DNA from: Clostridia bacterium
Lineage (GTDB): Bacteria; Bacillota; Clostridia; Oscillospirales; Acutalibacteraceae
DNA length: 64,000 nucleotides
NCBI GenBank assembly: GCA_017481575.1
Contig: JAFUPA010000054.1
Location: forward strand, 1-64,000
Direction of reading: 5' to 3'
Shown: positions 1 to 64,000 of the stretch, piece after piece
Layout: every line of letters starts with the position of its first letter
Position numbering within the stretch: the stretch's first letter is position 1
Made by a program: the position numbers and the translations under genes
The notes under the pieces: model-generated
The model's database searches: none
Seen by the model: only the letters and a program-made list of their open reading frames with translations
Told to the model about the DNA's origin: nothing

Positions 1-180
1 GACGACCAATGGTCGCCCCTACTTTCTCAACTATAATTCGTGCTTTTAAAAACAGCGTCGCAGACCCACAACTTTTGCAAAGCAAAAATTTCATATTGGC
101 GAAGCCAATATTTCATCTGCGTAAGCAGATTTCACCCGACCCGTTGGTCGGATTTCATTGCAAAGTCAAGGACTTTGCCC
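1..180. repeat. Array of short hairpins separated by TTTCA
   Basis: No gene is supported here. At least five small perfect inverted repeats follow one another: CGACC/GGTCG (3-15), TTTTGC/GCAAAA (73-87), ATATTGGC/GCCAATAT (93-111), ATCTGC/GCAGAT (115-130), CCGACC/GGTCGG (136-151) and GCAAAGTC/GACTTTGC (160-178). Loops are 3-4 bases, and the units from 73 on are joined by a recurring TTTCA linker. The stems differ in sequence while linker and geometry are kept, so this is a structural repeat rather than a sequence repeat. Confidence 0.8.
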
Positions 181-208
181 GACGAACCGTTTTGTGAAAA
201 ACTACGAC

Positions 209-237
209 TTTACTTTATCGCATTTCGAGAGTATAAT
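209..237 (+). promoter_or_regulatory. Promoter of the FAD oxidoreductase gene
   Basis: TTTACT at 209-214 and TATAAT at 232-237 are separated by exactly 17 bases. The predicted start lies just before the ribosome binding site GGAGGTG (244-250), so the leader would be very short. Confidence 0.55.
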
Positions 238-255
238 CATCTCGGAGGTGTGTTT

Positions 256-1515
256 ATGAAATATGACCTTGTTGTTGCAGGTGGAGGACTTTCAGGTGTT
301 GCGGCGGCGGTAAGTGCCGCACGTGAGAGACTTCGTGTTCTGCTTGTTGAAAAATCGGGCTGTCTTGGCGGCGCAATTTCGAACTGCCTCGTTTACCCGT
401 TTATGCCGTATTGGACAAAGCCCTATTGGGGCGAAGCGGCAAAGAATAAAAAGTACCTCTCACAGGGAATTTTTAAGGAAATGAAAGAAAGGCACGACAG
501 ATATGTTTCCGATTGCAAGGACCACGAATTCAATTCGGAATATTTCAAAATCGTGCTTGACGATATGACCACCGAATCGGGTGTTGATGTTCTTTTTCAC
601 GGCGTTGTTTACGGTGTTAAAACGCAAGGCAGAAAAGTGACCGAGGTTGAAATTACTGCAAAAAGTCAGCGGATAACCGTACAGGCAGATTTCTTTGTGG
701 ACGCAACGGGCGACGGCGAATTGTTCAGCCTTGCAGGGTGCGATTTTCAGCTTGGACGTGAAAGTGACGGACTTTGCCAGCCGATGACGACCTGCTTCAG
801 AATGAGCGGTGTTGACCTCGATTTGTTTACCGAAGAGCGACCACGTTTGCAGGAATTGTACAAAGAAAAGCAGGCAAAGGGTGAGATAACAAATCCCCGA
901 GAGAATATTCTTGTCTTTTTCGGGGTAGGCGAGGACGTTTTGCATTTTAATACAACCCGTGTTGTAAAGCTCGACCCGACAAATCCGTTTGATGTAAGCC
1001 GTGCGGAGGTTATTGCACGCCGTCAGATTCACGAAATTGTGAGCTTTTTGAAGGAGAATTCAAAAGCGTTCGACGAAAGTGCATTGATTTCGATTGCGGT
1101 TGATATCGGTGTGCGTGAAAGCCGAAAGCTAAAAGGTGTTCATATTCTCACGGCTGACGAAATTATAAAGTGCACACGCTTTGAGGATTCAATCGCACTC
1201 GGAAATTACGACATTGACATTCACAACCCGTCGGGCACGGGAACAAGCCACAGATTTTTCGGTGACGGCGAGTTTTACACAATACCGTATCGCAGTCTTT
1301 TGCCGAAAGAGTATGACAATCTGCTTGTTGCGGGGCGTTGCCTTTCTGCAACGCACGAGGCGCAGGCATCGGTAAGAATAATGCCTATCTGCTGTTGCCT
1401 CGGTCAGGCGGCAGGCACAGCGGCGGCACTTGCTTTTAAAACAAATAAAAATGCACACACAGTTGATATTCAGAGCTTGCAAAAGAAACTTGTAGAAAAC
1501 GGTGCGGTGATATAA
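256..1515 (+). CDS. FAD-dependent oxidoreductase (FAD_oxidored family)
   Basis: This 419-residue cytoplasmic flavoprotein begins with a Rossmann fold (VVAGGGLSG, residues 5-13, then an acidic VEK around 34-36) that binds FAD. The C-terminal part contains LLVAGRCLSATHEA and a GQAAGTAAALA segment typical of the PF12831-type family, which includes uncharacterised dehydrogenases. The start at 256 is chosen because GGAGGTG stands six bases upstream; an open frame reaches back to position 40 but would begin inside the hairpin array. The substrate cannot be read from sequence. It is a single-gene unit with its own promoter and ends at a terminator shared with the convergent regulator gene. Confidence 0.85.
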   Translation: MKYDLVVAGGGLSGVAAAVSAARERLRVLLVEKSGCLGGAISNCLVYPFMPYWTKPYWGEAAKNKKYLSQGIFKEMKERHDRYVSDCKDHEFNSEYFKIVLDDMTTESGVDVLFHGVVYGVKTQGRKVTEVEITAKSQRITVQADFFVDATGDGELFSLAGCDFQLGRESDGLCQPMTTCFRMSGVDLDLFTEERPRLQELYKEKQAKGEITNPRENILVFFGVGEDVLHFNTTRVVKLDPTNPFDVSRAEVIARRQIHEIVSFLKENSKAFDESALISIAVDIGVRESRKLKGVHILTADEIIKCTRFEDSIALGNYDIDIHNPSGTGTSHRFFGDGEFYTIPYRSLLPKEYDNLLVAGRCLSATHEAQASVRIMPICCCLGQAAGTAAALAFKTNKNAHTVDIQSLQKKLVENGAVI

Positions 1516-1523
1516 AAACAGAT

Positions 1524-1557
1524 ACCCTCGAACAGATTTTGCTGTTCGAGGGTTAAA
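1524..1557. terminator. Bidirectional terminator
   Basis: A perfect 12-bp inverted repeat (1524-1535 and 1542-1553) with a 6-base loop lies between two convergent genes. It is flanked by A-rich and T-rich tracts. Confidence 0.8.
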
Positions 1558-1848
1558 TCATTTCTTAATCGTATTTATAAATTCTGCAAGTTTAATTTGT
1601 TCTTCATCAGTCAAGGACTCAATAGCGGAGAGTAAAAATGGGTTGATCGTTTTGCTTTCAGAAAAAAAGTCTTGTAAAGAGATATTAAGTGCGAAGCAAA
1701 TATAAGATAAGATTTCGACGGTGGGATTTTTACTACCCATTTCAATATCACGCAGATAGCTCTGTGAAACACCGGCGAGATTTGCCAGTTTATTTGTGCT
1801 GATATTCTTTTGTTCTCGCAATTCAATTATTCTTTTTCCGACATCCAC
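1558..1848 (-). CDS. XRE-family helix-turn-helix regulator
   Basis: A 96-residue protein with an XRE/Cro HTH covering residues 4-60 (IIELREQKNIS, then LAGVSQSYLRDIEMG as the recognition region) and a short C-terminal helix. The GTG start at 1846-1848 is supported by GAGGTGAT seven bases upstream; no suitably spaced ATG exists. It is divergent from the lipoprotein gene at 1969. The shared gap carries several TATAGTG-type half-sites around the lipoprotein promoter, so it probably represses itself and the lipoprotein/membrane pair. This regulatory role is inferred. Confidence 0.85.
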   Translation of the reverse strand: MDVGKRIIELREQKNISTNKLANLAGVSQSYLRDIEMGSKNPTVEILSYICFALNISLQDFFSESKTINPFLLSAIESLTDEEQIKLAEFINTIKK

Positions 1849-1860
1849 TTAAATCACCTC

Positions 1861-1948
1861 AACTATATAATAATTGTTATAGTGAAATTAAATTACAACT
1901 ATAGCATTGACAAATTATTTTTATAGTGATAAAATTGTGTCACTATTA
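1861..1948 (+). promoter_or_regulatory. Divergent control region with promoter and half-site repeats
   Basis: The plus-strand promoter is TTGACA (1907-1912), 17 bases, TAAAAT (1930-1935). Related half-sites lie at TATAGTG 1878-1884, AACTATAG 1897-1904, TATAGTG 1922-1928 and CACTATT 1941-1947; the last two form an inverted repeat over the -10 region. This is a candidate operator for the neighbouring XRE protein. Confidence 0.6.
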
Positions 1949-1968
1949 AAATAACAGGAGGGTTTGTT

Positions 1969-3114
1969 GTGAAAAAGATAGTTAAAATTGTAAGTATTGC
2001 ATTAGCAATTATCTCAATTTTTCTTTCCTTGTCGGCTTGTGGAGGGAAAGAGAAAGAAATAATCGGAATGTGGTACGATGATGACGGAGAAGTGCTGAAC
2101 GTCCAGAAAGATGGTACTTATAACTTTGAGGGCGAATACGGTTCAGGCACTTGGAAAATTCTTGACGATAAGGAAACCATAGAATTTACGGATTTTTACG
2201 GAATGACAAAGAATATTGAAATTACCCAAGATGATTTGGGCATTTACATTTTCTATCATCAGGAACGACTTTATAAGGATGCTTATCCGTCGGAAGAGGA
2301 AATTTCAAAGCAGGAAGAAGAAATTCCAAAAGAGCGTGAAAAGAACGCAACAGAATTAGATGCTTTTGACGGCATATCTTATGAAGTGAGCGGCATATCA
2401 CCATATTGCAAAGTTACAATCAATGTGCAAAATTGTGATGAGCTTGTCAAACGGTATGTGACATTCAAATTAGATAAAGAAACTTATGCAAATGGCGAAT
2501 CTGCTATTGTTACCGCAACTCTTTCAAAAAACACGGGAGATGCTGCGTATAAGTTAAAGTCTAATGAGTCGCAGTATATGATATCTGGTCAAGCTGAATA
2601 TATTTCCTCCGAACAGCAGATTGATAAAGAATTATTTGAAAAAGAAGTTAATGATGTTATTACGGCATCTATTTCATCGTCTATAGGCACTAATATATTG
2701 TGTGATGTATCAGATATGAAATTTCTTGATTATGAGACAAGATTACCTGATGCAAACTTTTATTCTCGAAATGGAATTAAAAAGGTTAATTCTACTTATA
2801 AGGTGACATATTTATCCTGTATAAAAGAACAAAAGAAAAGTATGGCAAACGAATATGTGCCTTACAACAGACTGTCATATATCTATTGCCTTGATGTGCA
2901 AGGAGATGTAAACGGAGTTATATGCGAAGGTAAGTTATATGTAAATATTACTGCAGAAAATATTGTCAGATTACCAGATGGCTCTATTATTTGGAATAAC
3001 GAAAAGTGTGATTTCAAAGTTTCTACCGGTGTTGATGGTTTCGATAACTGTGTAGCAAACACCATAATGAGTTATAGTGATAATTACGATATTTCAAAAG
3101 TTGAAATAAAATGA
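1969..3114 (+). CDS. Lipoprotein of unknown function
   Basis: A 381-residue protein with a lipoprotein signal: a positive start, a hydrophobic stretch, then the lipobox LSAC with Cys24. It should be anchored to the outer face of the membrane. Residues 30-85 (GMWYDDDGEVLNV, TYNFEGEYGSGTWKI) resemble small lipocalin-like beta domains that recur in clostridial lipoproteins. The remaining 250 residues are not recognised. The GTG start at 1969 has AGGAGGG upstream and a consensus promoter. Base composition is more AT-rich than in the metabolic genes. The next gene follows within 11 bases and encodes a membrane protein, so the two may act together. Confidence 0.75.
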   Translation: MKKIVKIVSIALAIISIFLSLSACGGKEKEIIGMWYDDDGEVLNVQKDGTYNFEGEYGSGTWKILDDKETIEFTDFYGMTKNIEITQDDLGIYIFYHQERLYKDAYPSEEEISKQEEEIPKEREKNATELDAFDGISYEVSGISPYCKVTINVQNCDELVKRYVTFKLDKETYANGESAIVTATLSKNTGDAAYKLKSNESQYMISGQAEYISSEQQIDKELFEKEVNDVITASISSSIGTNILCDVSDMKFLDYETRLPDANFYSRNGIKKVNSTYKVTYLSCIKEQKKSMANEYVPYNRLSYIYCLDVQGDVNGVICEGKLYVNITAENIVRLPDGSIIWNNEKCDFKVSTGVDGFDNCVANTIMSYSDNYDISKVEIK

Positions 3115-3125
3115 GAGGTATAAAT

Positions 3126-3638
3126 ATGAATAAACTTAAAAAAATGTATACTGCCGCAGGTATTTTACAGTTGATTTGTGCTGTTCTTTGGTTCGTTCCG
3201 TCGTGTTCGGTGGTATCAAGCTATACTCAAAATATGTTGGGCGAAGTCAGCAATGTTAATGCTTCAGTTTTTTCACTTTCTTCTTTTTTTAAGGGAGCAG
3301 AATTTTTGCTTGTTGCATCAATGTGTGGTTTGGCATTGTCGATAGCTTTAATGATTTTGCCTGTATTTAAATCAACCGAAGAAAAAAGACGAAGATTGAT
3401 TTTTTCAAAAATTTCAGCGATGTATTCGTTAGTAATGTTTCTGTTCTTTTTCTTTTTTTCGTCTTCACAAACTAATCAATATGTTGATTTAGGTGTAAAA
3501 ACTGAAATGAAATTTGGCGGAGTTTTACTCATAATTGTAAGTGCTTTACTGATAGTTTTATTGTTTAAAATTTCATCAGAAACCAAGAAAATAAAAAGGA
3601 ATAATGAAATTGCCGAAAATAGCACGATAAATGAATAA
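3126..3638 (+). CDS. Four-helix membrane protein, unknown function
   Basis: A 170-residue integral membrane protein with four hydrophobic segments (about residues 7-27, 50-72, 89-110 and 130-150) and a charged C-terminal tail rich in Lys, Glu and Asn. The start at 3126 is preferred over the in-frame ATG at 3111 because GAGAGGT stands at the right distance from 3126. It is cotranscribed with the lipoprotein just upstream. No family is recognised. Confidence 0.65.
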   Translation: MNKLKKMYTAAGILQLICAVLWFVPSCSVVSSYTQNMLGEVSNVNASVFSLSSFFKGAEFLLVASMCGLALSIALMILPVFKSTEEKRRRLIFSKISAMYSLVMFLFFFFFSSSQTNQYVDLGVKTEMKFGGVLLIIVSALLIVLLFKISSETKKIKRNNEIAENSTINE

Positions 3639-3640
3639 CA

Positions 3641-3675
3641 AAATAAGCTGACATCATTCGGTGTCAGCTTATTTC
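3641..3675. terminator. Bidirectional terminator
   Basis: A perfect 13-bp inverted repeat (3641-3653 and 3662-3674) with an 8-base loop and A/T-rich ends sits between convergent genes. It serves both the plus-strand membrane gene and the minus-strand nrdG-nrdD-trxB cluster. Confidence 0.85.
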
Positions 3676-3691
3676 TTGTATTACTATATTT

Positions 3692-4600
3692 TTATTTCAA
3701 TCCGTCAACATAATCACAAGCGGCGAGGGCGGCAACTGCACCGTCAGCGGCGGCTGTTGCAACCTGGCGGATTTTCTTTGTGCGGCAATCGCCTGCAACA
3801 AAAATTCCGTTTGCGCCCGTCACGCAGGATTCATCTGCACTTGCGTAACCTCTTTCATCAAGAGTGATTACGTTTGCAAATGCCTCGTTCTGCGGAATAA
3901 GACCGATTGCGATGAAAAGTCCGTCAACCTTAAGCTCGCTTACGCTGCCGTCAGCATTCTTTGTAAGTTCAATACCCTCAAGCTCTGTTTCACCCTTGAA
4001 AGCTGTAACCTTTGTGCCTGTGATAACCTCAACGTTATCCTTTGCATAGACCTGCTCGGCAAGCTTCTTTTCGCCTGTGAGGAAGTCGAGGTCCTGAACA
4101 ACATATACCTTTTCTGCAAGGTCGGAAAGCAGGATAGCCTCCTGCAAAGCGGAGTTTCCGCCACCGACAACGCCGACTGTCTTTCCTTTATAAAAAGCAC
4201 CGTCGCACACCGCACAGAAAGAAATGCCTTCACCGACATACTTGTGTTCGTTTTCGAGTCCTAACATTCTGTGCTTTGCACCTGTTGAGATAATAACAGC
4301 CTTGCCCTCGAATTCACCCGAATCGGTAACAACTGTCTTTGTTTCACCGTCCCTGATCTCGAGTGCTTCGCAAAGCTCAACATCAGCACCCTGTTCAAGC
4401 ACCTGCTCAACAAGCTTGTCGGCAAATTCATTGCCCGTAAGCTGAATAAAGCCGGGAATGTTCTCAACCTTCGGTGAGAATGTAATCTGACCGCCAAAGG
4501 TTGCTTTTTCAATAACGAGAACGCTCTTGTTAGCCCTGCGAGCATACAGGGCGGCGGTAAGCCCCGCAGGGCCACCGCCGATAATTATAATATCATACAT
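3692..4600 (-). CDS. trxB: Thioredoxin reductase (TrxB-type flavoprotein)
   Basis: A 302-residue low-molecular-weight thioredoxin reductase. It has an N-terminal FAD Rossmann motif (IIIIGGGPAGL, residues 4-14), the redox-active CAVCDG at 129-134 (Cys129/Cys132), a second dinucleotide motif GVVGGGNSA (143-151) and a C-terminal FAD motif with AGDC. It passes electrons to a thioredoxin or glutaredoxin. It lies 27 bases downstream of nrdD, whose product ends in a CxxC redoxin domain, so it probably re-reduces that domain. The usual HRRxxxR stretch for the NADPH 2'-phosphate is absent (VVQDLDFLTGEKK is found instead), so the electron donor may not be NADPH. Confidence 0.93.
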   Translation of the reverse strand: MYDIIIIGGGPAGLTAALYARRANKSVLVIEKATFGGQITFSPKVENIPGFIQLTGNEFADKLVEQVLEQGADVELCEALEIRDGETKTVVTDSGEFEGKAVIISTGAKHRMLGLENEHKYVGEGISFCAVCDGAFYKGKTVGVVGGGNSALQEAILLSDLAEKVYVVQDLDFLTGEKKLAEQVYAKDNVEVITGTKVTAFKGETELEGIELTKNADGSVSELKVDGLFIAIGLIPQNEAFANVITLDERGYASADESCVTGANGIFVAGDCRTKKIRQVATAAADGAVAALAACDYVDGLK

Positions 4601-4627
4601 AATAATATTATCCCTTATAAATAATTT

Positions 4628-6994
4628 TTAAGCGTTGAGGAATTTCTTGATATCAGAAACACCTGCATATTTCTGTGCAACGCCGTCCTTGATAACTACA
4701 AGTGTCGGAGCCTGCTTGATGCCGAGCTGTGTTGCAAGGTCTGCATTTTCTTCAGCAAGGAGTTTCTCGTAGGGGAAGCCTGCCTTGTCAAGGAATGTGC
4801 AGGCAATCTTACAGTTCGGGCAGGTTGCTGTTGCAAAAAGGAGATTGCGGTCTTCGGTTGCGGGAGCAGTCTCTTCAGAAGCCTTTTCCTCTGCTACAGG
4901 CTGAACCTTTGTAAGCTTGGAGTTTGCAATGTCGTAAACCTTACGGTCCTTGTACTCCTGTGCCTTACCGTCGTTCCAATTCTTAACAGGACGGTAGTAG
5001 CCTGTGATACGGCTGTAAACCTCTGCCTCTTCGCCGCATTCGGGGCAAGTGAAAGCCTCGCCTGCGATGTAACCGTGGTTCTTACATACAGAGTATGTCG
5101 GAGAAATTGAGTAGTAAGGAAGTCTGTAGTTTTCTGCAATCTTTCTTACAAGACTTGCGCATGACTGCCAGTCAGGAAGCTTCTCACCAAGGAATGCGTG
5201 GAATACAGTACCTGAAGTGTAAAGAGTGTGAAGCTCATCCTGCATATCAAGTGCTGTGAAGATGTCTTCTGTATAACCAACAGGAAGGTGTGAAGAGTTG
5301 GTGTAGTAAGGTGTCTGGTTCTTCTCACAGCCTGCTGTGATGATGTCGGGATAATACTTGAGGTCGTGTTTTGCAAGACGGAATGCTGTTGACTCAGCAG
5401 GTGTAGCCTCAAGGTTGTAAAGATCGCCGTACTCAACCTGATAATCAGAGAGTCTTTCTCTCATGTGGTTAAGAACGTCCTTTGCAAACTGCTGTGTCTT
5501 CTCTGTTGTCATATCAGCACGAAGCCACTTTGCATTAAGACCAACCTCGTTCATACCAACAAGACCGATTGTTGAGAAGTGGTTGTTGAATGTGCCGAGG
5601 TATCTCTTTGTGTACGGATAGAGACCTGAATCAAGAAGCTTTGTGATAACTGTACGCTTAACCTTAAGTGAACGAGCGGAAATGTCCATCATTCTGTCAA
5701 GACGGGCATAGAAATCAGCCTCGTCCTTTGCAAGGTAAGCAATTCTCGGCAAGTTGATTGTAACAACGCCGACTGAACCTGTTGACTCACCGCTACCGAA
5801 GAAACCGCCGGACTTCTTGCGAAGCTCACGAAGGTCAAGACGGAGACGGCAGCACATTGAACGAACATCACTGGGCTCCATATCGGAGTTGATGTAGTTT
5901 GAGAAGTAAGGTGTACCGTATTTTGCTGTCATCTCGAAGAGAAGCTTGTTGTTCTCTGTCTCTGACCAGTCAAAGTCACGGGTAATTGAATATGTGGGGA
6001 TAGGATACTGGAAGCCACGGCCGTTAGCGTCACCCTCAACCATAATTTCGATGAAGGCTTTGTTAACCATATCCATTTCTTTCTTACAGTCTTTGTACTT
6101 GAAGTCCATTTCCTTGCCGCCGACGATAGCGTTGAGCTCTGCAAGGTCGTTGGGAACTGTCCAGTCAAGAGTGATGTTTGTAAACGGTGACTGTGTACCC
6201 CAACGTGACGGAGTGTTAACACCGTAGATGAAGGACTGGATGCACTGCTTAACCTCTTTGTATGAAAGGTTGTCAACCTTTACAAAGGGAGCAAGATATG
6301 TGTCAAATGATGAGAAAGCCTGAGCACCTGCCCATTCGTTCTGCATAATGCCGAGGAAGTTAACCATCTGGTTGCAGAGTGTTGAAAGGTGAGCGGCAGG
6401 AGCAGATGTAATCTTTCCGGGAACACCGCCGAGACCCTCCTGAATAAGCTGCTTGAGTGACCAACCTGCACAGTAACCTGTAAGCATTGAAAGGTCGTGA
6501 ATGTGGATATCAGCGTTTCTGTGAGCGTTGCCGATTTCGTCGTCATAAATCTCTGAAAGCCAGTAGTTAGCTGTAACAGCACCCGAGTTTGAAAGAATCA
6601 AACCGCCGACTGAATAAGTAACGGTTGAGTTTTCCTTAACACGCCAGTCGTTAATCTGGAGATAGTTGTCGATGATTGCCTTGTAGTCAACCATTGTTGC
6701 GTTGATGTTACGGATTTTTTCTCTCTGGCGACGGTAGATGATGTATGCTTTTGCAACATCGTCATAGCCTGCCTTGATAAGTACGGATTCAACGCTGTCC
6801 TGAATGTTTTCAACGGAAATCTTGCCGTCCTCGATTTTTGGCTCGAATTCTGCAGTAACCTTTAAAGCGATTAAATCAATAATGTCGGGATGTGAATTTT
6901 TTTCGCATGCTTCAAATGCCTGGGAGATTGCTGTGCTGATTTTTGAGATGTCAAACGGAACTGTTTTTCCGTCTCGTTTAATAACAGTATACAT
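4628..6994 (-). CDS. nrdD: Anaerobic (class III) ribonucleoside-triphosphate reductase with C-terminal redoxin domain
   Basis: A 788-residue glycyl-radical enzyme that makes dNTPs from NTPs in the absence of oxygen. Residues 3-90 form an ATP-cone allosteric domain (TVIKRDGKTVPFD). The large catalytic barrel follows, then the Zn site with CPEC near 648-651 and the glycyl-radical motif RITGY with Gly665. After a Glu/Ala-rich linker (about 700-715) comes an extra thioredoxin/glutaredoxin-like domain with active site CPNC at 725-728 and a cis-Pro QAPTL loop; ordinary NrdD proteins end near residue 700-730 without it. The activase gene nrdG is upstream and trxB downstream on the same strand. This gene set argues that the redoxin domain, recharged by the reductase, supplies electrons. 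That role is inferred. Confidence 0.95.
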   Translation of the reverse strand: MYTVIKRDGKTVPFDISKISTAISQAFEACEKNSHPDIIDLIALKVTAEFEPKIEDGKISVENIQDSVESVLIKAGYDDVAKAYIIYRRQREKIRNINATMVDYKAIIDNYLQINDWRVKENSTVTYSVGGLILSNSGAVTANYWLSEIYDDEIGNAHRNADIHIHDLSMLTGYCAGWSLKQLIQEGLGGVPGKITSAPAAHLSTLCNQMVNFLGIMQNEWAGAQAFSSFDTYLAPFVKVDNLSYKEVKQCIQSFIYGVNTPSRWGTQSPFTNITLDWTVPNDLAELNAIVGGKEMDFKYKDCKKEMDMVNKAFIEIMVEGDANGRGFQYPIPTYSITRDFDWSETENNKLLFEMTAKYGTPYFSNYINSDMEPSDVRSMCCRLRLDLRELRKKSGGFFGSGESTGSVGVVTINLPRIAYLAKDEADFYARLDRMMDISARSLKVKRTVITKLLDSGLYPYTKRYLGTFNNHFSTIGLVGMNEVGLNAKWLRADMTTEKTQQFAKDVLNHMRERLSDYQVEYGDLYNLEATPAESTAFRLAKHDLKYYPDIITAGCEKNQTPYYTNSSHLPVGYTEDIFTALDMQDELHTLYTSGTVFHAFLGEKLPDWQSCASLVRKIAENYRLPYYSISPTYSVCKNHGYIAGEAFTCPECGEEAEVYSRITGYYRPVKNWNDGKAQEYKDRKVYDIANSKLTKVQPVAEEKASEETAPATEDRNLLFATATCPNCKIACTFLDKAGFPYEKLLAEENADLATQLGIKQAPTLVVIKDGVAQKYAGVSDIKKFLNA

Positions 6995-7049
6995 AGTTCG
7001 TCTCCTTTACTTTATTTTTTTCTTGTTTCTTTGCGAGTGGCACGATTAT

Positions 7050-7098
7050 AACATAGATATTGTAGCTTTGTCAACAGTAAAAGCACAATATCTTGATT
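7050..7098 (-). promoter_or_regulatory. Candidate NrdR boxes upstream of nrdD
   Basis: The 175-bp gap between nrdG and nrdD holds two sequences like the NrdR core CWATATATWG. CAATATCTTG at 7086-7095 matches 9 of 10, and ATAGATATTG at 7053-7062 matches 8 of 10. They are 33 bp apart, about three helical turns, as paired NrdR boxes usually are. The flanking bases match less well. No nrdR gene is in the window. Confidence 0.4.
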
Positions 7099-7169
7099 GT
7101 TTTATGCCCCGAAATACGATATTTGGTACTAAATCTTGTGTTTTGATGCAAAACATCACCAAATATTGG

Positions 7170-7865
7170 TCATTTTACACCACGAAGCACAGTATTTGGT
7201 ACTGTTTTCTGTGCTCGGGCGCAAAATTCTACCATTGCTTGTGGTGTCACGGCAGAGAGATTATTGCCGATAAGATTGCCCGAATCAACAAAGCCCTGCA
7301 GGAAATATCTTTTTGCTCCCGCAATCCATTTTGTGATGTCGGCAATATCGTCTGCGGTGTGGTATTCTTTAACCACGGTTGTGCGGAATTCGTAATCGAC
7401 TGCATCGCTCAAAAGAAAATCTACACTCTCTTCGACCCGGCTTAAGTCGTAATCGGGGATATCGACGGTGAGAGGATATTTCTCTTTTGAGTTTTTGATA
7501 TCCATTGCAACGTAGTCAACAAGTCCGTTCTGCACAAGCTCCTTGAGTTTTTCGGGGTAGCTTCCGTTGGTGTCAACCTTGACGAGCATACCCGTCTCTT
7601 TTACCTTTTCAATGAATTCGGCAATATCCTTCTGAAGCAAGGGCTCTCCGCCCGTAATGCAAACTCCGTCAAGAATACCTTTCCTTTTATAAAGGTATGA
7701 CAAAATCTCTTCTTCGCTGAAAACGGCGTTGTCGTCAATGTCTGTCACAAGTGTGGCATTGTGGCAGAAAGGACAGCGGAAGTTGCAACCGCCCGTGAAA
7801 ACGGTACAGGCAATCTTGCCGGGGAAGTCAAGTGTTGTCATTTTTTGAAAACCGCAGATTTTCAT
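7170..7865 (-). CDS. nrdG: Anaerobic ribonucleotide reductase activating protein (radical SAM)
   Basis: A 231-residue radical SAM enzyme. CNFRCPFC (Cys27, Cys31, Cys34) binds the 4Fe-4S cluster, and the GGEPLL motif binds S-adenosylmethionine. It installs the glycyl radical on NrdD, encoded 175 bp downstream on the same strand. The start at 7865 is used because AAAGGAG stands nine bases upstream; the longer in-frame start adds eight residues that overlap this site. A TATAAT (minus strand, about 7898-7903) precedes the gene. Length is at the long end for NrdG but usual for the clostridial form. Confidence 0.92.
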   Translation of the reverse strand: MKICGFQKMTTLDFPGKIACTVFTGGCNFRCPFCHNATLVTDIDDNAVFSEEEILSYLYKRKGILDGVCITGGEPLLQKDIAEFIEKVKETGMLVKVDTNGSYPEKLKELVQNGLVDYVAMDIKNSKEKYPLTVDIPDYDLSRVEESVDFLLSDAVDYEFRTTVVKEYHTADDIADITKWIAGAKRYFLQGFVDSGNLIGNNLSAVTPQAMVEFCARAQKTVPNTVLRGVK

Positions 7866-8035
7866 ATCGTTACTCCTTTTAAACCGCATACAAATATATT
7901 ATAGCAGAAGTAATTAAGATTGCATATTGGTATCTTGTTTGAAAAAAAGTGTCTTTTTATCGAAATTTTCTATACCTCAAAAATATTCCACAAAAATTTT
8001 GCTTTTATTTTGGCAGGCTTGTCGGTTTGTAAAAG

Positions 8036-8064
8036 TTGACACTTATTTTTCATTGTGTTAACAT
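8036..8064 (+). promoter_or_regulatory. Promoter of the exported hydrolase gene
   Basis: TTGACA at 8036-8041 and TAACAT at 8059-8064 are spaced by 17 bases. The transcript would have a leader of about 80 bases containing a small CGAC/GTCG hairpin near 8117-8128. Nothing else is seen in the 284-bp divergent gap with nrdG. Confidence 0.6.
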
Positions 8065-8149
8065 TAAATGGAATATAAGTGCTTTTATAATGAAAAGCAC
8101 AAAAATTATAAGTTGGCGACTGTCGCCGGCTTAAAGGAGCGGTTTTGAA

Positions 8150-9703
8150 ATGAAACGAATTTTATCAGTTGTTCTGGCAGTTGTAATGGCATTTGCTGTT
8201 ATGGTGCCCGGTTTTGCGGCGGCAGGCAATTGTACCTGCGGCGAAACACCGACGGTTTATGTAGCGGCTCTCGGCAGTGGCTCCGTCATTCTCGACGAGG
8301 GCACGGAGAACGAGCGTGTGCTCTTCCGTCCCGAAACAGAAGATATCCTCAAAATCTTACTTCCCGTTGTTCCTGCGGCTGTTCAGCTTGTTGCAACAAA
8401 GGATTACGACAAGTTCGGCGATGTTCTCATTGACTGTGTTAACGAGGCTTTCGGTATGCTTGCACTTGACGGTGACGGCAACTCTGACCCGAGAGTAACT
8501 TCCGAGCAGTTCCACCCCGACACAGCAGAGCACGGTGGCGACCGTTCGTACTATTTCGGCTACGACTTCCGTATGGATCCCGTTGAAACTGCAAGAAAGC
8601 TTCATGCATACCTTGACGAGGTTGCAGAGCTTACGGGACATGACGATGTCAAAATCCGTGCATCGAGCATGGGCGGCGTTGTTATGATGTCCTACATCCG
8701 TCTTTACGGTACAAAAAATATTGAAACAATCATCTTCCAGAACTGTCCGCTTCTCGGCACAGCGGTTGCAGGCGAGCTTTTCAACGGCTTGTTTGAGATT
8801 AACAAGGATGCACTTGTAAGATATGCCGAGTGCGCACTTCCTGCACTTGAAATGGATTTCCTGAGCGCTGTTCTCTACGCTCTTGTTGAAGCGCTCGATG
8901 CCGCAGGTGTATTTGATGCACTTCTCGGTATGGTTGACGGACTTATCGTGAACCTTAAGGACAGAGTTTTTGACGAGTGTCTTATTCCGATTTTCGGAAC
9001 ACTTCCGGGCATCTGGAGCTTTGTACCCGACGAATATTACGAAAGCGGCAAGGAGTTTATGAAGCTTGACCCGACAACTCAGGCAGGTCTTATCGCAAAG
9101 CTTGACTTCTACCACTACGAGGTTCAGGGCAAGGCTGAACAGCTTCTTCGTGGCGCACAGGCAGACGGAACAAATATCTACATTGTAGCAGGCTACAATA
9201 TGCAGAGAACTCCGCTTGTTTCAGCATATATGGAAACATCTGACGGAACAGTTGACACAAAGTACGCTTCCTGCGGTGCAACCTGTGATCCTATCGGCTC
9301 ACAGCTCCCCGAGGATTATACACAGGCACGCTTTAACGATATCGACTATATCTCACCCGACAGAATGATTGACGCATCAACCTGTATGCTTCCCGAGTGC
9401 ACTTGGTTTGTAAAGGATATGCTTCACTCAACCACTCATGACGGTCACGGTGTGTTCTATGATACACTCTTCGCAAGCGAGGAACAGCTTACTGTGTTTG
9501 ATATGGAAGAGTATCCGCAGTTTATGCAGAACGATACAATCAACCAGACCTTCTATCCCGTAGCAGAGCTTTCAAACCCGATTGAGGACAGCTTCAATAT
9601 GTTGGAGACAATCCCTAGCTTCCTCAACTTTGCAAAGCTTGTAACAGTCGTGCTTGAAACAATAGTTGATTTTGTTTTCAAAAATCTTGTTACAGCATTA
9701 TAA
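8150..9703 (+). CDS. Exported alpha/beta hydrolase (lipase/esterase-like)
   Basis: A 517-residue secreted protein. A Sec signal peptide spans residues 1-25 (hydrophobic core, AAA before the mature NCTCG). The nucleophile elbow is ASSMGG at 171-176, with Ser173 in the position of a lipase serine, preceded by a HDDVKI strand. This layout resembles PGAP1/palmitoyl-thioesterase-like or lipase folds. The acid and histidine of the triad cannot be assigned with certainty. A divergent paralogue lies at 20031-21854. It is followed 26 bases later by a sulfatase gene, so it may remove acyl groups from glycans or lipids, but the substrate is unknown. Confidence 0.7.
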   Translation: MKRILSVVLAVVMAFAVMVPGFAAAGNCTCGETPTVYVAALGSGSVILDEGTENERVLFRPETEDILKILLPVVPAAVQLVATKDYDKFGDVLIDCVNEAFGMLALDGDGNSDPRVTSEQFHPDTAEHGGDRSYYFGYDFRMDPVETARKLHAYLDEVAELTGHDDVKIRASSMGGVVMMSYIRLYGTKNIETIIFQNCPLLGTAVAGELFNGLFEINKDALVRYAECALPALEMDFLSAVLYALVEALDAAGVFDALLGMVDGLIVNLKDRVFDECLIPIFGTLPGIWSFVPDEYYESGKEFMKLDPTTQAGLIAKLDFYHYEVQGKAEQLLRGAQADGTNIYIVAGYNMQRTPLVSAYMETSDGTVDTKYASCGATCDPIGSQLPEDYTQARFNDIDYISPDRMIDASTCMLPECTWFVKDMLHSTTHDGHGVFYDTLFASEEQLTVFDMEEYPQFMQNDTINQTFYPVAELSNPIEDSFNMLETIPSFLNFAKLVTVVLETIVDFVFKNLVTAL

Positions 9704-9729
9704 GATTTTTGAAACAGTGAGGTTTTAAA

Positions 9730-11736
9730 ATGAAAGACAAAAAACAGGTATTCAGCTTTCTTCCGAATATCATTTCAATGGTTCTAATAATTCTTTTGTT
9801 TATGAAAAGAACCAATATGTTTGCAGTTGTAAATGTCGGCTTTATGTGCATTTGCACCGTGCTTCTCATTCTCGGTCTGGTAATCGGCAAAAAGCTTTCA
9901 GAAAAAGTTCTTGCGGCTTATGCTTCTTCGGCATTGGCAGTAACACTTTATTACATCCGATACGGCGCAGACGCAGGCTTCGGCGCATTTTCGAACTGCC
10001 TTGCAGGCTGGAAATCTGCCGAAAACGCACTCTTTGCAGGTGCCGGCAATATGGGCTTGAGATTGTTTGGTAATCTCTTGCTTATTGCACCGAGCGCAAT
10101 TATCTGTGCGTTGCTGTTCGTCCTTGCAAAAAAGAAGCCTAAAAATGTCAAATTGCAGAAAGCTCTTTCAGGCGCTTTGAGCGTTGTTTTCGTGCTTACA
10201 ACCGTGCTTTATCTGCTCACAATGAACCTTCGCTCACAGCCGAATGTGGAAAGACTGTGGGAGGGTCACGACGACTATCTCGGCAAGGTTGACAAGGCAA
10301 CGACCGACAATCCGAATGTCCTCTTTATCCTTATGGACGACCTCGGCTACGGCGACGTTTCACTCAATGGTGCAATTTATGACACGCCCAACATCGACAG
10401 AATCGGTGAAGAGGGTGTAAATCTTGAAAATTTCTATTCGTGCTACTCGGTTTGTTCTCCTGCACGTTTCGGACTTCTTACGGGACGCTATCCGTTCAGA
10501 GGTCACGCAGATAATGTTATCTACCCGACAATCAGCTCAACCACCGAGTTTGCAACAACCCGACTTTTCAACTCCTTTGAAATGGGTGCAAACTGCGACG
10601 GTATGCTTGGTGACGAAATCACGATTGCCGAGGTCTTCCAGAATGCAGGCTACAACACGGGCGCATTCGGCAAGTGGCACCTTGGCGATTACGGCGAGTA
10701 TCTGCCCACAAACCAGGGCTTTGACTACTTCTACGGCAGTCACCACGTTAACGATATGACACCGTTCTACCACGTGGTTGAAGAAAACGGCGAGTACGAA
10801 ATCGTCCACGGTTATGACGAGCTTGAAGACCAGAGTATGGCTACAAAATGGATTCACGACGAAATCACCGAGTGGATAACAGATACCGTTACAAATTCCG
10901 ACGAGCCGTTCTTTGCTTACTACGCTTCACCGTGGCCGCACGGTCCTGTTTATGCAGGTGACGATTTTGACGGCACAACGGGTATGGGTACTTATGTTGA
11001 CTGTGTAACGGAATTTGACTACTACCTCGGCGAGCTTTTCGCAACGCTTGAAGAGCTTGGCGTTATGGACGATACAATCATTGTGTTCACCTCGGACAAC
11101 GGCCCTGCACTTGAAGGCTCTGTTAACGAGCTTCGTGGCGGCAAGTATCTTGCTTACGAGGGCGGACAGAAGGTACCGTTTATGGTGCGCTGGGGCAATG
11201 GCGGACTGTGGGATGTGGGTACAACACTTGAACAGAGTGCTGTTATGGTTGACCTTTTCCCGACACTTATCGACCTTTGCGGTGTCAGCGTGAACGGCGA
11301 GAAAAACGTCCTTCCCGAGGACAGAACAATCGACGGTGTTTCAATGCTTCCGCTTCTTACGGGTGACGAGGTAATTCATACCGAAGAATACCCGATTCTT
11401 CATATGAAGCGTGAAAATCTTAAGGCTATTCAGTACACAGTGCCGACAGAAACCGTAAAAACAAACGAAAACTATAATAAATATGATTATGCCGTTCTTA
11501 ATGAAAACGAGAATGTCACATTCAAGTATTTCAAAAATATTCAGAACGACAACTCTGCGTTCTTTGATAAATACCGCAAAAATTGGCTTCATATCCTCAC
11601 CGACGACGTGGGCGAGAATTACAACCGTGCAACGGTTTACCCCGAGGTTGCCGAGGAAATGAACGCTAAAATGGACGAGGTTGTAAAATCATTTAACGAA
11701 AACCGCAGAGGAATAAATTATAACTACTACAATTAA
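9730..11736 (+). CDS. Membrane-anchored arylsulfatase-type sulfatase
   Basis: A 668-residue protein. Four hydrophobic segments in residues 8-165 anchor it. From residue 195 an extracytoplasmic sulfatase domain follows, beginning NVLFILMDDLGYGDV with the metal-binding Asp pair. The signature CSPARFGLLTG (Cys242) is the Cys-type formylglycine site, and GKWHLG and TSDNGP are further sulfatase motifs. Cys242 must be oxidised to formylglycine; the gene directly downstream, 10 bases away, encodes the matching anaerobic maturase. The likely substrates are sulfated host or plant glycans, which is inferred from neighbouring glycan genes. Confidence 0.93.
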   Translation: MKDKKQVFSFLPNIISMVLIILLFMKRTNMFAVVNVGFMCICTVLLILGLVIGKKLSEKVLAAYASSALAVTLYYIRYGADAGFGAFSNCLAGWKSAENALFAGAGNMGLRLFGNLLLIAPSAIICALLFVLAKKKPKNVKLQKALSGALSVVFVLTTVLYLLTMNLRSQPNVERLWEGHDDYLGKVDKATTDNPNVLFILMDDLGYGDVSLNGAIYDTPNIDRIGEEGVNLENFYSCYSVCSPARFGLLTGRYPFRGHADNVIYPTISSTTEFATTRLFNSFEMGANCDGMLGDEITIAEVFQNAGYNTGAFGKWHLGDYGEYLPTNQGFDYFYGSHHVNDMTPFYHVVEENGEYEIVHGYDELEDQSMATKWIHDEITEWITDTVTNSDEPFFAYYASPWPHGPVYAGDDFDGTTGMGTYVDCVTEFDYYLGELFATLEELGVMDDTIIVFTSDNGPALEGSVNELRGGKYLAYEGGQKVPFMVRWGNGGLWDVGTTLEQSAVMVDLFPTLIDLCGVSVNGEKNVLPEDRTIDGVSMLPLLTGDEVIHTEEYPILHMKRENLKAIQYTVPTETVKTNENYNKYDYAVLNENENVTFKYFKNIQNDNSAFFDKYRKNWLHILTDDVGENYNRATVYPEVAEEMNAKMDEVVKSFNENRRGINYNYYN

Positions 11737-11746
11737 GAGGTCAAAA

Positions 11747-12844
11747 ATGCCACCACTTTCAATAATGATTAAGCCTGCATCAAGCCTTTGCAATATGCGG
11801 TGCAGATACTGCTTTTATCACGATGTTGCCGAGCACAGAGATGTTCCGAGCTTCGGTGTAATGAGTGAAGAAACAGCCGAAAATTTAATCAGAAAAGCCT
11901 TGCGGTTTGCAAACGGCGAAAGTGTGGCTTTTGCCTTTCAGGGCGGTGAGCCGCTTATTGCGGGGCTTGACTTCTTCAAATCCTTTGTCAAAAAGGTCAG
12001 GGAATACAATATCCTTTCAAGCCCGATTTATTTCTCTCTCCAGACCAACGGAACACTTGTTACGGACGAGTGGGCAGAGTTCTTTAAGGAGAACGGATTT
12101 TTAATCGGCTTGAGCCTTGACGGTGATTTTCAGAACAACCGCTTCAGGGTAGACAGCAAAGGAAACAACACTTTTTATAAGATATTACAAACGGCACAGC
12201 TTTTCCAAAAGACGGGTGTTGAATTCAATATCTTAACCGTGCTTACGGGTAACTGTGCCGAAAATATCGACGATATTTACAGGTTTTTCAGGTCAAAGGG
12301 CTTTAAATATCTGCAGTTCATTCCGTGCTTGCGACCGTTCGGTGACGAGAGCGAAAGTGAATTGTATATGACAAACAAGCAGTATGCGGATTTTCTTATA
12401 AAGTGCTTTAATTACTTTGTAAAGGACTATGTAAGAGGGGAGTACACAAGCATAAGATATTTTGATAATCTTGTGCACCTCTTTGTCGGTAACCGACCCG
12501 AGCAATGCGGTGTCTGCGGACATTGCACACATCAGTTTGTGGTCGAGGGCAACGGCTACGTTTATCCCTGCGACTTCTACTGCACGGACGAGTGGTTGCT
12601 TGGCAATGTGAATGTTGTCAGCTTCGAGAGCCTTGCAAACTGCGAAAAAGCGAAGCGTTTTATAATGGAAAGTCTTACGGTAGACGAGAAATGCAAAGCG
12701 TGCAAATACTACCCGATTTGCCGTGGCGGAGGCTGTAAGCGAAGCCGAGCAGATCGTGATTACTGCGAAGCGTACAAGACATTCTTTTCGTCTTGCCTGC
12801 CGCTTTTCAGAGTGTTTATAAACGAAAGGAAAGGGAACAAATGA
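11747..12844 (+). CDS. Anaerobic sulfatase-maturating enzyme (radical SAM/SPASM)
   Basis: A 365-residue anSME. The N-terminal CNMRCRYC (Cys15, Cys19, Cys22) holds the SAM-binding cluster, and QGGEPL follows near residue 65. A C-terminal SPASM domain with many cysteines (CGVCGHC, CDFYC, CKACKYYPIC) binds two auxiliary clusters. It converts the active-site cysteine of sulfatases to formylglycine without oxygen, before export. Its client is almost surely the sulfatase encoded just upstream. The ribosome binding site AAGAGGT overlaps the sulfatase stop region, so translation is probably coupled. Confidence 0.94.
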   Translation: MPPLSIMIKPASSLCNMRCRYCFYHDVAEHRDVPSFGVMSEETAENLIRKALRFANGESVAFAFQGGEPLIAGLDFFKSFVKKVREYNILSSPIYFSLQTNGTLVTDEWAEFFKENGFLIGLSLDGDFQNNRFRVDSKGNNTFYKILQTAQLFQKTGVEFNILTVLTGNCAENIDDIYRFFRSKGFKYLQFIPCLRPFGDESESELYMTNKQYADFLIKCFNYFVKDYVRGEYTSIRYFDNLVHLFVGNRPEQCGVCGHCTHQFVVEGNGYVYPCDFYCTDEWLLGNVNVVSFESLANCEKAKRFIMESLTVDEKCKACKYYPICRGGGCKRSRADRDYCEAYKTFFSSCLPLFRVFINERKGNK

Positions 12845-13128
12845 AAGGGTTAGGCATTTTAGCTATCGGGATTGCAGATGTGCTACTTTGGGTTCCGTTT
12901 GTTTTTCCGTGGCTTGAATTGTTTAAAGGTAAAGCAAATTTCAAAAAGATATTAAAGCTGTCGCTGATTGCATTGGCAATATATTCCTTGGCATTATTGT
13001 TATTTCATTTTTTAGGAGTGCCCGGCCTGAAAGAAGCTTCTCTCGAGAGAATGGTATTGACAGCGTTGATGCCCGTTGCAACAGTAATATTAAAAGCGAT
13101 ATTAAAAGCAATAAAATCGAAAGGTTGA
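12841..13128 (+). CDS. Small membrane protein, unknown function
   Basis: A 95-residue hydrophobic protein with about three membrane segments (residues 4-24, 36-56, 67-88) and a Lys-rich C-terminus. Its ATG overlaps the anSME stop codon (ATGA), and GAAAGG stands upstream, so it is the last gene of the hydrolase-sulfatase-maturase operon. No family is recognised. Confidence 0.65.
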   Translation: MKGLGILAIGIADVLLWVPFVFPWLELFKGKANFKKILKLSLIALAIYSLALLLFHFLGVPGLKEASLERMVLTALMPVATVILKAILKAIKSKG

Positions 13129-13168
13129 GTTGATAAGCTCAACTTTTCCGAGTGTTTATTAACGAAAA

Positions 13169-13202
13169 AAGAACCTGACAGCAGTCGGGTTCTTAATTTT
13201 TT
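13169..13202 (+). terminator. Intrinsic terminator of the sulfatase operon
   Basis: An 11-bp stem (13169-13179 with 13184-13194, one G-U pair), a 4-base loop and a following T-run. A smaller hairpin, GTTGAG/CTCAAC at 13124-13143, precedes it. Confidence 0.85.
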
Positions 13203-13298
13203 GCGGAATTTTCATTATTATATTTATTTTTAAAAATATTTATGTTACTATATAATCTCAAAATACTTTATAAAACCAACATTCAGGGAGGTTTTAAT

Positions 13299-14135
13299 AT
13301 GAATTTCAAAAAAAGTAACGCAACAATCTGCTTCCCCGGAAAGGAAAGCCTTGACGGTGTAACGGATATGTGTATTGCCGCACATCAGGACGACATCGAG
13401 ATTATGGCTTATGCTCCGATTTCCGACTGCTATGAAAGTGAAACATGCAATTTCTGCGGTGTTGTTATGACGGACGGTGCAGGCAGTCCCCGTGCCGGTG
13501 AGTACAGCGACTACACAAACGAGCAGATGAAAGAAGTCCGTATCGAAGAGCAGAACGATGCCGCAAGACTCGGCAAGTACACTGCAATTATCCAGCTCGG
13601 ATATGCCTCTTCCGAGATTAAAGACGGCTCTAACAAGGATACCGTTGACGAGCTTTATGACCTTCTGTGTAAAATTCAGCCCAAGCGTCTTTACACTCAC
13701 AACCTTGCAGATAAGCATGAAACTCACGTTGCTGTTGCGCTTCGTGTAATTGAGGCTGTCCGCCGTATGCCCGAGGAAATCCGCCCCGAAGAGGTTATTT
13801 CTCTCGAGGTATGGCGCAACCTTGACTGGCTTCCCGACAGTCAGAAGGTTTGCCTTGATACATCAAAATATCCTCAGCTTGCAGAGGATCTTATCACTGT
13901 TTACCGTTCACAGGTTGTCGGCGGTAAGAGCTACGACAAGGCCGCAATCGGCAGACGTTGTGCAAATGCAACCTTCTTTGAGTCGCACAACACAGACGAG
14001 GCTGTGAGCCAGAGCTTCGGTCTTGATCTTATGCCGCTTATAAAGGGCGCTGCAACTCCTGCGGAGTATATCGTCAGCTACATTGAACAGTTTAAATCAG
14101 AGGTTGAAAACACAATAGCGAGGCTTACAAAATGA
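13299..14135 (+). CDS. PIG-L/LmbE-family deacetylase
   Basis: A 278-residue zinc-dependent de-N-acetylase. The metal motif AHQDDIEI (about residues 24-31) is a variant of the family AHPDDE; a second His is in YTHNLADKHETH (about 131-142). Members remove acetyl from GlcNAc conjugates. The start at 13299 is backed by AGGGAGG nine bases upstream. It overlaps the next gene, a phosphohexomutase, by ATGA and heads a cluster of sialic-acid and amino-sugar genes. The PDD-to-QDD change is found in several family branches and does not by itself argue for inactivity. Confidence 0.88.
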   Translation: MNFKKSNATICFPGKESLDGVTDMCIAAHQDDIEIMAYAPISDCYESETCNFCGVVMTDGAGSPRAGEYSDYTNEQMKEVRIEEQNDAARLGKYTAIIQLGYASSEIKDGSNKDTVDELYDLLCKIQPKRLYTHNLADKHETHVAVALRVIEAVRRMPEEIRPEEVISLEVWRNLDWLPDSQKVCLDTSKYPQLAEDLITVYRSQVVGGKSYDKAAIGRRCANATFFESHNTDEAVSQSFGLDLMPLIKGAATPAEYIVSYIEQFKSEVENTIARLTK

Positions 14136-15541
14136 TTAAATTCGGTACAGGCGGCTGGAGAGCCGTAATAGGTGAAGATTTTATTTACGAAAACATTGCC
14201 CGTGTTGCAATGGGAATTGTCGCACTTGCAAAAGAGCAGGGGAAAACTGAAAAGCCCATAATAGTCGGCTACGACCGCCGTTTCCTTTCCGAAAGTGCCG
14301 CCAAATGGGTGGCAGAGGTCTTGGCGGCAGGCGGAATTGACGTCTGGTGTCTGCCTCGTTCTGTCCCGACACCGCTTGTTATGCACACGGTCAAGGACAG
14401 CGAACTGCATTTTGGAATTGAAATAACGGCAAGCCATAACCCCGCAAGCTATAACGGAATAAAGCTCATTGTTGACGAGGGTCGTGATGCTCCGCTTGAA
14501 ACAACAGGCAGGCTTGAAGAACTCATTGCCGAGGTCGGTGAAATTGAAAAAATCGACTTTGACGAGGCAGTTGACAGCGGCAGAATTGTCTATCTGCGCA
14601 ACCCGTTCAACAAATTCCTTGACGATATCATCGGGCTTCTTGATGTGTCGGCACTACGTGAGCGTGGCTTGCGAGTTCTTTTTGACTCAATGCACGGCTC
14701 GGGCGCTTATCCCTTGCAGGTTATTTTCCATACGGCACGTTGCACAATCGACACAATGAACCTTAACAAGGACGCTTGGTTTGGTGGAATGATGCCTGCT
14801 CCGAGCGAAAGCACACTCGGCGTTTTGCGTGACGGCGTTATCAAGGGCGGATATGACCTCGGTATCGCAATGGACGGTGACGGCGACCGCCTTGGTATAA
14901 TTGACCGATGCGGCAGATACATAGATGCAAACGAAATCCTCTGTCTTTTGTATTACTACCTTGTAAAATACAAGGGCTGGACGGGACCTGTTGTACGCAA
15001 TCTTGCAACAACTCATATGCTCGATAAAATTGCCGAATCCTTTGGCGAAAAATGCTATGAAGTGCCTGTAGGCTTTAAATATATCTCTTCAAAAATTGAC
15101 GAGGTCAACGCTGTTCTCGGCGGTGAGTCCTCGGGCGGTCTTACCGTAAGAGGTCACATTCACGGCAAGGACTCTGTTTATGCGGCTTCGCTTATGGCAG
15201 AGATGATAAGCGTGACAGGCAAATCTCCGTCCGACCTTATAGATGAATTGAAAAATGAATTCGGTAAATTTGTTATGGTTGAGGACAATCTGCATTTTGC
15301 ACCCGAATATAAGGAAACAATCAACGATATTATAATGGTTAAGAAACAGCTTCCCGATTTCGGCAAAACAGTAGTCCGTGTGAATTACGAGGACGGCTGT
15401 AAGGTTTACTTTGAGGATGACAGCTTTGTTATCTGCCGTTTCTCGGGAACAGAGCCACTTCTTCGTATCTTTGCCGAAAGCTCGGAAAGGGAAGTTGCAA
15501 GGTCATATATCACAGCGTTCAGAGATTTCCTGAATATATAA
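14132..15541 (+). CDS. Phosphoglucomutase/phosphomannomutase family protein
   Basis: A 469-residue alpha-D-phosphohexomutase. The phosphoserine loop TASHNP lies at about residues 99-104, the Mg-binding MDGDGDRLG near 248-256, the sugar-binding GGESSGG near 331-337, and the phosphate-binding RFSGTEP near 436-442. It interconverts the 1- and 6-phosphates of glucose, mannose or an amino sugar; the exact sugar cannot be told. It is translationally coupled to the deacetylase upstream. The context suggests hexosamine metabolism, which is inferred. Confidence 0.92.
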   Translation: MIKFGTGGWRAVIGEDFIYENIARVAMGIVALAKEQGKTEKPIIVGYDRRFLSESAAKWVAEVLAAGGIDVWCLPRSVPTPLVMHTVKDSELHFGIEITASHNPASYNGIKLIVDEGRDAPLETTGRLEELIAEVGEIEKIDFDEAVDSGRIVYLRNPFNKFLDDIIGLLDVSALRERGLRVLFDSMHGSGAYPLQVIFHTARCTIDTMNLNKDAWFGGMMPAPSESTLGVLRDGVIKGGYDLGIAMDGDGDRLGIIDRCGRYIDANEILCLLYYYLVKYKGWTGPVVRNLATTHMLDKIAESFGEKCYEVPVGFKYISSKIDEVNAVLGGESSGGLTVRGHIHGKDSVYAASLMAEMISVTGKSPSDLIDELKNEFGKFVMVEDNLHFAPEYKETINDIIMVKKQLPDFGKTVVRVNYEDGCKVYFEDDSFVICRFSGTEPLLRIFAESSEREVARSYITAFRDFLNI

Positions 15542-15559
15542 ATTTTTGGAGTGAGAAAA

Positions 15560-16153
15560 TTGAAACTGAAAAACAAAACTGATACGGATTTGCAGGTCTG
15601 TTACGGTGAATAAAAAGTAAAACTTTTTCCAAATGATGAAGCAGAAATCATGTACAATTCAGATATTTCAGAATTTGTTGTTTCAGAATATTATGTAAAG
15701 CCGGATTTAAAGGAAAAGCTGTTTTTGCTTCTTCTGGGTTCTTTGATTGCAGCTCTTGTGGGTGAGGAAATTATCCCGATGAGTGAGTATTTTAAATTTC
15801 CGGTCAGCTTTAAAACTGATGGCAGTAACGTTACGTTGGTAAAATCACATAGGTTATACGAAATATGTGCTTTAAATGTAGCGGAAGCAAAAGAAAACGG
15901 AATGCCGATTATCACAAAAGAAGGAATTGAACAGCAGAAAAAGCGTTATTATTTTGAACTGCTTACACAAATTTTTCTTCCGTTGATTATTCTTTTGGGT
16001 GTTGCGGTGGCTGCACTTATTAAGCAAGACTTTAAGGTTGCATTAGCTTTTGCTATTACTCTGGCTTTGGCTCTTGCGTTTGTGTTTTTATTGCAAAAAG
16101 TCACAAAACAGAACAAGCAAACTCTTGAAAAGTTAAATGAAATGGCTAACTAA
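15560..16153 (+). pseudogene. Membrane protein gene interrupted by an in-frame TAA
   Basis: A good ribosome binding site (GGAGTGAG, 15548-15555) precedes a TTG at 15560 that opens a frame reading LKLKNKTDTDLQVCYGE, then TAA at 15611-15613. The same frame then continues as KVKLFPNDEAEI into an open frame of 167 residues with two membrane segments (about 120-160 of that part). The first ATG of the downstream part, 15650, has no ribosome binding site. One nonsense change therefore best explains the structure, although restart at 15650 could still give a product. The protein family is not recognised. Confidence 0.6.
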
Positions 16154-16177
16154 AAATATAAATTAGGAGTGTTTTAA

Positions 16178-17095
16178 ATGAGAGATTTAACCAAATATCA
16201 GGGTGTCATTCCTGCTTTTTACGCTTGCTATGAGGATAACGGAAATGTAAGTGCAGAACGTACCGCAAACTTTGCAAAGTACCTGCTCGAAAAGGGTGTA
16301 AAGGGGCTTTATGTCTGCGGTTCTTCAGGCGAGTGTATCTACCAGAGCAAGGAAGAAAGAAAACTCACACTTGAAAGTGTTATGCAGGCTGTCGGCGGCA
16401 AAATGACAATTATTGCACATGTTGCTTGCAACAATACAAGAGATTCAATGGAGCTTGCCGCTCATGCCGAAAGTCTCGGTGTTGATGCGATTGCCGCAAT
16501 TCCTCCCATCTATTTCCGTCTTCCGGAGGATTCAATCGCAAAGTATTGGAACGACATTTCCTCAGCAGCTCCCAATACGGATTTTGTAATTTACAACATT
16601 CCTCAACTTGCAGGTGTTGCTCTCACAATGCCTCTTTTCAAAAAGATGCTTGAAAATCCCCGTGTAATCGGTGTCAAAAACTCATCAATGCCTGTTCAGG
16701 ACATTCAGATGTTCAAAATGGAGGGCGGCGACGATTGCATTATCTTCAACGGCCCCGACGAGCAGTTTATCTCGGGCAGAATTATCGGTGCAGGCGGCGG
16801 AATCGGCGGTACTTATGCAGTAATGCCCGAGCTCTTCCTCAAGGCTGACGAGCTTATTAAAGAAGGCAAAATCAGCGAGGCTTGCGAAATTCAGCACACT
16901 ATTGATAAGATTATCTACGCTATGTGCGCTTGTAAGTGCAATATGTATGCCGCCGCAAAGCAGATTCTTAAAGAAAAGGGTGTTGAGTGCGGCTCTGTAC
17001 GTGCTCCTCTTGCAGAGATTACCGAAGAGGGTATCGTTCTTGCACACAATGTAAAGGTTATGATTGACGAAGCAATCGCAAAATTTGTCAGCTGA
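16178..17095 (+). CDS. N-acetylneuraminate lyase / dihydrodipicolinate synthase family aldolase
   Basis: A 305-residue TIM-barrel aldolase. GSSGEC (about 48-53) is the pyruvate-binding loop. The catalytic Tyr is in YNIPQLAG (about 138-145), and the Schiff-base Lys is in GVKNSS (about 166-171). N-acetylneuraminate lyase splits sialic acid into ManNAc and pyruvate. The sialic-acid reading is favoured over lysine biosynthesis because the next gene, eight bases later, is an N-acylglucosamine 2-epimerase that would turn ManNAc into GlcNAc. AGGAG stands upstream of the ATG. A different 2-keto-3-deoxy acid substrate remains possible. Confidence 0.88.
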   Translation: MRDLTKYQGVIPAFYACYEDNGNVSAERTANFAKYLLEKGVKGLYVCGSSGECIYQSKEERKLTLESVMQAVGGKMTIIAHVACNNTRDSMELAAHAESLGVDAIAAIPPIYFRLPEDSIAKYWNDISSAAPNTDFVIYNIPQLAGVALTMPLFKKMLENPRVIGVKNSSMPVQDIQMFKMEGGDDCIIFNGPDEQFISGRIIGAGGGIGGTYAVMPELFLKADELIKEGKISEACEIQHTIDKIIYAMCACKCNMYAAAKQILKEKGVECGSVRAPLAEITEEGIVLAHNVKVMIDEAIAKFVS

Positions 17096-17103
17096 GGTGC
17101 AGT

Positions 17104-18306
17104 ATGAACAGAGAATATTTAGTTGAAACCCAAAAATGGGTTAAAGAAGAGCTTGAACGTTGCGTTAATTTCTGGCTCAAAAACGGTATGGATAAAGTAA
17201 ACGGCGGTGTTTACACCTGCCTTGACAGAACAGGTAAGCTTTATTCGACCGATAAAAGCGTATGGATGCAGGGCAGATGCGGTTGGATTTTTGCATACCT
17301 TTGCAAGGTTTACGGTGTTAAGGACGAGTGGCTTGCCGCTTCAAAATCCTGCCTTGACTTTATGGAAAAATACTGCATCAACAAGGATGCAGGCAGAAGA
17401 ATGTACTTCACTGTTACTGCTGACGGCAAACCGCTTCGTCAGAGAAGATATTGCTTCTCCGAAGGTTTTTACTGTATCGCAAACGCTGAATATTACGGCA
17501 TAACGGGCGACAAGGAACACCTCGAGCGTGCCAGACAGGCTTATGACCTCATTTACCACCTCAATCACGGTGGTGAAGACCCGACGGGAATGGGACCGAA
17601 AACAATTTCCGAAACAAGAACGGGCAGAGCGCTTGCAGACCCGATGATTTTCCTCAACACAACTGCAATTATGCGACGTGTTGACCCCGAAAATGAAGAG
17701 AAATACAACAAGTACAGCGCAGAGTGCGTTCACGACATTTTCACTTACCACCACAAGCCCGAGCTCAAGTGTACTCTTGAAAGCGTAGGGGTTAACGGTG
17801 AATTTTGCTCTGACTACACGGCAGGCAGAGTTGTAAATCCCGGTCACGATATCGAGTGCAGTTGGTTCATTATGGAAGAGGCAAACCGCCTTGGTGACAA
17901 GGAGCTTTACAAGAAGGCAGAGGAAATTTACCGCTTTGCAATTGAGGGCGGTTGGGATAACGAATATGGCGGACTTCTTTACTTCCGTGACTGTCTCGGC
18001 AATCCTCCCGAGGCTTATGAGCACGATATGAAGCTCTGGTGGCCGCACAACGAAATCCTTATCGCTTCAATTATGGCATACCGTGACACAGGTGACGAGT
18101 ATTATATGGAGTGGTTTAAGAAAACTCTTGATTACTGCAAGGAAGTTTTTTCAGACCCCGAGTTTGGTGACTGGTACGGCTATCTTCGCCGTGACGGCAA
18201 GCCGACCGAGCCTGCCTGCAAGGGCAGTACCTTCAAAGGTCCGTTCCATTTACCGAGAATGCTCATAATGCTTGACACGATTATCGGAGAGATTTTAAAT
18301 GCTTAA
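17104..18306 (+). CDS. N-acylglucosamine 2-epimerase (AGE/RenBP family)
   Basis: A 400-residue (alpha/alpha)6-barrel protein. Family features seen are GRCGWIFAYLC near residue 58, a C-terminal WWPHNEILIA with the catalytic-type His, and PFHLPRML near the end. AGE enzymes epimerise ManNAc and GlcNAc; related members act on other aldoses or on oligosaccharides. Directly after the lyase-type gene, it would complete the route from sialic acid to GlcNAc. GAGGTG lies only four bases from the ATG, a tight spacing. No signal peptide is present, so it is cytoplasmic. Confidence 0.9.
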   Translation: MNREYLVETQKWVKEELERCVNFWLKNGMDKVNGGVYTCLDRTGKLYSTDKSVWMQGRCGWIFAYLCKVYGVKDEWLAASKSCLDFMEKYCINKDAGRRMYFTVTADGKPLRQRRYCFSEGFYCIANAEYYGITGDKEHLERARQAYDLIYHLNHGGEDPTGMGPKTISETRTGRALADPMIFLNTTAIMRRVDPENEEKYNKYSAECVHDIFTYHHKPELKCTLESVGVNGEFCSDYTAGRVVNPGHDIECSWFIMEEANRLGDKELYKKAEEIYRFAIEGGWDNEYGGLLYFRDCLGNPPEAYEHDMKLWWPHNEILIASIMAYRDTGDEYYMEWFKKTLDYCKEVFSDPEFGDWYGYLRRDGKPTEPACKGSTFKGPFHLPRMLIMLDTIIGEILNA

Positions 18307-19402
18307 ATTCACATCAATTTGCACTTGTATAGCCTTTCTTTTTAATATGCTCGGCGGTTTTTTTTCACAGGTTACGGATTTTATTTTCTTCCCAGAAGCA
18401 CCGCAAACTGAATCCGTTATGTTTGCAGGTGAGCTCGGCGCAGGCTGGAATTTAGGTAACACTCTTGACGCTTGCAGCAAGGGCTCATCCGAAAAAGCGG
18501 GACTTGAAAGTGAGAACTTCTGGGGTAACCCGACAACAACCAAAGAGATGATTGACTATATTAAAGAAGCAGGCTTTGATACGGTAAGAATACCGATTAC
18601 GTGGGCACAGCATCTCGGTGACGCTCCAAATTATGAAATTGACAAGGATTGGCTTGACAGAGTGAACGAAATCGTCGATTATGTTCTCGACAGCGGAATG
18701 AAAGCGATTATAAATGTTCACCACGACGATGCTTTTTGGCTTGTAACCGATTATGCGCACGAGGAAAAAGCCACACAGATTTTAACACGAATCTGGGCAC
18801 AGGTTGCGGAAAGATTTAAGTTTTACGGCACGGACCTAATTTTTGAAACAATGAACGAGCCTCGTGTAACTGGCATTGACGAGGAATGGTCGGGTACGGA
18901 CGAATACCGTGAGGTTATAAACAACCTTAATTTTGCCGCACTTAAAACAATCCGAAATTCGGGCGGCAATAATGCCGAGCGTTTTGTGTCAATTACAACC
19001 TATGCGGCAAATTACAGTGAAGAGAATATCAAGGCTCTCAAATTACCCGATGATGAAAGGGTAATGGTGTCTTTGCATTTTTATTTCAATGCCGCACACA
19101 GCGCCGAGTTTTATGATTGTGAAGAAAAGATTTCATTGTCCGACAAAAGAGAAATCTACAAAAACTTCCGCACGATGTACAAATACTTAATCAAAAAAGG
19201 CTACGGTATTGTAAACAGCGAGTTTGGCTGGACAGACAGGACAAACATTGAAAACCTGAGCGAAAAAACAGAGTTTTATGTTCATACAGCAAACAAATTC
19301 GGTATTTCGTGCATTGTATGGGATGACGGCGGAAACTTTGGTATTATTGACAGAGATAATCTGACTACGGATTATCCGTCGTTTTTAAACGCAATGGTTT
19401 AA
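18299..19402 (+). CDS. GH5-family glycoside hydrolase (endoglucanase-like)
   Basis: A 367-residue GH5 enzyme. The GAGWNLGNTLDA motif (47-58) is typical of clostridial cellulases, the acid/base Glu187 lies in MNEP, and the nucleophile Glu308 lies in VNSEFGW. The first 30 residues are hydrophobic and fit a signal peptide or membrane anchor, so it acts outside the membrane. It overlaps the epimerase gene by eight bases with GGAG upstream, so it belongs to the same operon. It may act on beta-glucan, mannan or a host glycan; no carbohydrate-binding module is attached. Confidence 0.9.
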   Translation: MLKFTSICTCIAFLFNMLGGFFSQVTDFIFFPEAPQTESVMFAGELGAGWNLGNTLDACSKGSSEKAGLESENFWGNPTTTKEMIDYIKEAGFDTVRIPITWAQHLGDAPNYEIDKDWLDRVNEIVDYVLDSGMKAIINVHHDDAFWLVTDYAHEEKATQILTRIWAQVAERFKFYGTDLIFETMNEPRVTGIDEEWSGTDEYREVINNLNFAALKTIRNSGGNNAERFVSITTYAANYSEENIKALKLPDDERVMVSLHFYFNAAHSAEFYDCEEKISLSDKREIYKNFRTMYKYLIKKGYGIVNSEFGWTDRTNIENLSEKTEFYVHTANKFGISCIVWDDGGNFGIIDRDNLTTDYPSFLNAMV

Positions 19403-19470
19403 GATTATTTGCAATTCTCTAAACTGTAATCAGGAAGTGTTTGAACAGAAAACGAAGGTAGTGATGTTCA

Positions 19471-19884
19471 ATGATTTATTTCAGACCGATAGAAGATATT
19501 GAAAAAGCTAAAGGGTTTTTGGAAAGAAAGACGGGGAAATTTAAGCCGATTCTTTCTTATTATGAGGAAGGCTTTTACTCAAAAGTCTATAAAAACTATG
19601 TGCATATTATGTACGAAGACGGAAGACAATTAGAATCTTCTAAAAAAGATAATATACGTCCGCATTTTCACGGTTTTTGTTTTACCTTTAAAGACAAGCA
19701 GTATTTATTCGGTGTGTTCTGCCTAGATTTAGCACTGTTGTTGTTTGTGTTGGGCGGTATTTTGTTCGGCGTATTTGTTTTTGATTTTGAAGAAGCGTGG
19801 TTTGGAATTGGCGTTTATATTATTTTTCTTGTTCTTAACATCAAGAACATAAAAGGATTAAGAAATTTTTTGGATACTCTATAA
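19471..19884 (+). CDS. Small membrane protein, unknown function
   Basis: A 137-residue protein with a soluble, charged first 70 residues and two membrane helices (about 84-106 and 110-130) joined by an acidic loop, ending in a short basic tail. GAAGGTAGTG lies upstream at a slightly long distance. It is AT-richer than the glycan genes around it. No family is recognised. Confidence 0.6.
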   Translation: MIYFRPIEDIEKAKGFLERKTGKFKPILSYYEEGFYSKVYKNYVHIMYEDGRQLESSKKDNIRPHFHGFCFTFKDKQYLFGVFCLDLALLLFVLGGILFGVFVFDFEEAWFGIGVYIIFLVLNIKNIKGLRNFLDTL

Positions 19885-19886
19885 TC

Positions 19887-19926
19887 AAAAGAACAAGAAA
19901 CAGTTATCTGCTTCTTGTTCTTTTTG
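19887..19926 (+). terminator. Intrinsic terminator
   Basis: A perfect 13-bp inverted repeat (19887-19899 and 19912-19924), with a small internal CAG/CTG stem, runs into a T-tract directly after the membrane protein gene. Confidence 0.85.
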
Positions 19927-20030
19927 TTATATTTACCTTCAATTTAACAAAATTTTTCACAACTCTATTGTCTTTTTTAGCAATTTGATATATTATTAAA
20001 GTTACAAGATTACTTTAGTGAGGTAATGTT

Positions 20031-21854
20031 ATGAAAACGAGTATTTGGACTAAATTTGTTGCAACAATAGTTGCACTCACACTTGTTATGAGTGCCGTTG
20101 TTCCAACTTTTGCAAAGACAAGCGGTAAGTGCGACGGCGACTGTGACCAGTGTCCGTCACTTGTAATTCCCGGCATCTTCCAGTCAGAGGTTTTCCTTTA
20201 TGACGAAAACGGCGAAATTGCAGTGAATGCAGACGGTCAGCCGTACACGGGCCCGTTCTATATGGAGTCAACTGAAGAAATTATAAAAATTGCGTTGGTA
20301 AGACTTCTTGTGCCGCTTCTTATGGCTCTCGGTTTCCAGCGCGATTATTTCGACCTGCTTGCAAACCAGGCGGGTGAGGCAGTCGGCGATATTCTTATGA
20401 AAAACATCAAGTGCGACGAAAACGGTAAGGTTATCAAGGATATCCGTGCAACAAAGTACAACGGAAGTGTTGCAACTCTTTCCGAGCACGACAGAAACCA
20501 TATCCTCGACGCAGTTCCTCTTCAGAAATATATTGATATCGCAGGTGCAGACCACCTCTATTTCTTTTCATATTATTCACTTGGCAATATGATTGATACG
20601 GTAGAAGAGCTTTACGATTACATACAGATGATTAAGGAGCAGACAGGTCACGACAAGGTAAACATCGTGCCCATAAGCCAGGGCGGCTCGCTTGCAAACC
20701 TGCTTCTCCAGATGTATAAGGATAAGGGCAGAGACATTTCCGAAGACATCAACCGAATTATCTATGTCGTTCCTGCAAAGAACGGCTCAAGCATTGTCGG
20801 TGAAATTCTCGAATACGGTCTCCTTGACGATGACGAGGCTCTCTACAGCTATATGATTCCCCGTCTTATGGGTAACACATCGAGCAGCTATCTCATCAAT
20901 CTTCTTATCCGTCTTTTCCCGAAGGATGTTCTCAACAGCTTGCTTGACGGTGCGTTTGACGGACTTATCAATAACGGACTTAAATACAGCACACTTATCT
21001 GGGGTCTTTGTCCGCAGGAGAATTACCCCGGTGCGGCAGAAAAGTATTTGAGTGACGAAAATACAAAGGAAATCAGACGTCAGACAGATATTTTCTACGA
21101 GGCGCAGTGCAATGCCGACCGGAATATTCTTGATGCAATCGACTCGGGTGTTGAGGTATTCGACATCTGCGGATACAACTATTCGCTTTATGCCATAGTT
21201 GACTGCTGGGACGATGTAAGTGCAGACGGTGTTATTCAGCTTGAATCAACCTCAATGGGTGCTTATGCCTGCGGTGTTGACGTTGAGCTTCCCGAGGGTT
21301 ATGTAACAGAGGATCCTAACTGCACAAACCCCGACCACAACCACATTGACCCGCACAACCTTGTTGATGCAAGAGCAGGTCTTCTTCCCGACCACACCTT
21401 CTATTTCTACAACCAGAACCACGAAAGAACAGGCAGTAATGACGTTGTTATGAAGCTCGCTGTTGCACTTCTTACAGACGAGAATTTCACAGATGTTTAT
21501 TCTTACCCTGATAAGTTCCCGCAGTTCAACACAGCAAGAGATACTGACGACATCATCAGAGATGTTGAAAATATGAAAGCAAAGGATCTTTCAGACCTTG
21601 ACCCCGCTGTAGCGGCAGAGCTTGAAGCGGCAATTGCCAAGGTAGATGCAGTAATCGAAAATACAGTTGTTGATACTGACGCTCTTGAAGAGGCAAAGGA
21701 TGATTTCTACCATGCAAGAGCAAAGGCAGAGGGTACAGAGTACAATCCGGACGAAGTAGATAAAACAGAGGAAACTCTCACAAAGTTCACCAAGCTCGCA
21801 AGTGACCTAGCATATAAATTCTTCGGACCTCGTGGCTGGTTTGACAGCAAATAA
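20031..21854 (+). CDS. Exported alpha/beta hydrolase, paralogue of the 8150-9703 product
   Basis: A 607-residue secreted protein. Its signal peptide (residues 1-28, ending in FAK) is followed by a Cys-rich CDGDCDQCP. The lipase elbow is PISQGGS (214-220, Ser216). It shares layout with the protein at 8150-9703: a Cys-rich mature start, a TEEII/TEDIL segment before a hydrophobic helix, a TGHDxV strand before the elbow, and a later GYNYSLYAIVD / GYNMQRTPLVS region. Residues 510-570 form an extra Ala/Asp/Glu-rich helical segment like FIVAR-type surface repeats. The substrate is unknown. It stands alone between two terminators. Confidence 0.7.
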   Translation: MKTSIWTKFVATIVALTLVMSAVVPTFAKTSGKCDGDCDQCPSLVIPGIFQSEVFLYDENGEIAVNADGQPYTGPFYMESTEEIIKIALVRLLVPLLMALGFQRDYFDLLANQAGEAVGDILMKNIKCDENGKVIKDIRATKYNGSVATLSEHDRNHILDAVPLQKYIDIAGADHLYFFSYYSLGNMIDTVEELYDYIQMIKEQTGHDKVNIVPISQGGSLANLLLQMYKDKGRDISEDINRIIYVVPAKNGSSIVGEILEYGLLDDDEALYSYMIPRLMGNTSSSYLINLLIRLFPKDVLNSLLDGAFDGLINNGLKYSTLIWGLCPQENYPGAAEKYLSDENTKEIRRQTDIFYEAQCNADRNILDAIDSGVEVFDICGYNYSLYAIVDCWDDVSADGVIQLESTSMGAYACGVDVELPEGYVTEDPNCTNPDHNHIDPHNLVDARAGLLPDHTFYFYNQNHERTGSNDVVMKLAVALLTDENFTDVYSYPDKFPQFNTARDTDDIIRDVENMKAKDLSDLDPAVAAELEAAIAKVDAVIENTVVDTDALEEAKDDFYHARAKAEGTEYNPDEVDKTEETLTKFTKLASDLAYKFFGPRGWFDSK

Positions 21855-21864
21855 ATCAAACTCT

Positions 21865-21892
21865 ACGGGACGTGCAACCGTCCCGTATTTTG
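21865..21892 (+). terminator. Intrinsic terminator
   Basis: A perfect 9-bp stem, TACGGGACG/CGTCCCGTA (21865-21873, 21880-21888), followed by TTTTG, lies between the hydrolase and the metallophosphoesterase gene. Confidence 0.75.
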
Positions 21893-21907
21893 TAAAAGGA
21901 TGATACG

Positions 21908-23233
21908 ATGACACCTATTAAATTCTATCTTGTAACAGATACTCATTACTACGAGCCGTCACTTGGTGCAAGCGGCAAGGCATATGAGGAATATATGAAA
22001 ACCGAGCAGATTTTGCTTGCCGAAAGCAGTGATATGGTAAAGGCTGTTTTTGCACAGATTATGGCGGATAAAGAGACAGAATATGTTATTCTACCGGGCG
22101 ACTTGTCAAAAAACGGCGAAAAAGAAAGCCACAACAGCTTTATCAAAGAGCTTTATAAGCTCAAAAAAGCAGGTAAAAAAGTTTATGTCATAACCGCCGG
22201 ACACGACTACAACGAGTGGTCAAGAAGCTTTGTTAATGACGAGTGCGTTCCTACTCCGGGTGTGAGCCTTGAAGAACTGTACGACCTTTACTACGATTTC
22301 GGCTATTCCGAGGCACTTGCTGTTGACAAGCAGACACTTTCCTATGTTGCGGAAATTGCGCCCAAGGTGCGTTTGCTTGCTGTCAACTGCGACAGCTCCG
22401 ACGATGCAAAGGGCGTTATTGATGACCGACTTCTTGACTGGCTTCAAGTACAGATTGACGATGCAAAAAAGAACGATTGCTTTGTTTTTGCAATCAATCA
22501 TTACCCGATAATTCCCAGTGTGCCCGTCTTTGATTTGGTAGGTGATGCACACGTTAAAGACTGGCGGAAGATTGCATCTTTCTTTGCCGATAACGGTGTC
22601 GAGCTTGCTTTTACAGGTCATATGCACATTCAGAGCATAAACGAGTTTTACTCAAAGTCAGGCAACCGATTTGTTGACATCTGCACAAGTGCAACAGTCG
22701 GCAGTCCCGTGCAATACAGAAAAATTGATATCACCGCCGATGCTGTTATGACTGTTGAAACACTTGATGTTCCCGACTTCGGCTGGGATTTGGGCGGACT
22801 TTCTGTCAGAGAATTCTGCGACAGACAGTTTGTCGTTTCAAACATCAACAAAATTAACCGTGCGCTTGACGGCGATGAAAAGTACAAAAAGCTTTTGAAG
22901 AAATTTCTTAATTCTGTTAAGATAAGCACGCTGGGCAAGCTTCTTTTTATAAAGCCCGACAAGTCGATAAAGGACAAGAAATTCATGGACTTTGCAGGTG
23001 AGGTGGGTTGCAAAATTTTTGCAGGTGACCAGCCCTATGTTGAGGGCACTGCCGTTCACAGTGCGGTTTCGGGTGTGCTCAAAAGGTTTAACTTTATCAT
23101 TAAAAAGGTTGAGCCAAAGCTTCAGAAGGGTGATGAGCCGCTTAATCTTACCGAAATGCTTTTGAATACAATTGCAAATAACAAGGGCTTTTCGGACAAT
23201 AATGCGGTAATAAAACTTAAAAACACCAAATGA
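21908..23233 (+). CDS. Calcineurin-like metallophosphoesterase
   Basis: A 441-residue protein whose metal motifs appear in order: DTHYY (Asp11, His13), GDLSKNGE, the GHD in TAGHDYNE (in place of the usual GNHD), INHYP and GHMHIQS. These define the binuclear phosphoesterase fold. No signal peptide is visible, so it is probably cytoplasmic. The 150-residue C-terminal region after the catalytic domain is not recognised. AAAGGATGA stands upstream. Related proteins act on phosphodiesters such as cAMP or glycerophospholipids; the substrate here is open. Confidence 0.88.
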   Translation: MTPIKFYLVTDTHYYEPSLGASGKAYEEYMKTEQILLAESSDMVKAVFAQIMADKETEYVILPGDLSKNGEKESHNSFIKELYKLKKAGKKVYVITAGHDYNEWSRSFVNDECVPTPGVSLEELYDLYYDFGYSEALAVDKQTLSYVAEIAPKVRLLAVNCDSSDDAKGVIDDRLLDWLQVQIDDAKKNDCFVFAINHYPIIPSVPVFDLVGDAHVKDWRKIASFFADNGVELAFTGHMHIQSINEFYSKSGNRFVDICTSATVGSPVQYRKIDITADAVMTVETLDVPDFGWDLGGLSVREFCDRQFVVSNINKINRALDGDEKYKKLLKKFLNSVKISTLGKLLFIKPDKSIKDKKFMDFAGEVGCKIFAGDQPYVEGTAVHSAVSGVLKRFNFIIKKVEPKLQKGDEPLNLTEMLLNTIANNKGFSDNNAVIKLKNTK

Positions 23234-23288
23234 AAATCAGCGGCGGGCGACCGTCGCTTATATTTTTAAAAATTTTCCCAAATCCCCT

Positions 23289-23375
23289 TGACAAACGGCG
23301 AAAATAGCGGTAATATATCTATGGTTAGCAAGCGCTAACTGATTTTTAAAGACTTTTGGTTAGCTAAAACTAACT
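23289..23375 (+). promoter_or_regulatory. feo promoter with two DtxR-type palindromes
   Basis: TTGACA (23289-23294), 16 bases, TAATAT (23311-23316) forms the promoter. Two identical-layout palindromes follow: GGTTAG-6-CTAACT at 23323-23340, on the predicted start site, and at 23358-23375. They resemble the DtxR/IdeR box half-site TTAG/CTAA, so an iron-dependent DtxR-family repressor is the likely reader. No such gene is in the window. Confidence 0.7.
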
Positions 23376-23402
23376 GAAATGGATTCAAAAGAAGGAATTT
23401 TT

Positions 23403-23615
23403 ATGATGCCACTCACTTTTGCCAATGTCGGCGAAGAAAACATAATAATTAAGGTTGGCGGTAAACCCGAGGTCAAAAAGCATCTCGAAAATCTCGGCTT
23501 TGTTGCCGGCGGTAGTGTCACGGTTATCAACACAATAGGCGGTAACCTTATTGTTAATGTTAAAGAGGCAAGAGTGGCGGTCAGCAAAGAGATGGCACAG
23601 AAAATTATGATTTAA
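23403..23615 (+). CDS. feoA: FeoA family protein (first copy)
   Basis: A 70-residue SH3-like FeoA protein, a small cytoplasmic partner of the FeoB iron(II) transporter. The core pattern HLENLGFVAGGSVTVINTIGGNLIVNVKEARVAVS is reflected here in the G-x-V-T-V and R-V-A-V stretches of residues 25-65. The start at 23403 is chosen because GAAGGA stands just upstream; a longer frame from 23379 would lack a site. It is the first gene of the feo operon, 21 bases before a second feoA. Confidence 0.9.
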   Translation: MMPLTFANVGEENIIIKVGGKPEVKKHLENLGFVAGGSVTVINTIGGNLIVNVKEARVAVSKEMAQKIMI

Positions 23616-23636
23616 AATAACAGAGGAGGATTTCAT

Positions 23637-23858
23637 ATGAAAACACTCAAGGAAGCAAAGATTGGCGAAACCGTTAAGGTTGTAAAGCTTCACGGTGTGG
23701 GTGCGGTAAAACGCAGAATTATGGATATGGGTATCACAAAGGGTGTTGAGATTTATGTCCGCAAGGTTGCACCGCTCGGTGACCCTGTTGAAATAACCGT
23801 TCGTGGTTATGAGCTTTCATTGCGTAAGGCAGACGCTGAAATGATTGAGGTTGAATAA
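23637..23858 (+). CDS. feoA: FeoA family protein (second copy)
   Basis: A 73-residue FeoA protein with MDMGITKGVEI, VAPLGDPVEI and RGYELSLRKADA, the classical FeoA signature. It is only distantly similar to the preceding copy, so the pair is an old duplication and the two may have different roles in gating FeoB. GAGGAGG precedes the ATG. A terminator-like hairpin follows, before feoB. Confidence 0.93.
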   Translation: MKTLKEAKIGETVKVVKLHGVGAVKRRIMDMGITKGVEIYVRKVAPLGDPVEITVRGYELSLRKADAEMIEVE

Positions 23859-23868
23859 GACAAAAGCA

Positions 23869-23893
23869 GGGGAGAGACTCCCCATAATTTTTG
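23869..23893 (+). terminator. Hairpin between feoA and feoB
   Basis: GGGGAG-AGA-CTCCCC (23869-23883) followed by ATAATTTTT. It may lower read-through from the feoA promoter, leaving feoB partly dependent on its own signals. Confidence 0.65.
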
Positions 23894-23918
23894 ACATTAC
23901 AGTTAGCCTCAACTAACT
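23891..23918 (+). promoter_or_regulatory. Third DtxR-type palindrome, upstream of feoB
   Basis: AGTTAG-6-CTAACT at 23901-23918 has the same half-site and spacer as the two boxes before feoA. It lies just after a TTGACA (23891-23896), so it would cover the -10 region of a feoB promoter. Confidence 0.65.
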
Positions 23919-23939
23919 GTAAGAAAGAGAGGATTTATT

Positions 23940-26114
23940 ATGGCAATTAGAATTGCTCTTGCCGGTAACCCAAACTGCGGTAAGACTACATTGTTTAACG
24001 CTTTGACAGGTTCTAACCAGTATGTCGGTAACTGGCCGGGCGTTACTGTTGAAAAAAAGGAAGGTAAGCTTAAAAAGAACAAAGAGGTTATTGTAACTGA
24101 CCTTCCGGGTATTTATTCACTTTCTCCGTACACATTGGAGGAGGTTGTTGCAAGAAATTATCTTATTGGTGAGCGCCCCGATGCTATTCTTAATATTATC
24201 GACGGCACAAACCTTGAAAGAAACCTTTATCTCACAACACAGCTTGTTGAGCTTGGTATCCCCGTTGTTGTCGCTATCAATATGATGGACGTTGTAAAAA
24301 AGAACGGCGACAAGATCAATATTGAGCGTCTTGGTGCGGAGCTTGGTTGCAAGGTTGTTGAAATTTCAGCCCTCAAGGGTGATGGAATTCAGGCCGCTGC
24401 AGATGCAGCAGTTGCCGCAGCTAAAGCAGGCAAGAAAAATCCGGTACATACTTTCTCGGGAACAGTTGAACACGTTATTGCTCACATTGAAGAGGCGGCA
24501 GTTCACAATATGCCCGAAGAGCAGCAGAGATGGTATGCTGTAAAGATTTTTGAGCGTGACGAAAAGGTGCTTGAACAGTTAAATCTTGACAAGGCAACCC
24601 TTGATCACATTGAATTTGACATCGGAGCCGTTGAAGAAGAGTTGGACGACGATGCTGAAAGCATCATCACAAACGAGCGTTATGTTTACATCGGCAAGAT
24701 GATGAAGGGCTGCTATAAAAAGAAGAGTGCAGGTAAGCTCACAACTTCTGACAAGATAGATAAAATCGTTACAAACCGCATTTTGGCTCTCCCGATTTTT
24801 GTAGCTGTTATGTGGCTTGTATATACAATTTCAATCGGTACAATCGGTGACTGGACAGTCGGATTTATGAACGACACTCTTTTCGGCGAAACAATTGTGC
24901 CGGCAGTAACAACAGGTCTTGAATCCCTCGGTTGTGCGGACTGGCTTGTAAGCCTCGTTGCCGACGGTATTGTCGGCGGTGTCGGTGCCGTACTTGGATT
25001 CGTTCCGCAGATGCTCATTTTGTTCCTCCTCCTTTCCCTTCTTGAGGACTGCGGATACATGTCTCGTGTAGCCTTTATTATGGACCGTATTTTCCGCAAG
25101 TTCGGTCTTTCAGGCAAGAGCTTCATACCCATGCTCGTCGCCACGGGATGCGGTGTTCCTGGTATTATGGCAAGCCGTACAATCGAGCAGGACCGTGACC
25201 GCAAGATGACCATTATGACAACAGGCTTTATTCCCTGTGGTGCAAAGATGCCTATTGTCGGTCTCATTGCCTCTGCTTTGTTTGGTAACAGCCCTCTTAT
25301 TGCAACATCAGCATACTTTATCGGTGTTGCGGCTGTTATCATTTCAGGCATTATGCTCAAGAAAACAAAGGCTTTTGCAGGTGATCCTGCTCCGTTTGTT
25401 ATGGAGCTTCCTGCATACCATGCTCCTGTTCCCTCAAACATTTTCCGTGCAACATGGGAACGTGGCTGGTCGTTCATCAAGCGTGCAGGTACTGTTATCC
25501 TTGCCGCAAGCGTTGTCGTTTGGGTGCTCAACTCACTTTCATTCGAGGGCGGCTTCCACTACATCACAGAAGAGAACGCAGGTGCTTCAATCCTTGAAGT
25601 TATCGGTAGCGTTATCGCAGTTATCTTTGAGCCTCTCGGCTTTGGAACTTGGCAGGCAGCAGTTGCTACAATTCTCGGTCTTGTTGCTAAAGAAGAGGTT
25701 GTCGGTGTATTCGGTTCACTTTCATCAATGGCTGATGCTGACCTTGCATTCGAGCTTGTTGATGCAGGCGATTCAGCAGGTCTTGCAGTTATCGGTCAGG
25801 AGTTCTTCGGAGGCAGCAAGCTTGCAGGCTTCTCGTTTATGATATTCAACCTTCTTTGTGCTCCGTGCTTTGCTGCTATGGGTGCAATCAAGCGTGAGAT
25901 GAACAATGCGAAGTGGTCAATCGGTGCGATCACATATATGTGCGTGTTTGCTTATGCGATGTCACTCATCGTTTACCAGATTGGTGCATGGTTCATCGGT
26001 GCAGGTAATGTTATCGGAACAGTTGTTGCCGCCGCAGTTCTTGCTTTCATTCTCTATATGCTTTTCAGAAAGAACAAGTACAGCGAAAATACATTAACTG
26101 TTAAAACAAGATAA
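23940..26114 (+). CDS. feoB: Ferrous iron transport protein B
   Basis: A 724-residue integral membrane GTPase that imports Fe(II). The N-terminal G domain has GNPNCGKTT (9-17), VGNWPGVTVEKKEG as switch I, DLPGIYSL as G3, and NMMD as G4. A helical GDI-like segment covers about 170-265, followed by two Gate-type membrane blocks with conserved cysteines (GCGVPGIMASR, GAKMPI, LCAPCFAAMGA). Length is typical. It follows two feoA genes and precedes a small Cys-rich membrane protein gene, a standard Feo layout in anaerobes. Confidence 0.97.
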   Translation: MAIRIALAGNPNCGKTTLFNALTGSNQYVGNWPGVTVEKKEGKLKKNKEVIVTDLPGIYSLSPYTLEEVVARNYLIGERPDAILNIIDGTNLERNLYLTTQLVELGIPVVVAINMMDVVKKNGDKINIERLGAELGCKVVEISALKGDGIQAAADAAVAAAKAGKKNPVHTFSGTVEHVIAHIEEAAVHNMPEEQQRWYAVKIFERDEKVLEQLNLDKATLDHIEFDIGAVEEELDDDAESIITNERYVYIGKMMKGCYKKKSAGKLTTSDKIDKIVTNRILALPIFVAVMWLVYTISIGTIGDWTVGFMNDTLFGETIVPAVTTGLESLGCADWLVSLVADGIVGGVGAVLGFVPQMLILFLLLSLLEDCGYMSRVAFIMDRIFRKFGLSGKSFIPMLVATGCGVPGIMASRTIEQDRDRKMTIMTTGFIPCGAKMPIVGLIASALFGNSPLIATSAYFIGVAAVIISGIMLKKTKAFAGDPAPFVMELPAYHAPVPSNIFRATWERGWSFIKRAGTVILAASVVVWVLNSLSFEGGFHYITEENAGASILEVIGSVIAVIFEPLGFGTWQAAVATILGLVAKEEVVGVFGSLSSMADADLAFELVDAGDSAGLAVIGQEFFGGSKLAGFSFMIFNLLCAPCFAAMGAIKREMNNAKWSIGAITYMCVFAYAMSLIVYQIGAWFIGAGNVIGTVVAAAVLAFILYMLFRKNKYSENTLTVKTR

Positions 26115-26128
26115 ATGGAGGTATTCTT

Positions 26129-26287
26129 ATGAATGCACCTACAATTATAGTTGCCGCAATTGTCGCTGTGGTGTTTATTGCAATCATCATCAAGTCAGTT
26201 GTGGACAAAAAGAAAGGCAAGTCCTCTTGCTCATGCGGATGTTCAGACTGTGCAATGAGCGACGTTTGCCACAGCAAAACAAAATAA
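26129..26287 (+). CDS. FeoB-associated Cys-rich membrane protein
   Basis: A 52-residue protein with one N-terminal membrane helix (residues 4-23), a Lys-rich stop, then a cytoplasmic tail with five cysteines (CSCGCSDCAMSDVC). This matches the small FeoB-associated proteins found after feoB in Firmicutes, thought to assist Fe(II) transport or redox protection. ATGGAGG lies seven bases before the ATG, 14 bases after feoB ends, and a terminator follows at once. Confidence 0.9.
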   Translation: MNAPTIIVAAIVAVVFIAIIIKSVVDKKKGKSSCSCGCSDCAMSDVCHSKTK

Positions 26288-26297
26288 AACTAAACTA

Positions 26298-26331
26298 AAC
26301 GCAAGTTGCTGTTTTGCAACTTGCGTTTTTA
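26298..26331. terminator. Terminator of the feo operon
   Basis: A perfect 12-bp inverted repeat (26298-26309, 26316-26327), a 6-base loop and a T-run. The minus-strand gene ending at 26338 can use it as well. Confidence 0.88.
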
Positions 26332-26337
26332 CGTATG

Positions 26338-27774
26338 TTATTTAATTGTGCTGAAATTGTTTCTTATCTCATCTGTATCTCCGGTTGTGAGGTAGTAGTC
26401 ATACTCAAACGGGGCGTAGCTGTTCATTGTCATAACCCGAACAACTGCGATGTACGATGTTGCAACATCTTTTGACGGGTCAGTATTGGTGGATGTTTCT
26501 CTGTTGCAAACGCCCGAAAGGAAGCGGGTCTCATTGGGAACATAAACGCCGATACCGAAGCTGTCGTCAAATTCACCGATGAAAGCTGACCAGTTTTCAA
26601 GCGAGTGGAAATTCGGGTAACCTGCATCGGGCCAGAAGATAAGCTCGGGCTCGCAGGTAAGCTCGCCGCCCGTCCACGGCTCGTCACCGCCGTAATAAAC
26701 AAAGCGGTTAAACGGCTCAATGCAATAAAAAGCAGGGAGTTCCTGGTCACGTGGCTGTGCCTCATAGCCCGAAAAATCAACAAATCTGCACGAAACATGA
26801 AGATTGTTGTTTTCAATGGAGTAGGTCGCTTCCATATATGACGGAGTGATATGCTCTTTTTCCTTTGCCCAGTCAAGCGGCTGACACTTGATGTAAATTG
26901 AATTCTCGTCACATTTCAGGTCAACAATTTTGCTGTTGTCGCCAAACTGGTTACCGCCTTGAACGGGGTTGTATGCCCAGGTGTTGCCCATAAATTCGCC
27001 GCATTCGTAATCGCCCGTCGCTGTTCCGTAATAGGACTGCTGAACAAGTCTGCCCGGGTCAAAACGGTTTATGAGGTTTACGTTCTCGTTCACAACCTTT
27101 GCGTTGTAACGCTCACCTGCGTTTGAGTCAACAAAAATTCTGCCGTCTTTTTTAACAGCCTCAACGTTAGAATTAAGGTCTTCCATATAGCTGAGTGCAC
27201 CGCCCCAAAGGAGGTTAACACCGATTTTATAGTTTTCGGTCTGAATAAAGACATCTTCGTCGGGAATCTCACGGTTAAAAAGTGAAATGCCGTGAATTTT
27301 GATGCTTGCACTTTCAACATTCAATGCTTCAAACGAAATTGAATAAATCATATTTGCCTTTGTGCCGTCAAGCATATTGTCGATAAAGGAATAGAAGTCT
27401 TTATTTGTGCCCGGTTCAAGGAAGAAATTTTCGGTTTTATTCACAACACCGCAACGGTAGCTGAGTTCTCCTTTTATGTAAGCATCTGTCGTGTAAGAAA
27501 TGCCGTAGTAGTTAAACCAGCCGTGAGTTGTGTCGTCAAAAGAAAAACTTGCGCTGTTCTCCAATTTAATCGCACCGTCTTGGAAGCTGACACCGTCGGC
27601 AAGGGTGATTTCTTCTTTTTCACCGTTAAGAATTACACTCTCTTGAGTAAATTCGCCTGTCAGAATGGCAAAGCTAATGTCGTTTGAGCAGGGGAGATAG
27701 CTTATCGGATAAGCCACAAAGCCGAAGATAAAGGAAAGCACCACGCTCAAAATCTTTTTAAGAAAAACAAACAA
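26338..27774 (-). CDS. Secreted protein of unknown function
   Basis: A 478-residue protein. Residues 1-25 form a signal peptide or anchor (Lys-Lys, then a long hydrophobic stretch). The rest is rich in Asn, Tyr, Trp, Gly and beta-strand-like stretches; residues 40-160 look like a jelly-roll module (SFSFDDTTHGWFNYYG, IYSISFEALNV) and residues 175-470 resemble galactose-mutarotase-like or lyase-type beta sandwiches. I do not recognise a family or catalytic motif. Its setting among glycan genes suggests a carbohydrate-binding or carbohydrate-active role, which is inferred only. Confidence 0.55.
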   Translation of the reverse strand: MFVFLKKILSVVLSFIFGFVAYPISYLPCSNDISFAILTGEFTQESVILNGEKEEITLADGVSFQDGAIKLENSASFSFDDTTHGWFNYYGISYTTDAYIKGELSYRCGVVNKTENFFLEPGTNKDFYSFIDNMLDGTKANMIYSISFEALNVESASIKIHGISLFNREIPDEDVFIQTENYKIGVNLLWGGALSYMEDLNSNVEAVKKDGRIFVDSNAGERYNAKVVNENVNLINRFDPGRLVQQSYYGTATGDYECGEFMGNTWAYNPVQGGNQFGDNSKIVDLKCDENSIYIKCQPLDWAKEKEHITPSYMEATYSIENNNLHVSCRFVDFSGYEAQPRDQELPAFYCIEPFNRFVYYGGDEPWTGGELTCEPELIFWPDAGYPNFHSLENWSAFIGEFDDSFGIGVYVPNETRFLSGVCNRETSTNTDPSKDVATSYIAVVRVMTMNSYAPFEYDYYLTTGDTDEIRNNFSTIK

Positions 27775-27850
27775 AACAATGCACCTCTCAATTCAATTTG
27801 TTTTTTCTATATTATCATATTTTTATTTCCAAAGCAATCTAAAATATTTC

Positions 27851-27879
27851 TTGCCAAATTGGCATTATTTTGCTATTAT
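27851..27879 (+). promoter_or_regulatory. Promoter with overlapping palindrome
   Basis: TTGCCA (27851-27856), 17 bases, TATTAT (27874-27879) drives the metallophosphoesterase gene. The palindrome TGCCAA-A-TTGGCA (27852-27864) overlaps the -35 element and could be an operator. Confidence 0.55.
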
Positions 27880-27903
27880 ATCAGTCAAAGGAAGGTGTTT
27901 CTT

Positions 27904-28893
27904 ATGACAACATTTATCACATTTATCAAAGGCTTGGTTTCGGTAATTCTGACCGTACTCAATGTTTTCACCGGTTTTATTTTCGGTGACTTTACAGCAG
28001 ACACAAAACCGCTCTACGACGATTGCAGACTCAATTTTGCCGCCGTTTCGGACATTCATATGACAGACGAGCAGGCACGTGTTGATATGCTTAAATTCGG
28101 TCTTCAGGATATGCAGAATTCAGATTCTCCGCTTGACCTTATCATCGGTGCAGGCGACCTTACAGACCACGGTGAGCCCGAGGAGTGGGCAAACCTTGAA
28201 AAGGCATTTGCAGACTACACTCCTGCAAAGAATATAATCCTTGCACAGGGCAACCACGACACATGGACGGGTGACGACGACTACACTCTGTCACGTGAGC
28301 TTTTCATCGAGTATAACGAAAAAATCGCAGGCAGAGAAATTGACGAGGTTTATTATTCAACCAAGGTCAACGGCTATACATTCATTGTCCTTGGCAGTGA
28401 AGAGGACCATACATATGCTTATTTTAGCGACACACAGCTCGACTGGCTTGCAAACGAAATGGCAATTGCATCACAGGACGGACTTCCGATTTTTGTGGTT
28501 TGCCATTGGCCGCTCAACCAGACACACGGACTTCCCGAAACATGGGGCGAGGACGATATGGAGCCCGATGACGGCGGTATTGGCGACCAGTCGGCAAGGG
28601 TTGAAGAAATACTTAAGTCTTACGAAAATGTTATTATGATTACGGGTCACATTCACAGCGGATTTTCAAACGACCGCCAGGAGGATATCAACGGCTATGT
28701 AAGCATTGAATCCGACGGCTCTTTCCACAGCGTAAACTTGCCGAGCTATATGTATATGACAATGCGTGGCAGAATTGCAAACGGCACAGGCTACACCTTT
28801 GAGGTCTATGACGATACTGTCGAAATCCGTGCAAGAAGCTACTCGGCAGGGGTATGGTATACTGACTATAATTACACCATTGAACTTGTTTAA
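27904..28893 (+). CDS. Exported calcineurin-like metallophosphoesterase
   Basis: A 329-residue protein. A hydrophobic segment (residues 5-27) is a signal anchor. The metal motifs follow in order: DIHMT (Asp50, His52), GAGDLTDHGE, GNHDTW, VCHWPL and GHIHSG. The active site should face outward. The start at 27904 follows AAGGAAGGTG. It probably hydrolyses phosphodiesters or phosphomonoesters scavenged outside the cell. It is unrelated in detail to the cytoplasmic phosphoesterase at 21908-23233, and no gene shares its transcript. Confidence 0.87.
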   Translation: MTTFITFIKGLVSVILTVLNVFTGFIFGDFTADTKPLYDDCRLNFAAVSDIHMTDEQARVDMLKFGLQDMQNSDSPLDLIIGAGDLTDHGEPEEWANLEKAFADYTPAKNIILAQGNHDTWTGDDDYTLSRELFIEYNEKIAGREIDEVYYSTKVNGYTFIVLGSEEDHTYAYFSDTQLDWLANEMAIASQDGLPIFVVCHWPLNQTHGLPETWGEDDMEPDDGGIGDQSARVEEILKSYENVIMITGHIHSGFSNDRQEDINGYVSIESDGSFHSVNLPSYMYMTMRGRIANGTGYTFEVYDDTVEIRARSYSAGVWYTDYNYTIELV

Positions 28894-28932
28894 AGCTTCC
28901 CCACAAGGCGAATAAGCCGCCATCTACGATAA

Positions 28933-28985
28933 AAATAAATCCCCTTGATTTCGGTTACAGCAACCTGAAAACAGGGGGATTATTT
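28933..28985 (-). terminator. Terminator after the XRE gene
   Basis: An interrupted stem pairs AAATAAATCCCCTTG (28933-28947) with CAGGGGGATTATTT (28972-28985), which overlaps the last codons of the minus-strand XRE gene. A small GGTT/AACC hairpin sits in the loop. It can stop transcription from either side. Confidence 0.5.
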
Positions 28986-29201
28986 CTTTCTCGGATATGG
29001 TTTATCTTCCGGTGTTATGCCCAAAAGGTAATCAATACTTGTGTCATAAAAATAAGCTAGTTTAATCAGAATATCTGTCGGTATGTCTCTTGTGCCGAGC
29101 TCATACCGTGAATAACAGACCTGTGAGCAGTTGAGATAGTCTGCAAGATCTTTTTGCAAAAGGTCACGGTCTTCCCGAAGGTTTCTTATTTGTTCGTACA
29201 T
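28980..29201 (-). CDS. XRE-family helix-turn-helix regulator
   Basis: A 73-residue single-domain regulator: an HTH of the XRE type (IRNLREDRDLLQ, KDLADYLNCSQVCYSRYE, ILIKLAYFYDTSIDYLLG). The start at 29201 is preceded by GGTGATTTT; an in-frame upstream extension would run through the operator region. It is divergent from a membrane protein gene, and the gap contains two matching operator-like repeats across a consensus promoter, so autoregulation and control of that gene are likely. Confidence 0.88.
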   Translation of the reverse strand: MYEQIRNLREDRDLLQKDLADYLNCSQVCYSRYELGTRDIPTDILIKLAYFYDTSIDYLLGITPEDKPYPRKK

Positions 29202-29225
29202 AAAATCACCAGATTTATTATACGC

Positions 29226-29270
29226 AAACCAAATTGGTATATTGACATATAAACCATTTTGGTTTATGAT
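29226..29270 (+). promoter_or_regulatory. Consensus promoter with two repeated operator sites
   Basis: TTGACA (29242-29247), 17 bases, TATGAT (29265-29270). Two copies of an AAACCA...TGGTWTA near-palindrome lie at 29226-29241 and 29251-29266, 25 bp apart; the second fills the -35/-10 spacer. They are the probable binding sites of the adjacent XRE protein. Confidence 0.75.
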
Positions 29271-29313
29271 AATTTCAGGAATTTGAAATTCCAATAATTT
29301 ATGAGGTGATTTT

Positions 29314-29817
29314 ATGCCGCAAAGAAAAGAATATGATGTATATGCAGGTAATCAGAAGGTCGGCGAGGTCTGGGGACATTATGATGTCTTTACGGAAGCC
29401 GAAAGAGCGGAAAAAAGAGCGAAAATGGTGGCTGATTTGATTATGGATGATCTCGCAAAAGACCGCATCCGTGATACAGAACAATATAAAGCCAAAGAAG
29501 CCAAAGCTGAACGGAACTTCAAAATCAGAAAAACTATCGGTATGATTTGCGTTATTGCATCCATAGCCTTGGCGGTAATAAGCGTTGTTTTTAACAATGA
29601 GATAAAATCCGACTCATTTTTATTAAGGTTCGTTGTTCCTTCAATCGTTTTTGGCTTGGGTATAGGCTTGAAATATACTGATGTTGAAGTTAATGTAAAA
29701 AAGAGAAAGCCTGTTATAAGTTGGGGTGACGCGTTTTATATGTTTGGAGGTTGTGGAATAGGTTTCTTTATTGCTGATTTTATCATCAGTTTCTTTATTG
29801 TTAAATTTGTTTTTTAA
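29314..29817 (+). CDS. Membrane protein under XRE control, unknown function
   Basis: A 167-residue protein. Residues 1-70 are soluble and highly charged, with a Lys/Glu/Ala-rich helix (RAEKRAKMVADLIMDDLAKD); three membrane segments follow at about 72-92, 100-118 and 138-163. The ATG is preceded by GAGGTGATTTT and by a consensus promoter carrying two operator repeats. Function is unknown. The tight pairing with a divergent XRE gene is typical of small stress- or phage-related cassettes, but nothing in the sequence proves that. Confidence 0.65.
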   Translation: MPQRKEYDVYAGNQKVGEVWGHYDVFTEAERAEKRAKMVADLIMDDLAKDRIRDTEQYKAKEAKAERNFKIRKTIGMICVIASIALAVISVVFNNEIKSDSFLLRFVVPSIVFGLGIGLKYTDVEVNVKKRKPVISWGDAFYMFGGCGIGFFIADFIISFFIVKFVF

Positions 29818-29904
29818 AAATCTATAAAGTCAAACAACGCTATTTTGCATTCCAAAAATCAAGATAATGTGTTTGATAAATTAAAATTTTTCTAACAAAA
29901 ACAT

Positions 29905-29936
29905 AATGCGGCAGAGACTTCGCTCTACCGCATTTT
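29905..29936 (-). terminator. Terminator of the ABC exporter operon
   Basis: AATGCGG-AGAG pairs with CTCT-CCGCATT (29905-29934, one wobble), with a T-run in the minus direction, directly after the stop of the ABC gene. Confidence 0.75.
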
Positions 29937-31736
29937 TTACTGCTCTTCTTTATATTTCTCTGCCTGGAGATTGAACATATAGGCATACTTGCCGTTCATC
30001 GCCATCAGCTCTTCGTGAGTTCCGCTTTCGACGATTTCGCCGTTTTCAAGCATATAAATAACGTCTGCCATAACAGTTGTTGAAAGACGGTGCGAAATGA
30101 ATATAACCGTCTTGTCCTGTGCGGCACGTGACATTGCCTCGTTGAGCGAATATTCCGAAACGGGGTCAAGGTTTGCGCTCGGCTCGTCAAGGATTGCAAA
30201 CGGGCAGTCCTTGTAAAAGGCTCGGGCAACGGCTACCTTTTGTGCCTCACCGCCCGAAAGCGAAAGTCCGTTGTCGTCAAATTCCCTCAACAGAATTGTG
30301 TCTGCTCCGTTTTCAACCTCTTTGTTAAAGCTGCTTTCTTTCAAAGCCTGCAAAACCTTTTGCTTGTCGGGCTTTTCATTCATTGCAACGTTTTCACCGA
30401 GAGTTGCACCGAAGAGTGAAAAGTCCTGAAAAACAGCGGCATAGTTGCTGTGATATGAGCGTACATTCCAATCCTTGATGTTTTTGCCGTCAACGGTAAT
30501 CTGACCCTCGGTAACGTCATAAAGACGAAGTATAAGGTTTGTAAGCGTTGTCTTTCCCGCTCCGTTGTAGCCGACAAGTGCAATCTTCTGGTATGGCTTG
30601 ATTTCAAGGTTGATGTTCTTTAAGGTCGGCTTGTCGTTACCGGGGTAGGTGAACGAAACGTTTTCAAGCTTAATCGGTACGGGCTTGTCAAATTTTTTGT
30701 CCATACCGCCGTCCTTGATTTTTTCTTCCGCCGCCATAAACTTTTTGTATTTTTCAACATAAAGTCCGTTTTCTCTAACTCGGATTGCAAACCAGCTTGT
30801 CATTGCAAAAACGCTGTTGCTGACGGAGCTTACACCGTTAAAGGTTGCGGCAAAGCTGCCGAGGCTGATTTCTTTTGTAACAATCGCCTTGTACCCCATA
30901 TACAGAGTAACACCGAGGCAGATAAGCAGAGTCATCGGTAAACTTTCCTGGCTGAAATAAAGCACCCATTGCTTTCTGAGAAACGGTGAAATTGTAAAAA
31001 TACGATCAAGAAGATTTTTATTGTACCGTCTTTCAATCATTTCGCCTGCGGGGTTGAGTCGCAGTTCCTTTGCATAGTCCTGCAAATAGAACACACGGGA
31101 GAAGTAGAGATTTTTTCTGTCAAGCGGAGTCATTGCGTTTTTCTTGTCGATGTTGACCTTTGCAATCAGTCTGCCGACAGGCACCATAATTCCCACGCAC
31201 AATGCAATAAAAATGAAGCAAACAGGGTCGATTGTGACAATAACCGCAGTTATTGAAATTATGGAAACCATGTGTGTGAAGAAATCCTGCGTGCTTGACA
31301 TTATGCTGTCCACACGGTCGCTCATCGTGTTCATTGCGAGCACGAAATCGTTATAGAATTCGGGATTGTCGTAGGACTGGAAGTCCATTTTTGCCGCTTT
31401 TTCATAAATCTGTGAATACAGCTTGTAGTGCAGTTTTTCGGCCTGTCTCGGGCGGTAAACCTCGTAAAATAAAGTGTTGCCGAGGTTACCGATGACAACT
31501 ACTACTGCAAAAATAAGGCAAGCAATAACAATTCTGTAAAGGTCGGTTCCCTGCGTAACAACGTCAATAATGTACTTGAGCAGTACAACGTTGGACAAAA
31601 GCCACGGCAGGTTAGAAAGCACATCAAAGAAAAGGAGCGAAATCAGAAGCATCGGCGCATTTTTGATAACGAACTTCAGCATAAAAAGGTAATTTTTGAA
31701 GCTGTGCGCACTTTCTGCTTTTTTATTATTCTTCAT
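29937..31736 (-). CDS. ABC exporter half-transporter (permease-ATPase), second subunit
   Basis: A 599-residue fused ABC protein. Six membrane helices fill residues 20-320, and the nucleotide-binding domain follows with Walker A GYNGAGKTT (about 390), Q-loop VFQDFSLF, signature LSGGEAQKVAVAR, Walker B FAILDEPSANLDP and the switch His in SHRL. The start at 31736 is preferred because GAGGAGGAAAG precedes it; it overlaps the end of the first subunit gene by 11 bases, showing translational coupling. The pair should form a heterodimeric exporter. The cargo (drug, lipid or peptide) is unknown. Confidence 0.92.
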   Translation of the reverse strand: MKNNKKAESAHSFKNYLFMLKFVIKNAPMLLISLLFFDVLSNLPWLLSNVVLLKYIIDVVTQGTDLYRIVIACLIFAVVVVIGNLGNTLFYEVYRPRQAEKLHYKLYSQIYEKAAKMDFQSYDNPEFYNDFVLAMNTMSDRVDSIMSSTQDFFTHMVSIISITAVIVTIDPVCFIFIALCVGIMVPVGRLIAKVNIDKKNAMTPLDRKNLYFSRVFYLQDYAKELRLNPAGEMIERRYNKNLLDRIFTISPFLRKQWVLYFSQESLPMTLLICLGVTLYMGYKAIVTKEISLGSFAATFNGVSSVSNSVFAMTSWFAIRVRENGLYVEKYKKFMAAEEKIKDGGMDKKFDKPVPIKLENVSFTYPGNDKPTLKNINLEIKPYQKIALVGYNGAGKTTLTNLILRLYDVTEGQITVDGKNIKDWNVRSYHSNYAAVFQDFSLFGATLGENVAMNEKPDKQKVLQALKESSFNKEVENGADTILLREFDDNGLSLSGGEAQKVAVARAFYKDCPFAILDEPSANLDPVSEYSLNEAMSRAAQDKTVIFISHRLSTTVMADVIYMLENGEIVESGTHEELMAMNGKYAYMFNLQAEKYKEEQ

Positions 31737-33549
31737 TTCCGCTTTCCTCCTCTCTGTAGCCCGAAGCCTGCAAGGTGAACATCTTGCAGTATTCACCGTC
31801 GAGAGTCATAAGCTCCTCGTGGTTGCCCTGTTCAATAAGCTCACCGTTTGCAAAAACAAGAATATTGTCGCTTCTTGTCGCACTCGAAAGTCGGTGAGAT
31901 ATGTAAATAACCGTCTTGTTCTTTGTGCCTTCCATAAGGCTGTCGTACATCTTGGACTCGGCAATCGGGTCAAGCGCACTCGACGGCTCGTCAAGAATTG
32001 CAAGGTCAAAATCCTTTGCAAACATTCTTGCAATGGTAACCTTCTGACTTTCACCGCCGGAGAGAAGCACGCCCTCCTCGTCAAATTCACGGGTGAGGAT
32101 AGTGTTTTCTTTCTCGTCAAGGGAGCAGATTTTATCGTAAACACCGCTTTGCTTCAACGCTTTTTTCGCAAGGTCGATGTTGCTGTCGTCAACCTCTTTT
32201 ATAAGCACGTTTTCCGCAACCGTCATTGCAAAAATTCTGTAATCCTGGAAAACACTTGCAAACTTTTCACGGTATTTTAAAAGGTCATATTCTTTGATAT
32301 TGATGCCATTGTAAAGAATTTCACCCTCGTTAACGTCGTAAAGACGCATCATAAGCTTGGAAAGGGTTGTTTTGCCTGCACCGTTATGACCGACAACCGC
32401 AATGCTTTCACCCTTGTTGATTTTAAAGGAAACATTGGAAAGGGTATTCTTTTTGTTTCCGCTGTAGCAGAATGAAACATTTTTGAATTCAAGGCTCTCA
32501 AATTCACCCGGTTCAATTTCGCCGCCTGTGATTTTTGGCTCATAAGCAAGGAATTCACGCAGGTTCTGCACCCAGAGACAATGCTTTTGTTGCATAGTGA
32601 AGTAGAAAGCAAGCTGATTGAGCTTGTTTCGGCAGTTGGTGATTGCAGAAATAAGAACGGAGAAATCCGAAATCGGCAAATCCTCACGCACGATAAGTCG
32701 GTAACAGCCGTAGCCGAAACCGCCTGCAACGGGGATAACCTCGCCAAAAAAGTCGCTGAAAAGTTCAAGCATGGCTATCTTCCAGCCGTATTTGTTAATG
32801 GCTTTAATGTTGTTGTCGGTTGCCTCTTTGAAGCGACGTTTAACAACGGTAAAAATGTCTGTGGTTTTAATCTCTTTTGCAAAATCCTTTAAAAGAACAG
32901 TTCTTTTGGTGTAATCCTTCTGTCTTTCAAAGGGCGTCATTTCTTTTTCTTTTTCGAATTCCACACCGTTTCGCTTGATGCGGAAAAGCATAACGATAAC
33001 AGGGCAGATTACAATTACAAGCAACAACGGGTCAAGCTCGTAAAGATACATAACAAGGAAAATTATGCTGACAATTGAGCCCAATGTCCAGGCCGAGCCT
33101 TCAATAATGCGCTTGTAAGCACCTTTTTCAATAACCCATGTTGCACGGTTGTAATTGTCAAAAAACTCGGGGGTTTCGTAGCAGGCGAGTTCAACCTGCT
33201 GTGCCTTTTCAAAAATCAGCCTGTTTATGTAGCCTTCGTATTTTATCTCATACTTTTCACGCACGGGATGAAAAACGATGTAACCAAAAAGGTCAACAGC
33301 GAGCTTGCCGAAAACAATAAGTCCGATTTTGATTGCAAACTCCTTGAATGTGCCGTTACCTTCGATAATCGAGAGAGCTGTCTGCAAAAACATAACATTG
33401 AAAACGACGGCATAATAAACGTTTTCGGAAATGTATGCAAGGTAAATCAGAATTGTTGCAATCGGTGCGCTTTTGAAACTGCACTTCAGCATAAAAGCAG
33501 TATTTTTAAAGATATGTGCCTTTGCTTTAAAGTCAACAGCACGTCTCAT
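31726..33549 (-). CDS. ABC exporter half-transporter (permease-ATPase), first subunit
   Basis: A 607-residue protein of the same build as its partner: a membrane domain in residues 15-320, then Walker A GHNGAGKTT, Q-loop VFQDYRIF, signature LSGGESQKVTIAR, Walker B LAILDEPSSALDP and SHRLSS. Both subunits keep the catalytic Glu after Walker B, unlike the many heterodimers with one degenerate site. GAGGAGGGA lies upstream of the ATG. It begins 24 bases after an FAD oxidoreductase gene on the same strand, so the three probably share a transcript. Confidence 0.92.
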   Translation of the reverse strand: MRRAVDFKAKAHIFKNTAFMLKCSFKSAPIATILIYLAYISENVYYAVVFNVMFLQTALSIIEGNGTFKEFAIKIGLIVFGKLAVDLFGYIVFHPVREKYEIKYEGYINRLIFEKAQQVELACYETPEFFDNYNRATWVIEKGAYKRIIEGSAWTLGSIVSIIFLVMYLYELDPLLLVIVICPVIVMLFRIKRNGVEFEKEKEMTPFERQKDYTKRTVLLKDFAKEIKTTDIFTVVKRRFKEATDNNIKAINKYGWKIAMLELFSDFFGEVIPVAGGFGYGCYRLIVREDLPISDFSVLISAITNCRNKLNQLAFYFTMQQKHCLWVQNLREFLAYEPKITGGEIEPGEFESLEFKNVSFCYSGNKKNTLSNVSFKINKGESIAVVGHNGAGKTTLSKLMMRLYDVNEGEILYNGINIKEYDLLKYREKFASVFQDYRIFAMTVAENVLIKEVDDSNIDLAKKALKQSGVYDKICSLDEKENTILTREFDEEGVLLSGGESQKVTIARMFAKDFDLAILDEPSSALDPIAESKMYDSLMEGTKNKTVIYISHRLSSATRSDNILVFANGELIEQGNHEELMTLDGEYCKMFTLQASGYREEESGNEE

Positions 33550-33573
33550 TTTATCCCTCCTCGGGGGTTAAGT

Positions 33574-34899
33574 TTATTCAAAAGCCTTTGTATATGCCTT
33601 TGCCCAGATTTCAACAAGACGTCTGTCCCATTTTCTCGGCATAGCAAGGCAGGCGGCAGTAACCGCAGTTATTCTGTTGCCTGCACCAAGCATTTTCTTA
33701 AGAAGCTCGGGGTCGGCACAAGCTTTTTGTGCTTTATTTATAAGCTCGGGAATGTCAAACTTGACAAGGTCAAAGATTTTGCCGAAGTCGGCAGTCATTG
33801 TAACATTGTCGTCGTTGAGAATACCTGAGTCAAAGCAGTAGTCAATTTCGTCAAAAGTGAATTTGAACAAGAGGTGCTTTATGCACTCGAGCGGAGCAAG
33901 ACCCGAACCGATGTGCTTGTAAAAAAGCACCTGATATTTCCACAGACTTTCTACGCTGAATGCCTGTGCTTGGTCGTTGATAACCGTTTCTGCAAGAATT
34001 CTTGCGGCTTTGAGCGAGTTTGCAATGCCCGAGCCGATAAGCGGAACTGTCATAAATGCGCTGTCACCGATTGCGGCATAGCCGTCTGCAACCATAACGG
34101 AGAGGGGATGGCGGACGGGGATTTCAACAAACTGACCGCCACGCACAATTTCAGTACCAAGTCGAGGATTGGTCGGACGCAAGTATTCTGCAAACTCTTC
34201 AACGTCTTCCATATCAAAATCATTGTCAAATCTGCCGATGAGTAGGTCAGTATGCTCGTCTTCGGAGGCAACCCAGCTTATACCCTGAACACCGCCGTTG
34301 CAGACCATAACCTTAAACTTTGCCTCAACCTCGCGGTCACTTGCCTTGTTGTAAAATGCACGGAAGATTGTGACTTTCTGGTCACGTCTTATTTCCTTTT
34401 CAATCATAAGACTCTTCGGGAGATTGCGGCGGATAGGGGAGTTCATACCGCAGGAGTCGATAACAAGGTCGCCAAAGAAGTCTCCGTTTGCGGTACGGAT
34501 ACCTGCAACACGGTTGCCGAGCATAATCGGCTTTTGTACCTCACAACCGTAAACGATTTTAACTCCCTTTTCTACAGCGTTTTTGATAAGCAAGTCATAA
34601 ATGTCTTTGCGTTCCATTTTAATTTCGAGCTTGTCGTGCGGCACGTGCTGACGAAGCGGAGTGTTACCGCTCGGAGCAAAAAATGTCATATCCTCTTTGT
34701 ATTCAAACTTGTCCTCGTCAGGCATCGGAATTTTTGCAATTTCGAGCGCCTTGGGCGCAAAAATATCTGTCCAGTCGTAGCCGAGCGTGCCTTCCTCTTT
34801 TTGTTCGTAAACAGTAACGTCATAGCCTGCCTCTGCAAGCAGAGCAGCAGCTGCAATACCGCCGTGACCGAGACCTGCAACAATAATTTTCTTTGCCAT
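33574..34899 (-). CDS. FAD-dependent oxidoreductase (monooxygenase/geranylgeranyl-reductase-like fold)
   Basis: A 441-residue flavoprotein. It has the FAD motif VAGLGHGGIAAAALLAEAG (about 6-24), an acidic Glu ending the second strand (VYEQKEEG) and a GD-type motif YAAIGDSAFMTVPLIGSGIANSLKAA (about 290) that binds the FAD ribityl chain. The layout matches p-hydroxybenzoate-hydroxylase or geranylgeranyl-reductase-like enzymes. The start at 34899 is supported by GGAGGG and by a good promoter 33 bases upstream. Leading an ABC exporter operon, it may modify the exported compound. The substrate is unknown. Confidence 0.8.
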   Translation of the reverse strand: MAKKIIVAGLGHGGIAAAALLAEAGYDVTVYEQKEEGTLGYDWTDIFAPKALEIAKIPMPDEDKFEYKEDMTFFAPSGNTPLRQHVPHDKLEIKMERKDIYDLLIKNAVEKGVKIVYGCEVQKPIMLGNRVAGIRTANGDFFGDLVIDSCGMNSPIRRNLPKSLMIEKEIRRDQKVTIFRAFYNKASDREVEAKFKVMVCNGGVQGISWVASEDEHTDLLIGRFDNDFDMEDVEEFAEYLRPTNPRLGTEIVRGGQFVEIPVRHPLSVMVADGYAAIGDSAFMTVPLIGSGIANSLKAARILAETVINDQAQAFSVESLWKYQVLFYKHIGSGLAPLECIKHLLFKFTFDEIDYCFDSGILNDDNVTMTADFGKIFDLVKFDIPELINKAQKACADPELLKKMLGAGNRITAVTAACLAMPRKWDRRLVEIWAKAYTKAFE

Positions 34900-34931
34900 A
34901 ATAGAACCCTCCGAATTAAAGTATACAGTAA

Positions 34932-34960
34932 AGTATATCACCAACAAATTGCTTGTTCAA
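34932..34960 (-). promoter_or_regulatory. Promoter of the FAD oxidoreductase / ABC exporter operon
   Basis: In the minus direction TTGAAC (34960-34955), 17 bases, TATACT (34937-34932). Two AAGTATA repeats (around 34919 and 34931) lie at and just after the -10 element and could bind a regulator. A hairpin with a T-run (34993-35015) insulates it from upstream transcription. Confidence 0.6.
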
Positions 34961-35034
34961 GACTTGCAACGGTAAAATTACAAAAAGGCAACAAAAAACG
35001 CCCCTGAGGGACGCAGTACATAAAAAGTGTTATA

Positions 35035-35433
35035 AAATTGAAATAACCCTTGACCGAATGTTTCTTTACACATTTGAGCCGGTCAAGGGTTATTTCTGTT
35101 CACTCTTAATATCTAACATCTTTTTATATACCTCTCTTTCTTAATTTAGAAAGCACTTTAATAATTTTGAAATCCTGATTAAAATGTTTTTACGGTTGTT
35201 GATTGTTTTCAATTCTCCATTGGCATTTTAAAAATTCATTCTGATTATTAAAGGTTACCGCTCATTTTAATTTTAAAATCGGTTTTGATTTTACTTAAAA
35301 TACTTTAAACCACTTTCGTGTTGAGCTATCGTTTTGACCACCTTGGATTTTAAGTTAAATCAGGGAACTGAATTCAAATTTAAATTGAGCTTTGGTTGTT
35401 ACCTGTTCATTGGTATCACCTGTTCCTTTCTGT
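35035..35433 (-). ncRNA. Candidate 400-nt non-coding RNA
   Basis: In the minus direction a good promoter (TTGAAA 35468-35463, 17 bases, TATATT 35445-35440) is followed by about 400 AT-rich bases with no frame longer than about ten codons. It ends in a perfect 16-bp inverted repeat (35041-35056 with 35080-35095). The only mini-frame with a good ribosome binding site encodes nine residues close to the terminator. The downstream oxidoreductase gene has its own promoter and a second terminator lies between, so this looks like an independent transcript rather than a leader. No known RNA family is recognised. Confidence 0.45.
35041..35095. terminator. Long perfect inverted repeat (terminator)
   Basis: Arms of 16 bp (35041-35056 and 35080-35095) enclose a 23-base loop, with T-rich sequence on both sides. 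It probably ends the candidate RNA on the minus strand. Confidence 0.75.
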
Positions 35434-35543
35434 GTCTATAATATAACACATCTGCAAGCACTTTTCAATTCGCAATGTTCAATAAACTTAAAAGCCTCAA
35501 ATTATGCAAAACACAGAAATGTTCTGCCGGACCGCCAAAACCA

Positions 35544-35606
35544 TTGACACACAAGGGTTTGTTGTGATATTATAAATATGTTGGGCGGTTGAAAAACCGC
35601 CCGTTT
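35544..35606 (+). promoter_or_regulatory. Strong promoter followed at once by a terminator-like hairpin
   Basis: TTGACA (35544-35549), 18 bases, TATTAT (35568-35573). The predicted start near 35580 is followed by the stem GGGCGGTT/AACCGCCC (35583-35590, 35595-35602) and GTTTTATCTTT. The RNA would begin with a stable 5' hairpin, then run about 95 bases to the GNAT gene. Confidence 0.55.
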
Positions 35607-35696
35607 TATCTTTAAAATAAAAAATTAACTTTTATGTAGAATTTGCAGTTATTTTATGATAGAATACGAATAATCAATTCTGAAACGAGGTTATTT

Positions 35697-36296
35697 ATGA
35701 AAAGAGTAACTGAACTTGACAGAGAAACGCTTAAATATTACGCACGTATGGCGGCGGAAAGCTTTGTTGACGACCCCGTGCATTGCTATGCGACAAAAGA
35801 CGTTGAAAGGCGAAAGAAATTTGTCTATCATTTCCTGCTTGAAAGGCTTACTTCTTCAAACAAGTGCGACGTTTTTTACGTCGACGACGAGGGCAGAGCC
35901 TTGTGTGTCTGGAGAGATGCTCACAACGAGTACACAGTTCTGGACTTTTTAAAATGTCCTAACTGGGTGTTCCTTTGCTATTACATAACTTCAACCTTTA
36001 AAACCTTTATGGCGTACAGATACCTTGACTCAAAGGTTTTTGAAAAAAACACGCTCATAATTTCGCCTGTGTTTGTTGACCCGAAGCATCAGGGCAGGGG
36101 AATTGCGACCGAAATGATTAAAAAGGGCATTGAGGAGTTTGTTCCGCAGGGCTACAAAATTGGTCTAGAAACCCAGAACCCCGACAATGTCGGTTTTTAC
36201 GAAAAACTCGGCTTCAAAATAATCAAGCAGGAGTTTTACAAGAGAGAAAAAATCCATAATTACTATATGGTTTACGACCCGGAAAACAAGGAGTAA
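35697..36296 (+). CDS. GNAT-family N-acetyltransferase
   Basis: A 199-residue acetyltransferase. The acetyl-CoA loop is QGRGIATEM (about residues 139-147), followed by GLETQNPDNVGFYEKLGF, a standard GNAT C-terminus with the catalytic-region Tyr. The first 60 residues carry a YARMAAESFVDDP stretch seen in GNATs of gut Firmicutes. The substrate is unknown. The start at 35697 has ACGAGG upstream. The next gene, also an acyltransferase-type protein, starts three bases after the stop, so the pair is coupled. Confidence 0.88.
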   Translation: MKRVTELDRETLKYYARMAAESFVDDPVHCYATKDVERRKKFVYHFLLERLTSSNKCDVFYVDDEGRALCVWRDAHNEYTVLDFLKCPNWVFLCYYITSTFKTFMAYRYLDSKVFEKNTLIISPVFVDPKHQGRGIATEMIKKGIEEFVPQGYKIGLETQNPDNVGFYEKLGFKIIKQEFYKREKIHNYYMVYDPENKE

Positions 36297-36299
36297 TCT

Positions 36300-37247
36300 A
36301 TGAAAAACTACAACCACGCACTTCTCGTTATGGAAAAGCAGGACTATCCTGCAGATGCAAGGGAAGTTATTGTCCGAACAGAGGAAAAAATCCTTGCAGA
36401 CGAAAAGGCGAATAAGCTTTACGAATCAATGTACCGTGCTTATTGGCTCAAAAAGAATAATTTTGACACCTTTGGGGATAAGGTCAAGGCTCTTGCCGAA
36501 ATGATTGGCGAGCACGAGCATACGGTTAAGCTCGTTCTTCTTCTCAACTGCACAAAGCCATTGCTTGCCGAATACAAAAAGCAGGGCATCAGCGAGGACA
36601 TTTATTGGAATACAATCATAGACCTTAAGGTCAAGATGCTTGAATGTATGGAAAACTACGGTGTTTACGGTACATTTGTTGAGGGCTGGTTTATTCAGTT
36701 CTACACCCTCCGCCGTTTCGGCATCGGAAGATTTCAGTATGAGCTTGCAGATTTCTGCGAGGATTACTACGAGGAGCACGGCGTTGTGCTCAAGGACAGC
36801 GAGTTCGTTCTCGGTCTTCACATTCCGTCACACCTCGGAAGTCTTGACTACGAAACAAGACTTGACTCCTACAAAAAGGCTTATGATTTCTTCAAAGATA
36901 AGTTTGACGGCCCTATGGTTGTCTGCTGTGGCTCGTGGCTTTTGTACCCCGACAACCTCAACATCCTGCCCGAAAAGTCAAAGGTAAGGGATTTCCTGCT
37001 TGACTTTGAGCCGCTTGATATCACAAGAACCTACGATTTCGGCGATGCGTGGAGAGTTTTCGGCGCACAGAACGCTCACAAGCGAGTACACGAGCTACCG
37101 AGAAACACAAGTATGCAGAGAGCCTTTGCAGAATGGTTTGAACAGGGCAAAAAATGCGGTCACGCTTACTGTATTCTTATCTTTGACGGTGAGAAGCTTC
37201 TTACCCGTAACACAAGAGAAGAATTCAAAGAGAAATTCGGTTATTGA
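36300..37247 (+). CDS. Two-domain GNAT-like acyltransferase (GNAT_C type)
   Basis: A 315-residue cytoplasmic protein. The N-terminal half (about 1-140) is helical; the C-terminal half has the LGLHIPSHLGSLD, VVCCGSWLLYP and LPEKSKVRDFLLDFEP stretches that recall the family annotated as acyltransferase with a GNAT-like C-terminal domain. In other bacteria such proteins occur in amino-sugar or polysaccharide clusters. AAGGAG precedes the ATG. Family assignment is from memory of the motif pattern and is moderately sure; the reaction is not known. Confidence 0.65.
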   Translation: MKNYNHALLVMEKQDYPADAREVIVRTEEKILADEKANKLYESMYRAYWLKKNNFDTFGDKVKALAEMIGEHEHTVKLVLLLNCTKPLLAEYKKQGISEDIYWNTIIDLKVKMLECMENYGVYGTFVEGWFIQFYTLRRFGIGRFQYELADFCEDYYEEHGVVLKDSEFVLGLHIPSHLGSLDYETRLDSYKKAYDFFKDKFDGPMVVCCGSWLLYPDNLNILPEKSKVRDFLLDFEPLDITRTYDFGDAWRVFGAQNAHKRVHELPRNTSMQRAFAEWFEQGKKCGHAYCILIFDGEKLLTRNTREEFKEKFGY

Positions 37248-37303
37248 CTTTTACGCACTCCAACGCTTTTGCGGCAGGATCGTAAGGAAGTATTTTATTT
37301 AGA

Positions 37304-37338
37304 AAATGGTGCAACTACCAAAAGGAGTTGCACCATTT
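37304..37338. terminator. Bidirectional terminator
   Basis: A perfect 13-bp inverted repeat (37304-37316, 37326-37338) with a 9-base loop, between the plus-strand acyltransferase and the minus-strand SIS gene. Confidence 0.85.
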
Positions 37339-37341
37339 CTG

Positions 37342-38079
37342 CTATAACGATTTAATTTTATCTCTGTACTTTTTAAGGTAAGCTTCATTTACGGCATCGC
37401 CGCCGTCAACGTTACTGCTTGAAAATACCTCGGGGGTGAAGCCGTCTGCAAGCATCGTTTCAATCGTGCCTGCAACAACTGCGTTCAGAATTGCCGCACC
37501 CGTGCTTGTGGAGGTGGGGGAGGCGTTTCTGCCAAGCTCTTCAAAATAAACACTTGCATCACCCACACAGCCCATATTGTCAAGCACAATGTCTGCAAAT
37601 TCGTAAAGCTTTTTGCCGCTCGGGTGTCTTGACGACATTGAGGTCGAGTGGTTGAGGTTTGTAAGCACAATTACCGTTAGCCCCTCGTCTTTTGCAAGCT
37701 GTGCCATATCAACACAAACTCCGTTTCGTCCCGAGTTGGAAATGATGACGATAACATCGTCCTTATGTATTTTATAATCTGCAAAAATCTTTTGGGCATA
37801 ACCCTCAATCCGTTCCATTTCGGTGCTTTTTGAAGCCGACTCGTGAAGCATCAGCGGTGTTTCAAAAACAGGCTGAATTTTAACCAGTCCGCCTGCACGG
37901 TAAAAGACCTCCTCCGCAAGCATATGCGAGTGTCCTGTGCCGAAAAGGAAGATGTTGCGGTCGTTTTCAAGTGCTACGGCAAAAGCCTTTGCCGCCGCAT
38001 CAATTGCATCTGCCTGATGCACGGTGATTTCTTCAAGAATTTTGCAAAGATTGTTTAAGTATTCAAGGGGTTTTTTCAT
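37342..38079 (-). CDS. SIS-domain sugar isomerase-type protein
   Basis: A 245-residue phosphosugar-binding protein of the SIS fold. FLFGTGHSHMLAEEVFYRAGG (about 44-64) and IISNSGRNGV (about 111-120) form the phosphosugar site. It matches the UPF0309/YimA-like branch rather than GlmS or MurQ. Its ATG overlaps the stop of the BadF-type kinase gene (ATGA), so it probably acts on the phosphosugar that the kinase makes. The operon order is GNAT, kinase, SIS. Confidence 0.87.
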   Translation of the reverse strand: MKKPLEYLNNLCKILEEITVHQADAIDAAAKAFAVALENDRNIFLFGTGHSHMLAEEVFYRAGGLVKIQPVFETPLMLHESASKSTEMERIEGYAQKIFADYKIHKDDVIVIISNSGRNGVCVDMAQLAKDEGLTVIVLTNLNHSTSMSSRHPSGKKLYEFADIVLDNMGCVGDASVYFEELGRNASPTSTSTGAAILNAVVAGTIETMLADGFTPEVFSSSNVDGGDAVNEAYLKKYRDKIKSL

Positions 38080-38999
38080 AATATCCCTCCGATGTCTATT
38101 CCGTCCTCTTTCATCGCCGCAAAAACTGCGCCGTACTCGGGCGGATATTTCAAAATCCCGATTTCGGTTTCGGGGTACTTTTCTTTTATAAGAGCGGTGA
38201 ATTCGTTTCTGAACTCATCACAGTTTATCATAATTCCGCCCCACAGCCCGAGCGGAGTTCCGCACGGCATCTTTTTAAGAAGTGCCGAAACTGTATTGGC
38301 AAGGAGCTTTGCGTGGCTTTTGCCAATGCTTTTTGCAACCGTGTCACCGTTTTTTGCACACTCAAAAACTGCGGGCGCAAACCTTGCGATTTCGCTGTTT
38401 GAAAGCGGAGGGTCGTAGAAAATATCGATAAGCGAAAGAATGTCGTTTACCTTGAAATGTTCAAGCATTTTTTGGGTGAGTGCGGTTTTTTCTGCACTTT
38501 CTTCTGCACCGCAGATTGCCGCCTTTATGCCGTCAAGTGCAATTGCATAGCCCGAGCCCTCGTCACCGAGAATGTAGCCCCAGCCTCCCGTGTGGATAAC
38601 CGTTCCGTCATCAAGTCTGCCCACAGCCATTGAGCCCGTACCGCTCACAACCATAGCTGCTGAACCGCTTGGTTTCATCGCTTCAAGTCCGATGTAAACG
38701 TCGGAGTCCATTGTGATTTTCGGGCAGTCGATAATACCGCCGCAAAGCTTTGCGGTCAAAGCTTCGTCCGCACGCTCGGAGAGTGCAGGCATACCGATAA
38801 ACGCACTGCTAAGGCAGATATCCTTGCCATCAAGCACGCCGTCAACTGTGTCTTTCAGGTTTTTGCGTGCGGTGTCTGTGCCCACTGCGTTGTAATTTAT
38901 GCTGTTGCCGACAAATTTTGACACAAGCGTTCCTTTTTCGTCACAGATAACGGCAACCGTTTTTGTTCCGCCGCCGTCAATTCCGAGATAATACTTCAT
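38076..38999 (-). CDS. BadF/BcrA-type ATPase, N-acetylglucosamine kinase-like
   Basis: A 307-residue sugar kinase of the ASKHA fold. The phosphate-1 motif is YLGIDGGGTKTVAV (about 3-16); MVVSGTGSMAVG (about 127-138) and GGWGYILGDEGSGYAI (about 149-164) are typical of bacterial GlcNAc kinases. It phosphorylates an amino sugar in the cytoplasm. The start at 38999 follows GGTTGGTGA; six codons upstream are excluded. Together with the sialic-acid genes and the GH84 enzyme it supports amino-sugar use; the sugar is inferred. Confidence 0.87.
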   Translation of the reverse strand: MKYYLGIDGGGTKTVAVICDEKGTLVSKFVGNSINYNAVGTDTARKNLKDTVDGVLDGKDICLSSAFIGMPALSERADEALTAKLCGGIIDCPKITMDSDVYIGLEAMKPSGSAAMVVSGTGSMAVGRLDDGTVIHTGGWGYILGDEGSGYAIALDGIKAAICGAEESAEKTALTQKMLEHFKVNDILSLIDIFYDPPLSNSEIARFAPAVFECAKNGDTVAKSIGKSHAKLLANTVSALLKKMPCGTPLGLWGGIMINCDEFRNEFTALIKEKYPETEIGILKYPPEYGAVFAAMKEDGIDIGGIL

Positions 39000-39017
39000 A
39001 ATTTTCACCAACCGCAA

Positions 39018-39584
39018 TCAAAATCTTAATCCGAATGCCACATCGTCGCCCTGCTGTTCAAGAAGCTCGAAGCCGTATTTTTTATAAAATTTCTGACCTC
39101 TTTCGTTTGCCGCACCGACTGTCAGCATAATACCGCACACACCCTTGCGTTTAAGGTGTTCAGCCAGAGTGTCCACCAGCTTGTGTCCGATGCCCTGACG
39201 GTGATACTCGGGAAGTACGTCAATGTGCAGGTGAGCAGGGAAGTCCTTTTTATACTTTTCCTGCAGTTTAACAGAGCCTGCAGATGATTGCCTTGCATTA
39301 CCGCCCCAGACAAAAACCTCTTCGGGAATTCTGGTTACATATTCTTTATCAAAAACTTCCTTGAAGCTGTCAAAATTTTCTGTGCAGATAATATATGCGA
39401 TTGCCTTGTCGCTTTCGTCAGCGGCAACAAAGCAGTTTCTGCCCTCTTGCTCAATGTAGTAGTTGCAGTATGTAGTGAGGATAAAATGCTGCTCGTCGGC
39501 GGTCATTTTACATTCTCCCTCGCTGTTAAGGCAGATAAATCGCACATTTTCCTTGTCTTTTTCCTCATAAGGTCTTATAATCAT
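39018..39584 (-). CDS. GNAT-family N-acetyltransferase
   Basis: A 188-residue acetyltransferase. EYHRQGIGHKLVDTLAEHL (about 130-148) is the acetyl-CoA loop and helix, followed by GVCGIMLTVGAANERGQKFYKKYGF, a clean GNAT C-terminus. It lies 18 bases upstream of the kinase gene and is the first gene of that operon. In this setting it resembles amino-sugar N-acetyltransferases. GAGGT stands eight bases before the ATG at 39584. Confidence 0.87.
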   Translation of the reverse strand: MIIRPYEEKDKENVRFICLNSEGECKMTADEQHFILTTYCNYYIEQEGRNCFVAADESDKAIAYIICTENFDSFKEVFDKEYVTRIPEEVFVWGGNARQSSAGSVKLQEKYKKDFPAHLHIDVLPEYHRQGIGHKLVDTLAEHLKRKGVCGIMLTVGAANERGQKFYKKYGFELLEQQGDDVAFGLRF

Positions 39585-39659
39585 TGTAATACCTCGCAAA
39601 TTCTATATAGAAAATTCTAACATCAAACCACACAAAAAGCAACACTCGGAGGTTAAATT

Positions 39660-41231
39660 ATGATTAACGGCTTTGTTCCTAACCCTTATTTTGACGATTT
39701 TTTCAGCTCTGCACAGGTGACTGTTACAAAATCGGACACCCGAAAAGTCTGCTACTGTGAAAAAACTCACAGACTGACGGACGAAAAATATATTCTTAAC
39801 ATTTCGCACGAGGGCGACACACTTGTTGCAGACATTGAATGTTCAGGCGAAAAGAGTGCATTCTATGCTCTTTGCGACCTTCGATTGAGAGTTGAAAACG
39901 GCACGGTAGAGGACGGCGAATATATCTGTTCACCCTCGTTTGCTGTCAGGGGTTATATCGAGGGCTTTTACGGCACACCTTGGACACACGAAAAAAGAAA
40001 GTCTGTTATGTCCCTTATGGCGAAAAACAGAATGAACTCCGTCTACTATGCACCAAAGGATGATGCTTACCACCGTGACCTCTGGCGTGAAAAGTACCCC
40101 GAAGCCGACCTTTTGAAGCTCAAGGAGCTTGTTGACCTTGCAAAAGAAAATTATATGGATTTTCACTTCTGCATTGCTCCGGGACTTTCGATGAAATATT
40201 CGTCTGATGAAGAGTTTAACACTCTTATGGAAAAGACAAAACAGCTTTACTCAATCGGCATCAGGCATTTCGGTTTGCTTCTTGACGACATTGATGAGGA
40301 GCTTTTCTACGACGAGGACAAGGCTCTCTACGGTGAAACGGTAAATGCACACATCGACCTTATTGAAAAATATCACAACGCACTTCTTGCCATTGACAGC
40401 AAAATAAAAATTACCGTCTGCCCGACACTCTACCACGGCAGAGGAGACGAATATTATATTTCAAAGCTCGGCAAAAACATTTCTCCGCTCATTTCACTTT
40501 TCTGGACGGGCAGAGACATCTGCTCCCGTGAGCTTACAAGCCTTGAAGCAATCCGCTTTGTTGGCGGCACTTACCACAAGCCGCTTTATTGGGACAATTA
40601 CCCCGTCAATGACGTTGCGATGTTCAACGAAATGCACATTTCACCGATTATCAATCGTGAGCCTGACTTGTGGAAATATTCCGAGGGTATAATTTCAAAC
40701 TGTATGGAATATGCCGAGTGCTCAAAAATTCCGCTCATAACCTTTGCTGATTACCTCTGGGACAGCGAGAATTACAACCCCGATAAGTCGTGGGAAAACG
40801 CAATCCGTCAGGTTGCGGGCAAGGAGAATGCAGAGGACTTCATAGTTTTTGCAGACCACCTTTATATATCCTGCCTGAAGGACAGACCGTCAAAGCGTAT
40901 GCAAAAGCATTTCTCGGTTGTAATGGATTTGCTCGGTAAGGGTGAAAACGAAAAAGCAATCGCACTCGCATACGAATACATCGAAAAAATGAACAGAAGC
41001 AGAGAATATCTCAAAAAGGATTTACCGATTTGTAACGAGCTTACAAAATGGTCGGAGAAGTTCTTTGTTGCCTGCGATATGTTCACAAAACTGCTTGAAA
41101 CCTTGCAGAACAAAACCGAAGAAAACGTTGAAGAGCTTTACTCAATAATCGACAAGTACGAGTCGATGCCCGTTGTGCTTACAGAGGATATGAATATCCG
41201 CCAGGAGCTTCATAATATGTTTGGCTTATAA
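39660..41231 (+). CDS. GH84-family beta-N-acetylglucosaminidase
   Basis: A 523-residue enzyme. Residues 1-95 form the alpha/beta GH84 N-domain. The catalytic barrel starts at VRGYIEGFYGTPW (about 97-109), with a YYAPKDDAYHRDLWR stretch and the paired catalytic acids Asp209-Asp210 in LLLDDID. The family removes terminal beta-GlcNAc by substrate-assisted catalysis. No signal peptide is visible, so it probably works in the cytoplasm on imported fragments. It is divergent from the GNAT-kinase-SIS operon, which would process the released GlcNAc. Confidence 0.93.
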   Translation: MINGFVPNPYFDDFFSSAQVTVTKSDTRKVCYCEKTHRLTDEKYILNISHEGDTLVADIECSGEKSAFYALCDLRLRVENGTVEDGEYICSPSFAVRGYIEGFYGTPWTHEKRKSVMSLMAKNRMNSVYYAPKDDAYHRDLWREKYPEADLLKLKELVDLAKENYMDFHFCIAPGLSMKYSSDEEFNTLMEKTKQLYSIGIRHFGLLLDDIDEELFYDEDKALYGETVNAHIDLIEKYHNALLAIDSKIKITVCPTLYHGRGDEYYISKLGKNISPLISLFWTGRDICSRELTSLEAIRFVGGTYHKPLYWDNYPVNDVAMFNEMHISPIINREPDLWKYSEGIISNCMEYAECSKIPLITFADYLWDSENYNPDKSWENAIRQVAGKENAEDFIVFADHLYISCLKDRPSKRMQKHFSVVMDLLGKGENEKAIALAYEYIEKMNRSREYLKKDLPICNELTKWSEKFFVACDMFTKLLETLQNKTEENVEELYSIIDKYESMPVVLTEDMNIRQELHNMFGL

Positions 41232-41237
41232 TTCAGA

Positions 41238-41266
41238 AAGGACAGTTCGTTGGAACTGTCCTTTTA
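41238..41266. terminator. Bidirectional terminator
   Basis: A stem, AAAGGACAGTTC/GAACTGTCCTTT (41238-41249, 41254-41265), with loop GTTG and a T-run, between the GH84 and ribokinase genes. Confidence 0.88.
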
Positions 41267-41273
41267 CTTATAT

Positions 41274-42188
41274 TTATATATTGAAATTTACAATATCCTC
41301 TATCGTCGGCATAGATGCGTCTGCACCCATACGGCTGACAGCAATTGCACCTACCTTGTTACCCATATCGCAGGCGGCATAAATGTCACCGCTTCGCTTG
41401 AATTCGAGTGCGAGTGCCGCCGTGAAGCTGTCGCCCGCCGCAGTTGTGTCCACAACCTTTGTCTTGTATGTCGGCATTATTTTAAGGCTTTCGCCGTCCC
41501 ACACGGAACAGCCTCTTTCACCGAGCTTGAGGACAACAAACTGTGCTTTGCTTCTCTGCATAAGTTTTTTTGAAGCTTCAAGAACGGTGCTTTCAGCGTC
41601 GGGTGATATTCCCGTCAGAGCCTTTGTTTCGCTTTCGTTAGGGGAGATAATCGTCGCACCCTGCATTTTTTCGAGTGCAAAGTTTTTTGCCGGTCCGCAG
41701 TCGATAACCGTTGTAATTCCTTTCTCAATTGCACGGTTAACGCACTTTACAACAACCTCTTCTTTTGTTTCAAACTGAACAAGCAAAAGGTCGGTTTCAT
41801 CGTCAATGCAATCGGCAGCTTCTTTCGGGTCGATTTCAGCATTCGCACCCTCATAAACGGTGATTCTGTTTCGTCCGTCGCCGTCAATTATAATAGCCGC
41901 AAGTCCTGTCTGTGTGCCTTCGGTCGAAACGCAGGAGTAATCAATTCCGTTTTTCTCAAGGTTTTCAATGAGCCTCTTGCCGTTTGTATCATCTGCAACC
42001 TTGCCGATCATCTTGGTTTTTGCACCCAAGCGTGCCAGTCCGATTGCCTGGTTTGCACCCTTGCCGCCGCAAGCATAGCCGTAGGTTGTGCCGAGCACGT
42101 TTTCACCGACCTCAGGCACCTTTTCCATATTGAGAACAATGTCCATATTTATACTGCCGACAACCGCCGCACGAATATTTTTATACAT
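41274..42188 (-). CDS. rbsK: Ribokinase (PfkB family)
   Basis: A 304-residue sugar kinase. VGSINMDIV (about 9-17), the GGKGANQA substrate loop (about 40-47) and the C-terminal DTTAAGDSFTAAL (about 246-258, catalytic Asp) are the ribokinase hallmarks. It makes ribose 5-phosphate from ribose; related ketose substrates are possible. The start at 42188 follows GGAGAAAAGT. It lies 12 bases after an epimerase gene of the ribulose-phosphate type, so the two form a pentose (or ketohexose) operon. Confidence 0.92.
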   Translation of the reverse strand: MYKNIRAAVVGSINMDIVLNMEKVPEVGENVLGTTYGYACGGKGANQAIGLARLGAKTKMIGKVADDTNGKRLIENLEKNGIDYSCVSTEGTQTGLAAIIIDGDGRNRITVYEGANAEIDPKEAADCIDDETDLLLVQFETKEEVVVKCVNRAIEKGITTVIDCGPAKNFALEKMQGATIISPNESETKALTGISPDAESTVLEASKKLMQRSKAQFVVLKLGERGCSVWDGESLKIMPTYKTKVVDTTAAGDSFTAALALEFKRSGDIYAACDMGNKVGAIAVSRMGADASMPTIEDIVNFNI

Positions 42189-42200
42189 ACTTTTCTCCAA

Positions 42201-42863
42201 TCAAAGACCTGCACGGAAAGCGTTTGCCGATTCCGTCATATCCTTACCCTTAATAAACAAGCTGCTTGTGCCAAGCACAAAAATTTCTGCACCGCAACGG
42301 CTGAGTTTCGCACCGTTTTCGGGGCTGATGTTTCCGTCAACCTCAATCGGAATACTTTTAAAGCCGGCGTCATCAAGGAATTTGCGTGTCTTTCTTACCT
42401 TATCCTCTGCACCAGCAAAAATCTTCTGTCCTGCAAAGCCGGGGCTTACCGTCATAACAAGTGCCATATCCATATAATCAAGCAGGTGCTCGTAGCAATT
42501 TACGGGTGTCTGCGGATTGAGTGCAAGTCCCGATTTACAGCCCTTTTCACGGATTTTTGCGAGCGTGCGCTGTGCGTGGATATCACCCTCATAATGTATG
42601 CAAAGGTAGTCGTCCTTGCCAAGGTTCATCAGGTCAAGAAAACGTGCAGGGTCGTTGACCATCATATGAATGTCAAACGGTATGTCGGTCAGCTTTTTAA
42701 CAGCATTCACAAAATCAAACCCGAGCGTGATGTTCGGCACAAAACTGCCGTCCATAAGGTCGATGTGCAGGTAGTCGATGTCTGCCTTTTCAAGGTCTTG
42801 AATTGATTTTTTCATATTCATCAAATCCGCACACATAACAGAAGCGGAAAGCAGCTTTTTCAT
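42201..42863 (-). CDS. Ribulose-phosphate 3-epimerase family protein
   Basis: A 220-residue TIM-barrel epimerase. ASVMCADL (7-14), HIDLMDGSFVPNITLG (about 33-48), HMMV, the VSPGFAGQK loop and IEVDGNIS (catalytic Asp) are all present. Rpe interconverts ribulose and xylulose 5-phosphate; close relatives act on allulose 6-phosphate, so the exact sugar is open. It is the first gene of an operon with ribokinase. The MVTVSPGF in most Rpe is VMTVSPGF here, an ordinary variant. Confidence 0.9.
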   Translation of the reverse strand: MKKLLSASVMCADLMNMKKSIQDLEKADIDYLHIDLMDGSFVPNITLGFDFVNAVKKLTDIPFDIHMMVNDPARFLDLMNLGKDDYLCIHYEGDIHAQRTLAKIREKGCKSGLALNPQTPVNCYEHLLDYMDMALVMTVSPGFAGQKIFAGAEDKVRKTRKFLDDAGFKSIPIEVDGNISPENGAKLSRCGAEIFVLGTSSLFIKGKDMTESANAFRAGL

Positions 42864-43018
42864 CGTGTCAGTCCTTTCAAAAGCGGTTTTATGAAATTAT
42901 TGTATCATTTTTACAAACAAAATCAAGACAATTCATAAAAATGCCGTATCGACAAAAAAGAAAATATATGGTAAACTATAGAAGTTAAAAAGCAAAACTT
43001 AACCAAGGATGGTGTATT

Positions 43019-45196
43019 ATGAAAAAACCTACATTTTATTTAGGCGAATTCACACAGCGTGACAAGGTGTTTATCACTGCGGACAACGGCATTGATGTCG
43101 AAAATGTTGCATCGATTGCTTTTGACGGTGAAACTCTTTATATCACCCAGCCCGACTGTCTTGTTGAATACGCAGACGGCAAAATCAAAAGAATTTCTGC
43201 TAATGTTTCAAAGCTCTTCACACGTCAGGGCAGACTTTTTGCGGCTGTTGATAATTGCCTTGCAGAAATTAAAAAAGGCAAGATTAAAAAGCTTAAGGAG
43301 TTCAGCTCTCCCGTTGTTGATATTTCTGTCGCACTCGACAAGTCAATCTGGCTTATCACCGAGACAGAGCTTTATCTTATGGAGAACGACGAGTATACAA
43401 AAATCGTTGACCTTCCCGAAGAAACTGTATGCCTTGCCGCACTCAACAACAAGGCAAAGTATGCCGAAACAGTATACATCGGCTCAACTGTAGAGGGACT
43501 TCTTTCAATGAAGGGCAAGCGCCGCCATTGGGCAGAGCTTGTTCCCGATATCACAGGTGTCCTCAGCAGAAAAATCAACTGCATTCAGATTGATGCTCTC
43601 GGTCACCTCTGGGTTGGCTCTGACGAGGGTCTTAACATCTACGACGGCAGAAATTACTGGCTCAACGGTAACGAATTCTATTCAGTTCCCGATGGTTCAT
43701 TTAACGATATGTTCTTTGCCGCAGACGGCAAAAAGTATTTTGCAACCAACACAGGTATTGTAACTCTTATCGAGGGCAAGATTTCTTACTACTCCTTCGG
43801 TCCGTGGCTCATGCACCCGACAGTTACAAAAATCACTGTTTCAGATAACGGCACAATTGCCGCTGTTACCCCGAGAGGTATCAGCCTTATCACAGCAAAG
43901 GCTATGACACTCGGCGAGAAGGCTGGCTTGGTTGACGCACTCAGCGAGAAGTATTTTGTAAGAAACGAGGGCTACCACGTTTCAAGAAAGCTCCGCAAGT
44001 ACGGTGACCTTGATTCAGGCTGGCTTCCGAGTTCCGATAACGACGGTCTTTTCACAGGTCTTTACTGTGCAAGCCAGTGCTTCCGTTACAAAGCGACAGG
44101 TGACGAGCAGGCAAAGGCAAATGCAAAAAGAGCCGTTGAAGCTATGATTAAGCTCACCGAGGTTACAGGCAGAGAAGGCTTCACAGCAAGAGCAACACGC
44201 TACTCAACAGAAGAAAACTTCGGCACGGGTGTGCGTGAAGAGTGGCACTATTGTGAGGATAACCCCGACTGCGAGTGGCTCGGCGAAACCTCAAGTGACG
44301 AGATGACAGGTCACTACTTCGCTTACGGCATCTATTTTGACCTTGTTGCAGACGAGGATGAAAAGAAGAAGATTGCCGAGGTTGTAAAGAAAATCACGGA
44401 CCACATTCTCGACCATAACTTCCACCTCACAGACGTTGACGGTGTGCCGACAACATGGGCAAACTGGGAACCAGACCTTCTTAACAACGACGACAGATGG
44501 TACTACGAGCGTGGTACAAACTCACTCGAAATTCTCTCTTTCCTCAAGACTACTTACCACGTAACAGGTGACGAGAAGTACGAGAAGGTTTTTGATATGC
44601 TTATCGAAAAGCACCACTATGCAATGAACTGTATTCAGTACAAGTGCGAGGATGCTCACATTGCACACATCGACGACCAGCTTGACTTCGTTAACATCTA
44701 TCCGCTTCTTGTTTATACCGATAACGAGGCACAGAAGGAAATCTTCAAAATGGGTCTCACACATCATTGGGCTTATGAAAGAGTTGAGCGTTCACCGTTC
44801 TTCAACATTGTTTACGGTGCACTCACAAACAACTCTTGCGATATTGAAGAAGCCGCAAAGTCACTTTCAGAGATGAATCTTGACTTCGTAAGATGGCCTG
44901 TTTACAACAGCTACCGTAAGGACATCGTTTGGGACACAGAGCAGGAGGAAACAGGCGTTCCCGCACAGCTCAAGTATCCCGTCGAGTATTGGTCAAGACT
45001 TCTTGTTCACTACGACGGCAACCAGTTTATCTGTGACTCGGGCGCAGAGGAGTTTGTTGAAATCAACTCAAAGCGCACAAACAAGACACTCACACTCCCC
45101 GGCACATCGGGCGCAAACGCAATGAGCGCATCAATGCCGTATGTTTTCCTTCTTCCTTATTGGATGGGCAGATACTACGGACTTCTCGGTGATTGA
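43019..45196 (+). CDS. Beta-propeller plus alpha/alpha-barrel protein, unknown function
   Basis: A 725-residue protein without signal peptide or membrane helix. Residues 1-310 are beta-rich with a repeated pattern including HLWVGSDEGLNIYDG (about 194-208), the mark of two-component-regulator propeller repeats. Residues 320-725 are helical with aromatic and acidic clusters (GYHVSRKLRKYGD, GTGVREEWHYCEDNPDCEWLGETSSDEMTGHY, YWSRLLVHYDG), as in (alpha/alpha)6 or (alpha/alpha)7 glycan enzymes. No family is recognised. It could be a cytoplasmic glycan-processing enzyme with a sensing domain. AAGGATG precedes the ATG. Confidence 0.6.
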   Translation: MKKPTFYLGEFTQRDKVFITADNGIDVENVASIAFDGETLYITQPDCLVEYADGKIKRISANVSKLFTRQGRLFAAVDNCLAEIKKGKIKKLKEFSSPVVDISVALDKSIWLITETELYLMENDEYTKIVDLPEETVCLAALNNKAKYAETVYIGSTVEGLLSMKGKRRHWAELVPDITGVLSRKINCIQIDALGHLWVGSDEGLNIYDGRNYWLNGNEFYSVPDGSFNDMFFAADGKKYFATNTGIVTLIEGKISYYSFGPWLMHPTVTKITVSDNGTIAAVTPRGISLITAKAMTLGEKAGLVDALSEKYFVRNEGYHVSRKLRKYGDLDSGWLPSSDNDGLFTGLYCASQCFRYKATGDEQAKANAKRAVEAMIKLTEVTGREGFTARATRYSTEENFGTGVREEWHYCEDNPDCEWLGETSSDEMTGHYFAYGIYFDLVADEDEKKKIAEVVKKITDHILDHNFHLTDVDGVPTTWANWEPDLLNNDDRWYYERGTNSLEILSFLKTTYHVTGDEKYEKVFDMLIEKHHYAMNCIQYKCEDAHIAHIDDQLDFVNIYPLLVYTDNEAQKEIFKMGLTHHWAYERVERSPFFNIVYGALTNNSCDIEEAAKSLSEMNLDFVRWPVYNSYRKDIVWDTEQEETGVPAQLKYPVEYWSRLLVHYDGNQFICDSGAEEFVEINSKRTNKTLTLPGTSGANAMSASMPYVFLLPYWMGRYYGLLGD

Positions 45197-45210
45197 TAAA
45201 TAAAAGCACA

Positions 45211-45247
45211 ACCCTCATTCGTAATCGGCGAATGAGGGTATTTTTTT
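45211..45247 (+). terminator. Intrinsic terminator
   Basis: A perfect 11-bp stem (45211-45221, 45229-45239), a 7-base loop and seven T residues. Confidence 0.9.
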
Positions 45248-45255
45248 GTGAAGCA

Positions 45256-45284
45256 TTGAAGATTTAATCAATTTATTGTATACT
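45256..45284 (+). promoter_or_regulatory. Promoter of the GH71/99-like gene
   Basis: TTGAAG (45256-45261), 17 bases, TATACT (45279-45284). Confidence 0.55.
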
Positions 45285-45316
45285 CAATTTATAAAATACA
45301 TTCAGGGAGTGGTTTT

Positions 45317-47191
45317 GTGTTGAGAATTTTTCAGGTATTTATATCAGTTTTAACAACGGTTTTTATGCTTCCGTCTATGATCGGTCTCGGTCTTTTCGGC
45401 ACGGGTAACATAAACGAAAACACTCACGGCGATGTGCGTCCCGACACTTGGGTTGCGGTTGACGGACTCGGCAGAACTTTACCTGCTTATGAAGAGGTAG
45501 GGGATAGGGATGACGAAAAATTTGTCGGTTTGTTTTATTGGACATGGCACTATAATTTTGCTTCGGGCTATGAAGCTGACAATGTGACCGAAATTCTTGA
45601 AAAAAATCCCGAGGCTGTTCGTGATTTCTCGCATCCTGTATGGGAAAATACTCCCAGCGGCAAGCCGTACCATTGGAATGAGCCGCTTTTCGGCTATTAT
45701 CAGAATCTTGATGAATATGTTGTAAGAAAGCACGCTGAAATGATTGCAGATGCAGGTGTGGACGTTATCATCTTCGATTGCACAAACGGAACTTACACAT
45801 GGGAACCTGCCTATGAAGTGCTTTTTAAGGTTTTTGACGAGGCAATCAACGATGGCGTTAATGTTCCGCAGATTGCGTTTTTGCTTCCGTTTTCTGCGTC
45901 CCAAGATGCAAACACATCTCTTCGTCAGCTTTATGAGGATATTTATTCACAGGGCAGATACAAGCATCTTTGGTTTATGTGGGACGGTAAGCCGCTCATA
46001 ATGGCACGTGAGGGTTCACTCGATGAATCTGACCCTTATGAGAAAGAAATTATAGATTTCTTTACTTTCAGAGAAAACAGCGCAACATATTTTGATAAAG
46101 ATAACAGTATAACAAAAAATATATGGGGCTGGTGCAGTTCATATCCGCAGACGAAGTTCAGTACTTCTCTTTTCGGAGGCACGGAGCAGATGTGCGTTTC
46201 TGTTGCACAGAATGCCGCTGACGGTCAGCTTGTTGCGATGAATAGCGGAGGCAATGTCCAGGGCAGAAGCTTCACTCACGGTGATTATTCATACAGCTAT
46301 AAAAAGGGCGATGAAATTGTCACGGTAAACTCTTCAACCGAAAATGCGATGCTTTACGGTCTTAATTTCCAGCAACAATGGGACTATGCAATTGAATGTG
46401 ACCCCGACTTCATTTTTGTCACGGGTTGGAACGAGTGGATTGCAGGCAGACATGACACCTGGCAGGGTACGGAAAATGCTTTCCCTGACCAGTTTTGTGA
46501 TGAGTACAGCCGTGATATTGAGCCGTCTGCAGGTGTGTTGAAAGACCACTATTATTATCAGCTTTGTGCAAATATCCGCCGTTTTAAGGGTGTTTCCGAG
46601 CCGATGAAGACTTCGGGCGGACAGACAATCAACATCTACGGTGCCGACAGTCAATGGAATTGGGTTGAGAATGAATATTTCCATTACACGGGCAGTACCC
46701 GAGACAGAGATGCTGACGGCTGGGTAGGTCTTCATTACGAAAACCACACAATGCGTAACGATTTTAAAAATGTCAAGGTTACATATGACAATAAAAACGT
46801 TTACTTCCGAATTGAAACGGCGGAAGATATCACACCTTACACCGATTCCGCTTGGATGAGAATTCTGCTTGACACCGATATGTCGGGCAAGAGTGCAAAC
46901 TGGGAAGGTTTTGAGTACATAATCAACCGAGATTCTGCGGACAGCTCAACTCTGACGGTTGAAAAATCAACGGGCGGCTGGAGCTTTGAACAGACAGGAA
47001 CGGCACTGTACCGAATTAACGGCAATGTTATGTATCTTTCTGTACCGAGAGCCGCACTCGGACTTTCTTCGGGTACGGAGATTCACTTTAATTTCAAGCT
47101 TTCTGACAATATGCAGGCAGACGGAGACATAATGGACTTCTATCAGAACGGCGACGTCGCACCCGGCGGCAGATTTATGTTTGCTGTTTAG
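45317..47191 (+). CDS. GH71/99-like glycoside hydrolase with C-terminal CBM9-like domain
   Basis: A 624-residue protein with an N-terminal hydrophobic signal (about residues 1-24). The catalytic part (about 60-430) has VGLFYWTWH, AEMIADAGVDVIIFDCTNG and the characteristic FVTGWNEWIAG near residue 368, a motif shared by GH71/GH99-like and WbsX-like proteins. Residues 440-624 (VTYDNKNVYFRIETAEDI, WMRILLDTD) resemble a CBM9-like sugar-binding module. It is secreted and probably cuts mannan or other alpha-glycans. The GTG start is used because GGGAG precedes it. A GPH-type symporter gene follows with its own promoter. Confidence 0.78.
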   Translation: MLRIFQVFISVLTTVFMLPSMIGLGLFGTGNINENTHGDVRPDTWVAVDGLGRTLPAYEEVGDRDDEKFVGLFYWTWHYNFASGYEADNVTEILEKNPEAVRDFSHPVWENTPSGKPYHWNEPLFGYYQNLDEYVVRKHAEMIADAGVDVIIFDCTNGTYTWEPAYEVLFKVFDEAINDGVNVPQIAFLLPFSASQDANTSLRQLYEDIYSQGRYKHLWFMWDGKPLIMAREGSLDESDPYEKEIIDFFTFRENSATYFDKDNSITKNIWGWCSSYPQTKFSTSLFGGTEQMCVSVAQNAADGQLVAMNSGGNVQGRSFTHGDYSYSYKKGDEIVTVNSSTENAMLYGLNFQQQWDYAIECDPDFIFVTGWNEWIAGRHDTWQGTENAFPDQFCDEYSRDIEPSAGVLKDHYYYQLCANIRRFKGVSEPMKTSGGQTINIYGADSQWNWVENEYFHYTGSTRDRDADGWVGLHYENHTMRNDFKNVKVTYDNKNVYFRIETAEDITPYTDSAWMRILLDTDMSGKSANWEGFEYIINRDSADSSTLTVEKSTGGWSFEQTGTALYRINGNVMYLSVPRAALGLSSGTEIHFNFKLSDNMQADGDIMDFYQNGDVAPGGRFMFAV

Positions 47192-47244
47192 GTTGTTGTG
47201 CAATTTGCATTATCTTTAAAACAAAAAATCTACCTCTCGGTCAC

Positions 47245-47273
47245 TTGACGAAAAATTTGATATCAAGTACAAT
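47245..47273 (+). promoter_or_regulatory. Promoter of the GPH symporter gene
   Basis: TTGACG (47245-47250), 17 bases, TACAAT (47268-47273). Confidence 0.55.
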
Positions 47274-47304
47274 ATATATGTATAATTGAACGAGGAGGCG
47301 AAGT

Positions 47305-48795
47305 ATGGCTATTGAGACTAAACAACCTCAGGTAGAGGAAAAGGCTCACCGTCCGTTACCGAAGGGCAGGCGATACGTCGGAGCGATGGAAACTGCGGCT
47401 TACATTGCGCAGGACTTTGCAGACAGCTTTTCAATCGGTAAATACCAGAACCGATTTATCTGGGACGTTGTAGGAATTGATTTTAACATCAATGGCGTTG
47501 TAACTCTTTTTACCGGTATATGGGATGTTTTTAACGACACCTTTATCAGTGCAATGGTTGACCGTACAAGAACACGTTGGGGTAAATTCAGACCATATCT
47601 CTTATGGATGAAAATGCCGCTTACTTTGTTTGGTATGCTTTATTGGTTTATGCCGATATTCTTCCCGAACACATCAGCAACTTATCTTCCGAAGCTGATT
47701 TTCTATTTTGCATTCAGCATTATTAACGAAACTGCAGGCACATTCATTTCAATTTCACAAACAGGCTTGCTTTCAACCATAACGCCAAACCCGGAAGAAC
47801 GTGTGCGGCTTATTTCGCAGGCAAAATTGTTCTCACGTTTTCTGGGTGAACAGATACCCGAATGGATTATGGGCATTTTCATTGACCTTATAAACTCAAA
47901 TACAGTCAAGTGGAAAATGCAGAACCTGTTTATCGGAATGGGTGCGGCAACAAGCATAATTTCCGCATTGATGACCGTTTGGTTCTATATGGTTTCAAAA
48001 GAGCGAGTTATGCAGTCAGTTGAAAAGCCGAGCATCAAAGATGGCTTCAAAGCTATCTTTAATAACAAGCCTCTTCTGATTATTACTCTTTCGGATTTCT
48101 TTAGTGGCTTCAGTATCGGCCAAAGCCGTTCGGACTATTACATAGATGTTCTCGGTTCAGCATCGTTGCAGACTATTGTCGGCATTCCGGCTTATCCGAT
48201 CCTGAACCTCAGCTACACGTGGGTTGCTCCGTTAAGAAGGCGGTTTACATCAAAAACCTTGTGGATTCTTGAAGATATTTGGACGGATATGTGTTGGTTG
48301 ATTGTTTTCGGCCTCGGTTCGATTAACAAGAACTTTATGAGCCGAAAGTTTATGATACCGACAATGGCAATTGAAGAAGTCTTTGAAATGATGGTTTACG
48401 GTGTGCGCCACACCATACCCGATGAGCTTTATAATGAATCAATGGACTATTGCGAATGGAAAAACGGTTACCGTGTTGAAGCGATGACAGGTGTTGCAAG
48501 AGGTCTTGTTAAGAAAATGCAGGGTGTCCTGATGAATTCGGTCAAGCAGTTTGTTCTTGCAAGAGTCGGCTATGTTCAGGGTGCGGCAATCGGTACACAG
48601 AGCGACAAGGCAAAATGGTGGCTCTTTGCACTCGGCACAGGTGTTCCGATTATCACAAGCAGTCTCGGCATTATCCCCAAGTTCTTCTATCCGATTAACA
48701 ATAATGTACGTGACACAATGTACGCAGAGCTTGCAGAGCGTCGCAGTGCAGTTGTAAAGCAGATGGAACAGCTCAGCGCAAGCATTGAGGCTTAA
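47305..48795 (+). CDS. GPH-family sugar:cation symporter (MFS, MelB-like)
   Basis: A 496-residue membrane protein with about 12 helices. The motif WDVFNDTFISAMVDRTRTRWGKFRPYLLW (spanning about residues 72-100, key Asp, Arg-Thr-Arg and Gly-Lys-Phe-Arg-Pro) is the signature loop of glycoside-pentoside-hexuronide transporters. It imports a sugar or glycoside with Na+ or H+. A long soluble stretch around 300-400 is unusual for MelB and has a GVRHTIPDELYNES sequence. CGAGGAGGCG lies upstream. The neighbouring secreted GH71/99-like enzyme may supply its substrate. Confidence 0.88.
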   Translation: MAIETKQPQVEEKAHRPLPKGRRYVGAMETAAYIAQDFADSFSIGKYQNRFIWDVVGIDFNINGVVTLFTGIWDVFNDTFISAMVDRTRTRWGKFRPYLLWMKMPLTLFGMLYWFMPIFFPNTSATYLPKLIFYFAFSIINETAGTFISISQTGLLSTITPNPEERVRLISQAKLFSRFLGEQIPEWIMGIFIDLINSNTVKWKMQNLFIGMGAATSIISALMTVWFYMVSKERVMQSVEKPSIKDGFKAIFNNKPLLIITLSDFFSGFSIGQSRSDYYIDVLGSASLQTIVGIPAYPILNLSYTWVAPLRRRFTSKTLWILEDIWTDMCWLIVFGLGSINKNFMSRKFMIPTMAIEEVFEMMVYGVRHTIPDELYNESMDYCEWKNGYRVEAMTGVARGLVKKMQGVLMNSVKQFVLARVGYVQGAAIGTQSDKAKWWLFALGTGVPIITSSLGIIPKFFYPINNNVRDTMYAELAERRSAVVKQMEQLSASIEA

Positions 48796-48813
48796 AATAT
48801 TTACAAAACAAAA

Positions 48814-48848
48814 CGAGGTAATGCAGTTGCATTACCTCGAATTTCTTT
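48814..48848. terminator. Bidirectional terminator
   Basis: A perfect 12-bp inverted repeat (48814-48825, 48828-48839) with a 2-base loop and a T-run, between convergent genes. Confidence 0.85.
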
Positions 48849-48856
48849 TTATATCA

Positions 48857-49705
48857 TCAGTTACAGAGAATGTCTGTTTCCATATATCTGACGCCCATAT
48901 CATAGAGCATCTTTGCATCTTCAATAGTATTGACCGTCCAGAAAGAAACGCCGACACCTGCATCGATTGCAAGCTGCATGGAAGCCTTGTCGTTACGGCT
49001 GAAATTAGCTGAAAGCCATACGTTATCACCGAGAGCCTTGGCAGCAGCGATGTTTTCGTTTGTAATTTCATCTACAAGGTACCACAGCTCGATTGAGGGG
49101 TCAATTTCGTGGATAACCTTGAGCTGTTCAAGGTCAAAGGAAATGATAATGGATTCTTCAGCAAGCCCTTTTTCGTGAACAGCCTCAACTACAGTATAAA
49201 GCAGGTCGTAGTTATCTGCCTTAATTTCAATCTGCGGTCTTGTGTCTGTGCCGACAAAAACATCAAGATATTCGTCAAGGGTAGGGATTCTCATATCGGG
49301 GTATTTCCAGAGGTTGGCGCCCCACTTATAGCTGAAGGTTTTAAGCTCTTCAAGTGTATAATCGCTGACCTCGCCGTACTGGCAGAATTTTGCATCGGTA
49401 GAGCTGTTGTGAATAACAACCCACTCGTTGTCTTTTGTAAGGTGTATATCACACTCGGCAGAATAGTAGTTGTGGTTTACCGCTTCTACAAAAGAGGGGA
49501 GAGAGTTTTCGGGAGCAAGAGCACTTACACCACGGTGTGCGGTAAGGTAAACGGGGTCGTCAGGCGAGCTGATACCGTTTTCAGAAATCGAAATAAGCTC
49601 CTGCGGCTGGTTAAAAAGTTTGACGATGTAGTAAGACGGTGACCATGCCGACAAATAAATCGGCACAAGAATCAATGTGATGATTTTGTTGATGAATGCA
49701 AGCAT
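48857..49705 (-). CDS. Membrane-anchored glycerophosphodiester phosphodiesterase
   Basis: A 282-residue GDPD-family protein. An N-terminal hydrophobic segment (about 3-25) anchors it. The catalytic barrel shows LTAHRGVSALAPENS (about 55-69, catalytic His-Arg), AECDIHLTKDNEWVVIHN (Glu-Asp pair and second His) and IEIKADN. It splits glycerophosphodiesters to glycerol 3-phosphate and an alcohol, outside the cell. The start at 49705 follows GGAAAGGA; an in-frame upstream start adds 16 residues without a site. Confidence 0.92.
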   Translation of the reverse strand: MLAFINKIITLILVPIYLSAWSPSYYIVKLFNQPQELISISENGISSPDDPVYLTAHRGVSALAPENSLPSFVEAVNHNYYSAECDIHLTKDNEWVVIHNSSTDAKFCQYGEVSDYTLEELKTFSYKWGANLWKYPDMRIPTLDEYLDVFVGTDTRPQIEIKADNYDLLYTVVEAVHEKGLAEESIIISFDLEQLKVIHEIDPSIELWYLVDEITNENIAAAKALGDNVWLSANFSRNDKASMQLAIDAGVGVSFWTVNTIEDAKMLYDMGVRYMETDILCN

Positions 49706-49779
49706 TTGAACATATCCTTTCCTAAAAATTATTTTATAAGGGTATTGTAGCACTTATGTGCAAGAAAGGCAATGGATTT

Positions 49780-50694
49780 TTAAACTTTGGCAGGTACTTT
49801 TTCTTCCGCTGTTTTTGCCTCTTTTTTATCAAAAAACGATGTGAAATTGATTATGAATAACAGGGCATAAGCAACCCACATCGGCAAATTTTCAATGAAC
49901 GCACTTTTGCCTACCGTTACAAGAAGAACAAGCATAAGTACAAGCACCGCAACAAAAACTATTGTTGCAATCATGTATTTTTTATCCTTTTGTCTGAATT
50001 TATGTAAAAGGAAGATAATCACGCCAGCCGCACCTAAAAACGCAAAGATGAGAGCCGTTGCCCAGTGTGCCAGACAACGAGGTGTCATAACAAGGTCAAG
50101 CCCTGCGGACGGCACGTTGATTGTGACAAAAATCGAAGCACAGCCGAGCGATGTGACAATCACACCCGCCTTACCCTTGTAGTTGTTTTTACGGTACATA
50201 TAAAGCGTGTTTGTGAAAATAGACAGCGAAGCCAGCACGCCCCAAATCTTGAAATACCACGGATAACGCAGACCGAGCATACTTGCAGTAACATCGGTTA
50301 AAATATTGCCGAACTGCTCGGGAAAGCTTAAAAATCCGTACCAAGTAATAAAGGCGAAGCCTGCAATAAGATTGGCAACACAAAAAACAGTTGTTGCCTT
50401 GGTGAGCTTTTCTGCAAACAGAATCTTCTTAATAAAGAAAGCGTAGAAAAACAGCAAAACGGTCGAAAAAATGACCCACAGCCAATAAACCGTTGCGTTG
50501 GCATATAAAGGCTCATAGAGCATACCGTCAAATTTTGCAACAAAATCTTCGGCAGGTAAGCTCATATCCGCCTCGGTCGGGATAATATACGGATACTGAT
50601 TCCAGCTCATAAAGACAGACATCCATAATCCGTAAATTATTGCGACAAAACTCATAAGACCCGTATAAATTTTCATCATTTTATTATCGGTCAT
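49780..50694 (-). CDS. Polytopic membrane protein, unknown function
   Basis: A 304-residue membrane protein with about eight helices (near 10-30, 78-98, 110-130, 150-172, 180-200, 210-235, 245-265 and 272-290) and a Lys/Glu/Ala-rich C-terminal tail. An outward loop after the first helix (WNQYPYIIPTEADM) is soluble. The start at 50694 is chosen because GGGAGG stands 10 bases upstream. It lies 75 bases upstream of the GDPD gene on the same strand, so the two may be cotranscribed. No family is recognised. Confidence 0.65.
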   Translation of the reverse strand: MTDNKMMKIYTGLMSFVAIIYGLWMSVFMSWNQYPYIIPTEADMSLPAEDFVAKFDGMLYEPLYANATVYWLWVIFSTVLLFFYAFFIKKILFAEKLTKATTVFCVANLIAGFAFITWYGFLSFPEQFGNILTDVTASMLGLRYPWYFKIWGVLASLSIFTNTLYMYRKNNYKGKAGVIVTSLGCASIFVTINVPSAGLDLVMTPRCLAHWATALIFAFLGAAGVIIFLLHKFRQKDKKYMIATIVFVAVLVLMLVLLVTVGKSAFIENLPMWVAYALLFIINFTSFFDKKEAKTAEEKVPAKV

Positions 50695-50778
50695 TATAAT
50701 CATCCTCCCATAATTCGATTTTAACACTAACCAATGCTAAAAGCAAGGAAAATGGGCGAAATTTGTTGTTTCAATCGG

Positions 50779-50807
50779 TTGAAATGTCAGTAAAAATGTG
50801 GTATTAT
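50779..50807 (+). promoter_or_regulatory. Promoter of a small peptide gene
   Basis: TTGAAA (50779-50784), 17 bases, TATTAT (50802-50807). The start would be near 50814, 45 bases before the small open frame. Confidence 0.65.
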
Positions 50808-50858
50808 ATCTCCCGGCTTTTGAAACAGGTATTATAAAAGGAGGAGCAGACAACGGTT

Positions 50859-50948
50859 ATGGATAACGGCATTATGGTATTGATATATGACTTAATAGCA
50901 ATCGTTCAGAACACTATTGAGTTTGTCCTTGCTTTGATAAACGGTTAA
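50859..50948 (+). CDS. 29-residue hydrophobic peptide
   Basis: A short frame with a strong ribosome binding site (AAGGAGGAG, 50839-50847) and its own promoter and terminator. The peptide begins MDNGIMVLIYDLI and ends EFVLALING; it would span a membrane once, with acidic residues at positions 2, 11 and 21. Such single-span peptides occur as type I toxins, small transporter partners or signalling peptides, and nothing here decides between them. The transcript continues about 130 bases past the stop. Confidence 0.55.
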   Translation: MDNGIMVLIYDLIAIVQNTIEFVLALING

Positions 50949-51046
50949 TTCAGATACAAAAAGAAGTTACCTCAAACTTTATTTAAGAATTATCGGTTAA
51001 AGAGCGAGAGATTGTATTTAACAAAATATAATATGTAAACAATTTT

Positions 51047-51080
51047 GAGATGGCAGGATTTATCTTGCCATCTCTTTTTA
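51047..51080 (+). terminator. Intrinsic terminator of the small peptide transcript
   Basis: A 9-bp stem, GAGATGGCA/TGCCATCTC (51047-51055, 51066-51074), followed by TTTTT. Confidence 0.85.
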
Positions 51081-51086
51081 CAACTA

Positions 51087-51141
51087 TTGACATACTGACT
51101 CTTTAGGGATATAATATAGATGAGATAACTCTTTGGAGATA
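51087..51141 (+). promoter_or_regulatory. Consensus promoter with direct repeats, toxin-antitoxin operon
   Basis: TTGACA (51087-51092), 17 bases, TATAAT (51110-51115) matches the consensus perfectly. Near-identical direct repeats ACTCTTTAGGGATA (51098-51111) and ACTCTTTGGAGATA (51128-51141) are 30 bp apart and flank the -10 and start site, fitting binding by the operon's HTH protein. Confidence 0.75.
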
Positions 51142-51159
51142 GTGATTAGGAGGTTTATT

Positions 51160-51837
51160 ATGAATAAAATTATTTTATATCACGGTTCAAATGAAAAAAT
51201 TGAAAAGCCTCTTTTCGGTAAAGGTAAGGTTTATAATGATTATGGTCAAGGTTTTTATTGCACTGAACACCTAGAACTTGCCAAGGAATGGTCTTGTAAT
51301 GAGGGTGTTGACGGTTTCGCAAATAAGTATGAGATTGATTTAACGGGCTTGAAGATTTTAAATTTATCAGGGGAAGAATATACTATTCTTCATTGGCTTG
51401 CTCTGCTTATGGAGAATCGCCGTTTCCGTATATCAACTCCGGTTATGCGCAGAGGTGTTCAATGGTTGAAGGAGCACTTTTTGGTTGATATTGGTGAATA
51501 TGATTTAATTATTGGTTATCGTGCAGATGATTCATATTTTTCGTTTGCAAGAGCTTTTATAAGCAACGAAATTTCTTTAAGCCAGTTAAACTATGCAATG
51601 CGACTTGGTAAGCTTGGCGAACAATATGTTTTAAAAACCGAGAAAGCATTTAATCAGATAGAGTTTAAGTCTGCTGAATTGGCAGATAATACTATTTACT
51701 ATGCACGCAGAAAAATGCGAGATGATGAAGCTCGCAATGCTTTTTTTGCAGAGCTTGAAAAAGAAGATGTTAACGGTATTTATATGAGAGATATTATCAG
51801 AGAGGAAATGACAAGTGATGATGTACGCTTACGATGA
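51160..51837 (+). CDS. DUF3990-like ADP-ribosyltransferase-fold toxin candidate
   Basis: A 225-residue protein. It opens with ILYHGSNEKIEKP (5-17, His8) and DYGQGFYCTEHLELAKEWS (27-45, Tyr33), the H-Y pair layout of ADP-ribosyltransferase (ART) folds and of DUF3990. A later LGKLGEQYVLKTEKA (about 145-159) could supply the third conserved acid. The start at 51160 follows TAGGAGG. Its end overlaps the following HTH gene by 20 bases, so the two are coupled as in toxin-antitoxin pairs. AT-rich composition suggests transfer. Toxic activity is inferred. Confidence 0.75.
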   Translation: MNKIILYHGSNEKIEKPLFGKGKVYNDYGQGFYCTEHLELAKEWSCNEGVDGFANKYEIDLTGLKILNLSGEEYTILHWLALLMENRRFRISTPVMRRGVQWLKEHFLVDIGEYDLIIGYRADDSYFSFARAFISNEISLSQLNYAMRLGKLGEQYVLKTEKAFNQIEFKSAELADNTIYYARRKMRDDEARNAFFAELEKEDVNGIYMRDIIREEMTSDDVRLR

Positions 51838-52453
51838 AATGTATCTGAATGATGCTATGAAAAATTTAGGTGAAGCCTTTGATTATTCGGCAACAGTCTT
51901 GAATATTCCTATGGATGATTTTCTTGATATGTTCATTATAAGCGGTATTGCAGAACAATTTGCCGGTGGTGTTCCAAAATTCGTTTCTGGTCTTTCGGGG
52001 ACGGAGCTTGTATGGGAGGTTTTAAATCGGACAAAAAAAAATACTGTTTTGCCTGCACCACAGACCGAATACGATTACTCACCTGAATATTGGTGCGGTT
52101 GGATACTTGCATTTTATCAATGGAATACAGGAAAAAGCTTCAAGGAAATAAGAAAATATATTCCGATGAGTGAAATTTATAAGTTATACTCTACCTTGCA
52201 CGAAGCATCAGAGGAAAAGTTTGTTGATGTAGCAAATTCTATACTTGAGCGTAAAAATTTACCTACAAAATTACAGACAGTACGCAAGGCAATCGGGCTT
52301 TCACAAAAAGAGCTATCCGACAAATCCGGAGTTACATTAAGAATGATTCAGCAATACGAACAGCGAGCAAAAGATATAAACAAAGCGACTGCCAGCAGCT
52401 TGTTTGCATTAGCTCAAACGCTTGGTTGCAAAGCAGAGGATTTATTAGAATAA
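51818..52453 (+). CDS. HTH-containing partner (antitoxin candidate)
   Basis: A 211-residue protein. The N-terminal 90 residues (LNDAMKNLGEAFDYSATVLN, DDFLDMFIISGIAEQF) are helical and resemble DUF3791-type partners of DUF3990 proteins. The middle carries WCGWILAFYQWNTGKSF. The last 65 residues are a classic XRE HTH (LQTVRKAIGLSQKELSDKSG, VTLRMIQQYEQ). ATG at 51818 is chosen, with AGAGGAA upstream; GTG at 51815 is an alternative. It overlaps the toxin candidate and probably binds the direct repeats at the promoter. Confidence 0.8.
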   Translation: MMYAYDEMYLNDAMKNLGEAFDYSATVLNIPMDDFLDMFIISGIAEQFAGGVPKFVSGLSGTELVWEVLNRTKKNTVLPAPQTEYDYSPEYWCGWILAFYQWNTGKSFKEIRKYIPMSEIYKLYSTLHEASEEKFVDVANSILERKNLPTKLQTVRKAIGLSQKELSDKSGVTLRMIQQYEQRAKDINKATASSLFALAQTLGCKAEDLLE

Positions 52454-52467
52454 CATAAGGAGAAAAT

Positions 52468-54129
52468 ATGAAGGTTATTATTTCTTGTCTAAATTCAAAA
52501 TATGTTCACGCTTCACTTTCTCCTTGGTGCTTGCTTGCAGGAGTTCGTGAATTCTCAAAAAACACGTATGATGCTCTGGTTATGGAAAGCACAATCAACG
52601 GTGATACAGGGGACTTTGCTCAAAAAATCATAAATGAAAAACCGGATGTTTTGGCTTTTTCGTGTTATATCTGGAACATTACCAAAACTCTCGAAATTTG
52701 CAGTATTATAAAAAGAAATCACGATTGCAAAATTGTTCTGGGCGGTCCCGAAGCAGCGTACCGTCCCAAAGATATTCTTGAAAAATATGAGTTTGCGGAT
52801 TTTGTGCTGTCCGGTGAGGGAGAATGGACTTTCCCTGATTTTCTCGACAATATGAACGGTGATTTGTCGCTCGTTTCAGGTCTTACATACAGAAAAAACG
52901 ACGAAATCATCACAGTTCCCGAAAAGGAATATACAGATAGTCCGCCGTCACCGTTCTGTGACGAATTTTTTGAAAACATAAATGGCAGAATTGCTTATAT
53001 TGAAACTGCCAGAGGATGTCCTTACCGCTGTGCTTTCTGCCTTTCGGGAAGATGCTCTCCGCTTCGTTTCTTTGATATCCAGCAGGTGAAAAAAGATATA
53101 ATCCGACTTTCTCAAAGTGGCACACAAACGGTGAAATTTGTTGACCGCACGTTTAACGCAAATGCAGAAAGAGCCAACGAAATTTTGCTTTTTATCAAAG
53201 AAAATTACGGCAAAGAAATTCCGCAGAACGTGTGTTTTCATTTTGAAATTGCAGGCGATATTTTAAAGGAAAGCACACTTGAAATTTTATCGTCAATGCC
53301 TTATGGTGCTGTGCAGCTTGAAATAGGTATGCAGTCCTTTAACGAAGAAACCTTAAAGATAATTAACCGAAAAACCAACACAAAGAAGCTGATTGAAAAC
53401 ATCCGAAAGCTTATAAGCTTCAACAATATGCACATTCACATTGACCTTATCGCAGGGCTTACGGGTGAAAACCTTGAAAGCTTCAAAAACGGTTTTAATG
53501 TCGGCTATTCGCTTAAAGCGCATATGCTTCAAATGGGATTTTTAAAACTTCTTTACGGTGCGGATATGCGTGAAAACAAGGAGAAATATCCCTGCACGTT
53601 TACCGATGAGCCGCCTTATGAGGTCAAATCAACTCCATGGCTTTCGCCTGATGAAATAAAAATGCTTAAAAATTGTGAAGATGCTGTTGATAGACTGTAT
53701 AACAGCGGCCGTTTTCTGCTTACTCTTGACTATCTTACGGACGAAATCGGTATTTCTCCGTTTGACATTTTCAACGAATTCGGTAATGCCGTAAACGGCA
53801 ACAAAATGCGGCTTAGTGACTATGCAGAAAATCTTTATAATTTCTTTTGCGACAGAAGTGACAAGGAAATATTAAGAGAAAAAATCCTTTGTGATTTGCT
53901 CTGTTGCTCATCATCGGTGCAAATTCCTGATGTTTTGAAAATTAAAGACCCGTTTTATAAGAAAGTCAAAAAATATTTTATAGAAAATGTGGATAAAAAT
54001 ATAAAAATTGCAATTCTTTATTCAAAAAATCAGGTCTTTGCAGTCAATCGGAGCAATGAAAAAAATCTTCATAACAGGTACGACGGCAGATTTTATAATA
54101 TTGATGAAATAGAAGTCATAACACAATAA
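52468..54129 (+). CDS. B12-binding domain / radical SAM protein (DUF4080 type)
   Basis: A 553-residue enzyme. Residues 1-130 form a cobalamin-binding Rossmann domain (SCLNSKYVHASLSPWCLLAG, VLGGPEA, LSGEGE). The radical SAM domain has CPYRCAFC (Cys184, Cys188, Cys191) and later LEIGMQS and DLIAGLTGE. The C-terminal 180 residues match the DUF4080 tail. Substrates of this widespread anaerobic family are not known; methylation or rearrangement is plausible. TAAGGAG lies upstream, 14 bases after the HTH gene, so it may be cotranscribed with the toxin pair by accident of insertion. Confidence 0.88.
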   Translation: MKVIISCLNSKYVHASLSPWCLLAGVREFSKNTYDALVMESTINGDTGDFAQKIINEKPDVLAFSCYIWNITKTLEICSIIKRNHDCKIVLGGPEAAYRPKDILEKYEFADFVLSGEGEWTFPDFLDNMNGDLSLVSGLTYRKNDEIITVPEKEYTDSPPSPFCDEFFENINGRIAYIETARGCPYRCAFCLSGRCSPLRFFDIQQVKKDIIRLSQSGTQTVKFVDRTFNANAERANEILLFIKENYGKEIPQNVCFHFEIAGDILKESTLEILSSMPYGAVQLEIGMQSFNEETLKIINRKTNTKKLIENIRKLISFNNMHIHIDLIAGLTGENLESFKNGFNVGYSLKAHMLQMGFLKLLYGADMRENKEKYPCTFTDEPPYEVKSTPWLSPDEIKMLKNCEDAVDRLYNSGRFLLTLDYLTDEIGISPFDIFNEFGNAVNGNKMRLSDYAENLYNFFCDRSDKEILREKILCDLLCCSSSVQIPDVLKIKDPFYKKVKKYFIENVDKNIKIAILYSKNQVFAVNRSNEKNLHNRYDGRFYNIDEIEVITQ

Positions 54130-54132
54130 GTA

Positions 54133-54289
54133 AAGGCAGGGAATCCCTGCCTTAATATACAAATTATCAAGGCGACAGATTGTTATTTTCTGCCGCTTTT
54201 TTGTTTTATGGTCGGAGTGGCGGGATACGGCGTTGCGTTGCAACAGTACCCGTCTCAAACTTCGAATCCCGTACATATCAAACCATAAC
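54133..54289. repeat. Terminators plus partial tRNA-3'-end-like element, copy 1
   Basis: AAGGCAGGGA/TCCCTGCCTT (54133-54153) and a weaker hairpin with a T-run (about 54168-54203) are followed by TGGTCGGAGTGGCGGGAT (54209-54226), the reverse complement of a tRNA 3' end (acceptor strand plus CCA). The segment continues with GTTGC/GCAAC and TTCGAATCCCG; TTATGGT/ACCATAA (54206-54288) bounds it. Parts recur at 58438-58592. No complete tRNA can be folded. Confidence 0.55.
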
Positions 54290-54317
54290 CATCCGTCAAA
54301 TGGGTAGTTAGTTATGA

Positions 54318-55655
54318 TTATACTTCTTTTGATTTATAGTATTTTTTAACGATGAAATACACAGGCAAACCAATCAGTGTAGCTGCAATGCTTCCGATTG
54401 ACAATTTTGTTTCTGCTGCGCCTGACCAGAAAATCTGACTCAAAACAACATAAACACCGCTGATAATTGCAAGAATCGGAATAACAGGATAGAAAGGTAC
54501 TTTGTATTTTCTTTCGATTTCCGGATGCTTTTTTCTCCATGTCATAACTGCCGCAAAAGTAAGTGTATAGAAAATCCAACAAGAGAAGACTGCAAGATTT
54601 GTAAGCATATCAAATGTTCCACCGATACAGAACAGACAACCCAGGAAGCCTATCAAAATGATTGAATTTGCAGGAACATGCTTTGAGTTGATTCTGCTGA
54701 GCGTTTTGCTGAACGGAAGAGTTTTTTGCTCTGCTAACTGATAGCAAACACGGGAGCCTGACATCAAAAAGCCGTTTGCGGCGCCGATAACTGAAATAAT
54801 TATACCTGTTTTTATTAAAGTTCCACCAAAATTACCGAAGAGTTTTACTGCAATAGCGGCTGCAGGTGACTCTATATGCATAAGCTCGTCTGCAGGAAGA
54901 ACCCAGATATATGCAATGTTGATTATGATGTATATAAGCATGATGATTGAAACACCGCCAACAATTGCACGAGGAAGATCACGACCGGGGTTTTTCATTT
55001 CGCCTGCTATTGCACCAACGTTTGTCCATCCCTCAAAAGCGAATAAAACCGCCAAAAGTGTTGAACCAAAAACTGCACCTGCCTGCTTGTTCTCTGCGAC
55101 CAGAGGTGTAATAACAGGGTTTCCGCCCTCACCAAGGATAAACCCGAATATCATAAGTGTAAACAAAGGTATAAGCTTACAAATAGTGAAGACAATCTGG
55201 AATCTTGATGCTGATTTTGAACCCGAAACATTAAATACAACCAGTATTATAATGGAAGTCATAGCAATAGGAAGAGCATATTGTTCGCCGACATAAGCGG
55301 AAAGCTCTTTGCCTACTGTAACACCGTAGCTTGCAAGAAATGCAGGGTAGAAAATTAAAGTTTGCATCCAACCTGCAAGGAAACCGACCTTTTCATTATA
55401 AACGTCAGTAAGATAGGCTACCATACCACCTGTACGTGGGATAAGGATAGCGATTTCTGCAACGGTTAAAGCGGCAAAAATACTTGCCATACCGCCAATG
55501 ACACAGGCTACCATACCCATACCGGGTGCACCGCCGGTTGCCTGATAAATAGCGTACGGCTTGAAGAATACACCGGCACCGATTACGCAACCCACAACGA
55601 TTGACATCGCAGACATAACGCCCAGATTCTTTTTGAGTGTTCTTTTTGTTTCCAT
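54318..55655 (-). CDS. APC-family amino acid permease, glycine-riboswitch controlled
   Basis: A 445-residue transporter with about 12 membrane helices. VVGCVIGAGVFFKPYAIYQATGG (about 17-39) is the unwound first helix of the APC superfamily, and FEGWTNVGAIAGEMKNPGRDLPRAI (about 212-236) is its second hallmark. It resembles the amino acid exchanger/LAT branch. The start at 55655 follows AGAGG. The 5' region carries a tandem glycine riboswitch with a terminator, so expression rises with glycine; the permease probably moves glycine or a related small amino acid, as importer, exchanger or exporter. Confidence 0.9.
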   Translation of the reverse strand: METKRTLKKNLGVMSAMSIVVGCVIGAGVFFKPYAIYQATGGAPGMGMVACVIGGMASIFAALTVAEIAILIPRTGGMVAYLTDVYNEKVGFLAGWMQTLIFYPAFLASYGVTVGKELSAYVGEQYALPIAMTSIIILVVFNVSGSKSASRFQIVFTICKLIPLFTLMIFGFILGEGGNPVITPLVAENKQAGAVFGSTLLAVLFAFEGWTNVGAIAGEMKNPGRDLPRAIVGGVSIIMLIYIIINIAYIWVLPADELMHIESPAAAIAVKLFGNFGGTLIKTGIIISVIGAANGFLMSGSRVCYQLAEQKTLPFSKTLSRINSKHVPANSIILIGFLGCLFCIGGTFDMLTNLAVFSCWIFYTLTFAAVMTWRKKHPEIERKYKVPFYPVIPILAIISGVYVVLSQIFWSGAAETKLSIGSIAATLIGLPVYFIVKKYYKSKEV

Positions 55656-55705
55656 GAAACAAACCTCTTTTCGTAATTTTGTTCTTTTAATATTGCCAAG
55701 TAAAG

Positions 55706-55915
55706 AAAAAAGCATTGCGAAAAACGCAATGCAAAAGAACGCAACACAAAAAAGTGTCTTAATAGTTTCTGTCCTTTTGCCTGAGAGATTAGCGACAATG
55801 CGCTTTGCACCTTCGGCACCTGATTAAACAGGTTTCTCCAGAATGTTATCCGTTTGCAGTCTGTGTACCTGAGAGCGTTACTCCTTCGGAAAAGCCTGAA
55901 GCTTTATTTCCTGCA
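55706..55915 (-). promoter_or_regulatory. Tandem glycine riboswitch with intrinsic terminator
   Basis: Read on the minus strand, aptamer 1 (about 55912-55865) contains TTTTCCGAAGGAGTAACG and CTCTCAGG. Aptamer 2 (about 55841-55769) contains GGAGAAACC, GGTGCCGAAGGTGCAA and CTCTCAGGCAAAAGGACAG, which are the conserved glycine-aptamer blocks. The expression platform follows: a GCATTGCG/CGCAATGC hairpin (55712-55732) with six T residues. Ligand binding should block that terminator and turn the permease gene on. Confidence 0.92.
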
Positions 55916-56009
55916 ACCTTCACTTAACAAAATATTAACTTGAGTTTAATGATACATAATTTAACATCGTTTGTCAACATTGCTTTTTTATTTGTATAAT
56001 GTCTTTAAG

Positions 56010-56043
56010 AAAAAACACAACAGTTTCAATCAAACTGTTGTGT
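56010..56043 (-). terminator. Intrinsic terminator of the YgjV-like gene
   Basis: A perfect 12-bp stem (56015-56026, 56032-56043), a 5-base loop and a T-run in the minus direction, 29 bases after the stop. Confidence 0.88.
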
Positions 56044-56071
56044 CAGGCTGTTGCTTTGGAGTTTTGTTTTA

Positions 56072-56623
56072 TTAAGCTGCAAGTTGTTTTTCTGTTTTGC
56101 TGATTGGTATCGGCTGAATGTTTCTGTAACGGATGATACCGATTACAACCGAAATAAGCGATATAGATTCGCTTAACATACCGCTGTATGAATGTGCAAA
56201 GAGGTTGTAAATAAGAATAAGTGTTGATGAGATAAGTATTGTTTTTCGGAATTTCTTTGCATCGAAAATACCCATACAGACAGTGTTGACAACAAGTCCG
56301 AGAGTTATAAGCAACGAGTGAATACCTTCCCATGAGAAGCAGCTTACTGTTGCCATAGCCACTGCAAAAAGAACGGGTGTTGTCAGGTCTGTTTTATTAT
56401 TTTTTTCACGGTAGTAGAATGCAAAATTACGAATAATGCACACAACGTTTAAAGTGAAACCGGAAGTAGCGCCTATGAGCAGATACTGTACACAGCTTAA
56501 AGCTGTTGCAACAGTCTGAATAAGCATTATCTTGCTTTTTTTAGTGCGCTGGTAAGAGTAAAAGAATAAAACGACTGAAATAAAACCTATTGTGTGCCCG
56601 AGTAATTGAATGTAGTTTTGCAT
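56072..56623 (-). CDS. YgjV-like inner membrane protein
   Basis: A 183-residue protein with about six membrane segments. The N-terminal LLGHTIGFISVVLFFYSYQ and the central GATSGFTLNVVCIIRNFAFYY match the bacterial YgjV-type membrane family, whose function is unknown. The start at 56623 follows AGAGGTACTT. It is transcribed alone, between the riboswitch gene and a repeat-rich gap. Confidence 0.8.
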   Translation of the reverse strand: MQNYIQLLGHTIGFISVVLFFYSYQRTKKSKIMLIQTVATALSCVQYLLIGATSGFTLNVVCIIRNFAFYYREKNNKTDLTTPVLFAVAMATVSCFSWEGIHSLLITLGLVVNTVCMGIFDAKKFRKTILISSTLILIYNLFAHSYSGMLSESISLISVVIGIIRYRNIQPIPISKTEKQLAA

Positions 56624-56922
56624 AAGTACCTCTGTGTATATTGCTATAAAATGTTCTGTTACCAAGAGTAAATTATACTTATTTTTGAACTAAAGTCAAT
56701 TGGCGATGTGCAGATATTGCACAAATAATGAGAAAAGAATTTAGTGATATTGACGAAATGCATTGAAGGCACTTTCATTTCGACCTCTTAGCTGTCGGTG
56801 TGTATATCTCTGACGTCGTCTTTGCCGACGGTTCGCCGCTGTAAAGGTTATAGAGTGAACCGTCAATCCCAGAACATAGACAATTTTACGCAACTCCACA
56901 AACCCATACAGAATAAAGAAAA

Positions 56923-56982
56923 ATCTCCCGATGCCTGAAGGCATCAAGAGATTTTTGGTCGGAGCATTCATTAGGGATTATA
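56923..56982. repeat. Terminator plus tRNA-3'-end-like element, copy 2
   Basis: A hairpin, AAAAATCTC..GATGCC/GGCATC..GAGATTTTT (56926-56957), is followed by TGGTCGGAGCATTCATTAGGGATT, the reverse complement of a tRNA-like 3' end. The hairpin is base-for-base the same as at 58608-58641. The rest of the 384-bp gap (56624-57007) holds only a CGTCG/CGACG hairpin near 56810-56830. Confidence 0.6.
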
Positions 56983-57007
56983 TTATAATTCAGTCCTATA
57001 GTGTTGC

Positions 57008-57373
57008 TTAGTCATTTCTGTAATCATATGTATCTGTTGTGACATTTAATTCAATACCATTTATTGTTACGGTGTCTTCATTATTCCATTCAATTACAGC
57101 TTCGGAACAGTGATAATTCCAGTATATATTCTTTTCTTTTTTGGTATCATTGTTTCTGACCGAACATAACACGGCAAAATCTGTTGTTGTACCACCATTG
57201 TTTAAGTATGCTGAAACCGTATATTTACCATTAGGTGAAACTACTTCATTTAACAGTTCTTGCCCATCTATTCTTTGAATGTCAAAGAAAGCCCAATGAA
57301 TAGCATAAACTCCAATAGCAATAACAAGTATAATAGGGATAATAACTTTCAGAAACTTCTTCAATAAAATCAC
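57008..57373 (-). CDS. DUF5412-like membrane-anchored protein
   Basis: A 121-residue protein with one N-terminal membrane helix (about 6-28) and a soluble outer domain. VVSPNGKYTVSAYLNNGGTTTDF (about 43-65), NIYWNYHCSEAVIEW and DTVTINGIELNV match the DUF5412 pattern. The function is unknown. The start is a GTG at 57373 with a weak AAAGATG upstream; a TTG three codons later is an alternative. AT-rich composition and tRNA-like repeats on both sides suggest an accessory gene. Confidence 0.7.
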   Translation of the reverse strand: MILLKKFLKVIIPIILVIAIGVYAIHWAFFDIQRIDGQELLNEVVSPNGKYTVSAYLNNGGTTTDFAVLCSVRNNDTKKEKNIYWNYHCSEAVIEWNNEDTVTINGIELNVTTDTYDYRND

Positions 57374-57599
57374 ATCTTTAATATTTGATAATTATATTAT
57401 AACATGATTCTCCTCATAAAATCAACCCACTTGACATCTTTGCGGATAAACTGAAAGTGTCATAGTGGGTTATATGCTTTGAGTAAAAGATATAAAAAAT
57501 TGAGTATTCACGGGTCAAATCCCTTATGAATTATAACGCAATTTATGATACGGGTTTCAAGCGGTTGCAAAGTTGCATTGAAATGCAACCGAAAGAAAA

Positions 57600-58118
57600 T
57601 TAGATTCGAACAAATCGCTCCAAAATTAAAATATGTTGGTCAATAGTAGAATTTGTTCCAGTGGAAAAACCTCCAATGCCACCACTGGTGCTATTATGAC
57701 CTAATTCATTAGTATAAGCAGATACTAATTTCCAGCCATCTAATGCGTAGTCGTTCAAGAGTCGGGTTACTTGAGATGTTGTAAGTCCACCACCGTCATC
57801 GTCAACTAAACTTAAAGTGGTGTATTCATAATAACACTCGTATCCTCTTGCCTTTAATGAATTGATCCTATTTTCGAAGGCTTGTTTCTGTCGCTGGACT
57901 TCCCGTTCTCGCTCGGCCCGTTGTGCAGCCTCTGCTTCTATTTTTTCTTTTCTTGCTTGTTCTTCTGCTTCTAACTCAAGTGCGTTTTCAGGTCGAGATG
58001 AAAGTTCATCTCGTAATATTTTCAATTCCTCATCAGAATATAAATCAACTTGATCCTCAAGGATTAATAACAAATCTGCTGTTGATAATTCTTTGACCTC
58101 TTTTTTGAATTTATCCAT
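57600..58118 (-). CDS. Coiled-coil protein with DUF4177-like C-terminus
   Basis: A 172-residue soluble protein. Residues 10-45 are helical (ADLLLILEDQVDLYSDEEL), residues 45-85 form a Glu/Ala/Arg-rich coiled coil, and the C-terminal 80 residues (YECYYEYTTLSLVDDDGGG, DYALDGWKLVSAYTNE, ILILERFVRI) match the small DUF4177 fold. GGGGGGA precedes the ATG at 58118. The function is unknown. No promoter is clear, and the 226-bp gap to the DUF5412 gene holds one more AAATCCCTTATGAA motif (57517-57530). Confidence 0.7.
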   Translation of the reverse strand: MDKFKKEVKELSTADLLLILEDQVDLYSDEELKILRDELSSRPENALELEAEEQARKEKIEAEAAQRAEREREVQRQKQAFENRINSLKARGYECYYEYTTLSLVDDDGGGLTTSQVTRLLNDYALDGWKLVSAYTNELGHNSTSGGIGGFSTGTNSTIDQHILILERFVRI

Positions 58119-58390
58119 AATAGTCCCCCCTTTTTTTTTACCAATTATACCACAAAATAGTCTTGTTTTCAATAACAATGAAGCTATTCTTTCTCACGAT
58201 GAAACTTTTCTCCACGATGAAACGAATCTTTTTGAAATAAATTTCATTATGATCAGCAAAGGTTAAAATTTGGTAGGTTTAAGTCCTCTCACTTCGACTT
58301 CCGTAGAGTTAATTTTTATACAATGAAACTAATGTTTAGTAGCAAAGTGGAGAAATCCCTTATACCACAAGGCTTTTGAAATATAGAAAA

Positions 58391-58670
58391 AGCACGATAG
58401 TTGCAATACCAATGGTATTATAACTATCGTGCTAATATGGTCGGAGCGGCGGGACACGGCTTTGCTTCGCAAATCCTGCGTCCTCGGCGACCGTTGCTTT
58501 GCAACAGTACCCGCCTCAGACTTCGGAGCTAAAAACAATTCACCGAATTGTTTTCTTAACGCTTCTCACCCTCTTAGGGTTCAAATCCCGCCCCCCAAAA
58601 AAAAAGAAAAATCTCCCGATGCCTGAAGGCATCAAGAGATTTTTGGTGCGAGTGTTCATAAGGGATTTAC
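58391..58670. repeat. Composite repeat: two terminators, tRNA-like ends and hairpins, copy 3
   Basis: A long hairpin AGCACGATAGTT...AACTATCGTGCT (58391-58433) precedes TGGTCGGAGCGGCGGGA (58438-58454). Then come TTTGC/GCAAA, GTTGC/GCAAC and CAATTC/GAATTG hairpins, a T-arm-like GGGTTCAAATCCCGCC (58577-58592), the AAAAATCTC hairpin shared with 56926-56957, and TGGTGCGAGTGTTCATAAGGGATTT. Spurious open frames cross it on both strands. Upstream, 58119-58390 shows no gene. Confidence 0.6.
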
Positions 58671-58757
58671 CAAAAATATAAGTAAAACCGCCTTCAAACA
58701 TAGTATTCTACACTCCCTACCTTGCTTAAACAGAGTAAAAAAGAAAGGACAAACACT

Positions 58758-59119
58758 ATGAAAACTAACAATATTACTTACAGACGAGTTGGCGATTACA
58801 GTATTCCTAATCTTACATTTCCACCCGAAGAAGCAAATATCACTCTTGGTAAATGGGGAATGTTACACAAGGATTATCTTTTGAAACACAAGAAAGTGGT
58901 GTTTGCAACCCTACTCGCCGAAGGCAAACTGTATCAACACTGTTCTGAATGGAAAAGCAGGCACAGCAAATGTTTGATATTCTTGTTGAACAAATGAAAG
59001 AAACAGAGGACGTAACCGAACAGTTAAAAGAAGAGAATCAGATGGAATGGGTGCAGATAATGGAGAATATTCAGCAACGGTCAACGGAGATTGTGTGTGA
59101 AGAGTGGATTTGTATTTAA
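58758..59119 (+). pseudogene. tnpV: Frameshifted tnpV (transposon-encoded protein TnpV)
   Basis: The first 64 residues (ITYRRVGDYSIPNLTFPPEE, LGKWGMLHKDYLLKHKK, LLAEGKLYQHCSE) match the intact TnpV at 63253-63582. One base is missing near 58948; the rest continues in the next frame from 58949 (MEKQAQQMFD, EDVTEQLKEENQMEWV) to the stop at 59119. It is therefore a broken copy. With the intact copy it brackets the dGTPase operon. AGAAAGGA precedes the start. Confidence 0.85.
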
Positions 59120-59180
59120 TAGTGAAAAACAGGTGGCTTTAAAACCACCTGTTAAATCAATTTTTTATAATAAAATCATA

Positions 59181-61760
59181 TTAATACACAGAAAAAGTAG
59201 CTCTCTCGGTATATTCTTGACTCCATTGTGCATTAGAAGAAACAATTTCATTATACTTCATTTCAGCCATTCTATCTGTCATTCCGGCTATGTAATCGGT
59301 TATAACTCTTAATGTGATCACTCGCCTTATTTCTTCTGGACTAACACCGAAGTTCATTTTAAATGATTTTAAGCTTATAGAGTTGTTGAAATTAATGCCA
59401 AATTTTTTAGATTCTACGTTATTATTAATAACTTTAATTATTAAAACTTTGCGAAGAAATTCAACAACTTTTTTTCGCGCATCTTTATTACCTTTTGTTT
59501 CTTTTAACTTTAAATAATAATACTCTAATAATGAATTTTGTAAACCATAACTATTTAAACTTGAAGCGGCAATCATGAACTCTTGTTCTATTCTATTTCG
59601 TTGCTTGAGGGGAAGCATACCAGGATTATTAGAATAGAATCTATAAAGTTCTTGAATTATCTGCTTAGCTGTATAATTCATGTTTGCTATTCGTGTACTT
59701 TTATTGTATTCGGCTTTGATAAAATCTGTTATGCCCTTTACGGCGCAAAAAACTTCTTTTTCAAAATTCACTAAAAATGATTCTTTTATGACTTCCTTTT
59801 TTTGATTTGAATTCATTTTTTTGTTCAATTTATTGTTTAGGACTTCGTTGGATACAGTTATAAATTCTTCTCTATCATAGCCATTTATATTGTTTTTACT
59901 CGTGTGTATAATTTTTTCAATAAGAGCTGGTGTTGTTGTATGTGGCAACAATTTGCAAAGATAGTTATAAATGATAAATATAGCATCCACTTTAGTTCCT
60001 ATTTTATTAGGTGTCTCATCTGTTATAATAATCCAGGATTTGGCAACAGAAAAAAAGGAGTGTAGGGTTTTATATTGTTCTGTGGAGAAATAAAAGTTAT
60101 TATTAGATTTAAACTTTTGAATGCTAATATTTGGGCTAGAATAATCCTTGCCTAATCTTTTTTCTGTTTCCTTTATTATTTTATCAAGAACTGTAATTAT
60201 ACTATCCATTAAAGGAGAATCATTTTCGGTAAATAAAGCATTAAGCTCCGTAATTTGTTGAACAATATTATTGATTGATTCTTTTTCAGGTTTAGTATTG
60301 CATGTATCATAAAGAACTTCACAATATTTGTTTTTTTTATCCATTTGAAACATTTGTATTATTATCATATTAACCCTATTTAGCATTTTTTCCAAATAGC
60401 CCATACTAACAAATTCTTCCCAATCGTGGCTCATATATGCTATTTTATCAGCCCAACAAACAATTTGAGTTTCAATACCTCCAAGTAAAACTCCGTTGTA
60501 TTTGTTGCAGTTTTCATAACCTACTGGTACAAAAAGATCGGAGCAATCATATTGCAATTTATATGCAGCGTTAGATATGTCTTCACTAAATGAATCAGTA
60601 TCATGTTTTAAAACGCCCTCAAGTACATGCTTTGAAATGCCAAGTCCACGTATGCCAAGAGGTTTAAGGGTTCTGTGAGAGCAAAGAAAGTCTAATACTT
60701 TTACACCTTGTATTGCGTGTGAAAAAGAACCAGCAAAATGCGCTTCAAGATAATCACGTATAGCATATTCACCTGCATGGCCAAATGGAGTATGTCCGAT
60801 ATCATGACCGATAGCAATTGTTTCTGCCAATTGACAGTTTGCACCTAAGGCCATCGCTATTTTTCTGCTTATTTTTTCAACCTCAAGAGAGTGCAATAGT
60901 CTTGTTCTTTGATCATCTGATACAGAATTAACCATTACTTGGGTTTTATACTGTAATCGTCTGAAAGCTTCCGTGCTGATTATTCTTTCCTCTTCGCGTT
61001 GAAAGAGGGTTCTCTTATCATCAAAAAACGCTTTTGCAATGTCTATTTTGTTTTGAAGTGATATTTCTATGTTATGGTGATTATGAGTTTTAAGCCCATA
61101 TGCATTATATACTTCTAAAAAGTCTTCGTTTTCTAAAGAGTCTTTATCATGTATGTGGACATTGTTTTTTATTAGAGGATAAGATAATCCGACAGGTTTG
61201 ATTCTATAATTAAAATAAGTTTCAAGGTATGGAGCTGTTTTAGCATTGGCAAGATGTTTTGATATGTTTTTATTAGAAAATTCATCTTTGCCAGTAATCT
61301 CACCTTCTTTTTCCATTTCTATAAAAACTGGGATAATAGGCTCCTGATATTCATTTTCTAATTCAATTTCCATAATTGCTTTATTAAAAAAGAAACAACT
61401 ATAGTTTTCAAAATTCTTATAAACATCGATTTCTATTATCTTACCTTCATAAGGAAATGAAAATCGTTCTTTTTCTATTGTTGCATATGTAGGGTCTAAC
61501 TCGTTTAAAAGATTATAATATTCTTCTGCTGTAATCTTTTTTTCAAATTCATTTCGGGACATTGATGTTATTTTTGTTTTTTCAGTATATGTATATACTA
61601 TATTTCCATTTATATCTATGTGTCTGATTCTGCGTTCGATATTACTATCACTTTTAAGATAGGTTTGTCTAATAAATTTAGTTTCACACCTAGGTATGCT
61701 TTTTATTAATTGTAAATCTGGATTTTTTATTAAATATTTTCGTTCAACTTCTATACCCAT
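59181..61760 (-). CDS. CYTH (triphosphate tunnel) domain fused to dGTPase-type HD phosphohydrolase
   Basis: An 859-residue two-enzyme fusion. Residues 1-185 form a CYTH domain: the ExExK motif EVERK (Glu4, Glu6, Lys8), IERRIRHID, ATIEKERF, IIEIDVYK (108-115) and IMEIELE (129-135). Residues 235-470 carry a dNTP triphosphohydrolase HD domain: FRRLQYKTQV, RTRLLHSLE (His290), IGHDIGHTPFGHAGE (His319, Asp320) and WADKIAY (Asp438), all metal ligands intact. The C-terminal region ends with DYIAGMTDRMAE, the usual dGTPase tail. Family dGTPases release inorganic triphosphate, and CYTH enzymes often hydrolyse it, so the two activities may be sequential. It is the second gene of an AT-rich operon. Confidence 0.85.
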   Translation of the reverse strand: MGIEVERKYLIKNPDLQLIKSIPRCETKFIRQTYLKSDSNIERRIRHIDINGNIVYTYTEKTKITSMSRNEFEKKITAEEYYNLLNELDPTYATIEKERFSFPYEGKIIEIDVYKNFENYSCFFFNKAIMEIELENEYQEPIIPVFIEMEKEGEITGKDEFSNKNISKHLANAKTAPYLETYFNYRIKPVGLSYPLIKNNVHIHDKDSLENEDFLEVYNAYGLKTHNHHNIEISLQNKIDIAKAFFDDKRTLFQREEERIISTEAFRRLQYKTQVMVNSVSDDQRTRLLHSLEVEKISRKIAMALGANCQLAETIAIGHDIGHTPFGHAGEYAIRDYLEAHFAGSFSHAIQGVKVLDFLCSHRTLKPLGIRGLGISKHVLEGVLKHDTDSFSEDISNAAYKLQYDCSDLFVPVGYENCNKYNGVLLGGIETQIVCWADKIAYMSHDWEEFVSMGYLEKMLNRVNMIIIQMFQMDKKNKYCEVLYDTCNTKPEKESINNIVQQITELNALFTENDSPLMDSIITVLDKIIKETEKRLGKDYSSPNISIQKFKSNNNFYFSTEQYKTLHSFFSVAKSWIIITDETPNKIGTKVDAIFIIYNYLCKLLPHTTTPALIEKIIHTSKNNINGYDREEFITVSNEVLNNKLNKKMNSNQKKEVIKESFLVNFEKEVFCAVKGITDFIKAEYNKSTRIANMNYTAKQIIQELYRFYSNNPGMLPLKQRNRIEQEFMIAASSLNSYGLQNSLLEYYYLKLKETKGNKDARKKVVEFLRKVLIIKVINNNVESKKFGINFNNSISLKSFKMNFGVSPEEIRRVITLRVITDYIAGMTDRMAEMKYNEIVSSNAQWSQEYTERATFSVY

Positions 61761-61786
61761 AATTGTTATACGTCCTTTCTTTTAAT

Positions 61787-63022
61787 TTAATAAGTAAGTA
61801 ACTCATTAAATGCTTTTATGGCAAAGCTGTCTGTCATGCCGGAAATGTAGTCAAGAATAGCACGTATATATGTTTTTCTGTTTGGTATTTTTTTATATAT
61901 TTTCTTGTTTTCACATTTAAGAGCTATTTCTTTAAACTCACCATCAGGTACTATCGTGCTATCACAATACTTAGCTAACCAAACCTTGAAAGACTTCACT
62001 AACATTGGACAAGCCTTTTCTTTTTTATCTAAAGCAACCCAAGAATGACTACCATCAAAAGCATCGAGTAAAAATGCAAAAATCTGTGTAATTACTAACT
62101 CCGAATATTTTTTATACGGTTCAAATCTTTCGTTTTTATAAATATAGTCATAATTGAATGCTTTTACTTCATTAAGTTGTTTTAAATATTTATCACTTAA
62201 GCAAATACCGTCAGCAGGAGAACTGTTGTTGCAAACATCAATAATCAGATTGTGCATAATAACAGTTGTATTCAAAACACTTTCGTCATTTATTCTTGCG
62301 AGTCTGAGTAATTTGCTTTTCTCTTCTTCACCAATAAAACCTAAGTTTATGGCGTCTTCAATATCTCTTCCTACATATGCAATTTTATCGGCTAACTTAA
62401 CAACACACCCTTCCCACGTTGCAGGTTGATATTGCCCTGGAGTTTTAAAGTCAGAAAAATCAATCAAGTCATTTCTAGGTTTAAGCCCGTTTTCATCCAC
62501 TTCACCACAATGAGAAATAATACCGTCTCTCACTGCGTAAGTTAAATCGAGATTTTTTGAAATCTTATAATTATCTTCCAGCAATTCAATATCATCGACA
62601 AAACGCAGTCCATTTCTTTCGTGCCAAAATTCTTCTTTCAAATACTTTTTACAAAGCTTCTTAATTACAGTTTCGCCTTGATGTCCAAAAGGAGCGTGTC
62701 CAAGGTCATGACCTATAGCAATAGATTTGGTTAATTCACCGTTTAACCCCAAATAATTAGCTATTGTGCTACTTACGGATTCTACATGCGCAACATGTTC
62801 CATACGAGTGCATATATGGTCATTGTTAATATTAAAAAACACTTGTGTTTTGTGCTTTAATCTTCTGTAGGCCATTGAATGCAAAATTCTTGTATAATCA
62901 CGTGCAAAAGGTGTCCTAATATCATCATTGCGAGAGTACAATGTCGAAGGACGTGCTGTTAGTTTGTCCCAATTTGGGTTATTTTCATTTGTTGCGTAAT
63001 CTTGAAAAATACCTTTAGTCAT
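61787..63022 (-). CDS. dGTPase-type HD phosphohydrolase
   Basis: A 411-residue dNTP triphosphohydrolase. The order is ARDYTRILHSMAYRRLKHKTQV (39-60), RMEHVAHVE (His76), IGHDLGHAPFGHQGE (His105, Asp106), KLADKIAYVGRD (Asp212) and the tail DYISGMTDSFA. All four metal ligands are present. It should cut dNTP to nucleoside and triphosphate. The start at 63022 follows AAAGGA with a nine-base gap. The CYTH-HD fusion gene lies 26 bases downstream. The two HD domains are clearly different from each other, so they may form a mixed oligomer. Confidence 0.92.
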   Translation of the reverse strand: MTKGIFQDYATNENNPNWDKLTARPSTLYSRNDDIRTPFARDYTRILHSMAYRRLKHKTQVFFNINNDHICTRMEHVAHVESVSSTIANYLGLNGELTKSIAIGHDLGHAPFGHQGETVIKKLCKKYLKEEFWHERNGLRFVDDIELLEDNYKISKNLDLTYAVRDGIISHCGEVDENGLKPRNDLIDFSDFKTPGQYQPATWEGCVVKLADKIAYVGRDIEDAINLGFIGEEEKSKLLRLARINDESVLNTTVIMHNLIIDVCNNSSPADGICLSDKYLKQLNEVKAFNYDYIYKNERFEPYKKYSELVITQIFAFLLDAFDGSHSWVALDKKEKACPMLVKSFKVWLAKYCDSTIVPDGEFKEIALKCENKKIYKKIPNRKTYIRAILDYISGMTDSFAIKAFNELLTY

Positions 63023-63083
63023 ACCAATCAATCCTTTCACAGATAGTTACATTATTAAAAAATAATCAACAAATAACTATATT

Positions 63084-63111
63084 TATACAGATTAACTGTA
63101 TACAATTAACC
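63084..63111 (-). promoter_or_regulatory. Operator-like palindrome upstream of the dGTPase operon
   Basis: TATACAG-5-CTGTATA (63084-63102) is a perfect inverted repeat. It overlaps a second, 22-bp near-palindrome centred on TGTATACA (63090-63111, two mismatched pairs). Both lie 60-90 bases upstream of the operon start, across plausible -10 sequences. The reader is not in the window. Confidence 0.5.
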
Positions 63112-63193
63112 AACCAAGCACAATATGCCTTGCAAAAATGTGCCTTTTTTCGACAAAAATGCTTATTTTTTGACTGATTAGCAATCCACACAT

Positions 63194-63222
63194 TCGACAA
63201 GTCCTCCCTTAATTTGTATAAT
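63194..63222 (+). promoter_or_regulatory. Promoter of tnpV
   Basis: TCGACA (63194-63199), 17 bases, TATAAT (63217-63222); the AAAGGAGG ribosome binding site follows. Confidence 0.6.
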
Positions 63223-63252
63223 TAAGTTGCAAAATTAAAGGAGGTTGTTATT

Positions 63253-63582
63253 ATGTCAAACAAAATTCAGTATCGCCGTGTGAGTGATTATCTAATTCCT
63301 AACCTCATCATACCACCTGAAGAAGCAAGTGTAAGACTTGGCAAGTGGGGTATGATACACAAAACCTATCTTGAAAGATATAAGAAGGTGTTTTTTAATA
63401 CACTTCTTATTCAAGGCAAACTTTATCAGCACTGTGCCGAGATAGAAAATCAGGCTCGTGAGATGTATGACACTCTCATTGAGCTAATGAAAGAAGCTGA
63501 AGGTGTAACCGAACAACTAAAAGAAGAAAATCAGATGGAATGGGTATGTCGTATGCAAAATATTGAAGCAAGGGCAAGATAG
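63253..63582 (+). CDS. tnpV: Transposon-encoded protein TnpV
   Basis: A 109-residue protein of the TnpV family found in clostridial transposons such as the Tn4451 group. It shows YRRVSDYLIPNL, LGKWGMIHKTYLERYKK, LIQGKLYQHCAEIENQAREM and GVTEQLKEENQMEWV. Its role in transposition is not settled. No large recombinase gene is seen here, so this is either the edge of an element or a solitary remnant. AAAGGAGG lies eight bases before the ATG. A frameshifted sister copy lies at 58758-59119 in the same orientation. Confidence 0.9.
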   Translation: MSNKIQYRRVSDYLIPNLIIPPEEASVRLGKWGMIHKTYLERYKKVFFNTLLIQGKLYQHCAEIENQAREMYDTLIELMKEAEGVTEQLKEENQMEWVCRMQNIEARAR

Positions 63583-63628
63583 GTTGTTACAACAGAACTA
63601 GTTTATACATAACACCACTTTCAAAATA

Positions 63629-63657
63629 TTGACATTCTTGGTACAGAAGAGTATAAT
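63629..63657 (+). promoter_or_regulatory. Consensus promoter of the attenuated GNAT gene
   Basis: TTGACA (63629-63634), 17 bases, TATAAT (63652-63657), a perfect consensus. Confidence 0.85.
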
Positions 63658-63689
63658 TATAAAAAATTACTGAAAGGCAGGTGGACAAA

Positions 63690-63746
63690 ATGACAATGAC
63701 TATTATTTTACGAAATCGAAGTGCCGTTTTGTCCGTTTGTGATTGA
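63690..63746 (+). CDS. Leader peptide of the GNAT attenuator
   Basis: An 18-residue frame, MTMTIILRNRSAVLSVCD, with GCAGGTGG as ribosome binding site and a promoter directly upstream. Its codons 8-12 (Arg-Asn-Arg-Ser-Ala) form the RNA segment that can pair with the first arm of the downstream terminator. It is most likely translated only to sense ribosome progress. Confidence 0.75.
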   Translation: MTMTIILRNRSAVLSVCD

Positions 63747-63809
63747 TGTAATACATATCTTTCTGAATTAGCAAGGCATCTTCGATTTTCGGAGGTGCCT
63801 TAATTTTTT
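63711..63809 (+). promoter_or_regulatory. Transcription attenuator (mutually exclusive hairpins)
   Basis: The terminator pairs 63773-63785 with 63789-63801 (13 bp, two G-U) and is followed by six T residues. The competing antiterminator pairs CGAAATCGAAGTGCC (63711-63725) in the leader frame with GGCATCTTCGATTTTCG (63775-63791). A ribosome moving through the leader covers 63711-63725 and lets the terminator form. A ribosome stalled early leaves it free and allows read-through. Confidence 0.75.
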
Positions 63810-63826
63810 CAGAAAGAGGTCATTTT

Positions 63827-64000
63827 ATGTATTATGCAAAGCCTTTAATGGCAGAAGATGTTCATTATGTTGCATCAATAATGTCGGAAATAAGCAATAT
63901 TATAGCTCTTCATTCAATAAATCATTCGTTGGCAGAATGGAAATGTATTTTTGATGAAAATGCTCGTGATGCGGATGAAGAAAACTTTTTGATTTGTGCT
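63827..64000 (+). CDS. GNAT-family acetyltransferase (5' part; runs off the window)
   Basis: The first 58 codons are present and the frame is open to the window end. MYYAKPLMAEDVHYVASIMSEI looks like a GNAT N-terminus (a beta strand, then the AEDV helix). AGAGGT stands six bases before the ATG. The consensus promoter, leader peptide and attenuator suggest an inducible resistance enzyme acting on a translation inhibitor. The family call rests on a short fragment. Confidence 0.55.
   Translation, partial: MYYAKPLMAEDVHYVASIMSEISNIIALHSINHSLAEWKCIFDENARDADEENFLICA

Follow-up and report, generated by a model that had tools for sequence, protein, structure and literature searches.

What a bacterium might gain from an operon encoding two dGTPase-type enzymes, one of them fused to a CYTH/TTM domain, is the question raised by this locus. 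The depletion of dNTPs is an established antiviral strategy of bacteria and animals. The gene pair lies within a 64,000-nucleotide stretch of contig JAFUPA010000054.1 from a Clostridia bacterium (the window), and re-derivation of the coordinates bore out an initial annotation of two genes, of 411 and 859 residues, with a 26-base gap (61761-61786):

61787..63022, minus strand: ORF2, a 411-aa HD dGTPase-type protein, the first gene of the pair
59181..61760, minus strand: ORF1, an 859-aa fusion of CYTH and dGTPase-type HD domains, the second gene

The start of ORF2 is the ATG at 63022 (the mechanical ORF list has a GTG at 63040 instead), and AGGA-type ribosome sites precede the ATG of both genes, which are presumably co-transcribed. 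Promoter, terminator and tRNA scans yielded no useful result.

Both proteins score above the Pfam cut-offs for HD and HD_assoc, pass the NCBIfam cut-off of 152.35 bits for TIGR01353 (dGTP_triPase; 186.3 and 167 bits for the two proteins), and are matched by the PADLOC dGTPase model. Two regions of ORF1 belong to this part of the protein:

60438..60896, minus strand: HD catalytic domain, residues 289-441, with His290, His319-Asp320, His328, Glu331 and Asp438
59184..60437, minus strand: C-terminal part, long and mostly helical (low-confidence model), with an HD_assoc motif at 816-837

The listed ORF1 residues are invariant across a 17-row HD alignment, and ORF2, rightly described earlier as an intact enzyme of the HD dGTPase type, has H76, H105-D106, H114, E117 and D212. 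The metal site (H..HD..D) and the catalytic His/Glu dyad are thereby kept in both proteins; judged by these residues, both active sites look complete, and hydrolysis of dNTPs to nucleoside and PPPi is predicted. The ORF1 HD domain had been called divergent, which holds insofar as it occupies its own clade in the tree, apart from the dgt of the same genome, but not for its catalytic residues, which are intact. The long C-terminal part is the mark of a long dNTPase subfamily. The CYTH and HD parts of ORF1 were modeled separately; a combined CYTH+HD alignment placed the HD rows wrongly. Overall, the HD-part model has low confidence (pLDDT 55, with 80-92 in its best blocks), and only its core was used, which gave fold matches to a Thermus dNTPase, the antiphage SpdGTPase, and CloA. 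A contig search of the genomes found one 383-aa dGTPase (L031) that is closer to ORF2 than to ORF1; the grouping of the two in the tree (94), which the program marked as a case of long branches meeting, was not used.

The N-terminal part of ORF1 carries the second domain of interest:

61251..61760, minus strand: CYTH/TTM domain, residues ~1-170, with E4xE6xK8, R44xR46, K61, E71/E73, K97/R99, E110/D112/Y114 and E131/E133

A Pfam search recovered HD and HD_assoc in both proteins but not CYTH: PF01928 had no match in ORF1, whether the whole protein or the N-terminus alone was searched, and its cut-off was passed by seven of nine scanned homologues of the domain. CYTH was likewise not found by NCBIfam (whole ORF1) or by PDB sequence searches (whole ORF1 and N-terminus alone). 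These misses are not taken as absence of the domain, because four other lines of evidence agree. PHROG 6660 matches residues 1-171 (E 2e-10), and some tblastn matches carry the annotation “CYTH domain-containing protein” or “inorganic triphosphatase.” An alignment of the domain with 19 homologues has 17 invariant columns, with E4, E6, R44, R46, E131 and E133 invariant over all 20 rows and K8 nearly so. An AlphaFold2 model of residues 1-200 (pLDDT 87) has eight long strands, and its best structural matches in Foldseek are solved TTM and class IV cyclase structures (2een, 3.9e-7; SaTTM 7nsd, 2e-6; AtTTM3 5a67, 2.7e-6; TM-score ~0.5). PDB 2een, though not so titled, is a CYTH structure. The CYTH fold proposed for this part of ORF1 is therefore upheld.

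Motif rules that separate class IV cyclases, thiamine triphosphatases and TTM enzymes are given in section 10 of PMC8233210. By that section, class IV adenylyl cyclases (CyaB) have HF four residues before ExExK, lose the first Arg of RxR, and replace the second Glu of ExE by Ala, and thiamine triphosphatases have W/YxRxR (PMC8233210). ORF1 begins MGIEVERK, without an HF motif, and retains R44, R46, E131 and E133; Glu42 stands at the W/Y place. On these rules a CyaB identity is rejected, and the thiamine triphosphatase motif is missing. Because HF is absent, neither an Arg of RxR nor a Glu of ExE is lost, and Glu42 is neither W nor Y, the domain is assigned to the TTM type, so that by the published motif rules it is predicted to be a hydrolase of the triphosphatase kind and not a cyclase. 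The suggestion that the CYTH part makes a nucleotide signal is accordingly unlikely in its class IV cyclase version.

The explanation we favor, tentatively and at slightly less than even confidence, is that the pair is a nucleotide-depletion operon, accessory and acquired by horizontal transfer, whose likeliest role is antiphage and which has a predicted triphosphatase attached. ORF2 and the HD part of ORF1 would cleave dNTPs to deoxynucleoside and inorganic triphosphate (PPPi), and the CYTH domain, as a predicted two-metal TTM hydrolase, would act on triphosphate beside the HD sites. Its simplest substrate would be the PPPi freed by the HD enzymes, the removal of which could make dNTP loss complete and prevent PPPi build-up. 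The two proteins may form an assembly that responds to a trigger and protects the cell from phage. According to the account in PMC3440374, pyrophosphatase hydrolyzes most of the PPPi in Escherichia coli, where PPPi was not detected in significant amounts; a dedicated PPPase could therefore be redundant.

The distribution of the genes is consistent with an accessory operon. The searches recovered only three long dNTPases, ORF1 and two relatives (in G737 and G285). The long dNTPase part occurs in one of 18 genomes of the genus (its own; the 17 others are without it), in two of 394 of the order (its own and G737), and in one of 398 of the phylum (again its own). By contrast, dgt-type matches are usual (253/300 and 15/18 genomes). 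Judged from these occurrences, the operon is accessory and patchily distributed, and probably horizontally carried. A housekeeping reading, which as a core-genome pair would have told against the initial annotation, is rejected on the distribution and the tree.

In G737, a separate CYTH gene lies 25 bp downstream of the long dNTPase gene, so that the association of CYTH with a dNTPase is seen twice, in opposite gene order; this pair adjoins a C5 MTase, a HaeII-type REase and Vsr. An incidental fusion, in which CYTH is a promiscuous module of the order and gains no shared role by being joined to a dNTPase, would fit the CYTH domains fused elsewhere in the order to AAA_28 or pseudouridine synthase domains, and only one CYTH-dNTPase fusion (ORF1) was found. 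We consider it very improbable, given the recurrence in G737, the retention of key residues in both the CYTH and HD parts of ORF1, and the rarity of dNTPases near other CYTH genes. None was detected (phmmer, E 1e-4) at 47 other genomic CYTH loci (7 non-own matches, one of them also in a second set of 65 non-own matches, and 40 more from that set, with 24 left out; flanks up to ~9-10 kb, much shorter at contig ends), and no dNTPase ORF was detected near CYTH genes at 73 viral-contig loci (flanks up to 6 kb). The link is therefore no general habit of CYTH genes.

The surroundings of the operon include transposon genes on both sides:

63253..63582, plus strand: TnpV-type transposon gene (Pfam PF14198, E 2e-36), flanking the operon
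58722..59052, plus strand: second tnpV-like copy on the other side, apparently broken, recognized by nucleotide identity to the intact copy

The copies are 4493 bp apart and share a 104-nt stretch of 79% identity. The close neighbors of the operon encode TnpV, DUF5412, Imp-YgjV, GNATs, methyltransferases, GrpB and a CPT-like kinase, none of them a defense gene. No nucleotidyltransferase gene adjoins the pair in a Pfam scan of neighboring genes; a GrpB-GNAT gene on the opposite strand is 1.8 kb away from ORF2, and GrpB is presumably nucleotidyltransferase-like. The same contig encodes a TIR protein, Kiwa, a candidate PDC-M42A/B pair, an integrase and a resolvase. As to a defense island, known or candidate defense genes (TIR, Kiwa, PDC-M42) are present on the contig and a HaeII-type system stands beside the G737 pair, but the nearest ones found here are 6.7-13 kb from the operon and none is adjacent.

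That distance, the flanking TnpV-type genes, and the integrase and resolvase would also suit an accessory nucleotide-metabolism operon that serves mobile elements (by dNTP pool adjustment, salvage or removal of unmodified NTPs) and not host defense, a reading we regard as unlikely. The HD part of ORF1 clusters with dNTPases of viral contigs (SH-aLRT 95), CYTH genes occur at the 73 viral-contig loci, and CYTH proteins of jumbo phages are proposed, in the account of PMC7824862, to degrade nucleotides with unmodified bases. Those 73 loci are, however, the ones without a detectable nearby dNTPase ORF; protein and alignment searches of viral contigs confirmed no long dNTPase, none of the phage or plasmid records extends over 80% of ORF1, and its C-terminal part has no plasmid match. 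Neither CYTH nor ORF2 as a single query matched viral contigs.

Counting for the nucleotide-depletion operon are the dGTPase family matches, the kept catalytic residues, the PADLOC and HD-core fold matches, the CYTH fold with its TTM pattern, the accessory spread, the G737 pair, and the TIR, Kiwa, PDC-M42, integrase and resolvase genes of the contig. Counting against it are the close neighbors, the possible redundancy of a dedicated PPPase, the G285 long dNTPase, in whose 19-kb locus no CYTH and no further HD gene were detected, and the lack of an ORF2 counterpart beside the long dNTPases of G285 and G737. The G737 CYTH protein keeps ExExK, RxR and ExE but lacks residues corresponding to K97, R99, D112 and Y114, a poor fit, on its sequence, to a plain PPPase.

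This pattern of kept and lost residues suits binding as well as catalysis, and it is possible that the CYTH domain of the same depletion operon is instead a control module, which would restrain or release the HD enzymes by binding or cleaving a nucleotide that bears a triphosphate, either a dNTP or a p3diT-like signal. Its position, N-terminal in ORF1 yet in a separate downstream gene in G737, is regulator-like, and the N-terminal part of long dNTPases is variable: by BLASTP, those of G285 and G737 significantly resemble neither that of ORF1 nor one another, and neither of them matches CYTH. There is a precedent in Clover, an antiphage system of the dGTPase CloA and the nucleotidyltransferase CloB, as set out in PMC12265719, where CloA by itself is toxic and the product of the partner enzyme, a 5'-triphosphorylated dinucleotide, inhibits the dNTPase. 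The full hydrolase pattern kept in ORF1 argues against control, as do the lack of a Pfam nucleotidyltransferase beside the operon and the position of the GrpB-GNAT gene. More specifically, and rather doubtfully, this might be a new form of regulated dNTPase immunity, in which the TTM domain would set the activity of the attached and partner dNTPases by reading or destroying a triphosphorylated nucleotide, whether dNTP or signal, as a counterpart of Clover in which a hydrolase or sensor replaces the nucleotidyltransferase.

The control of dNTP-depletion immunity is only beginning to be understood (Clover, 2025). A dNTPase joined to a triphosphate module and accompanied by a second dNTPase offers a connection, open to direct test, between the destruction of dNTPs and the handling or sensing of triphosphate, to which the recurrence of the association as separate genes adds. 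The operon hints at what some members of the large CYTH family of bacteria may do, and this rare, probably mobile pair may represent an undescribed means of starving viruses of nucleotides. In agreement with the initial annotation, literature searches found no printed description of a CYTH-fused dNTPase with a second dNTPase, and the word CYTH is absent from the main text of the Clover preprint (PMC12265719).

Among known systems, Clover is likewise an operon of two genes whose effector is an HD dNTPase, the core of the ORF1 HD model resembles CloA in fold, and CloB handles a triphosphate-bearing nucleotide, as the ORF1 CYTH domain may also do; unlike Clover, the present operon has no adjoining CloB-type nucleotidyltransferase (by Pfam only), its CYTH domain is fused to the dNTPase, and it has a second dNTPase gene. 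Single-gene antiphage dGTPases (SpdGTPase, PDB 9p8w) share the HD motif and HE dyad, and ORF1 matches 9p8w with E 6e-22; they differ from the operon, which has a fused CYTH, two enzymes and a longer C-terminal part, and the NF041026 antiphage dGTPase scores here (137.5 and 126.1 bits) are far under the 400-bit cut-off. The triphosphatases SaTTM, AtTTM3 and ygiF have in common with ORF1 the ExExK, RxR, DxY and ExE motifs and the eight-strand architecture of its model, TTMs being among the best fold matches, whereas the ORF1 domain is joined to a dNTPase and falls below Pfam detection. The dgt of the same genome (G000:C1, L036), presumably a housekeeping gene given how widely it occurs, belongs to the same superfamily, with 36.8% identity to ORF1 over 209 residues and 31.0% to ORF2 over 377; it is a ~340-aa protein usual across the family, whereas the HD part of ORF1 lies in another clade.

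The two genes lie on the minus strand 26 bp apart, with the lengths and spacing that the initial annotation had assigned to them, and each is preceded by an AGGA-type ribosome site:

59181-61760, minus strand: ORF1, 859 aa, CYTH/triphosphate tunnel (TTM) N-terminus and HD dGTPase-type part
61787-63022, minus strand: ORF2, 411 aa, HD dGTPase-type protein

Both proteins match Pfam HD and HD_assoc above the curated cut-offs and score 186.3 and 167 bits against TIGR01353 (cut-off 152.35), which upholds the proposed HD/dGTPase domains; both also match the PADLOC dGTPase model. The catalytic set is complete in ORF1 (H290, H319-D320, H328, E331, and D438) and in ORF2 (H76, H105-D106, H114, E117, and D212). 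By family score and residues, ORF1 and ORF2 are predicted HD dGTPase-type enzymes.

The N-terminal CYTH domain proposed for ORF1 was not detected in a Pfam search but was recovered by PHROG 6660 (residues 1-171, 2e-10). A tblastn search with this N-terminus (E 0.01) matched 15 phage and 31 plasmid records, in which some of the matched genes are annotated as CYTH or inorganic triphosphatase. Alignment with 19 homologues shows 17 invariant columns, including E4, E6, R44, R46, K61, E71, and E73, as well as K97, R99, E110, D112, E131, and E133. Residues 1-200 were modelled with AlphaFold2, using the window sequence together with 36 homologues from viral contigs; the model shows eight long strands at a pLDDT of 87. 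Its top PDB fold matches are 2een (3.9e-7), which we take to be a CYTH structure, SaTTM (7nsd; 2e-6), and AtTTM3 (5a67; 2.7e-6), with TM-scores of ~0.5 for the best matches; class IV cyclases rank lower (1e-4), and Mediator subunits also appear from rank 23. Together, the profile match, alignment, eight-strand model, and TTM matches bear out the claim, and the ORF1 N-terminus is a CYTH/TTM domain.

TTM functions are separated by the HF motif, RxR, ExE, and a W/Y before RxR, according to PMC8233210. Read against these rules, the ORF1 domain retains both Arg of RxR and both Glu of ExE and has neither the HF motif nor the W/Y; thus, by motif, it is predicted to be of the hydrolase type. The same rules exclude identity as a class IV cyclase or a thiamine triphosphatase.

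Dgt enzymes split dNTPs into deoxynucleosides and triphosphate (PMC12186491), and one CYTH protein from bacteria acts specifically as an inorganic triphosphatase (PMC3440374). In the simplest mechanism, which we favor tentatively, the two HD enzymes (ORF2 and the HD part of ORF1) would destroy dNTPs, and the fused CYTH domain would clear the inorganic triphosphate (PPPi) left behind. Product removal is weakened as an explanation by E. coli, in which pyrophosphatase accounts for most PPPi removal and PPPi was not detected at significant levels (PMC3440374). The main rival, by analogy with the Clover antiphage system (CloA dGTPase and CloB nucleotidyltransferase), is that the CYTH domain controls the HD enzymes via a triphosphate-bearing nucleotide. 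A TTM domain is built to hold triphosphate, and in Clover a triphosphorylated dinucleotide from the partner enzyme restrains a dGTPase that is toxic when alone (PMC12265719); however, the full hydrolase pattern is intact in ORF1 and a signal-making gene was not found adjoining the operon, and we consider such control rather unlikely.

At the C-terminal end of the ORF1 HD part, ~400 residues recur in only two other proteins found, a 954-aa protein from the family search (G285:C56) and an 853-aa protein from the order search (G737:C47), hereafter long dNTPases. With whole ORF1 as query, 253 of 300 genomes in the family search gave matches, nearly all of those listed covering the common HD core. 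Across samples that overlap and include many incomplete genomes, the C-terminal query matched 2/394 genomes of the order (the window's own and G737), and the G737 C-terminus matched 1/398 of the phylum sample (the window's genome only); a long dNTPase occurs in 1/3 genomes of G737's family and 1/5 of G285's genus. In the window's genus it is present in 1/18 genomes, that being the window's own (72.9% complete; five of the 18 pass the completeness filter). The pair is therefore not a core-genome feature of all relatives. In a quick tree of 36 dNTPase rows, with SH-aLRT as the only support measure, the three long dNTPases form one clade on a long stem (100), which joins eight of nine viral-contig dNTPases and a second G737 dNTPase (95). 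The dgt proteins (dGTPases) usual in the family are separate, and the window's genome also carries one of these. Second dNTPases occur in related genomes at L226 (G737:C103), which clusters with viral-contig dNTPases, and L221 (G253:C15).

The link between CYTH and long dNTPase recurs in G737 as adjacent genes:

G737:C47: separate CYTH gene, 157 aa, start 25 bp downstream of the long dNTPase stop codon

Its product matches CYTH profile A2 (3.2e-16) and, just below the cut-off of 23.2, Pfam CYTH (4e-4, 20.6 bits). It retains ExExK, RxR, and ExE and has Y, K, S, and V at ORF1 positions K97, R99, D112, and Y114; these four altered conserved positions also weaken product removal. On its 3' side lie a C5 methyltransferase, a HaeII-type restriction enzyme, and Vsr (whole array, L114:1323-7107). 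Because the gene order (dNTPase, CYTH) is the reverse of that in the fusion (CYTH, dNTPase), ORF1 did not arise simply by loss of a stop codon from the G737 arrangement. Neither the G285 nor the G737 long dNTPase has a CYTH match in its N-terminal part, and these two N-termini resemble neither one another nor that of ORF1 at a significant level. Two findings count against the link: neither CYTH nor a second HD gene was detected in the 19-kb G285 locus, and the G737 CYTH differs from ORF1 at the four positions named above. CYTH genes are generally not near dNTPases, with none so placed at 47 inspected genomic loci (41 of the 65 non-own matches in the order search among them) or at 73 viral loci. 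With CYTH present in 62/394 genomes of the order, we judge chance adjacency unlikely, on the basis of only three long dNTPases; that the CYTH-dNTPase fusion is incidental seems to us very improbable.

Elsewhere in the order, proteins of 360-440 aa often carry CYTH as their C-terminal half (24 genomic loci); in a Pfam scan of five (L072, L079, L086, L104, and L074), four were AAA_28-CYTH, one with an extra HTH, and the other was pseudouridine synthase-CYTH. Of the viral CYTH loci (L118-L190), 26 are on contigs >100 kb.

The operon is bracketed by TnpV-type genes, 4493 bp apart and sharing 104 nt at 79% identity, and defence genes occur on the same contig (C16):

51133-52453: PADLOC candidate pair PDC-M42A/B (E 7e-44 and 3e-11)
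58722-59052: tnpV-like copy, left, apparently broken, same orientation as the right copy
63253-63582: tnpV-like copy, right
Beyond the window, 11.1 kb from ORF2: TIR protein
Beyond the window, from 13.2 kb: Kiwa, KwaA and KwaB (E 1e-61 and 5e-87)
L034:14134-17800 and L227:372-3698: positions of these TIR and Kiwa genes and of the Mrr-AAA-TPR gene

The PDC-M42A/B pair, a DUF3990 gene overlapping an HTH gene, lies 6.7 kb left of the operon; a tyrosine integrase lies on the same contig outside the window, and an Mrr-AAA-TPR protein and mobility genes are found farther along the contig. The G+C content is 28.0-34.1% in five 1-kb windows from 59000 and 34.5-41.0% in nine to their left. Because GNAT, methyltransferase, GrpB, CPT-like, and DeoR genes separate the operon from the off-window defence genes, the operon has no immediate defence neighbor, although the mobile accessory region around it does contain defence genes. 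A single-strand row at L034:3828-10997 (GNAT, GrpB-GNAT, methyltransferase, CPT-like kinase, and phosphatase) resembles a cargo array. A 68-nt repeat (56912-56979 and 58600-58667, 91% identical) contains a short inverted repeat and then a T-rich stretch, and may be the end of a small mobile element or a terminator.

In this setting the pair might serve the mobile element metabolically, which we judge improbable; the defence reading is itself weakened by one characterized Dgt that left phage susceptibility unchanged (PMC12186491). The initial annotation knew of no described system with this architecture, and we likewise found no CYTH-dNTPase defence system in literature searches on CYTH/TTM, dGTPase, and phage defence, in which subscription journals were poorly covered. 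We rate the pair as a variant form of dNTPase-based nucleotide depletion, with a candidate role in defence.
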